A stretch of 33,630 nt of DNA, taken from Candidatus Izemoplasma acidinucleici. GTDB taxonomy: Bacteria > Bacillota_I > Bacilli_A > Izemoplasmatales > Izemoplasmataceae. Within the stretch, counting starts at the first letter, position 1; the number at the start of each line of letters is the position of its first letter. Below are positions 1 to 33,630 of the stretch, in pieces. Both the position numbers and the translations under genes were made by a program. Location: positions 1-33,630 of the forward strand of contig SDWO01000125.1 of NCBI GenBank assembly GCA_004195325.1. Direction: 5' to 3'. The notes beneath the pieces are model-generated. The model made no database searches and was not told the origin of the DNA. It saw only the letters and a list, made by a program, of their open reading frames with translations.

Positions 1-234
1 GTTATATATATTATACATAATATAAGAAAACCAATAATGGTTGAAAAAATAGCTGATAAAGCTGATAGGAATTATCGTGCAAGTGTCCTCAGTGTTGAAT
101 CACAACTTACAAGTATAGTTATTATTATTTTTGCACCTTTGCTAGGATTTGTGTTTGACCATTATGGATTCAACTATGTATTTATTGTTGTTGGACTGCT
201 TAGTTTAATCATGTATAAAGCAACAAAAAAATAG
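1..234 (+). CDS. MFS transporter, C-terminal end (5' truncated by window)
   Basis: The frame is open from base 1 and stops at TAG 232-234; the ATG at 37 is internal, not a start. The visible 77 residues contain NIRKPIMVEKIADKADR, a cytoplasmic loop that in major facilitator proteins precedes the last two helices. Two hydrophobic helices follow (around LTSIVIIIFAPLLGFVFD and YVFIVVGLLSLIMY), then a Lys-rich tail. The pattern fits the final two transmembrane segments of a 12-TM MFS carrier. The substrate cannot be judged from this fragment. It converges on pckA and shares a bidirectional terminator with it. Confidence 0.75.
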   Translation, partial: VIYIIHNIRKPIMVEKIADKADRNYRASVLSVESQLTSIVIIIFAPLLGFVFDHYGFNYVFIVVGLLSLIMYKATKK

Positions 235-254
235 AGTTTAGACTCTATTTTTTT
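229..254. terminator. Bidirectional terminator between MFS gene and pckA
   Basis: A hairpin with arms AAATAGAGT (229-237) and ACTCTATTT (242-250) has a 4-nt loop. It is flanked by an A-run on the left and a T-run on the right, so it can end transcription in both directions. It overlaps the stop codons of both convergent genes. Confidence 0.8.
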
Positions 255-1876
255 ATTTCTTTAATTACTTTTAGGATACTTTTTCTTGCCTCTGTAGGTA
301 AAATATCTTGACTGAATAAGTGATCTATAAAATCTACTCTAGATTCAAGTCTTGATATGAATAGTTCTTTATATTTTTGATCTTTGAAATCTGGATTATA
401 ACCTTCAATATTTGTAAAGGAAATATCCTCAATACCATTTATAGTATGGAATTCTATATCTTTCTCAACAATACTCTCTATTAAACCAAGAGTTATTTTT
501 GGTGTTATATTCTTATTTAAGAAGTATCCAGTATTGATAACATAACAATCAATACCGGTGTTCTTAAATAAATCCTTGAATTTAGTATAATCATTTTTAA
601 GTGGGTATAGTCTGAATGGATTAGCATAAGGTTCAATAACTAGTCTATTCACAATAACTCCATGTTCTGCACTAGAACGTTTTGTTGCAAGTGTTGCTCC
701 AAGAGTAGAACCTAATACACTTGAGTTCACTTTAATAATAGGTGGTAAGGAATCATCTTTCATGATCCAAAAGATTGCGTCAACCTTATTATCAAACTTG
801 TAAGCTCTATGAGGTGTCCAAAACTTAGATTTTAGTGCTCTCCCATTTCCATTTCTGATATCTTCTGTAACTGGGACCACTAAACCATCGTTATCAATAG
901 TAACTCCTACGTTTTGCATTGTTAATAGAAATTTATTTTCTTCACTACCTGTAGGATAGTCTTGTACTTTATCAAAATATGACGGCTCTAAACTAATACT
1001 TGATCCATCTTTATTGTTTATAATAAATGCATCATCATGAAGTACTGTAATATCATATTTACCATTATGTTTAGAATGAGTTATAGTTGATTTCCCACTA
1101 CCTGAAAGGCCAAATACACCGGCGATATAAGTTTTAGTATCATCAAGATTGAATCTCTTTTGTCCACCATGACAAGCTGTATATCCATTTCTAGAAGCGA
1201 TTGACCAAGCCATAGTTAATGTGGCTTTTTTATGTTCACCAAAGTAACGAAGACCTATTAGTGCAGCAACGTTATGTTGGTGATCAAATAAGCTTAATCC
1301 TTCAGTGAAATCAAGAGCTTGTTCATCTGGATCACTATAAAGGAAGATATCTCCTTCATTGATTTCATTCGAATTGTCATACATACGATTCATTTCATAA
1401 TTTGGAGTTTGAAAATTAAGCATCCATGAGTATAAAGTATTCTCGTATCCTTCAGGTATTAATAAGTGAGCTTTTACCATGAAGTCTTCATGCAATCCAA
1501 CATATGCAATTCCATGATACATTTTCTTTTTACGGGAATTATATATTACATCTCTAAGTACATCTGTATACTTAGTTATATTTGATTTGTTTACTAATTT
1601 TCGTGCTTTTGCTTGTCGACCAGTGATAATACCATCATTAAATATAAGAACTTTAGCATCATCTTGTAATCCAAGGTCTTTTGCTTTGTGAATTGGTAAA
1701 TCTGAAACAATAGTTCCAGGGGCTTTTGATGCCAATTCATATGCGTGTGCTAGAGATGAAACTGTCTCTACATTATTTCTGTAATATGCAGTTTCAATTG
1801 TCGTTCTAACCTTATTATAAAGGTGCGAATTCTCTTGACCAATATCATTTCTTGTTAATTTCGATTTAGTTGACAT
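245..1876 (-). CDS. pckA: Phosphoenolpyruvate carboxykinase (ATP-type), divergent
   Basis: 543 aa, close to the roughly 530 aa usual for ATP-dependent PEPCK. The enzyme interconverts oxaloacetate + ATP with PEP + CO2 + ADP in the cytosol. Visible hallmarks: FGEHKK (about 213-217) and ACHGG (234-238), matching the metal-binding Lys and His regions; the P-loop GLSGSGKST (256-264); a kinase-2 segment HDDAF (280-284); LPPIIKV; and CYVINTGYF near the C-terminus, equivalent to the family's YLVNTGW. The kinase-2 motif is not the textbook DDEHGW, so this is a divergent subfamily. The start has AAAGG about 9 nt upstream. It lies 12 nt after ptb as the last gene of the buk-ptb-pckA operon. In a fermenter it may run in the ATP-forming direction; that is inference. 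Confidence 0.85.
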   Translation of the reverse strand: MSTKSKLTRNDIGQENSHLYNKVRTTIETAYYRNNVETVSSLAHAYELASKAPGTIVSDLPIHKAKDLGLQDDAKVLIFNDGIITGRQAKARKLVNKSNITKYTDVLRDVIYNSRKKKMYHGIAYVGLHEDFMVKAHLLIPEGYENTLYSWMLNFQTPNYEMNRMYDNSNEINEGDIFLYSDPDEQALDFTEGLSLFDHQHNVAALIGLRYFGEHKKATLTMAWSIASRNGYTACHGGQKRFNLDDTKTYIAGVFGLSGSGKSTITHSKHNGKYDITVLHDDAFIINNKDGSSISLEPSYFDKVQDYPTGSEENKFLLTMQNVGVTIDNDGLVVPVTEDIRNGNGRALKSKFWTPHRAYKFDNKVDAIFWIMKDDSLPPIIKVNSSVLGSTLGATLATKRSSAEHGVIVNRLVIEPYANPFRLYPLKNDYTKFKDLFKNTGIDCYVINTGYFLNKNITPKITLGLIESIVEKDIEFHTINGIEDISFTNIEGYNPDFKDQKYKELFISRLESRVDFIDHLFSQDILPTEARKSILKVIKEIKK

Positions 1877-1888
1877 GAGTATAAACCT

Positions 1889-2791
1889 TTATAAATTCGC
1901 AACAAGTGCACCAAGTGCAATTGAATAAAATTTACTTTCTGTTGAATCTGCTCTACTTGTTAATACAATAGGTTTTTTTGCTCCTGCAATAACACTTGCA
2001 CTTTTCGCACTTGCCAAGAACATCATTGTCTTATAAAATATATTACCAGACTCAATTCTAGGCATTACTAGTATATCTACATTACCAGCAGCTTCATGTG
2101 TTATTCCTTTGTGTTTTGCAGCTTCTATATTAATAGCATTATCAATAGCGAATGGGCCAGCGACAATACAATCCTTGATTATGTTTTCTTGATTCATTAT
2201 AATCAATTCTGCAGCATCGAGTGTAGCTTCCATTTTTGGATTGACCTTCTCAACAGCACCAATAATTCCTACATAAGGTTTTTCATTTCCTAATGCTTTT
2301 GCAATATAAACTGCATTTTCGATAATTTGTCTTTTCTCGTCAACTGTCGGTGCGATATTCATTGCTCCGTCGGTCATGAATATTAATTTGTGGTGCGTAG
2401 GAACTTCCATAACACTACAATGTGAGATTCTATTGTTAGTTCTTAGTCCAAACTCTTTATTCAATGCAGCTTTTAGAATGATAGAAGTATCAACCAAACC
2501 TTTCATTAGAAAATAAGATTCGTTTGAAGATACTAATTTAACAGCGATTAAACAAGCTTCAGTTTTGTCTGTTTCATTAATTATTTTGTAGTCCTCTGGG
2601 TTAAATGAATGATGTTTAAGTATTTCTACTATTTTTTCTTCATTACCAACAAGAATTCCATTAATAATATTTTCTTTTCTTGCCATCTCAACCGCTTCTA
2701 AAACATGTTCATCTGCAGCACAAGCTACAACAAGAGTTTTCGTTTCATTACTTTTTGCTTTTTCTACCAATTCTTTTATTGTTGTAATCAT
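1889..2791 (-). CDS. ptb: Phosphate butyryltransferase
   Basis: 300 aa, the usual length for the phosphate acetyl/butyryltransferase family. It exchanges butyryl-CoA and phosphate for butyryl-phosphate and CoA. The N-terminus (LVVACAADEHVLEAVEMARK) and the segment GIIGAVEKVNPKMEATLDAA are typical of Ptb, and the protein is shorter than Pta. It sits 8 nt after buk and 12 nt before pckA on the same strand, and its start is preceded by AGGTGA. The pairing with butyrate kinase is the strongest guide to specificity. Related branched-chain or other short acyl-CoAs could also be used. Confidence 0.9.
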   Translation of the reverse strand: MITTIKELVEKAKSNETKTLVVACAADEHVLEAVEMARKENIINGILVGNEEKIVEILKHHSFNPEDYKIINETDKTEACLIAVKLVSSNESYFLMKGLVDTSIILKAALNKEFGLRTNNRISHCSVMEVPTHHKLIFMTDGAMNIAPTVDEKRQIIENAVYIAKALGNEKPYVGIIGAVEKVNPKMEATLDAAELIIMNQENIIKDCIVAGPFAIDNAINIEAAKHKGITHEAAGNVDILVMPRIESGNIFYKTMMFLASAKSASVIAGAKKPIVLTSRADSTESKFYSIALGALVANL

Positions 2792-2799
2792 ATCTTCAC

Positions 2800-3870
2800 C
2801 TACTTATATTCTTTAAAATTTTCAATTTCTCGTAATACTCTTAATCCACCATAAGCTAATGCTTCCATTTCATCTTCACCGGGATATACAAGAACTTTAC
2901 TGATAAATGAAACTCGTTCTTTTATGTTGTCAATAATCATTTTGTCATAAGCAAGTCCACCTGTAATAATGATTGCATCAACATCACCTTTTAAAACTGT
3001 AGCTCCTGCTCCAATTTCTTTTGCTATTTGGTAACACATTACTTCTAAGATGAATTTTGCGAAATCGTCACCTTCAGTAATACGTTTTTCAATTTCGAAT
3101 CCATCATTGGTACCTAAGTATGCTACCATACCACCATTACCATAATTCATTCTTTTAATTTCCTTCAAAGTATATTTACCACTTAAAGCCATTTTGTATA
3201 AAGGTCCAATAGGAACTCCACCACTACGTTCTGGAGACATAGGTCCATCACCATCAAGCGCGTTATTAACATCAATAACTCTACCTTTTTGGTGCATTCC
3301 TACACTAATACCTCCACCTAAGTGAACAACGATTAAGTTCATATCTGTATAAGGTTTATTCAAATCTTTTATTGATTTTAAAGCAACCGCTTTTTGGTTC
3401 AGGGCATGAAATAAACTTTGACGTTTTATATCAGGCATTCCTGTGAAACGTGCTATATCATCCATTTCATCAACGGCAACTGGATCCACTATGAATGCAG
3501 GTTTGTTTATTGAATCACCAAGCTCTTTTGCAATGACACATCCTATATTAGATGCATGTTCTCCTCTAGGAGCTTCTTTAACATATTCGATCATTGCATC
3601 GTTTACTAAGTATGTTCCACCTTCTATAGGCTTAAGCATACCTCCTCGTCCAACAATAGCATCGAAAGATTCTAATTCAATGTTTTCCTCTTTCAAGGTA
3701 TTTAAAACAGCATCTTTTCTAAACTCATATTGATCAAAAATAGTATCGAAAGAACTGATTTTATCTGTGTTATGTCTAATGCTTTTCTTGAATGTAAGTT
3801 CTTCGTTTTCATATACTGCAATTTTGGTAGATGTACTACCTGGGTTTATTGCTAAAATAGTGTATTTCAT
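2800..3870 (-). CDS. buk: Butyrate kinase
   Basis: 356 aa, matching the family length of about 355. ASKHA-fold acyl kinase that converts butyryl-phosphate + ADP to butyrate + ATP. Motifs seen: the N-terminal phosphate loop NPGSTSTK (9-16), HLGGGISVG in the middle, then a DGDGPMSPERSGG segment and IITGGLAYD near the C-terminus. It has a strong AGGAGG Shine-Dalgarno and is the first gene of the operon, followed 8 nt later by ptb. Transcription starts from the consensus promoter at 3903-3931, which carries a cre-like site. Branched-chain acyl kinases are close relatives, so substrate range is not fixed by sequence alone. Confidence 0.93.
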   Translation of the reverse strand: MKYTILAINPGSTSTKIAVYENEELTFKKSIRHNTDKISSFDTIFDQYEFRKDAVLNTLKEENIELESFDAIVGRGGMLKPIEGGTYLVNDAMIEYVKEAPRGEHASNIGCVIAKELGDSINKPAFIVDPVAVDEMDDIARFTGMPDIKRQSLFHALNQKAVALKSIKDLNKPYTDMNLIVVHLGGGISVGMHQKGRVIDVNNALDGDGPMSPERSGGVPIGPLYKMALSGKYTLKEIKRMNYGNGGMVAYLGTNDGFEIEKRITEGDDFAKFILEVMCYQIAKEIGAGATVLKGDVDAIIITGGLAYDKMIIDNIKERVSFISKVLVYPGEDEMEALAYGGLRVLREIENFKEYK

Positions 3871-3902
3871 TGTTTCCTCCTACTGTAAAAAATTACGGAT
3901 TT

Positions 3903-3931
3903 ATTATAACATGGTAGCGTTTTCATGACAA
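3903..3931 (-). promoter_or_regulatory. SigA-type promoter of buk-ptb-pckA
   Basis: Read on the minus strand: -35 TTGTCA (complement of 3926-3931), a 17-bp spacer, then -10 TATAAT (complement of 3903-3908). It lies about 33 bp upstream of the buk start. Confidence 0.8.
3912..3925 (-). promoter_or_regulatory. cre-like site (CcpA operator) in buk promoter spacer
   Basis: The minus strand reads TGAAAACGCTACCA. Against the published consensus TGNAANCGNWNNCA every fixed position matches. It lies wholly between the -35 and -10 boxes, a position that would block RNA polymerase when CcpA is bound. CcpA itself is not in this window, so function is inferred. Confidence 0.65.
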
Positions 3932-4147
3932 CAGTTATTTAATCTCTTTTTCAAACGGCTAATTTTAGACGTTTAAGGCATGAAAACCCTGATAAAAAAC
4001 TAAAGGGGTCACATATGACCTTTTCTTATATATTATTTATATATATTATACTATAAACTACTAATTATAAAAAATCGCTGGTATTTGGAATTATATGGTA
4101 ATTTATACGAAACTTAGTAAAATAGCAGTTAGTGCGGAGTGATGTGA

Positions 4148-4723
4148 ATGATTTATATAGGATTAGGTATAATTGGGTTTGCAATGTTGTTTGTTGCTGA
4201 TTATTGCGGGGTAAAAGATAAGGGCTTTTTAAAATATCTTTCTGCATTTTCAGGAACTTTTTTAATAACTAGTGCAAGCGTAATTATCTTAACTAGAGGT
4301 TACAACTATAATTTGTTAATTTCTTATCGATTAATCGCATTGGTTTTCATGTTGCTATCTTTTCTATTGATGATTTATAGCGTCGTCATTGAAGTTAGTA
4401 AAAACAATTCAGAAAAGAAACTTGTAACAACAGGAACATATGCATTAACAAGACATCCTGGTGTTCTTTGGTTTTTACTGTATTACGTTTTAGGATCTTT
4501 TGTCTTCGCAGACTACATGATCTTAATCGCAGGGATTGTTTGGACAGTTATGAATATCATTTATGTTGTGCTTCAAGAAAGAATAATATTTAATAAAATA
4601 TTTGCCGATTATGAGGAATACAAAAAAACAACTCCAATGATTATCCCAACAATAAGTAGTATACAGAAATGTCTAAAAACGATTAATGGAGGAGAACATG
4701 AGAAACTTACGCGAAATGCTTAG
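4148..4723 (+). CDS. Isoprenylcysteine carboxyl methyltransferase-like membrane protein
   Basis: 191 aa with about five hydrophobic segments (near 2-20, 28-48, 58-82, 105-120 and 122-142). The C-terminal half has the ICMT/phospholipid-methyltransferase signature: GTYALTRHPGVLWF (RHPG at 102-105), then QERIIF (143-148) and a DYEEYKKTTPMIIP tail. Members of this superfamily that have been studied use S-adenosylmethionine to methylate lipid-linked carboxylates or amines at the membrane; many bacterial members have no known substrate. GGAG lies 8 nt before the ATG. The last 26 nt overlap the GH3 gene, so the two are probably translated together. Methylation of a GH3 product is possible but unproven. 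Confidence 0.7.
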   Translation: MIYIGLGIIGFAMLFVADYCGVKDKGFLKYLSAFSGTFLITSASVIILTRGYNYNLLISYRLIALVFMLLSFLLMIYSVVIEVSKNNSEKKLVTTGTYALTRHPGVLWFLLYYVLGSFVFADYMILIAGIVWTVMNIIYVVLQERIIFNKIFADYEEYKKTTPMIIPTISSIQKCLKTINGGEHEKLTRNA

Positions 4724-6272
4724 AGATGAAGACTACGACGGAATTTGGAAATCGTATTTAGGATTCTTAGATTTAAGTCTTGATGAATTTATGGAAATTC
4801 AAGAAAGACTTCTTTTAGAACAAATCGATTTATTAAGTAAATCAAAATTAGGTAGAAAAATCTTAGGTAAAAAAACTCCTAAGACAATTGATGAATTCAG
4901 AAAATATGTACCATTAACTACATATGAGGATTATGCTGATACGTTACTAAATAAACGAGAAGAAGACTTACCTTCTAAACCAAAACACTGGGTTCAAACC
5001 ACTTGGAAAGGTGGAGAACAACCTATAAAATTAGCGCCTTATAGTGAGGTAATGATTGAGGAACATACAAAAATGTTCTTAAGTACATTAATACTATCAA
5101 CAAGTAAAAAAAGAGGACATTTCAATTTAAGAAACTTTGATAGATTCTTATATGGAATGGCTCCTATGCCATACTTAACAGGATACGCACCTTATATCTT
5201 AAAAGCAGAAATAGATTTTGAATATTTACCTTCGACAGATGAAGCAGAAAAACTAACTTTTAGAGAACGAAACAAAGTTGGATTCAACCAAGCAATGAAA
5301 CATGGAGCGGATTTATTCTTCGGATTATCAAGTGTACTTGTAAAAATAGGTGAAGCCTATTCAGATAGTTCAAATAGTAAATCAAAATTACCGGTCCCTG
5401 GGAACTTCAAACAAGCAGTTAAAATGATGAGAGCTTGGTATAAAAAGAAAATTAAAAAACAACAATTACTTCCTAAAGATTTATTTGAGTTTAAGGGAAT
5501 TGTATGTGGTGGTACAGATAGTGATACATATAAAGCTAAAATTGAACACTATTACGGAATCGCACCACTTGAAATATTTGGAGGGACTGAAAGTGCTGCA
5601 GTAGCTACTGAGACGTGGAGTAGAAACGGGTTAACATTCTTTCCAGATGTAAACTTTTTGGAATTCATTCCTAAAAGTGAGTTACTAAGAGAAGAAGAAG
5701 AAATGGAATATGAACCTTTAACTGTTCTATTTAATGAACTAGAAGAAGGCGAAACATACGAGCTAGTTATTACTAAATTACGTGGTGGAGCATTTGTAAG
5801 ATATCGTATTGGTGATATCATGAAATGTGTATCATTGACAAATAAAGAAGACAAAATCAATTTACCACAAGTCAAGTATCTTGATAGAGTCCATAACATA
5901 ATTGATTTATCTGGGTTTACACGTATCACCAAACAATTAATTGGAGATGCTTTAAAACTAGAAGAGATTAGTAGTAGTACATGGACTGCTTGCAAAGAAA
6001 TAGGAGATAGCACCCCATATTTAAATCTTTATATCGAAAATAAAGATAGTTTAGAACAAGATGAATTATATTCTAGAATCAATAATAAAATGAAAGAGTT
6101 AGATCCTGATTACCGTGACGTTCACGAGATGTTAGGACATGATCCTTTGAAAATAACAGAGCTAGATGTTGGTACATTTGAAAAATTCAAAGAATCAAAT
6201 GGAACTCAAATACCTCCAATTAATCCTACAAACGAAGAAATAAAAACATTATTGAGTTTTAGTTCAATATAA
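4698..6272 (+). CDS. GH3 family acyl-acid amido synthetase-like protein
   Basis: 524 aa from the ATG at 4698, which has GGAGG 5 nt upstream; an in-frame ATG at 4686 lacks a ribosome site. The sequence resembles the GH3 branch of the ANL adenylating superfamily, named for plant auxin/jasmonate-conjugating enzymes. These adenylate a carboxylic acid and transfer it to an amine, usually an amino acid. Supporting motifs: KHWVQTTWKGG near the N-terminus (the ATP-loop region), FGGTES (294-299, corresponding to ANL motif A5), RYRIGD (368-373, A8-like), then KYLDRVHNIIDLSGFTRI. The acid and amine substrates are unknown. It overlaps the methyltransferase-like gene and lies 24 nt before the c-di-GMP gene, so the three form one operon. 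Confidence 0.8.
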   Translation: MRNLREMLRDEDYDGIWKSYLGFLDLSLDEFMEIQERLLLEQIDLLSKSKLGRKILGKKTPKTIDEFRKYVPLTTYEDYADTLLNKREEDLPSKPKHWVQTTWKGGEQPIKLAPYSEVMIEEHTKMFLSTLILSTSKKRGHFNLRNFDRFLYGMAPMPYLTGYAPYILKAEIDFEYLPSTDEAEKLTFRERNKVGFNQAMKHGADLFFGLSSVLVKIGEAYSDSSNSKSKLPVPGNFKQAVKMMRAWYKKKIKKQQLLPKDLFEFKGIVCGGTDSDTYKAKIEHYYGIAPLEIFGGTESAAVATETWSRNGLTFFPDVNFLEFIPKSELLREEEEMEYEPLTVLFNELEEGETYELVITKLRGGAFVRYRIGDIMKCVSLTNKEDKINLPQVKYLDRVHNIIDLSGFTRITKQLIGDALKLEEISSSTWTACKEIGDSTPYLNLYIENKDSLEQDELYSRINNKMKELDPDYRDVHEMLGHDPLKITELDVGTFEKFKESNGTQIPPINPTNEEIKTLLSFSSI

Positions 6273-6296
6273 TCTACTTAAAGAGAGGTGACTATT

Positions 6297-8810
6297 ATGA
6301 CATTGAATATCTTATTACTTATACCGCTTATTAGCGTGATTCTTTACGTGTTTATATTAGTTATTATCATTACATCAAATCAAACAAGATTATCAAAAGC
6401 CTTTAACTATTATATAGTCGCAATGATTATATGGAGTTTAGGGTCTTTTCTTATGAAAACGGGGATCGCACCTGGTCCGTTGTTCTTTAATAAATTTATA
6501 TTACAACCAGCTTTCATATTCGTCCCAGTCTTCTTACTCCAGTTTAGTTATGTATTGATAAACAAAACGGGTAAAAAGACTTTCTTAAAATGGGCGTATC
6601 TATTTGGGTTCTTCCTAATCATTCTATCTTTTACAGGTTTAGTTGTAGAAGATGCTTGGGTTCTAGATGGAGACTTTGATTACAGACTTGGATATGGAGC
6701 TTACTTAGTAGCCGCAGTCTCCTTAATCGTTAGTATCGTGGCATTCGTTACAATGATCAAAGCGGTACAAAAAGATCAAGTTAATATGAAGAAAGTTCAG
6801 TTAGTTATATTCGGAGTTGGGATGGTTGTTGTTGGGGGAGCGTTAAACATATTTCCTTTCCTAGGAAAATACGCAATTGATATTATCTTTAACGGAATCA
6901 GTGCAATCCTAATTACCTATTCAATATACCGAAATAAATTCTTAGAACTAAACTTAGTTGTAAAACGAGGATTATACTTCAGTTTATATAACATATTATT
7001 ATATGTCGTATACGCTACATTCATTATCTTTACGTATGAATTGATTCATACCAACTTTGATCAAGAGATATTTGTCACAGTTCTAATCATGTCACCATTG
7101 TTCTTACTCTTAGAACCAATTAGAAGAATGTTAGAAAAAGTATCTCAAAACATTTTCTACAGAGCGTCGACAGACAGACAAATAATCCTTAATGAATTCA
7201 GTTCAATCATCTCTTCATCATTTAGTTTAGAGAAAATAACTGAATCATTAATGTTTGCGATTAAACAAGGAATGGAATGTAAAGACGTTAGTATTCTACT
7301 TAAAAATACAAATAAATACATCTTACATGACACAACAATTCTAGAAATCAACTATAAAGGTTCAAGTATCTTGTTTGGACACCCCGTATTAACCTGGTTT
7401 AACGAGGGAAAAGAGATTTTACTGAAAACCGAGGTCGATAACCATATCCTATTTAAAAAGCTATGGGACAGCGAAAAAAGAGTGATTCAAAACATGAATA
7501 CTGAACTGATTGCACCAGTTAAATATCTTGATGATATAATTGGCCTTGTAGTCATAAGTGAAAGAATAGATGAAACACCTTATACAGAACAAGAAGTTCA
7601 GTTCTTAAAAACAATTTTGAATAATGGATCGGCAATCATAGAAAATGCGAAACAACTTGATAACTTAAAACGCCAATCAATTACTGATGAATTAACAAAA
7701 CTATCAAATCATCGATACTTCTATGAACAAGTTACTTCATATTTAAAAGAAGAATCACTTGAAACCGCAGGTATCGCAATTGTCGATATAGATCAATTTA
7801 AAATATATAATGATTTATACGGACATAGTGCTGGAGATAAAGCATTGAAAAGAATTGCTTCAATCATTGAAGAACATACACCTAAAGAAGCACTAATATC
7901 TAGATATGGTGGAGAAGAATTCGGGATTTACTATCCGAATTATGATAGATCACAAATGCTATCTTCAATTGAGGATATTAGAAAAGCAGTAGAGAATAAA
8001 TTCTTGCTTTCTACAGAGATTAAAGAATTCTTAACTGTCTCGGTTGGAGCAGCTTTATATCAAGAACATGGTAATAACTTAGAGGATATTGTTAAGAAAG
8101 CATTTGATGCAGTCCTACATTGTAAACAATCAGGTAGAAACAAATCAATTGTCTACAGTGAAGATGAAGAACGTAAAGACAATGTTCAAAAAGATGTTCA
8201 AGATAAAATCAAAGAAGCATATTTATCTAGTACATATGCATTAGCGGCAACAATTGATGCGAAAGACCACTATACATTCGGTCATTCAAATAATGTTGCT
8301 GAATTAAGTGTCGCTTTGGCAAAAGAAATCGAAGTAATTGAAAAAGATATTGATACAATTAGAAACGCAGGTTTACTACACGATATTGGAAAAGTAGGAA
8401 TCCCCGAATCAGTACTATTAAAAAGAGGATACTTAACAGACCAAGAGATGGAAATAATGCGTTCTCATGTTGTACAAAGTATAAACATAATCAAACACAT
8501 TCCAAACCTAGTAGATACAATTCCTATTATCATAAGCCATCATGAACGTTTTGATGGAGGAGGATATCCTAGAGGAATCAGTGGCGATAACATCCCATTA
8601 CTCGGTCGAGTAATCTGTATCGCAGATTCATTCGATGCAATGACAACTGATAGACCTTATCGTAAGGGATTATCATTAGATCAGGCGTTGTTTGAACTTA
8701 AGAAAAACTCTGGTTCACAATTTGATCCTATACTTGTTGGGAAATTCATCGACATGGTAAATAATGGTAAATTGGACTCACTAACATTAGAAAATAGACT
8801 ATCGTTTTGA
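6297..8810 (+). CDS. 7TM-GAF-GGDEF-HD-GYP hybrid c-di-GMP signalling protein
   Basis: 837 aa. The ATG at 6297 is preferred over the in-frame GTG at 6288, which is itself part of the ribosome site AGAGGTG. Order: seven or more N-terminal membrane helices of the histidine-kinase 7TM type (about 1-215) and two more helices (about 225-285), then a GAF-like region (about 290-455), GGDEF (about 461-620) and HD-GYP (about 645-830). The cyclase motif is intact (GGEEF 538-542), as are the phosphodiesterase motifs (HDIGK 695-699, HHE 748-750, GYP 756-758). No RxxD inhibitory site precedes GGEEF. The protein could therefore both make and break c-di-GMP under control of a membrane ligand. It is the last gene of the GH3 operon. 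Confidence 0.9.
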   Translation: MTLNILLLIPLISVILYVFILVIIITSNQTRLSKAFNYYIVAMIIWSLGSFLMKTGIAPGPLFFNKFILQPAFIFVPVFLLQFSYVLINKTGKKTFLKWAYLFGFFLIILSFTGLVVEDAWVLDGDFDYRLGYGAYLVAAVSLIVSIVAFVTMIKAVQKDQVNMKKVQLVIFGVGMVVVGGALNIFPFLGKYAIDIIFNGISAILITYSIYRNKFLELNLVVKRGLYFSLYNILLYVVYATFIIFTYELIHTNFDQEIFVTVLIMSPLFLLLEPIRRMLEKVSQNIFYRASTDRQIILNEFSSIISSSFSLEKITESLMFAIKQGMECKDVSILLKNTNKYILHDTTILEINYKGSSILFGHPVLTWFNEGKEILLKTEVDNHILFKKLWDSEKRVIQNMNTELIAPVKYLDDIIGLVVISERIDETPYTEQEVQFLKTILNNGSAIIENAKQLDNLKRQSITDELTKLSNHRYFYEQVTSYLKEESLETAGIAIVDIDQFKIYNDLYGHSAGDKALKRIASIIEEHTPKEALISRYGGEEFGIYYPNYDRSQMLSSIEDIRKAVENKFLLSTEIKEFLTVSVGAALYQEHGNNLEDIVKKAFDAVLHCKQSGRNKSIVYSEDEERKDNVQKDVQDKIKEAYLSSTYALAATIDAKDHYTFGHSNNVAELSVALAKEIEVIEKDIDTIRNAGLLHDIGKVGIPESVLLKRGYLTDQEMEIMRSHVVQSINIIKHIPNLVDTIPIIISHHERFDGGGYPRGISGDNIPLLGRVICIADSFDAMTTDRPYRKGLSLDQALFELKKNSGSQFDPILVGKFIDMVNNGKLDSLTLENRLSF

Positions 8811-8821
8811 TAGTCTTTTTT
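8797..8821 (+). terminator. Terminator after the HD-GYP gene
   Basis: Stem GACTATC (8797-8803) / GATAGTC (8809-8815) with a 5-nt loop and a T6 tail. The hairpin includes the last codons and the TGA stop of the gene. It separates the GH3 operon from the MATE gene. Confidence 0.85.
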
Positions 8822-8823
8822 AA

Positions 8824-8840
8824 TGTGACAACTTATCACA
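8824..8840. promoter_or_regulatory. Inverted repeat upstream of MATE gene
   Basis: TGTGA (8824-8828) and TCACA (8836-8840) are separated by 7 nt. The inner part, TGACAACTTATCA (8826-8838), differs from the TGACA-N3-TGTCA operators of the tetR promoter (30144-30182) at one arm position. It lies 9 bp upstream of the MATE -35 box. Confidence 0.4.
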
Positions 8841-8849
8841 AATTGTAAC

Positions 8850-8884
8850 TTGAAAATATAATTAACAGTGTTATAATTTGTAAC
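8850..8884 (+). promoter_or_regulatory. MATE promoter with overlapping inverted repeat
   Basis: -35 TTGAAA (8850-8855), 16-bp spacer, -10 TATAAT (8872-8877). An imperfect palindrome GTTATAATTTGTAAC (8870-8884) covers the -10 box. TAACAGTGTTA (8863-8873) is a perfect palindrome around a central G inside the spacer. Either could be an operator. Confidence 0.65.
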
Positions 8885-8900
8885 GTGAGAAGGTGATGAT

Positions 8901-10319
8901 ATGTCAAAAGATGATTCTAAAAGGTACTTAATACTAAAGGATCCTCGTATTTTCAGAGGTTTATTTTTCTTAGCTTTACCAATAATGTTGAACAACCTTA
9001 TTAAAACAATACACGATGTTATCGACATCATTTTTGTAGCTAGAGTAGTAGAAGATAGTGCATCTGGAGTTAGTGCGATATCGACAACATTCCCTGTCAT
9101 GTTTACATTCATTTCACTAGGAATTGGACTAAGCATTGCTGGTACAGCTTTGATTTCTCAATGGGTTGGTTCAAATCAAATAGAACAAGCTAGAAAATAC
9201 GCAACAAATTTAGTGTATCTATCAGTTATAACAGGATTGATTCTAACCGTAGTTGGATACTTTGGAGCACCTTATGTAATGCAACTTATGGGAGCAGAAG
9301 ATTACCTGCTTGAAAAGAGTGTTGCCTACTTAAGAATTAGATCATTTGAATTAACATTCTTATTTATATTCTTTGCATATCAATCGATAAGGCAATCAAC
9401 AGGAGATACAGTATCACCTGTTATATTTGGTGTCTTTACGGTAGTGTTAAATATCATTTTATCGCCAATCTTAATCATGGTTCTAGATATGGGTGTTGAA
9501 GGAGCAGCAATTGCTACATTAACTGCTCAGGCAGTAGTGGCACCATTCGTTGTTTATCGCTTATTTAGATCAAAATCAGGACTAACGATTTCTGTAAAAC
9601 GATTCAAACTAGAAAAAAGAGTTTCAAGACCAATCATTCAAACAGGGATTCCAGCAGCATTTGGACAAGCAATTACGGCGATTGGATTCATTGTATTAAC
9701 ATCAGTATTAATTCATAAATTCAGTTATAAATATATAGATATTAGCACAGGATTGGAGCTTGTTAATAATGATGTTATCGGAGCCTTTAGTGTTGGTAAC
9801 AGAATTAGTAGTTTAGCACTACATCCAGTAATGGCTATCGGTGGTGTATTATCTGCCTTTATCGGACAAAACATTGGAAACCTAAATGTAGAAAGAGCAA
9901 AAGAATCATTCCACAAAGGATTGATCTTATCACTTATAATTATGGCAATACTTAGCATGGTACTATTACCTTTACGTGGAACACTAGCTACAATCTTTTA
10001 TGAAAGAGGAACAGATGTATTTGATTTGACGGTTAAGTATATGTTCTTCCTATTAATAGGGTTACCTTTGATGGCAATATTCCAAGCGTTCATTGGGGCA
10101 TTCAATGGTACTGGCCATACCAAATATACATTCTGGGTTAGTATTATCAGACTATGGGGTCTTAGAATACCAGTTATTCTATTACTTGTATATGTAATAG
10201 ATATGGGTCCAAGAGGAGTTTGGACAGGGATGTTAATCAGTAACTTTGTCATCGCATTCGTCGGATATTTCTTCTATAAAAAATTAGACTTTAAACCAAA
10301 AGTACAACTTGATATTTAA
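8901..10319 (+). CDS. MATE family efflux transporter
   Basis: 472 aa, standard for the multidrug and toxic compound extrusion family, which exports cationic drugs or metabolites using Na+ or H+. It shows about 12 hydrophobic helices in two halves. Family sequence includes FFLALPIMLNNLIKTIHDVID at the start of the first half, GSNQIEQARKYATN in the loop after helix 2, and IRQSTGDTVSPVIFG. The second half begins near PIIQTGIPAAFGQAI. The start has AGGTGATG about 5 nt upstream. It is a single-gene unit with its own promoter and terminators on both sides. Palindromes at the promoter suggest inducible expression. The substrate is unknown. Confidence 0.92.
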   Translation: MSKDDSKRYLILKDPRIFRGLFFLALPIMLNNLIKTIHDVIDIIFVARVVEDSASGVSAISTTFPVMFTFISLGIGLSIAGTALISQWVGSNQIEQARKYATNLVYLSVITGLILTVVGYFGAPYVMQLMGAEDYLLEKSVAYLRIRSFELTFLFIFFAYQSIRQSTGDTVSPVIFGVFTVVLNIILSPILIMVLDMGVEGAAIATLTAQAVVAPFVVYRLFRSKSGLTISVKRFKLEKRVSRPIIQTGIPAAFGQAITAIGFIVLTSVLIHKFSYKYIDISTGLELVNNDVIGAFSVGNRISSLALHPVMAIGGVLSAFIGQNIGNLNVERAKESFHKGLILSLIIMAILSMVLLPLRGTLATIFYERGTDVFDLTVKYMFFLLIGLPLMAIFQAFIGAFNGTGHTKYTFWVSIIRLWGLRIPVILLLVYVIDMGPRGVWTGMLISNFVIAFVGYFFYKKLDFKPKVQLDI

Positions 10320-10337
10320 TTGAGTTGTACTTTTTTT
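10299..10337 (+). terminator. Terminator after MATE gene
   Basis: Arms AAAGTACAACT (10299-10309) and AGTTGTACTTT (10323-10333) form an 11-bp stem, with a T7 run (10331-10337). Confidence 0.85.
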
Positions 10338-10366
10338 ATTTGATGAAAAAATATCATACTTGTCTA

Positions 10367-10395
10367 TTGAAAAGCGCTTACAAAAAATATATAAT
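10367..10395 (+). promoter_or_regulatory. SigA-type promoter of the thiolase-SDR operon
   Basis: -35 TTGAAA (10367-10372), a 17-bp spacer and -10 TATAAT (10390-10395), about 66 bp before the thiolase ATG. Confidence 0.8.
10369..10382 (+). promoter_or_regulatory. cre-like site in thiolase promoter spacer
   Basis: GAAAAGCGCTTACA matches the common strong cre form TGAAAGCGCTTACA at 12 of 14 positions; only the leading TG is changed. As at the buk promoter, it lies between the -35 and -10 boxes. Confidence 0.55.
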
Positions 10396-10409
10396 TAGGA
10401 TGGACAAAA

Positions 10410-10427
10410 ATCACTTTAAAAAGTGGT
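10410..10427 (+). other. Short inverted repeat in thiolase 5' leader
   Basis: ATCACTTT (10410-10417) and AAAGTGGT (10420-10427) can pair with one G-U and a 2-nt loop. It would lie near the 5' end of the transcript, as an mRNA-stabilising hairpin or an operator. No T-run follows, so it is not a terminator. Confidence 0.4.
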
Positions 10428-10461
10428 TGGAATCAAAATATTTTGTACTATTGGAGGAATT

Positions 10462-11676
10462 ATGGAAAAAGTATTTATAGTATCTGCCAAAAGAACAGCA
10501 GTTGGAAGTTTTTTAGGTAGTTTAAGTTCAGTGCATCCAAGTGAGTTTGGAAGCGAAGTTATTAAGAATATGTTAGAAGAAACAAAACTAAATCCTAGCG
10601 TTATTGATGAAGTAATTGTAGGTAATATTTTACCTGCAGGTTTAGGACAAGGATTGGCAAGACAAATATCAATCAAAGCAGGAATTCCAAAAGAAGTCCC
10701 AGCATATGCTGTAAACATGGTTTGTGGAAGTGGTATGAAAACGATTATGAATGCCTATACTTCTATTAAAGCAGGACTACATAACGTTGTTATAGCTGGA
10801 GGAGCTGAAAGTATGAGTAAAGCACCATACTTAGTACCCGAGAGCACTCGTAATGGAATTAAAATGGGTGGGTTTAAAGCAATTGATCATATGATTTACG
10901 ATGCTTTAACAGATGCATTTGATGGAACACATATGGGTATTACTGCAGAAAACATAGTAGACCAATACAATTTAACAAGAGAAGAACAAGATGAATTTGC
11001 TTTTAATTCTCAACAAAAAGCAATTCATTCAGTAGATAACGATGTCTTCAAAGAAGAAATCGTACCGATTCATGTAAAACTTAGAAGAAATGAATTCACT
11101 TTTGATAAAGATGAATATCCAAATAGAAAATCAACTTTAGAAAAATTATCTTCATTACGTCCAGCATTTAAAAAAGATGGTTCAGTTACTGCTGGAAATA
11201 GTAGTGGTATTAATGATGGTGCTAGTTTCATGATTGTTGTCAGTGAAAAAGCATTGAAAGAATATAATTTAACACCACTTGTTGAAATAGTTGGTATAGG
11301 ACAAGGCGGAGTTGATCCTAAAACAATGGGATTAGGGCCAGTGCCTGCAATTAAATCAGTATTAAAACAAGCGAACTTAGAATTAAAAGATATAGAGTTA
11401 TTCGAATTAAATGAAGCATTCGCAGCTCAAAGTTTAGGAGTTGTAAAACAGTTATCGACAGATCATTCTGTTACTGAAGAATGGATCAAAGAAAGAACAA
11501 ACGTGAATGGTGGAGCTATTGCTATTGGGCATCCTGTTGGAGCTAGTGGGAATAGAATAACAACAACATTAATTCATCAATTAAAAAAACAAAAAGCAGC
11601 TTACGGGCTTGCTAGTTTATGTATCGGTGGCGGAATGGGTACGGCCATTATCGTTAAGAATGTGGAGGTAGCATAA
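10462..11676 (+). CDS. thlA: Acetyl-CoA acetyltransferase (thiolase)
   Basis: 404 aa from the ATG at 10462, which follows GGAGG; an upstream in-frame GTG at 10423 has no ribosome site. It condenses two acetyl-CoA to acetoacetyl-CoA, or cleaves it. The catalytic residues are in place: Cys88 in VCGSGM, His357 in GHPVGASG and Cys387 in SLCIGGGMG. AGGAESMSKAPY is the usual thiolase loop. It is slightly longer than typical AtoB/ThlA (about 393 aa). It is followed with a 1-nt overlap by an SDR reductase, which favours the biosynthetic C4 direction. The promoter carries a cre-like site. Confidence 0.93.
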   Translation: MEKVFIVSAKRTAVGSFLGSLSSVHPSEFGSEVIKNMLEETKLNPSVIDEVIVGNILPAGLGQGLARQISIKAGIPKEVPAYAVNMVCGSGMKTIMNAYTSIKAGLHNVVIAGGAESMSKAPYLVPESTRNGIKMGGFKAIDHMIYDALTDAFDGTHMGITAENIVDQYNLTREEQDEFAFNSQQKAIHSVDNDVFKEEIVPIHVKLRRNEFTFDKDEYPNRKSTLEKLSSLRPAFKKDGSVTAGNSSGINDGASFMIVVSEKALKEYNLTPLVEIVGIGQGGVDPKTMGLGPVPAIKSVLKQANLELKDIELFELNEAFAAQSLGVVKQLSTDHSVTEEWIKERTNVNGGAIAIGHPVGASGNRITTTLIHQLKKQKAAYGLASLCIGGGMGTAIIVKNVEVA

Positions 11677-12395
11677 TGAGATTATCTGGTAAAATTGCAG
11701 TTGTTACAGGTGGTAGCAATGGTATAGGAAAAGAAATATGTGTAAGATTTAGTGAAGAAGGAGCAATTGTTATTGCTGCTGATATGGCACCATTATCATA
11801 TGAACAGAAGAATGTATCTTATAAAGAATTAAACGTCGCTAGTAGCGATCAATGTAAAGAATTCTATAATGAAATCATTAAAGAGTATGGACAAATAGAT
11901 ATACTAGTAAACAACGCTGGTATCACAAGAGATTCAATGACAAGAAAAATGACGGATGAACAATGGGACCTAGTTATGAATGTTAACTTAAAAGGAGTCT
12001 TTAACTTAGTACGTCATATTGGTCCACAAATGGAAACAATTGGTGGAGGAAGTATCATTAATATAAGTAGTGTTGTTGGTGAGTTTGGAAATATTGGACA
12101 AGCAAACTATAGTGCAACAAAAGCTGGATTAATTGGACTGACTAAAACATGGGCAAAAGAATTCGCAAGAAAAGGTGTTCCTGTTAGAGTAAATGCTATA
12201 TCTCCAGGTTACGTCATGACTGATATCTTAAAAACAGTACCGCAAGACTTACTAGATAAATTCAGCCAATTAACAATGTTGAAGCGTTTAGGACAACCAG
12301 TTGAAATCGCAAACTCAGCTTTATTCTTAGCGAGTGATGAAGCAAGTTACGTAACTGGACATACATTAAGTGTGAATGGTGGAATGAGATTATAA
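11676..12395 (+). CDS. SDR reductase, acetoacetyl-CoA reductase / FabG-like
   Basis: 239 aa short-chain dehydrogenase/reductase with the classical features: TGGSNGIG cofactor loop (11-18), NNAG, catalytic Ser132 in ISS, Tyr145 and Lys149 in YSATK, and PGYVMTDI. It reduces a 3-oxoacyl thioester to the 3-hydroxyacyl form with NAD(P)H. Sequence alone fits both FabG and PhaB. Coupling to thiolase (TAATG overlap, GGAGGT within the thiolase end) argues for acetoacetyl-CoA as substrate. No crotonase, acyl-CoA dehydrogenase or PHA synthase gene is nearby, so the fate of the product is not shown here. Confidence 0.88.
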   Translation: MRLSGKIAVVTGGSNGIGKEICVRFSEEGAIVIAADMAPLSYEQKNVSYKELNVASSDQCKEFYNEIIKEYGQIDILVNNAGITRDSMTRKMTDEQWDLVMNVNLKGVFNLVRHIGPQMETIGGGSIINISSVVGEFGNIGQANYSATKAGLIGLTKTWAKEFARKGVPVRVNAISPGYVMTDILKTVPQDLLDKFSQLTMLKRLGQPVEIANSALFLASDEASYVTGHTLSVNGGMRL

Positions 12396-12423
12396 AGCAG
12401 TTATTTTACTGCTTTTTCTTTTT
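12394..12423 (+). terminator. Terminator after SDR gene
   Basis: AAAGCAGT (12394-12401) and ACTGCTTT (12408-12415) form an 8-bp stem with a 6-nt loop, followed by a T-rich tail. It begins at the stop codon. Confidence 0.85.
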
Positions 12424-12433
12424 GTAGTATAAT
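12405..12433 (+). promoter_or_regulatory. Probable promoter of the toroid-protein gene
   Basis: A clear -10 TATAAT (12428-12433) has a weak -35 TTTACT (12405-12410) at 17 bp, inside the preceding terminator. It would give a very short leader before the ATG at 12451. Confidence 0.45.
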
Positions 12434-12450
12434 GAGGATGAGGTGATACT

Positions 12451-13350
12451 ATGATTACAAAAGAATTTGTGTATAATAACGTACTTCCCTTGGTAAAAGA
12501 AAAGGGAAGACATATAGATTATTTACTGATAAAAAGTTTATTTGAGAATGTTGATGATGAACTTATAAAAGCATTGTTACAATATCAAAACAAAGATTTA
12601 GGATTTGGCCATGCGTTAGAACCTGATGCGCAGATGCCGAGTAGTAGTATCTTAGCTACGGATATTGCTATTGAAATCCTAAATCAAATAAAAGACAAAA
12701 CAAAGATCGAACCAATCATCAAAGATATTACTATCTATTTAGAATCACAATATGATTCTATAAAAGATGGATTCAGATTAGTCACAAAAGAAGTAAATGA
12801 TTTTCCCCATGCGGTTTGGTGGAATTATGATAAAGATGATACCAACTTCCCATATGGTAATCCAGATGCAGAGGTAATAGGCTTTCTATTTAAACATCGT
12901 AAATATATCACAAATATTGACATCAATAAGCAAATCAATAATATTATAAAACACATCCTTAGTGATGACTTCTTAGAAGCTGATGATCATAATGCATTCA
13001 GTGCATTAAGATTTCACTCATGTGTTGATAAAGATGTAAAGAACCTTATCCATGAACGTCTTCACGTTGTCATTGATCATTTAATAATTAGAGATAAAGA
13101 CAAATGGGATGAATATGGGGTTGAACCGTATAAAATATATTTAATGGATCAACATTACACTGAGGACCATACTCCGTTACTTAAAAAGAATTTAGATTTA
13201 GTTAAAGCATCTATAGAATCTCTAAATGTATTTCCAAATTGGAAATGGCACCAATACGATGATGTATTTGAGAAGAAAGTAAAATTCGAATGGATGGGTT
13301 ATATTTACTTCGAGAAAATCAAAGCATTACGTTTAAACAGATTAATTTAA
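12451..13350 (+). CDS. Uncharacterised alpha/alpha-toroid (terpenoid-cyclase-fold-like) protein
   Basis: 299 aa, soluble, mostly helical. The segment LQYQNKDLGFGHALEPDAQMP (about 43-62) followed by SSSILATDIAIEIL resembles the QxxDGGFG...EPD...S repeats of squalene-cyclase/prenyltransferase-type toroids found in uncharacterised Bacillota proteins. A WWNYD segment followed by NPDAEVIGFL looks like a second repeat. No cyclase DxDD motif is visible, so terpene cyclase activity is unlikely to be readable from sequence. AGGTGAT precedes the start. It is transcribed alone, with terminators on both sides. Function unknown. Confidence 0.7.
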   Translation: MITKEFVYNNVLPLVKEKGRHIDYLLIKSLFENVDDELIKALLQYQNKDLGFGHALEPDAQMPSSSILATDIAIEILNQIKDKTKIEPIIKDITIYLESQYDSIKDGFRLVTKEVNDFPHAVWWNYDKDDTNFPYGNPDAEVIGFLFKHRKYITNIDINKQINNIIKHILSDDFLEADDHNAFSALRFHSCVDKDVKNLIHERLHVVIDHLIIRDKDKWDEYGVEPYKIYLMDQHYTEDHTPLLKKNLDLVKASIESLNVFPNWKWHQYDDVFEKKVKFEWMGYIYFEKIKALRLNRLI

Positions 13351-13373
13351 GAGACAATTTGTCTCTTTTTTTT
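13349..13373 (+). terminator. Terminator after toroid-protein gene
   Basis: AAGAGAC (13349-13355) and GTCTCTT (13361-13367) form the stem with a 5-nt loop, followed by a T-run to 13373. Confidence 0.85.
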
Positions 13374-13420
13374 GAGTAAAAATAGTATTCTATCGGTATT
13401 ATCTTTTTGAGGTGATACAA

Positions 13421-15220
13421 ATGAAAAGAATGATAATATTAATAGTCTTTATGATGATGACTATTGGATTGAATGATGTACAGGGTACATTATTAAGCAG
13501 TAAACTACCTGGAGGTAAAAACTACTTAGATGAAGATAATTTTGTATTTACAAATGATTCTATAATAAGTATTGATTCAATAAAGGTAAAACCATTCACC
13601 GAGTATACAATCTCGTTACCATCTTCACATTTGCTTGAAGAGGTAGTATTAAACATTTTTGGTGATACTGATTATTTTAGTGGACTAGTTCGTGAAGCAG
13701 ATTGTACACTCACAGATGTAAATTCATTCTGTACGTTTACAACAGCGAATGATGACTATCTAACAATTGAGTTGTATAGTGAGATGTTTGGACTATACTA
13801 TACTTATTACAAATTTGATCTCTTCATGTTGGAAGAAGGGAATGTTGTGACTGAGTATGAGGTGTATATACCTCCACTACTTGATACAAACAGTCCTGAA
13901 TTCGCAAATACGGGAGCTTATATTACAACATATAATGATTCAACCAGCATAGAAAACATCGTAAGCAATCACGTTACTGCTTTAGATGATATTGATGGAG
14001 ACATTAGTGATCTAGTTATTATTAAAGAAGATAACTATACTTTGAATACTGGGATAGTCGGTGAATACAGTGTTCTATTAGAAATAGAAGACAACAATCA
14101 TAATATAGCGACATTTGATTTACTTGTTATTGTAAAAGATGAGATTCCTCCAGTTATAACTGGACCGAGTAGTATTGATGTTAATGTAAATAATATTCCT
14201 CTTCTCGAAGATGTTATTTCTGAATTTTCTATAACTGATGAGTATGACGGTCCACTTATGTATACAGTGACTGAAGATAATTACTCAAATCAAACTAGTA
14301 CAGGAGACTATAATGTATCTATAGAAACGACCGATAGTTCTAACAATAAGGCTATATTTAGTTTTTCAATTGCTATTGAGGATATAGATGTACCAAGTCT
14401 AATTTCCTCGTCAATATTTGAATATTCTGTAGAGAATACATCATCAACAACGGAAATCATTAACCTACTAGAGACAGAAGACAATTACTCTGAACAAGTA
14501 TTAATAAATATTGTTAATGATCAATACAATCCGAACAGGAGTGTTGTAGGTACCTATTTTATTGACATTGAGCTATTAGATGAATCTAATAATGTGGCTA
14601 GTTATACATTGACGATTAATGTTGTTGATAGCATTCCACCAACGTTATCAGGTCCAAGTACTCTTCAGTATGGGTATCAACATGAAGTGGCTATAGAATC
14701 AATAATTGAGATGCTAGAAGTAAGTGATAATGTATCTATTATCGATATAAGTGATGTCTATGTTATCTCTAATGAACTTAGTAATAAAGTAACAAAGACA
14801 GGAGAATTTAATATTGTCTTTGGTGTATTAGATGAGTCAGGATTAGAGACTACTTTCACTGTTAAAATTATCCTTGTTGATGATCAACTTCCGATCATTT
14901 TCGTAGATGATTATATTGTAAAAATAAATCAAAATGTTACTTTTACTCATCAAGATGCATTGAAGTTATTAAGACATTCCAATCAATTAACAGATGAAGA
15001 TTATGAAGTCAAAACATTAATCAACGAATATGAGGGGAATGAACATATTCCTGGTATGTATCTATATCAAGTTCAGTTTAAAGATTTAAATGGGAATATC
15101 ATTGTGAAAGACTTTGTTATAGAAGTATTAGACGAAAAAGAAAACTACACTTCTTTAATCACTTCTGGAGTAGTTATTGTAGTTGTTGTCATAGGCGTCT
15201 TTATAAAGAAGAGAAAATAA
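13421..15220 (+). CDS. Surface protein with five tandem Ig-like (DUF5011-type) repeats and C-terminal anchor
   Basis: 599 aa from the ATG at 13421, which has GAGGTGAT 5 nt upstream; the GTG at 13412 lies inside that site. Order: signal peptide (1-22), an N-terminal domain with a Cys pair (95 and 104), then five repeats at about 155-240, 241-321, 322-403, 404-488 and 489-571. Each runs from an IPP-type start through EDNY and TGxYxVxIExxD(S/N)xNNxA to a VxVxDxxxP end. A membrane helix (about 578-594) and an IKKRK tail anchor it. The repeats match the Ig-like fold of bacterial surface stalks. There is no LPXTG motif, so it is probably held in the membrane. It may act as an adhesin or stalk; no enzyme domain was seen. 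Confidence 0.8.
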   Translation: MKRMIILIVFMMMTIGLNDVQGTLLSSKLPGGKNYLDEDNFVFTNDSIISIDSIKVKPFTEYTISLPSSHLLEEVVLNIFGDTDYFSGLVREADCTLTDVNSFCTFTTANDDYLTIELYSEMFGLYYTYYKFDLFMLEEGNVVTEYEVYIPPLLDTNSPEFANTGAYITTYNDSTSIENIVSNHVTALDDIDGDISDLVIIKEDNYTLNTGIVGEYSVLLEIEDNNHNIATFDLLVIVKDEIPPVITGPSSIDVNVNNIPLLEDVISEFSITDEYDGPLMYTVTEDNYSNQTSTGDYNVSIETTDSSNNKAIFSFSIAIEDIDVPSLISSSIFEYSVENTSSTTEIINLLETEDNYSEQVLINIVNDQYNPNRSVVGTYFIDIELLDESNNVASYTLTINVVDSIPPTLSGPSTLQYGYQHEVAIESIIEMLEVSDNVSIIDISDVYVISNELSNKVTKTGEFNIVFGVLDESGLETTFTVKIILVDDQLPIIFVDDYIVKINQNVTFTHQDALKLLRHSNQLTDEDYEVKTLINEYEGNEHIPGMYLYQVQFKDLNGNIIVKDFVIEVLDEKENYTSLITSGVVIVVVVIGVFIKKRK

Positions 15221-15237
15221 AAACGTATACATTAGCC

Positions 15238-15272
15238 TTTCAATTGAAAAGTGAACCAATATATATTATATT
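15238..15272 (+). promoter_or_regulatory. Promoter of lactate permease with palindrome at -35
   Basis: -35 TTGAAA (15244-15249), a 17-bp spacer and -10 TATATT (15267-15272). A perfect 12-bp palindrome, TTTCAATTGAAA (15238-15249), contains the -35 box and could be an operator. No terminator is visible for the preceding surface-protein gene. Confidence 0.55.
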
Positions 15273-15293
15273 GATGTTGAAAGTGGTGATGAA

Positions 15294-16844
15294 ATGATAC
15301 TAGAATATTTAGTTAGTTTTATACCGATACTTGTTCCATTTGTTTTACTAGTAATTTTTAGAATGAGTGCGAAGAGTGGTATGTCTATTAGTATGTTATT
15401 GATTATAATTGGTGGGTATTTCCTATGGGGAATTACATTTGATGTAATTACTGGATCTGTATTTATAGGTCTACATAAAACCATTACAATACTACTAATA
15501 TTGTTTGGTGCACTTACGTTAGTAAATACACTAAATAATACAAAAGCAATTAAAAGAATAAACGAAGGTTTTATGAGTATTACACAAGATAAAAGATTGT
15601 TAAGTGTTATTGTTGTGTTCTTATTTGGAGGACTTATTGAAGGAGCAAGTGGATTTGGAACGCCTGCGACTATCACAGGACCATTACTTGTTTCGATAGG
15701 ATTTAATCCCTTTGTAGGAGCAGTGTTAGCATTGATTGGAGATAGTACTGCAGTATCATTTGGTGCAGTTGGGACTCCATTAATAGTAGGGTTACAAGGA
15801 ACCGGAGCATCATTCAGTGCAGTTGCAAATGCGATTACGATGATTGATTTGTTTAGTGGATTATTTGTTCCATTAATGATAAGTGTTATGTATATCATTG
15901 TTTCTAATCAGAAAAACAAATTACGTTCTATAAAAGAAGTAGTTCCATGGACGTTATATGTAGGATTCCTATATGTAGTATTTGCATTCATTAGTTCGCG
16001 GTTAATTGGATTTGAATTTGTTAGTATAATAACCCCGATAATTACAATTATGATCGTGTCTTATACAACGATGAAGGGGTTCTTAGTTCCTCATTATGAA
16101 CCGGTAGTAAAAGAGGATAATAAATCATCATTAGTTAAAGCTTGGAGTCCGTATATCGTTGTTGTAATTCTTCTTATTTTATCAAGAATTGTTACACCAA
16201 TCGAAGAGTTCTTAGTCAATCTAGATTTCCTAAGTATCAAAAATGTATTAGGGACTGGGTTATCAAGTTCATTTAGTATATTTTACTCTCCAGGATTTAT
16301 ATTAATTATTGCTGCTGTATTTGCATCGTTCTACCAAACAGGGAAATTAGATGCTGTATTAAAAGCAATGAAAGATACAAAAGGAGTTTTAATAGGAGCT
16401 ACATTAGCTCTAGTACCAACATTAATCATGGTTACTATATTTACAAGTTCGGGAATGAATGTGAATGATCTTGTTAGTATGCCGCAATACATCGCATCAG
16501 GTATGAGTAATGTATTTGGCGAGTTTTGGAGTTTCGGGAGTACATATTTAGGAATGATTGGTAGTTTCATTAGCGGTAGTGCAACGGTATCAAACTTAAC
16601 GTTTGCACCAATCCAGGTTGAAATTGCATCAACAGTTGGTCTTAGTGTTACTGTTATTCTTGCTTCACAAGTATTAGGAGCAGCAATTGGGAATATGATT
16701 TGTGTTCATAATGTTGTTGCCGCTAGTTATGTAGTTGGGCTAGAAAACCAAGAAGGTTCCATCATCAAAAAAACGATTTTAACTGCATTAATATACAGTA
16801 CAATCGTGACAATTATTACTACAATCATAGTTCTATTATTTTAA
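15294..16844 (+). CDS. lldP: L-lactate permease family transporter
   Basis: 516 aa with about 12-14 hydrophobic helices, matching the LldP/LctP family of lactate:H+ symporters, which may also carry glycolate. Family-specific sequence: GGLIEGASGFGTPATITGPL followed by SIGFNPFVGAVLALIGDSTAVSFGAVGTP, which forms the conserved core, and LGAAIGNMICVHNVVAAS near the C-terminus. AGTGGTGAT precedes the start. It is a monocistronic gene closed by a strong terminator. With the LDH gene at 27363 it suggests lactate exchange with the environment; whether import or export dominates is not visible. Confidence 0.9.
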   Translation: MILEYLVSFIPILVPFVLLVIFRMSAKSGMSISMLLIIIGGYFLWGITFDVITGSVFIGLHKTITILLILFGALTLVNTLNNTKAIKRINEGFMSITQDKRLLSVIVVFLFGGLIEGASGFGTPATITGPLLVSIGFNPFVGAVLALIGDSTAVSFGAVGTPLIVGLQGTGASFSAVANAITMIDLFSGLFVPLMISVMYIIVSNQKNKLRSIKEVVPWTLYVGFLYVVFAFISSRLIGFEFVSIITPIITIMIVSYTTMKGFLVPHYEPVVKEDNKSSLVKAWSPYIVVVILLILSRIVTPIEEFLVNLDFLSIKNVLGTGLSSSFSIFYSPGFILIIAAVFASFYQTGKLDAVLKAMKDTKGVLIGATLALVPTLIMVTIFTSSGMNVNDLVSMPQYIASGMSNVFGEFWSFGSTYLGMIGSFISGSATVSNLTFAPIQVEIASTVGLSVTVILASQVLGAAIGNMICVHNVVAASYVVGLENQEGSIIKKTILTALIYSTIVTIITTIIVLLF

Positions 16845-16866
16845 GGCCGATTTTCGGCCTTTTTTA
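16843..16866 (+). terminator. Terminator after lactate permease
   Basis: AAGGCCGA (16843-16850) and TCGGCCTT (16854-16861) form a GC-rich 8-bp stem with a TTT loop and a T-run. Confidence 0.92.
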
Positions 16867-16895
16867 TTGACTAAATTTTAAAAGAAACGTATAAT
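16867..16895 (+). promoter_or_regulatory. SigA-type promoter of the marR-ABC operon
   Basis: -35 TTGACT (16867-16872), 17-bp spacer, -10 TATAAT (16890-16895). Confidence 0.88.
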
Positions 16896-16897
16896 GA

Positions 16898-16912
16898 TTA
16901 GGTAATACCTAA
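16898..16912. promoter_or_regulatory. Palindromic operator at the marR transcription start
   Basis: TTAGGTAATACCTAA has perfect 6-bp arms around a 3-nt centre. It lies 2 bp downstream of the -10 box, covering the expected start of transcription, where MarR proteins commonly repress themselves. Confidence 0.7.
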
Positions 16913-16928
16913 CAAAAGGAGGAATGAC

Positions 16929-17354
16929 ATGGATAAAGAACAATTAAGATTGTCCTTAAACAAGTTTTTAAAGATGTATTTTAATGCTTGTAGAGAAGTA
17001 TATAAAGAGATAAATTTCGATAGAATAACAAAAATTCAGTTTAGATATTTGAAAGCAATTAGAAAATTTGAGAAAACGACATTAACCGAGCTTGCTGACA
17101 CATTTAACATCTCAAAACCTTCAATGAATGAGGTTATTGTTAAGTTTGAAAAAAGCGGATTAATTGATAGAGAAAAAAGCACTGAAGATAAAAGAATCAC
17201 TGTCATATCTTTGACAGAAGTTGGAAATACATTAGCAACAACAAACTTACTAGAAAGTCAAAGAGCAGTGAATAAGATTAATGAAGCGTTAACAGAAGAG
17301 GAAATGACATTACTTAAAAATATTTTTGACAGGTTTGAGGTGGATGACGAATGA
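16929..17354 (+). CDS. MarR family transcriptional regulator
   Basis: 141 aa, typical MarR length. The winged helix spans about 49-97: TTLTELADTFNISKPSMNEV forms the helix-turn-helix and STEDKRITVISLTEVG the wing with the usual D-x-R (87-89). Flanking helices would form the dimer interface. AGGAGG lies 6 nt upstream. It is the first gene of an operon with an ABC exporter and overlaps it by 4 nt (ATGA). The palindrome at 16898-16912 suggests autoregulation released by a ligand that is probably also the exporter's substrate; the ligand is unknown. Confidence 0.9.
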   Translation: MDKEQLRLSLNKFLKMYFNACREVYKEINFDRITKIQFRYLKAIRKFEKTTLTELADTFNISKPSMNEVIVKFEKSGLIDREKSTEDKRITVISLTEVGNTLATTNLLESQRAVNKINEALTEEEMTLLKNIFDRFEVDDE

Positions 17355-19102
17355 TTTTTGGTAAAGCGATAAACAAATACTATTTAAAAAACTGGTACCT
17401 GTTTTTACTAGGTATCATAGCATTAATTGCAATTGATTACTTTCAATTAGAAATCCCAAGATACATTGGTAAACTATTTGATGGGTTAGACGAAGGAACT
17501 ATGGACAAACAAGGAATCATTGATATTATTCTAATAATTATGAGTTTCACTGCCGTCATGGTAGTAGGTCGTTTTGTTTGGAGAATCACTATTTTTGGTG
17601 CCTCACGAAAATTTGATTATGGTCTACGTAACGACATGTTTGAACATGCAGAGGATTTATCAGCTAGTTTTTATCAAGAAAATAAAACTGGTGGATTAAT
17701 GGCGTATTTTACAAATGATTTAGAAGCAGTAAGAAGAGCAGTTGGACCTGGGATGATAATGTTTGTTGATGCAACATTCTTAGGTATTCTAGCAGTAATC
17801 AGAATGTTACAAGTAAACGTGGAACTTGCAGTGTTTAGTGCAGTTCCTTTAACACTAATCACAGTAATAGGTGGAGTGCTGGGAAGTAAAATGCGTAAGA
17901 AATTTAAGGAAGCTCAGAAAGCATTTGAAGATATGAGTGACTTTGTAAATGAAAATTTAAGTGGTATTGGAGTTGTTAAAGCATTCGTAAAAGAAAAAAT
18001 AGAACGTTTAGAATTCTCGAAATATAACAATAATACAAAACAAAAGAATATAGAATATGTAAGATTAAACACTATACTTCAAATCTCTGTAAGATTCATA
18101 ATTGGTGCGATAATCGTACTTATTATTGGCTATGGTGGATTAATTGTCCAAAGAGGAGATATTACTGGTGGAGAATTAGTATATTTCTTTAGTTTATTTG
18201 GTGCGCTTGTTTGGCCAATGATGGCAATTGCAATGATTGTTGGGATTAGAGCTAATGGGAAAGCATCTCTTGAACGTATTCAAAGAATTCTTGATGAAAA
18301 AGTAGATGTTTTTGATAAAGAAGGTATTGTACCTTTAGATGATATCAAAGGATCAATTGAATTTAGAAACCTTACCTTTAGATATTCTGATGCAAATGAT
18401 GATGTCTTACATGATGTGAGTTTCAAGATAGAAGCAGGAAGCACTGTTGGTATCCTAGGTAGAACCGGTAGTGGTAAGACAAGTATTATGGACTTACTTC
18501 TAAGAATATATAATGTGAATGAAAAATCACTTTATATTGATGGTGTCGACATAATGGATATTCCAATCAAACAAGTAAGAGATAATATCGGATATGTACC
18601 GCAAGATGGATTCTTATTTAGTGATACAATTAGTAATAATATTTCTCTTAGTTATAAAAGTAATAGTGATTTACTTGAAGATGTTCATAAAGCAGCCATG
18701 TTTAGTGATGTCCATGATAATATTATTGAGTTCCCTCATGGATATGACACTATAATTGGTGAAAGAGGAGTAACACTAAGTGGTGGACAACGTCAACGTA
18801 TTAGTATAGCTCGTGCTTTAATTAAGAACCCTCCAATCATGATTTTGGATGATAGTGTTAGTGCAGTAGATACAAACACAGAAGAAACAATTTTACAAAA
18901 TCTAAAAGAACTAAGAGGCGATAAAACAACCGTAATTATCGCACATAGAATTAGTACAATAAAAAATGCAGATCAAATTATTATTGTTGATGAAGGTAGA
19001 GTTATTGATGTTGGTACTCACCAAGAATTATTCAGTCGCTGCGCATTCTACAAAGATATGGTAGAACGCCAAAAACTTGAAGACGAAATCGAGGTGATAT
19101 AA
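17351..19102 (+). CDS. Heterodimeric ABC exporter, half with degenerate ATP site
   Basis: 583 aa half-transporter with six membrane helices (about 1-310) followed by a nucleotide-binding domain. Motifs: Walker A GRTGSGKT (370-377), a canonical signature LSGGQ (476-480), Walker B ILDD (D500, D501) and switch His532. The residue after Walker B is Asp501 where catalytic ABC proteins have Glu. This marks the inactive-site half of LmrCD/BmrCD/TM287-288-type heterodimers. It begins within the marR stop (ATGA) and overlaps its partner by 1 nt. Exporters of this type move drugs, lipids or peptides; no substrate can be assigned. Confidence 0.92.
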   Translation: MIFGKAINKYYLKNWYLFLLGIIALIAIDYFQLEIPRYIGKLFDGLDEGTMDKQGIIDIILIIMSFTAVMVVGRFVWRITIFGASRKFDYGLRNDMFEHAEDLSASFYQENKTGGLMAYFTNDLEAVRRAVGPGMIMFVDATFLGILAVIRMLQVNVELAVFSAVPLTLITVIGGVLGSKMRKKFKEAQKAFEDMSDFVNENLSGIGVVKAFVKEKIERLEFSKYNNNTKQKNIEYVRLNTILQISVRFIIGAIIVLIIGYGGLIVQRGDITGGELVYFFSLFGALVWPMMAIAMIVGIRANGKASLERIQRILDEKVDVFDKEGIVPLDDIKGSIEFRNLTFRYSDANDDVLHDVSFKIEAGSTVGILGRTGSGKTSIMDLLLRIYNVNEKSLYIDGVDIMDIPIKQVRDNIGYVPQDGFLFSDTISNNISLSYKSNSDLLEDVHKAAMFSDVHDNIIEFPHGYDTIIGERGVTLSGGQRQRISIARALIKNPPIMILDDSVSAVDTNTEETILQNLKELRGDKTTVIIAHRISTIKNADQIIIVDEGRVIDVGTHQELFSRCAFYKDMVERQKLEDEIEVI

Positions 19103-20874
19103 TGTACGATGAAAACGTGGATAAAAGACTTAACTCTATGAAAGATGGAGACATCTATAAAAGACTTTTACATTATGCAAAACCTTTTAAGAAAGAATTT
19201 ATGATAATCTTTGGTTTAATTTTAGCAACTGTATTCGCAATTGTTTTAGAACCTGTGTTTATTGGTCGAGTTTTAGACCTTATAAAAGAAGATGATATTG
19301 AAAGCAATAGTCTTCTTAATATTGTTTTAATCCTTTCTGGGATTCTTGTTGTAACAAAAGTTATTGATTACCTAATTACTATAAGGTTACAGAAATTAGG
19401 ACAATCAATCATATACAATATCCGTGATGAAATCTTTACACATTTAGAACATCATGATATTGCATATCTAAATTCAACACCAACTGGAGCATTCGTAACA
19501 AGAGTTACAAATGATACAAATACATTAAATGAAGCATATACATCAGTAGTTGCCAATGTGGTTAGAAGTTTAATTTTATTTGTTGCTATTATTACAGTAA
19601 TGCTTGTAATAAACGCTCAACTGACGTTTTATGTAATTCTAACACTACCAGTAATTATTGTATTAACGTTCTTCTTTAGAATTGCTTCTAGAAAAGCATA
19701 CAGAAAAGTTAGAGCAAATATATCAAAAGTAAATGCATTTTTAGCTGAACATCTAAGTGGTATGAAAATTATTCAAATTTTCAATCAAGAGCAACGAAAA
19801 GCAGCTGAATTTGATAAAAGAAACAAGAAACTTAAATATTCTTATTATAGACAGATATTAACATTTGGGATCTTTAGACCTACAATGTACTTTGTATATA
19901 TAATCGCAACAATCATCGTATTTTATTTCGGTGGTATAAGTGTTATTGAAGGAGCGTTTACTTCAGGAATGTTATTAACGTTCTATATCTTTACAGGACG
20001 TTTATTCGAACCAATCAATCAACTTGCTGAATCTTATAACGTAATCCAAAGTGCCTTTGCATCTAGTGAAAGAATCTTTGGGATATTAGATACCCACCCA
20101 CAAGTTCTAGATGATGAAAACAGCATAGAACTAGATAATATTAGAGGTGAAATAGAATTCAAGAACGTTTGGTTTAAATATGTTGAAGATGTATGGGTTC
20201 TAAAAGGAGTATCATTCCATGTTAATCCTAAAGATAGTGTTGCCTTTGTAGGTGCTACTGGTTCAGGGAAAACAACAATTTTATCTCTTATAACTAGAAA
20301 CTATGATATCCAACAAGGACAAATTCTAATAGATGGAATAGATATCAGAAGAATCAAAATGTCTTCATTAAGAAGTTATGTTGGACAAATGCTTCAAGAT
20401 GTCTTCATGTTTAGTGGAACTATTGAATCTAATATTAAATTAAGAAGTGATGATGTTACACAAGAAGAAATGGAACAAGCTTGTGATTATGTTAATGCTA
20501 GTTACTTCATAAACAAACTAGAAAACGGGTTCAAAGAACAAGTTCGCGAACGTGGAAACAACTTTAGTTCAGGGCAAAGACAATTATTAAGTTTTGCCAG
20601 AACATTGGTTCATAAACCTAAAGTTATGATTCTAGATGAAGCTACTGCTAATATAGATACAGAAACTGAACAAATTATCCAGGATTCATTAGAGAAGATG
20701 ATGACAATTGGTACAATGCTAATCGTTGCGCATAGATTGTCTACTATTCAACATGTAGATAATATTATAGTACTTAGCAAAGGTGAAATCATAGAACAAG
20801 GAAATCACCAAGAACTACTTAAAAACAAAGGTCATTATTTCAATCTTTACAAAATACAATATCAAGAAAAATAA
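19102..20874 (+). CDS. Heterodimeric ABC exporter, catalytic half
   Basis: 590 aa half-transporter, six membrane helices then the ATPase domain. Walker A GATGSGKT (384-391), signature FSSGQ (488-492, not the canonical LSGGQ), Walker B ILDE (D512, catalytic Glu513) and an intact switch His in AHRLSTI. Its Glu pairs with the canonical signature of the partner at 17351, while its altered signature faces the partner's Asp501. That gives exactly one working ATP site, as in known heterodimers. It starts at a TAATG overlap with GAGGTGAT in the partner's end, and is closed by a terminator. Confidence 0.92.
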   Translation: MYDENVDKRLNSMKDGDIYKRLLHYAKPFKKEFMIIFGLILATVFAIVLEPVFIGRVLDLIKEDDIESNSLLNIVLILSGILVVTKVIDYLITIRLQKLGQSIIYNIRDEIFTHLEHHDIAYLNSTPTGAFVTRVTNDTNTLNEAYTSVVANVVRSLILFVAIITVMLVINAQLTFYVILTLPVIIVLTFFFRIASRKAYRKVRANISKVNAFLAEHLSGMKIIQIFNQEQRKAAEFDKRNKKLKYSYYRQILTFGIFRPTMYFVYIIATIIVFYFGGISVIEGAFTSGMLLTFYIFTGRLFEPINQLAESYNVIQSAFASSERIFGILDTHPQVLDDENSIELDNIRGEIEFKNVWFKYVEDVWVLKGVSFHVNPKDSVAFVGATGSGKTTILSLITRNYDIQQGQILIDGIDIRRIKMSSLRSYVGQMLQDVFMFSGTIESNIKLRSDDVTQEEMEQACDYVNASYFINKLENGFKEQVRERGNNFSSGQRQLLSFARTLVHKPKVMILDEATANIDTETEQIIQDSLEKMMTIGTMLIVAHRLSTIQHVDNIIVLSKGEIIEQGNHQELLKNKGHYFNLYKIQYQEK

Positions 20875-20899
20875 GGTGTCAATGACACCTTTTTTTTTT
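20873..20899 (+). terminator. Terminator after the marR-ABC operon
   Basis: GGTGT (20875-20879) pairs with ACACC (20885-20889) in a short, tight hairpin, followed by a run of ten Ts. Confidence 0.85.
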
Positions 20900-20909
20900 A
20901 ACTTTTAAA

Positions 20910-20918
20910 TGATATAAT
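20910..20918 (+). promoter_or_regulatory. Extended -10 promoter of RDD-GGDEF pair
   Basis: TGATATAAT is a perfect extended -10 (TGnTATAAT). No good -35 is present 17 bp upstream, as is common for this class. It lies 17 bp before the RDD gene ATG. Confidence 0.6.
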
Positions 20919-20935
20919 ATTTGAGAGGTGATAGT

Positions 20936-21367
20936 ATGAGAGAATATGCCAATTTACCTGCGAACTTCAATAGTCGATTAAGTGCATTCTTTTTAGACTT
21001 AGGGATTGTTGCTCTTGCATTTCTAATAAATGTATTTATGCAATACAACTATTACTACAAAATAGGGATTATCTTATTTGTTTGGTTGATGGTTAATATC
21101 ATTCCTTCTATATTTAAAAAAGGACAAACATTAGGTAAAATAAATGCTTCAATAAAAACAGTAGATTTAGAGAATAACAATATCTCTTTTTTAATATCAA
21201 GTCTTAGGAGCTTATTTATATTGGTTCTTGGATTTTTCAGTGCAGGGGTATATTTTTTAATTAGTCTTTATGTTAGTGAAAGTAGAATGGATAAACGTTC
21301 TATACATGATTTAATATTTAAAACCAAAGTTGTTAGAACAAAAGTCTTTGTCGAACTTACGGAGTGA
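20936..21367 (+). CDS. RDD family membrane protein
   Basis: 143 aa from the ATG at 20936, preceded by AGAGGTGAT. It has three to four hydrophobic segments and the RDD-family start FNSRLSAFFLDLGIVALAFL with the conserved Arg and Asp in the first helix, plus KKGQTLGKINASIKTVD in the central loop. RDD proteins are small membrane proteins; some have been linked to ion exchange, but most have no known role. The GGDEF gene starts 4 nt after the TGA stop, so the two are co-transcribed and may act together at the membrane. Confidence 0.75.
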   Translation: MREYANLPANFNSRLSAFFLDLGIVALAFLINVFMQYNYYYKIGIILFVWLMVNIIPSIFKKGQTLGKINASIKTVDLENNNISFLISSLRSLFILVLGFFSAGVYFLISLYVSESRMDKRSIHDLIFKTKVVRTKVFVELTE

Positions 21368-21371
21368 TATT

Positions 21372-23288
21372 ATGGAAAAAAACAACAAGCAAAAAGTGAA
21401 ATCAAGTTGGAGATTAGTCATCGTACTATCAATCTTCTTTTTTGCTGTAGTCCTAATTCAAGACGTAGTTAGAGAGTCTTTGTTGGTTCATTCAGAATTA
21501 AAAGCATTTAGTAATAACCTTAAAGATGAAATTGAAGATTCTGTACAAGAAAAAGTAGAATTAAGGATTTATGATATTGAATCTTTTATTGAGCAATCTC
21601 AATCACAACAACAACAACATTTATTTTCTACAATAAACAGCGTCCATGCTGCATTGAATAAATCTTCTGAATTGCTAAGTACAGAAACAGATCCTATTTT
21701 AAGAGACGAACTCATAGCAACAACTGCAAGTTATGCAACAGATGATATATTACATGAATACTATTTGATTGATACTGATGGGATAATGTATTTTGATGGA
21801 AAATTACTATCAGAAGTATCAATTGATATTAGTTCAATTACAGATGTATTGAATAGTAATTATTATCAAACATTAATCACTAACATCTTAGCAAGTCCAG
21901 AGCAAAAAGGGACAGTGAATGCATATATCCTAGAAGGATCTTTAGTTACAGAATTTAAAATTGTTGGATACTTGATTGAAGGTACTGATTATATAGTTCT
22001 TACTCAAGGGGCCTCAGAAGACTTTTTGGAAAATCAAGTATCAAATTATTTTTCTCGTTTTGGGCAACTTTATCAGGATGCTGACAATGAAATACTAGTA
22101 TTTCGTTCAAGCGGGGAAATCATCTTTCATAATAATGAAGACAACATCGGAGAAAACATTAACACAATATTCGCTTCTGAATCATTACAACAAAATGTAT
22201 TAGAAGCAATTGAGATATCTACAGTTGGTTTCTTAATTGAAGATGTAGCAAGTATCAGTATAGATATAAGTGACATTGGCTACTATGAATACATCACAGA
22301 AGCTGATTTAGGAATATATATTATTGAGAACACAGATGGATACAACGTTTTACTTGATGAATTTGGCAGTAACAATATGGCGAAAGTGATTATGATACTA
22401 GTACCTGTATATATCGTATTAACATTATTGCTTCTTGTTATTGTAAGAAAAATTTTAAAGAATATTAAACTAAGCGAACAAGTATTTAAAGAAGAAGAAG
22501 AATTATATAAAACACTTGCCAATAACACTGATAATTTTATTATAATTACTAATAAACAAGGTGATATTAGATACTTGAATGACCTTGCTAGAATTACCAT
22601 ATATGATGATGTCAAAGAGGAACCGATTAATTTAGACCAATTAATGGTCGAAGAAGATGGGTTCAAAGTGTTAATTGGTATTGAGAATAATCATTACATA
22701 AAGTATACAGTTCTACCTATTAACTACAATTCACAGGAAAGTGATTTATATATCATTAATGATGTTACTGAGAAGGTTAAAAAGGAACGAGAATTAGAAG
22801 CATTAACGCTTCAAGATGATTTAACAAAACTTGGTAATAGACGACAAATGATTAAAGATTATACAGAATATGTTTTACCACAAATACAAGACGGGAATAA
22901 AGGATTTATTGTTATGATGGATTTAGATAACTTTAAATCAGCAAACGATAGTTTTGGTCATGGATTTGGAGATGAAGTGTTAATAACTATTTCTAATATA
23001 TTCCATGAAGTAATATCCACAAACTTGAAAGTTTATCGTGTTGGTGGTGACGAGTTTGCTGTGTTGGCAACAAACACAACACAAAATACATTACTCTCTA
23101 TTCTAAGGAAGCTAAGAAACAAAATAAGCAACCATAAATATCGTCATGATATTGATATTAGTTTCAGTGGTGGATTGGTAGAAATCAGTATTAAAAATGC
23201 CAAACGCAGATTGAGCGATTATTATGAACAAGCAGATGATTTATTATATATCGCAAAAAAAGAAGGTAAAGGTATAACTAAGATTTAG
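21372..23288 (+). CDS. Membrane-bound sensor diguanylate cyclase (PAS-GGDEF)
   Basis: 638 aa from the ATG at 21372 with GGAGTGAT upstream. One helix (about 14-33), a long extracytoplasmic sensor region (about 34-335) of the dCACHE/Cache-like arrangement but not clearly assigned, a second helix (338-358), a PAS-like domain (about 380-465) starting ANNTDNFIIITNKQGDIRYLN, then a GGDEF domain (about 475-635). The GGDEF motif is exact (558-562) and DLDNFKSANDSFGHGFGDE carries the usual metal- and GTP-binding residues. No RxxD site stands before it. The likely reaction is 2 GTP to c-di-GMP in response to an external signal. It follows the RDD gene directly and ends in a strong terminator. Confidence 0.9.
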   Translation: MEKNNKQKVKSSWRLVIVLSIFFFAVVLIQDVVRESLLVHSELKAFSNNLKDEIEDSVQEKVELRIYDIESFIEQSQSQQQQHLFSTINSVHAALNKSSELLSTETDPILRDELIATTASYATDDILHEYYLIDTDGIMYFDGKLLSEVSIDISSITDVLNSNYYQTLITNILASPEQKGTVNAYILEGSLVTEFKIVGYLIEGTDYIVLTQGASEDFLENQVSNYFSRFGQLYQDADNEILVFRSSGEIIFHNNEDNIGENINTIFASESLQQNVLEAIEISTVGFLIEDVASISIDISDIGYYEYITEADLGIYIIENTDGYNVLLDEFGSNNMAKVIMILVPVYIVLTLLLLVIVRKILKNIKLSEQVFKEEEELYKTLANNTDNFIIITNKQGDIRYLNDLARITIYDDVKEEPINLDQLMVEEDGFKVLIGIENNHYIKYTVLPINYNSQESDLYIINDVTEKVKKERELEALTLQDDLTKLGNRRQMIKDYTEYVLPQIQDGNKGFIVMMDLDNFKSANDSFGHGFGDEVLITISNIFHEVISTNLKVYRVGGDEFAVLATNTTQNTLLSILRKLRNKISNHKYRHDIDISFSGGLVEISIKNAKRRLSDYYEQADDLLYIAKKEGKGITKI

Positions 23289-23315
23289 AAAGCACTCAAA
23301 ATGAGTGCTTTTTTT
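23289..23315 (+). terminator. Terminator after GGDEF gene
   Basis: AAAGCACTCA (23289-23298) and TGAGTGCTTT (23302-23311) form a 10-bp stem with an AAA loop and a T7 run. Confidence 0.92.
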
Positions 23316-23324
23316 CTGCTATTT

Positions 23325-23333
23325 TGTTATAAT
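23325..23333 (+). promoter_or_regulatory. Extended -10 promoter of tocopherol-cyclase-like gene
   Basis: TGTTATAAT is a perfect extended -10, 15 bp before the ATG at 23349, giving a very short leader. Confidence 0.6.
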
Positions 23334-23348
23334 GTATTTGGTGATATA

Positions 23349-24254
23349 ATGAATCCATTTACAATGAAACTAAGAAGAAAAACAAATTACTTTGAAGGAT
23401 ATTATGTTAGGGTTATAGATCAAAATAAGTCTTTTAATAAAGCCTTTATTTTTGGAATGACATCGAACAAAAAAGATCCTCATGCATTTATGCAGTTAGT
23501 TGATGGAGACAACCATTCAACAAAATATTATAGATTTGATTTGGATGATTTTAATTATGATCAAAACTCAATATCTATGCCAGGTATAAGACTTACAAGC
23601 ACAAGTATTTCTATTGAATTAGATGACTTCTCAATTAAAGGTGAGTTTACAAACATCGTTGGATTGCAAAAGAGACATGGTAGCAACAGTGCTATGAGTT
23701 TTTTACATATTTTACCAATGAAAACATATCAAGAAATCGTAATTATGGACTCTGTTTTTACGGGTTCATATATTATAGATAGTAAGACAACGAGTTTAAA
23801 CGGTACAACATATATTGAAAAAACATATGGTTATCATTTTCCAAGAAATTGGATCTGGATTCAATCAAGTACATTTGATAAAGATGTTCTCCTTTCTTGT
23901 AGTATTGGAGAAGCAAAAATGATAGGGATCCCATTCAAAGGGTATGTTATTAGTTTGATATACAAAGGTGAACAATACCGCTTCGCAACATATTTAAAAG
24001 ATAAAATTATTGTAAAACAAGAACCTGGAAAAGTAGAAATTATAGCATCAAACAAGAAAACCAGACTTGCTATAAAGGCGATTTCTAGCAAACCAATTAC
24101 TTTGGTTGGACCGGGACTAAAAAGTGAAATGATAATGGACGTCTTTGAAAGTATCACATCAAATGTGGAAATAGAGTTAACAAATAATAGTAATAAAACA
24201 ATAGTTAAATCGATTGGAACACATGTTGGAATGGAGAATATGTATGAAAACTAA
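23349..24254 (+). CDS. Tocopherol cyclase-like protein
   Basis: 301 aa from the ATG at 23349; the upstream in-frame start at 23301 falls inside the terminator. Family hallmarks of bacterial tocopherol-cyclase-like (lipocalin/CrtC-like fold) proteins: NYFEGYYVRV (13-22), HAFMQLVDG, and YIEKTYGYHFPRNWIWIQSS (155-174), which corresponds to the conserved E-K-x-(W/Y)-G-x-x-F-P-x-x-W-I-W-x-Q block. Plant members close the tocopherol ring, but bacterial homologues have no proven substrate and may handle prenyl or lipid compounds. The gene overlaps the next flavoprotein gene by 11 nt, so the two are likely translated together. Confidence 0.75.
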   Translation: MNPFTMKLRRKTNYFEGYYVRVIDQNKSFNKAFIFGMTSNKKDPHAFMQLVDGDNHSTKYYRFDLDDFNYDQNSISMPGIRLTSTSISIELDDFSIKGEFTNIVGLQKRHGSNSAMSFLHILPMKTYQEIVIMDSVFTGSYIIDSKTTSLNGTTYIEKTYGYHFPRNWIWIQSSTFDKDVLLSCSIGEAKMIGIPFKGYVISLIYKGEQYRFATYLKDKIIVKQEPGKVEIIASNKKTRLAIKAISSKPITLVGPGLKSEMIMDVFESITSNVEIELTNNSNKTIVKSIGTHVGMENMYEN

Positions 24255-25467
24255 AGTTTGCATTATCGGTATGGGACCATCAGGATTAATGGCAGCGAAT
24301 ACTTTAAAAGAATTAGGAATCTCATTCACAGTTATTGATAAAAACCCAATACCAGGAAAAAAACTACTATTAACAGGTGGCGGAAGATGCAATGTAACAA
24401 ACAATCTTTCAAAGCGTGAATTTATGGAATCTTTAACAGTTAATAAAAGGTTCTTGTATAGCACTTTAAGTGCTTTTTCAACTATCGAAATAATCAACTT
24501 CTTTAAGAGTAAGGGTGTGGAATTACAACTTGATAAAGACTTTAAATACTTTCCTAAAACCAATCGAAGTAAAGATATTCTGGATGCTTTATTAGTTGAC
24601 ATTAGAGAAGATTTACTCTTAAACGAAACAGTTTATTCTGTAAAGAAAAATGGGTTGTTTCAGATAAAAACAACAAACCAATCTATCGAAGCGGACTATG
24701 TTATCGTAGCAACAGGTAGTGCTAGTTATCCTAAAACAGGTAGTGATGGATTTGGTCTTAAGATAGCTAAGTCTTTTGGTATTAACACAATTCCTTTTTA
24801 TCCAGCTGAGACTAGTGTTTACTCTTCTTTTGTCAAAGAGAATAGGGAATCACTTCAAGGAGTTAGTATAAAAAATAGTATTATAAGAATTAAAGATACA
24901 AAAAAATCGTTCACCGGAGATATTGGATTTACTCATTTTGGTGTAAGTGGACCAGGGATTCAACATTTGAGTGAAGAGATTTATCATAACCTAAACACAC
25001 ATAATGTAATTACGGTATCTCTTACAGAATTGAAAGAAACTGATATCATAGATCTATTTGACGAGGCAAAAGATACTGGTAAATCAATACTGAGAGTACT
25101 TGAACAATGTACAATTAATCGAGTGGCAAAGTTTATAGTTGAACACTTCAGAATTGAGAACACAAAAGTCAAAGCAACTAGTAAAAAAACAATTAACAAG
25201 TTAATTGAGTATCTGCTTAGATTTGAAGTTAGTATCGATAAAGTAGAGGCAAAAGAAAACGCATTTGTTAATGGTGGAGGAATAGATACATTAGAATTGA
25301 ATCCAAAGTCATTTGAATCAAAAAAAGTGACTGGACTGTTCTTTATTGGAGAAACAGTAGATGTACACGGGCCAATTGGTGGATTTAATATAACAATAGC
25401 TACATCAATGGGTCATCAATCTGCATCTGAGATTAATAATCAAATTAATAAGAAACAAAAGCATTAA
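24244..25467 (+). CDS. HI0933-like FAD-dependent oxidoreductase (YhiN/aminoacetone oxidase family)
   Basis: 407 aa from the ATG at 24244, chosen because GGAG lies 7 nt upstream. It has the FAD-binding loop GMGPSG (9-14), the family motif TGGGRCNVTN (44-53), VIVATGSASYPKTGSDG, FTHFGVSGPGI, and the C-terminal GETVDVHGPIGGFN that contacts FAD. These define the HI0933/YhiN family of flavoproteins, whose physiological substrates are mostly unknown. It starts inside the tocopherol-cyclase-like gene. Joint function on a quinone- or lipid-like compound is a guess from gene order. Confidence 0.88.
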   Translation: MKTKVCIIGMGPSGLMAANTLKELGISFTVIDKNPIPGKKLLLTGGGRCNVTNNLSKREFMESLTVNKRFLYSTLSAFSTIEIINFFKSKGVELQLDKDFKYFPKTNRSKDILDALLVDIREDLLLNETVYSVKKNGLFQIKTTNQSIEADYVIVATGSASYPKTGSDGFGLKIAKSFGINTIPFYPAETSVYSSFVKENRESLQGVSIKNSIIRIKDTKKSFTGDIGFTHFGVSGPGIQHLSEEIYHNLNTHNVITVSLTELKETDIIDLFDEAKDTGKSILRVLEQCTINRVAKFIVEHFRIENTKVKATSKKTINKLIEYLLRFEVSIDKVEAKENAFVNGGGIDTLELNPKSFESKKVTGLFFIGETVDVHGPIGGFNITIATSMGHQSASEINNQINKKQKH

Positions 25468-25470
25468 CCT

Positions 25471-25498
25471 TTGAATTGAAGGGATTGTCAATCATAAT
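25471..25498 (+). promoter_or_regulatory. Possible promoter of AKR operon
   Basis: TTGAAT (25471-25476), 16 bp, CATAAT (25493-25498). The match is moderate. The 25468-25555 gap shows no terminator for the preceding gene, so read-through is possible. Confidence 0.35.
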
Positions 25499-25555
25499 AT
25501 AGGTAAGAATCATAGTTATAAAAATGAAATTCAAATAAAACAAGAGGTGAATAAT

Positions 25556-26377
25556 ATGAATGTAACACTCAGCAATAATACCGTTATTCCAGCTATTGGG
25601 TTGGGAACATGGAAAAGCAGTAGTGAGGATGCTTATAACGCAGTTTTAAATGCTTTAGAAGCAGGATATAGACACATAGATACTGCAATGATTTATGGAA
25701 ATGAAGAAGCAATAGGGAAAGCAATTAAAGATTCAAAGATACCAAGAGAGCAATTATTTGTAACTACTAAGCTATGGAATACAGATCAAGGATATGAAAC
25801 TGCTTTAAAAGCATTTGACTTATCACTTTCAAAATTAGGACTTGAATATGTTGATCTATATTTAATTCATTGGTTTAAAGGGTATGAAAAACAAATGGCT
25901 TCTTGGAAAGCACTAGAAACGATTTACAAATCAGGGAAAGCAAAATCAATTGGTGTCAGTAATCACAATGTTCATCATATCGAAAATATATTAAAGAACT
26001 GTGAAATCAAACCAATGGTAAACCAAGTAGAAACTCACATCACATTACAAAATGTATTCCTCCATGAATTCTGTGAAAGCAATGGGATAGTTCTTGAAGC
26101 TTACGCTCCATTAATGAGTTGGATGATCCCGGATTTATTAAAGAATGAAACGATGATTACTCTAGCTGAAAAACATGATAAAACTGTACCTCAAATCGCT
26201 TTAAGATGGTTAAATCAAAGAGGGATAGTGGCAATACCAAAAAGTGTAAATAAAGACCGTATCGCACAAAATATAGATTTATTCGACTTTGAATTATCTA
26301 AAGAAGATATGGACTTGCTATTCACCTTAAATACAGGTAAAAAGCTATTCACAGATATGGATAACGTTCCTTATTAA
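25556..26377 (+). CDS. Aldo/keto reductase
   Basis: 273 aa from the ATG at 25556 (GAGGTGA about 7 nt upstream). NADPH-dependent TIM-barrel reductase of the AKR3/AKR5 type (2,5-diketo-D-gluconate/methylglyoxal reductase group). The catalytic tetrad is complete: Asp42, Tyr47 (DTAMIYGNE), Lys72 (TTKLWN) and His105 (LYLIHW). The cofactor end IPKSVNKDRIAQN is present. It is translationally coupled to a Gfo/Idh/MocA oxidoreductase through a TAATG overlap. Substrate is probably a sugar-derived or small aldehyde/ketone and is not determined by sequence. Confidence 0.92.
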   Translation: MNVTLSNNTVIPAIGLGTWKSSSEDAYNAVLNALEAGYRHIDTAMIYGNEEAIGKAIKDSKIPREQLFVTTKLWNTDQGYETALKAFDLSLSKLGLEYVDLYLIHWFKGYEKQMASWKALETIYKSGKAKSIGVSNHNVHHIENILKNCEIKPMVNQVETHITLQNVFLHEFCESNGIVLEAYAPLMSWMIPDLLKNETMITLAEKHDKTVPQIALRWLNQRGIVAIPKSVNKDRIAQNIDLFDFELSKEDMDLLFTLNTGKKLFTDMDNVPY

Positions 26378-27336
26378 TGATTAGGTTTGGAATTGTAGGT
26401 GCTGGAGGAATAGCACATAAATTTGCTAGAGACATAAAATTATCAGATAATGCATCACTTGTAGCAATTGCCTCAAGAACATTAGGAAAAGCACAAGTAT
26501 TTCAAAAAGAACATAATATAGAACATGCATTTGGATCTTATAAGGAATTGGCAGAAAGTGGATTAATCGATGCTGTTTATATAGCTACACCACATAGTCA
26601 TCATTTAGAACATTCAACTATTTTTCTACATAAAAAAATTCATGTTCTATGTGAGAAACCAATCACAGTTAATAAACATGAACTAGAACAAATGATTGCA
26701 ATAGCTGAGGACAATAACGTATTACTTATGGAAGCAATGTGGAGTAGGTTTTTACCTAGTTTACAACATATAGAACAATACCTTTCAAACAATCAAGACT
26801 TCACACAAATCGAATTAAACTTCGGGTACCAGCTTGATAAAAGCTATAGTAAAGAAGGCCGACTATTAAATCCAAACTTAGCTGGAGGAGCCACTTTAGA
26901 TTTAGGGGTGTATCCGGTTAGTATAATGAAGTTTCTTACTTCAAAAGAAATAAAAACCATACATGCAATCGGACAGAAGAATGATGATCAGATTGATATG
27001 GACATGAAAGTTGATATTGAATTTACTGATGGAAGTAAGGCACTCTTACATTCTAGTATGTTAGAAAACTTAGATTATAGAAGTTATATTAAGTATGACG
27101 ATAAAGTATTGACTATTTTTAATACACATCATAGTCAAAGTTATAGTGTTGATAATCAAGTATTTGATTATCCATGTATTGGGGAAGGATTTGTTCATCA
27201 AATCAATGCCTTTACAAATACACTAGATAATAACCTTACAGAAAACAATGTTATGACACATCATGCAATGTTAGAAGTAATGGAGTTATTAGATGAAATC
27301 AGAAGACAAATTGATGTTAAGTACCCATTTGAATAA
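26377..27336 (+). CDS. Gfo/Idh/MocA family oxidoreductase
   Basis: 319 aa. The N-terminal Rossmann domain starts FGIVGAGGIAHKFARD (4-19) and carries TPHSHH and the family motif CEKPITVN (EKP 93-95). The C-terminal domain begins near MEAMWSRFLPS, typical of dihydrodiol/xylose-dehydrogenase-like members. It uses NAD(P) to oxidise or reduce sugars, polyols or diols. The ATG overlaps the stop of the aldo/keto reductase and no Shine-Dalgarno is visible, so translation relies on coupling. The pair probably processes one carbohydrate-type substrate in two steps; this is inference. Confidence 0.9.
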   Translation: MIRFGIVGAGGIAHKFARDIKLSDNASLVAIASRTLGKAQVFQKEHNIEHAFGSYKELAESGLIDAVYIATPHSHHLEHSTIFLHKKIHVLCEKPITVNKHELEQMIAIAEDNNVLLMEAMWSRFLPSLQHIEQYLSNNQDFTQIELNFGYQLDKSYSKEGRLLNPNLAGGATLDLGVYPVSIMKFLTSKEIKTIHAIGQKNDDQIDMDMKVDIEFTDGSKALLHSSMLENLDYRSYIKYDDKVLTIFNTHHSQSYSVDNQVFDYPCIGEGFVHQINAFTNTLDNNLTENNVMTHHAMLEVMELLDEIRRQIDVKYPFE

Positions 27337-27366
27337 AAAAAAGAGAACAAATGTTCTCTTTTTTAG
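27336..27366. terminator. Bidirectional terminator between Gfo/Idh/MocA gene and ldh
   Basis: AAGAGAACA (27341-27349) and TGTTCTCTT (27352-27360) form the stem, with an A-run before and a T-run after, so it serves both convergent genes. Confidence 0.88.
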
Positions 27367-28307
27367 TACCCAATACTCTTTAAACTGTTTTTTAATATTA
27401 TAGCTGATTTCTTTAATTTATGCTCTTCATCTATTGATAAAGATAATTTAATAGGATGATGTACTCCATCTCTATTTAGTACAGCCGGTAATCCGATATA
27501 TACATCTGACTCACAAGAATATAACCCATCGTTTAGTACACTGATTGGCATTATTCTATTCTCATTATTTAGGATTGCCGATGTGATTCTTACAAGTGCC
27601 ATACCAATTCCGTAATACGTTGCCTTCTTACGTTTGATAATTTCTTGAGCTGCATCACGAACTTTAAGATATATTTTATCTAAATCTTCAAAGTTAATTT
27701 CGTCCATAGTATTAATAACATCTACAATTGGCTTAGCACCGATATGTGAATTAGACCAACTTACAAATTCGCTATCTCCATGTTCTCCTAAGATATAAGC
27801 ATGTATGTTTCTTGAATCAATATTAATCATTTTTGAAATTTCATAACGTAGACGTGCTGTATCAAGAGAAGTACCACTACCGATTACACGGCTAGTTGGT
27901 AATCCAGATTCTTTCCAAGCAACATATGCTAATACATCAACAGGGTTAGAAGCAACAACAATGATTCCATCAAATCCACTTTTCATAATATTATTCACAA
28001 CGATTTTCATTATTTTAGCGTTTCTATTTAATAACTCTATTCTAGTTTCGCCTTCTTTTTGATTAACTCCAGCTGTGATTACAACAATAGATGCATCTGT
28101 ACATTCACTGTAGTTCCCTGCTCTTATCGTCATTTTTCTTGGTGCAAATGCTAATCCATGATTCAAATCCATTGCTTCCCCAACAGCTTTTTCATGATCT
28201 AAATCGATTAAAACAAGATCTTCAACAGCTCCTTGATTAACAAGGGCATATGCATAAGACATTCCTACAAATCCGGTTCCTACAATAACAACTTTACTTT
28301 TTTCCAT
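27363..28307 (-). CDS. ldh: L-lactate dehydrogenase
   Basis: 314 aa, standard NAD-dependent L-LDH length. Reduces pyruvate to L-lactate and regenerates NAD+. Motifs: GTGFVG cofactor loop (10-15); NQKEGETR (82-89), where Gln83 is the residue that favours lactate over malate and Arg89 is catalytic; and catalytic His176 in GEHGDS with the substrate Arg in the preceding helix. GAGGTGAG precedes the start. It is monocistronic, divergent from the hydrolase-fusion gene across a palindrome-rich gap, and ends in a bidirectional terminator. Confidence 0.95.
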   Translation of the reverse strand: MEKSKVVIVGTGFVGMSYAYALVNQGAVEDLVLIDLDHEKAVGEAMDLNHGLAFAPRKMTIRAGNYSECTDASIVVITAGVNQKEGETRIELLNRNAKIMKIVVNNIMKSGFDGIIVVASNPVDVLAYVAWKESGLPTSRVIGSGTSLDTARLRYEISKMINIDSRNIHAYILGEHGDSEFVSWSNSHIGAKPIVDVINTMDEINFEDLDKIYLKVRDAAQEIIKRKKATYYGIGMALVRITSAILNNENRIMPISVLNDGLYSCESDVYIGLPAVLNRDGVHHPIKLSLSIDEEHKLKKSAIILKNSLKSIGY

Positions 28308-28326
28308 GTTTGCTCACCTCACTTGT

Positions 28327-28355
28327 AGTATAGCACTATCTAAATCATATGATAA
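28327..28355 (-). promoter_or_regulatory. Probable ldh promoter
   Basis: On the minus strand: -35 TTATCA (complement 28350-28355), 17 bp, -10 TATACT (complement 28327-28332). The -35 is weak and overlaps a palindrome. Confidence 0.5.
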
Positions 28356-28394
28356 ACGATATGATTATGATACCGTTTTTATGATATAATCATA
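28344..28394. promoter_or_regulatory. Palindrome cluster between ldh and hydrolase-fusion gene
   Basis: ATCATATGAT (28344-28353) is a perfect 10-bp palindrome over the ldh -35 side. ATCATAT (28344-28350) also pairs with ATATGAT (28359-28365). TATGATATAATCATA (28380-28394) has perfect 6-bp arms and covers the rightward -10. A cre-like TAAAAACGGTATCA (minus strand of 28368-28381) sits between them with one fixed position changed. A shared regulator of both genes is plausible, though AT-richness makes chance palindromes more likely. Confidence 0.4.
28382..28390 (+). promoter_or_regulatory. Extended -10 promoter of hydrolase-fusion gene
   Basis: TGATATAAT is a perfect extended -10, 17 bp before the ATG at 28408. 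No convincing -35 was found. Confidence 0.6.
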
Positions 28395-28407
28395 TTGAGG
28401 TGGAACT

Positions 28408-30111
28408 ATGAAAAAATTAGATAAGTTGTTCATCTATTCTCTAATTGGTGGTGTTGTATTAACGCTATTGATTATTTTTATGCCTAATTCAATAAACAAT
28501 TATTATCCGAATCCTGAGATTTATGATACTGGATTTAATTACTATTTATGGAAGTTTAGAGCGATAGATCAATCTATAGTAGCACGTGTTACAGCTTGGG
28601 TTTTCTTCTTAGCACATTTTATTACGGTTGTTGTACTAATGAAGAAATTAAAAGAGAATCAAAATGAAAAAACAGAAGGATATTCGAAATATAATGTGTA
28701 CTTATTATTAGCGAATGTATTCTTTATAGTATTACATTATGTTCATACATGGTTATGGTATGATGCTTTAGCTCAAGATACTCCGGTATGGAGTAGCCAA
28801 GGTAGTGTTATTATTATGCTTGTTCTCATTCTTATTATAGAGAATAGAAGAAGAGGATTATTCTTTGGGAAGAAAGTAGTTCTGCCAAAAGAAGCAACTA
28901 GGAAAGTTATGAAGCATCATGGGATTTATATAGCTTTAGCTACTGTATTTACATTTTGGTATCATCCAATGGAAAGTACTCCATGGCATTTATTTGGATT
29001 CTTTTACATGTATTTACTGTTTATCCAAATGTCATTTAGTAGAACTAAAATCCATCAAAATAAATATTTTAATGTTTCACTAGAAGTTACTGTATTGTTT
29101 CACGGAACTGCGGTTGCCTTATATAGCGCAAATGCCCCATGGGCAATGTTCCTATTTGGATTCGCTACAATATTCTTTGTGACTCAAATATATGGACTTG
29201 GATTGTCTAAGAAAGTAATCCATATTACACAGGGGTTGTTCGTTCTTATCGCACTATTTACTTATTCAGGATTATTTGAGGGTAAATCATTTTTAGATAT
29301 CAATGAAATCATTCGTATACCTGTGATTGAATACCTATTAGTATTTGTATTTGTCTTTGCTATATATGGTTGGATAAAACTACCATTTAATAAATGGGTA
29401 AAGAGAGTCATTGCAGGATTATTAATTGCAATAACTACTTTATACGCAGTCTTGGTCATGTACACAATTAGTAGTTATCAACCAGCTCCTGAAATGTATG
29501 ACTTAATAGACGCACCTGGTTATGGATATGACTTGAACTATACTGAAGAAAGTGGTTTCTATCAATACACACCTCATGACGAGAGATACTATAGAGCTAA
29601 TATTATTATAATTCCTGGAGGTAAAGTCAATCCTCAAAGTTATAGATACTTAGCACAGGAACTTGCAAAGATGGACTATAAAGTTACTGTAATTAAGCCA
29701 TTGTTTAATTTAGCAATACTTAATCCATATCAAGCAGAGAAATATATCGAAGATGATGTAGAAAACTATATTATTGGTCATAGTTTAGGTGGAATAGTTG
29801 CTTCAATGGTGGCTAGTAGAAATGACATTGAACTATTATTTCTTTTAGGTGCTTATCCAATAAAAGATGTAAGTAATATTAATGTACACTTTATAGTTGG
29901 AGAAAATGAGAAACTACGTGAGAATCCGGATTATGAAGATAGCATAAAGTTAGTTGATGTATACAATGAATCCGTTATTCCAAAAGGTAATCATGCATAT
30001 TTTGGATTCTATGGTGAACAAAAAGGTGATGGAGAAGCAACCATTTCTAACAGGGACCAGCAGGATTTTCTTGTTGATCTAATAGAGTTTCTAATAAGAG
30101 AGTCCGATTAG
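28408..30111 (+). CDS. Multi-pass membrane domain fused to alpha/beta hydrolase
   Basis: 567 aa. The N-terminal 360 or so residues form about ten hydrophobic helices with no family recognised. The C-terminal part (about 395-565) is an alpha/beta hydrolase of the Abhydrolase-5 type: IIIIPGGKVNPQSYRYLA (PGGKV from 403), YIIGHSLGG (nucleophile Ser459), LLGAYPI, HFIVGENEKL (acidic residue, Glu in place of a clear Asp) and GNHAYFGFYGEQKGDG (His529). Related stand-alone hydrolases are usually secreted or single-pass. A polytopic membrane fusion suggests action on a membrane lipid or an imported ester. GAGGTGG precedes the start. It is monocistronic, with a strong terminator. Confidence 0.75.
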   Translation: MKKLDKLFIYSLIGGVVLTLLIIFMPNSINNYYPNPEIYDTGFNYYLWKFRAIDQSIVARVTAWVFFLAHFITVVVLMKKLKENQNEKTEGYSKYNVYLLLANVFFIVLHYVHTWLWYDALAQDTPVWSSQGSVIIMLVLILIIENRRRGLFFGKKVVLPKEATRKVMKHHGIYIALATVFTFWYHPMESTPWHLFGFFYMYLLFIQMSFSRTKIHQNKYFNVSLEVTVLFHGTAVALYSANAPWAMFLFGFATIFFVTQIYGLGLSKKVIHITQGLFVLIALFTYSGLFEGKSFLDINEIIRIPVIEYLLVFVFVFAIYGWIKLPFNKWVKRVIAGLLIAITTLYAVLVMYTISSYQPAPEMYDLIDAPGYGYDLNYTEESGFYQYTPHDERYYRANIIIIPGGKVNPQSYRYLAQELAKMDYKVTVIKPLFNLAILNPYQAEKYIEDDVENYIIGHSLGGIVASMVASRNDIELLFLLGAYPIKDVSNINVHFIVGENEKLRENPDYEDSIKLVDVYNESVIPKGNHAYFGFYGEQKGDGEATISNRDQQDFLVDLIEFLIRESD

Positions 30112-30124
30112 GACTCTTTTTTTT
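30097..30124 (+). terminator. Terminator after hydrolase-fusion gene
   Basis: AGAGTCC (30099-30105) and GGACTCT (30111-30117) with a 5-nt loop, followed by a T8 run. The stop codon lies in the loop and stem. Confidence 0.88.
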
Positions 30125-30135
30125 GAGTAAAAGTA

Positions 30136-30164
30136 TTGACTTATGACACATTGTCACTTATAGT
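30136..30164 (+). promoter_or_regulatory. SigA-type promoter of the tetR-ABC operon
   Basis: -35 TTGACT (30136-30141), 17 bp, -10 TATAGT (30159-30164). Confidence 0.85.
30144..30156. promoter_or_regulatory. TetR operator 1 (in promoter spacer)
   Basis: TGACACATTGTCA has perfect 5-bp arms around CAT and lies between the -35 and -10 boxes. It repeats the arms of operator 2. Confidence 0.75.
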
Positions 30165-30169
30165 ATATA

Positions 30170-30182
30170 TGACAACCTGTCA
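30170..30182. promoter_or_regulatory. TetR operator 2 (at transcription start)
   Basis: TGACAACCTGTCA has the same TGACA/TGTCA arms, extended to 7 bp (TATGACA/TGTCATA, 30168-30184). Its centre is 26 bp from that of operator 1, and it covers the expected transcription start. Confidence 0.78.
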
Positions 30183-30197
30183 TAAGGAGGGGTTTAT

Positions 30198-30803
30198 ATG
30201 CCAAGAGATACATTTCATAACTTAACAAAAGAGAAAAGAGAAAAGATTATTAAAGCAGCTAGAGATGAATTCACTGAACATGAATTTGTTAAATGCAGAG
30301 TTTCTAATATTATTAAGAATGCTGGGATACCAAGAGGTAGTTTCTATCAGTATTTTGAAGATTTAGAAGATTTGTATTTTTATTTGATTGAGGATTTGTT
30401 CAATTCAATCCATGGAGCTGGTGAGCGATATGCATCACAAACAAACGATATATTTGAGTTTTCATATATCTCATTTGATTATGATTACAGTGCATTTATC
30501 AATGATAAAAGACACAGGTTTATGATGAATGTATTGAAAAGTTTATCTCAATATGAAGAACATGTGAATAGATTCCAAAAACAGAGATTGGAATATATAT
30601 CTTCTGTGTTAAATCAAATGGATTTAACAAACATAAAATATAAGGAAGAAGCAGATCTTATTAAAATGTATCAGTTTATTCAAGATACAAAACGTGTCGT
30701 TATAAGAAAAAGCATGATTGACAATTTGACTCCAGAACAAGCAAAAGAAGAGTTTAAATGGTATGTTGATATCTTAAAGAACGGTTTACTAGAGGAGGTA
30801 TAA
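30198..30803 (+). CDS. TetR/AcrR family transcriptional regulator
   Basis: 201 aa. The N-terminal DNA-binding domain is typical: LTKEKREKIIKAARDEFTEH, then VSNIIKNAGIPRGSFYQYF (helix-turn-helix about 33-53) and EDLYFYLIEDLF. The C-terminal ligand-binding half is variable and helical. AAGGAGG precedes the start. It is the first gene of an operon with two ABC half-transporters, 1 nt before the first. Two matching operators in its own promoter indicate autorepression lifted by a ligand, probably a compound the exporter removes. Confidence 0.92.
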   Translation: MPRDTFHNLTKEKREKIIKAARDEFTEHEFVKCRVSNIIKNAGIPRGSFYQYFEDLEDLYFYLIEDLFNSIHGAGERYASQTNDIFEFSYISFDYDYSAFINDKRHRFMMNVLKSLSQYEEHVNRFQKQRLEYISSVLNQMDLTNIKYKEEADLIKMYQFIQDTKRVVIRKSMIDNLTPEQAKEEFKWYVDILKNGLLEEV

Positions 30804-30804
30804 C

Positions 30805-32571
30805 ATGAAGGATTTAGTATCGTTAGTTAAATATGCATTAAAATATTGGCCTTTTATAATTATTGGCCTTATCGCAAATACGTTGCAAGTATTTGTTGGG
30901 TTCCTAATCCCTTATTTAGGAGAATTGATCATAGATGACGCTTTAAGTGTTATGGATCAAGACTTATTAATTAAATTATCAGTATTTATGTTTGCAGCAA
31001 TGTTGTTTGGATTGATTGCGGGACTTGTAAATAATTACTTTTCTCAAAAAGTAGCTATGTTCTCAACGGCTGATTTACGCTTAGACTTATTTACTAAAAT
31101 TCAAAGTTTATCTTTTAATAACATAGATAAATTAAAAACATCAAAATTAATTACAACTTCAACAAATGATGTTACTCGTATACAAGCATTTTTCCAAATG
31201 TTGTTACGAATAATTGTTAGAGCACCATTGATGGTTGTTATAGGGTTATTATTTGCGATGAACAGTAGTGTCGAGTTATCACAAGTATTACTGGTTAGTA
31301 TGCCGCTATTGATAATATTTATTATTATTGTAATGGTTATCGCATTTCCATATTTTAGAAAAGTTCAAAAAACAATTGATGATTTAAATAAAGTTGCATT
31401 TGAAACTGCAAAAGCACCAAGAGTAATTAAATCTTTTGTTGCTACTGACAATGAAAATGTACGATTTGAAGCAGTTAATGAAAACTTTAGAAAAGTTAAC
31501 AGTGCAGCAAACAAAATAATGGCATTCGCCGAACCAATCATAATGGTTCTATTCAATGTAACATTAGGTGGAGTAATCGCATTAGGAGCTTATTATGCTG
31601 ATCAAGGCATATTAATTGATGCTGCTGGTAATCCAGCGGTCGGGACTATCTTTAGTTTTACTTCTTATACTATGCAAATATTATTTGGATTACTAATGTT
31701 AGCGATGATGCTTATCTTTATTTCTAGAGCTTCAGTTAGTGCGAAAAGAATTAAAGATGTATTTAGAGAAATTCCTGATTTACAAAATAGTGACAATGCT
31801 TTAACTGGTGTTGCACTAAAAGGAAACATTACATTTGAAAATGTAAGTTTCGGATATGGAACTGATGGAAATAGAGTATTGAAAGATATCAGCTTTGATG
31901 TTAAAGCTGGAGAAACAATAGGTATTATTGGTAGTACAGGTAGTGGTAAATCAAGTTTGATTCACTTAATACCTAGATTATATGATGTATGTGAAGGTAG
32001 AATTTTAGTAGACGGACAAGACATTAAAGATCTTGATATCGATACATTACGTTCACAGATAAGTGTTGTAACACAAACACCTACAATATTCAGTGGTAGT
32101 ATCGGAACAAACTTACATCAAGGGGATCAATCTGCTGATTTAAAAGCGTTTGAAAATGCAAGTATGAAGGCTTCTGCATTAGAGTTTATTGAATCATACG
32201 ATGATTACTTCAATCATCTTACCGAACAAGATGGTAAGAATTTAAGTGGTGGACAGAAACAACGTATATCATTAGCTAGAGCATTCTTGAAGCAACCAAA
32301 AATCTTAATTCTTGATGACTCAACGAGTGCAGTTGATGCACATACAGAAATTCAAATATTAAATTCAATTGAAAATATTGGTGAAGAAACTACTTCATTG
32401 ATAATTGCTCAAAAGATTTCAACAATCAAAGATATGGACAAAATTCTTGTGCTAAATAACAAAGGTTATATTGATGGATTTGACACACATGAAAATCTAT
32501 TGAAAACAAGTGAAGTATACAAAGAAATTGCCTTATCTCAAATAGGGAATGGAGGTGCTTCTAATGAGTAA
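30805..32571 (+). CDS. Heterodimeric ABC exporter, half with degenerate ATP site
   Basis: 588 aa half-transporter: six helices (about 10-310), then the ATPase domain. Walker A GSTGSGKS (376-383), canonical signature LSGGQ (480-484), Walker B ILDD (D504, D505) and the switch segment IAQKISTI. Both the catalytic Glu (Asp505) and the switch His (Gln536) are replaced, so its own ATP site should be inactive. This is stronger degeneration than in the exporter half at 17351, which keeps its His. GGAGGT precedes the start, and its last 8 nt overlap the partner gene. Confidence 0.92.
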   Translation: MKDLVSLVKYALKYWPFIIIGLIANTLQVFVGFLIPYLGELIIDDALSVMDQDLLIKLSVFMFAAMLFGLIAGLVNNYFSQKVAMFSTADLRLDLFTKIQSLSFNNIDKLKTSKLITTSTNDVTRIQAFFQMLLRIIVRAPLMVVIGLLFAMNSSVELSQVLLVSMPLLIIFIIIVMVIAFPYFRKVQKTIDDLNKVAFETAKAPRVIKSFVATDNENVRFEAVNENFRKVNSAANKIMAFAEPIIMVLFNVTLGGVIALGAYYADQGILIDAAGNPAVGTIFSFTSYTMQILFGLLMLAMMLIFISRASVSAKRIKDVFREIPDLQNSDNALTGVALKGNITFENVSFGYGTDGNRVLKDISFDVKAGETIGIIGSTGSGKSSLIHLIPRLYDVCEGRILVDGQDIKDLDIDTLRSQISVVTQTPTIFSGSIGTNLHQGDQSADLKAFENASMKASALEFIESYDDYFNHLTEQDGKNLSGGQKQRISLARAFLKQPKILILDDSTSAVDAHTEIQILNSIENIGEETTSLIIAQKISTIKDMDKILVLNNKGYIDGFDTHENLLKTSEVYKEIALSQIGNGGASNE

Positions 32572-33630
32572 AGAAATAAATCATAAGGAAGTCATTCTTT
32601 CCAAAGAAGAAGTAAAAAGAAGAAATGAAGCAAACAAAGATATTTCAAAAACTCTTAATCGTCAAAATATGCGTCATGGTCCTGGAGGAAGAGTTTATCT
32701 AGGAGCAAAAGCAACAAACAAAAAACAAGTTATTAGTAGAATATGGAAGTATTTAGACAGATATAGAGCTGGAGTAATTCTTGTATTTATTATGACGGTT
32801 ATAACAGCTGGATTAGCTGTATTGATCCCGTACCTAATTACTATAGCGATTAATGATTATATTAAAGTATCGGAATTTGAAGGTGCTTATACCATTGCGA
32901 TGTATATTGCTGGGATTGCCGTACTAAATAGTATTTCAAGACTTGTTGGTAGAGTAGTAATGGTAAATATTTCACAGAACACTGTTAAGAAAATAAGAAA
33001 AGATGCGTTTGATAAACTTCAGTTATTACCGGTTTCTTATTATGATAAAAACCAACCAGGTGAAATCGTATCGAGAATAACAAATGATGTTGATTTAATT
33101 TCAAACAGTTTATCACAAGTTGTTAATGAATTATTCGCATCAATTATTACAATCATATTATCATTAGTATTTATGTTTATCGTGAACTGGTTACTAGCAA
33201 TCGTTGTATTACTATTTGTACCAATAATGGTAATTATAACAATGAAAGTTGGAAAGTTCACAAGAAAAGGATTTATGGCACAACAAAAGCATTTAGCGAG
33301 TTTAAATGGTATTGTTGAAGAAAGTATATCGGGACTTAAAGTATTAAAACTTTATACACAGGAAAAAGAAATAGTAAAAGAGTTTGAGCAAAAAAATAAT
33401 GAATTAAGAGATGCATCATTCAAGGCACAAGTATGGGCTGGAATTATTATGCCTGTAATCAATTCTTTGAATAACTTAATTTACTTAGTAATTATAATCT
33501 TAGGTGCTATGTTAATGTTATTAACTAACTTAGCAATTCAAGTTGGGGACATTGCTGGTATTACTATGTATGCTAGACAATTTGTTCAACCTATTTCTAA
33601 CTTAGCGCAAATGTTCAATGTAATCCAACA
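32564..33630 (+). CDS. Heterodimeric ABC exporter, partner half (3' truncated by window)
   Basis: The frame opens at the ATG at 32564, with GGAGGT (32551-32556) inside the end of the partner gene, and runs to the window end without a stop (355 codons seen). A basic cytoplasmic extension of about 65 residues contains RHGPGGR, typical of the LmrD-type partner subunit. The exporter transmembrane domain follows (LDRYRAGVILVFIMTVIT, YYDKNQPGEIVSRITNDVD, and the coupling segment EESISGLKVLKLY). The ATPase domain lies beyond the window; it is expected to carry the catalytic Glu. Confidence 0.9.
   Translation, partial: MSKEINHKEVILSKEEVKRRNEANKDISKTLNRQNMRHGPGGRVYLGAKATNKKQVISRIWKYLDRYRAGVILVFIMTVITAGLAVLIPYLITIAINDYIKVSEFEGAYTIAMYIAGIAVLNSISRLVGRVVMVNISQNTVKKIRKDAFDKLQLLPVSYYDKNQPGEIVSRITNDVDLISNSLSQVVNELFASIITIILSLVFMFIVNWLLAIVVLLFVPIMVIITMKVGKFTRKGFMAQQKHLASLNGIVEESISGLKVLKLYTQEKEIVKEFEQKNNELRDASFKAQVWAGIIMPVINSLNNLIYLVIIILGAMLMLLTNLAIQVGDIAGITMYARQFVQPISNLAQMFNVIQ

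Follow-up and report, generated by a model that had tools for sequence, protein, structure and literature searches.

The analysed stretch of DNA (the window; 33,630 bp of contig SDWO01000125.1 from Candidatus Izemoplasma acidinucleici) carries three adjacent genes for a membrane methyltransferase-like protein, a GH3-like ligase and a 7TM receptor with c-di-GMP output domains. The question raised by this locus is whether they act together as a functional set that makes a small compound and reads its level, as an earlier note on this DNA had suggested. Overall, the association of the three genes was found to be near-certain, and the preferred reading, with a probability of about 0.58, is a dedicated synthase-plus-receptor cassette in which the product of the two enzymes would be read by the 7TM-GAF receptor.

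Gene layout and neighbourhood

The first gene (4148..4723, + strand) encodes an integral-membrane methyltransferase-like protein of the ICMT kind with 191 aa, the second (4698..6272, +) an ANL-fold, GH3-like acyl-acid ligase of a distinct clade with 524 aa and the third (6297..8810, +) a 7TM-GAF-GGDEF-HD-GYP receptor with 837 aa. The start codon of the GH3 gene was placed at ATG 4698, the mechanical ORF start being earlier at 4686, and that of the sensor gene at ATG 6297 with AGAGAGG upstream. On inspection of the sequence, the 26-nt overlap between the methyltransferase and GH3 genes and the 24-nt gap between the GH3 and sensor genes were both exact as previously given. A Shine-Dalgarno-like GGAGGA for the GH3 gene was located at 4688..4693 (+) within the methyltransferase reading frame, which points to putative translational coupling of these two genes. 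An intrinsic terminator-like stem-loop with a T run (8796..8816, +) overlaps the sensor stop codon at the end of the cassette, and a separate promoter-like site at 8850-8877 precedes the next gene, which encodes a MATE exporter (8901). Because of this hairpin and this promoter-like site, transcription of the three genes as one unit is plausible.

Neighbouring genes were also considered as members or partners and were rejected. The MATE gene, with its own promoter-like site, was near only four family loci, window included, and the adjacency of the thiolase and SDR genes further downstream to the cassette was not conserved. The genes for PEPCK, phosphate butyryltransferase and butyrate kinase (ptb-buk-PEPCK, 245-3870) are divergent from the cassette and adjoin it at every family locus whose flank extends far enough. 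They were rejected as a partner because they are divergent and conserved within the family only; judged by gene size and order, no ptb-buk pair was seen adjoining the cassettes of other lineages. A scan of the window with Rfam produced no match, thus no known riboswitch ties the window to c-di-GMP. In addition, a tocopherol cyclase-like protein (PF14249, 4e-14) that is unexpected in this lineage was identified at 23301-24254, adjoining an HI0933-like flavoprotein, and another GGDEF protein of 652 aa is encoded at 21330-23288.

Distribution and linkage of the three genes

Of the 49 family genomes, 17 had GH3 of the cassette kind. The 7TM domain was present in the same 17 genomes and in 0 of the 32 others (Fisher 1.5e-13, shared ancestry ignored), strong methyltransferase matches were at the same loci as GH3, and the gene order methyltransferase-GH3-7TM was unbroken at all 16 loci of relatives in the family. 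When 392 genomes of the phylum to which the window belongs were searched with profile A1, 12 had clade GH3, members of other Bacilli families among them; of 400 Chloroflexota genomes, 29 gave a match, two of these being canonical GH3 by score, which leaves 27 clade carriers. With a 7TM-only profile, full-length matches above 165 bits were obtained in 29 of these 400 Chloroflexota genomes, the general 7TM tail lying below ~130 bits; the cognate 7TM subfamily was present in 27/27 GH3-clade genomes vs 2/373 others (Fisher 6e-40, shared ancestry ignored). The GH3 proteins of the window and of other Bacilli and Chloroflexota cassettes were 35-40% identical. The cassette ranges over Bacilli, including the wall-less Izemoplasmatales, and Chloroflexota, including Dehalococcoidia-like genomes rich in reductive dehalogenases. 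Eleven Chloroflexota carriers that were checked had 18-50 reductive dehalogenase matches each, and by these counts they are Dehalococcoides/Dehalogenimonas-like. Genome G045 carries the cassette at locus L039. Two receptors belonging to the cognate 7TM subfamily, L169 (G341) and L170 (G273), were solo, with no GH3 nearby, and are possible eavesdroppers.

Across 60 clade GH3 ORFs, one gene of which enters as two fragments, a methyltransferase gene was just upstream of 47 at a median distance of -1 nt, so that overlap or near-overlap of the two genes recurs at these 47 loci. A sensor gene was just downstream of 51 (median distance 21 nt) and both partners flanked GH3 in 39. About a dozen of the 60 had no adjoining methyltransferase. 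Non-adjacent sensors were within ~5 kb of GH3, in some cases on the opposite strand, and some of them had a doubled 7TM domain; at several Dehalococcoidia-like loci the sensor was a few genes off and on the opposite strand. For comparison, neither such a methyltransferase nor a 7TM sensor adjoined any of 13 Chloroflexota GH3 genes, canonical or other, that served as a control. The earlier note had proposed a genome search for conserved co-occurrence of the three families and had counted lack of adjacency in every related genome as refuting a set. Adjacency proved near universal in the clade and spans phyla, and the co-occurrence was borne out in the 17 family genomes with GH3 and in all 27 Chloroflexota carriers.

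Distances between GH3 proteins and between 7TM-GAF parts were correlated (r = 0.93, Mantel 0.001), and in genomes with two copies (G051, G052) each sensor sorted with the clade of its partner and not with the genome, although this agreement of the trees is equally expected if a linked cassette was simply inherited vertically. The Chloroflexota genome G051 was found to hold three GH3-clade copies (L027, L094 and L111) with differing methyltransferase and output types, as if they were parallel channels.

Ligase, methyltransferase and receptor

The GH3 protein matched GH3_M (49.5 bits, 4.6e-13) and GH3 (26.8 bits), both its N-terminal and its central domain exceeding the Pfam cut-off of 23.6. The AF2 model of the protein had a pLDDT of 86.8, and Foldseek comparison of the model with the PDB produced hits to GH3.6, JAR1, GH3.12, BT_0428 and PaaK, the best at 1.8e-20. 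The plant enzymes (JAR1/GH3.11, GH3.12, GH3.6) share the fold and motifs II and III with the cassette GH3 but are only ~15-17% identical in structural alignment and differ in motif I. In the GH3 tree, the cassette clade forms a long branch apart from canonical bacterial GH3. Motifs II and III are kept in the window protein as FGGTE and RYRIGD, while motif I reads TTWKGGEQPIK against the canonical TSG[ST][ST]. By lineage, nearly all Bacilli members had TTW[KRE]GG as motif I, and most Chloroflexota members had a motif of the TSG[RK][STG] type. The C-terminal lysine was present in 5/5 canonical controls and most Chloroflexota members and missing from the window and the Bacilli members. Owing to the altered motif I and the missing lysine, the usual ATP-driven adenylation is not assured in the window lineage, and it may have been lost or altered there.

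These two changes also favour an alternative in which the GH3 of the window lineage is no longer an ATP-driven ligase and would be a binding protein, or would use a pre-activated acyl group such as the acyl phosphate of ptb-buk, the genes of which are divergently adjacent at family loci with the flank present. The strong constraint under which the fold and motifs II and III are kept argues against this alternative, as does the outcome that, by size and order, ptb-buk was not observed next to the cassettes of other lineages; it is unlikely, though a serious possibility. It is compatible with the synthase-plus-receptor reading but alters the chemistry.

For the methyltransferase, the family-model match was to the ICMT-like NF040696 (1.3e-9, 38 bits, below the equivalog cut-off of 160), the match to the solved structure PDB 4a2n was at 2.7e-6, and scores were under the curated cut-offs of DUF1295 and PEMT. 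The RHP and Q...F..Y..Y motifs are retained, RHP being conserved over 36 homologues. Judged from these matches, the nearest kin of the first cassette protein would be isoprenylcysteine carboxyl methyltransferase (ICMT). In Anaerolineales and relatives the upstream enzyme is a soluble UbiE-type methyltransferase with a fold unrelated to that of the membrane enzyme, and mapping on the GH3 tree showed that the fold was swapped once. At L105:4584-6521, the C-terminal half of a methyltransferase and GH3 were found in one ORF of 645 aa, which is a true fusion or an assembly error.

The sensor matched HisKA_7TM (PF16927) with 30.0 bits vs a cut-off of 28.6, GGDEF at 6e-35 and HD_5 at 8e-39. Its membrane part has about nine hydrophobic segments by hydropathy, namely the 7TM domain (~residues 7-210) and a hairpin at ~226-275, followed by GAF (~300-455), GGDEF and HD-GYP. 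An AF2 model of residues 1-470 (pLDDT 89.8) confirmed the GAF domain by fold; structure search found GAF matches only and no solved homologue of the membrane domain. The previous description of a 7TM receptor with two output domains was therefore right as to HisKA_7TM, GGDEF and HD-GYP but had overlooked the hairpin and the GAF domain, and its statement that the cyclase and phosphodiesterase domains are intact agrees with the presence of all catalytic motifs (RYGGEEF, HDIGK and HHERFDGGGYP). The RxxD inhibitory site of the sensor GGDEF is absent, with PKEA in its place. The N-terminal membrane domain belongs with the HisKA_7TM family, here joined to GAF and varied outputs; the GH3-linked domains differ from general members, which have no tie to GH3 and score below ~130 bits, in being a high-scoring subfamily. 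In sensors of other Bacilli families (L118-L122), HD-GYP was intact and the GGDEF motifs were degenerate. Sensors of 1113-1122 aa with two tandem 7TM domains were seen near GH3 at L096, L097 and L102 and in genomes G131, G163, G096 and G243.

Sensor outputs varied among the cassettes and comprised GGDEF with HD-GYP, HD-GYP alone, HisKA with HATPase, the same with a receiver, and a HisKA_3 kinase. Mapped on the GH3 tree, the output changed from one of the two kinds, kinase and c-di-GMP, to the other at least four times. Response regulator genes adjoin the kinase versions L094 and L111 and are also beside the c-di-GMP versions L107 and L123. Since outputs switched at least four times and the methyltransferase fold once, the conserved part is the enzyme-plus-sensor core: the ligase, a methylation step and the 7TM-GAF front end are fixed and the read-out is free to change. 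A constant core with a changing read-out is as expected if the front end senses something that the enzymes make or remove.

Proposed mechanism and rival explanations

According to the synthase-plus-receptor reading, the GH3-like enzyme would join a carboxylic acid, probably fatty or aromatic, to an amine, e.g. an amino acid, and the membrane methyltransferase would cap this product and mask its charge, most simply as the methyl ester of a free carboxyl. The capped product would be a neutral, membrane-soluble small molecule that partitions through membranes, so that a dedicated exporter would be needless. The 7TM-GAF part would read the product level and set the balance between c-di-GMP synthesis by GGDEF and breakdown by HD-GYP within the same protein, by which the signal level would be converted into a c-di-GMP level; in relatives, a histidine kinase or HD-GYP alone would be driven by this front end. 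We infer that the enzyme product is the receptor ligand, and the best reading of this product, a methylated lipophilic amide or ester sensed by the receptor, is likely but unproven. The substrate of ICMT is a lipid-bearing amino acid, the carboxyl of which it methylates, and an N-acyl amino acid would thus be a natural substrate for the ICMT-like partner. An N-acyl amino acid methyl ester as the exact product is a guess with the odds clearly against it.

That the three genes work as one functional set, as proposed before, is upheld by synteny, presence and absence, matching trees and output swapping; the changes in motif I and the lysine of the window GH3 weaken the simple story. The window's own 1.9-Mb genome, of a wall-less lineage, also speaks against the synthase-plus-receptor reading, since a genome-wide domain search showed 22 GGDEF domains yet no PilZ domain. 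Co-travel of the genes in distant bacteria with interchangeable outputs suggests an undescribed way of making and sensing an own chemical signal. We know of no described signal of such a kind in these Bacilli and Chloroflexota lineages. The wider claim of a new bacterial signalling class, in which GH3 and methyltransferase would make a lipophilic amide or ester autoinducer for a dedicated 7TM-GAF receptor with interchangeable outputs across Bacilli and Chloroflexota, falls somewhat short of an even chance.

No system combining GH3 with a cyclase or a kinase was found in the open-access literature, in agreement with the earlier statement that none of this composition is described. The PhcBSRQ system of Ralstonia is similar in that PhcB, a methyltransferase finishing a lipophilic fatty-acid methyl ester signal, is encoded beside the sensor kinase PhcS (PMC8578825), and it shows that a design in which a kinase reads an ester made by the methyltransferase encoded next to it does work. 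It differs in having no GH3 ligase, a 3-hydroxy fatty acid methyl ester as signal and a two-component output to PhcA instead of c-di-GMP; PhcS is a histidine kinase with phcR/phcQ, whereas the window sensor is a GGDEF-HD-GYP protein without a kinase. ComQXPA of Bacillus subtilis likewise places a lipid-type modifying enzyme next to a multi-span membrane sensor kinase (census in PMC4008528), but its signal is a prenylated peptide and neither GH3 nor methyltransferase is involved.

The nearest bacterial precedent for the enzyme pair points elsewhere. The tested bacterial GH3 enzyme OlsH uses free fatty acid, ATP and ornithine to form N-acyl ornithine, and its gene shares a transcript with that of the methyltransferase OlsG (PMC12493201); as a GH3 that makes N-acyl amino acids beside a methyltransferase, it is also a precedent for the enzyme steps proposed here. 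The planctomycete pair yields a structural lipid and no signal, an analogy that weakens the signal reading and would suit a membrane-lipid module, in which the two enzymes would produce an envelope lipid, a methylated amino lipid, and the 7TM protein would monitor this lipid or envelope state and adjust physiology with no cell-to-cell signal. Besides this olsH-olsG-olsI operon, which pairs GH3 with an N-methyltransferase (PMC12493201), the lipophilic substrates of ICMT-like and UbiE-like enzymes and the unusual envelopes of the hosts (wall-less Bacilli, Chloroflexota) are in its favour. However, the Singulisphaera OlsH-OlsG-OlsI system includes an acyltransferase, lacks a receptor and makes a bulk membrane lipid. 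No OlsI-type alpha/beta-hydrolase O-acyltransferase was found beside the window cassette, an alpha/beta hydrolase at 28408-30111 being 20 kb off; the constant partner is a sensor and not further lipid genes, and a dedicated receptor with swapped outputs is not usually needed for bulk lipids. Such a lipid module is rather unlikely.

Handling of an outside compound is improbable. Here the sensor would detect an environmental aromatic or fatty carboxylic acid, which the enzymes would render inactive through amidation and methylation. In plants, hormones are inactivated in these ways by GH3 enzymes and carboxyl methyltransferases, and plant GH3 enzymes often set the levels of active acids; the predicted co-transcription of the sensor with the enzymes and the two solo sensors without GH3 (G273, G341) would also fit. 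On the other side, the output is mostly c-di-GMP with no direct induction of the enzymes, efflux or catabolic genes are not consistently linked, and methylation of an amide adds little detoxification. Finally, a chance or conserved neighbourhood without shared function is hardly credible: gene order may persist in slow-evolving genomes, but this linkage spans two phyla at the sequence identity given above, outlasts replacement of outputs and methyltransferase and is absent around canonical GH3.

If true, the synthase-plus-receptor reading, which is directly testable, would mean that wall-less Izemoplasmatales and Dehalococcoides/Dehalogenimonas-type bacteria have a first candidate system for making and sensing a signal. 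It would also assign a role to a divergent branch of bacterial GH3 enzymes and put forward a candidate class of ligands for an orphan family of 7TM receptors.

In many Chloroflexota loci, a small conserved protein of ~103-144 aa was encoded ahead of GH3 or the methyltransferase (L107:3963-4307, L108:3916-4227, L110:1298-1618, L123:4430-4756, L097:3425-3847, L106:3089-3523 and L089:441-776). This protein is ribbon-helix-helix-like with the motif MLIV..ELVKKI..NRGDM...EFI.FLI and is a candidate regulator of the cassette.
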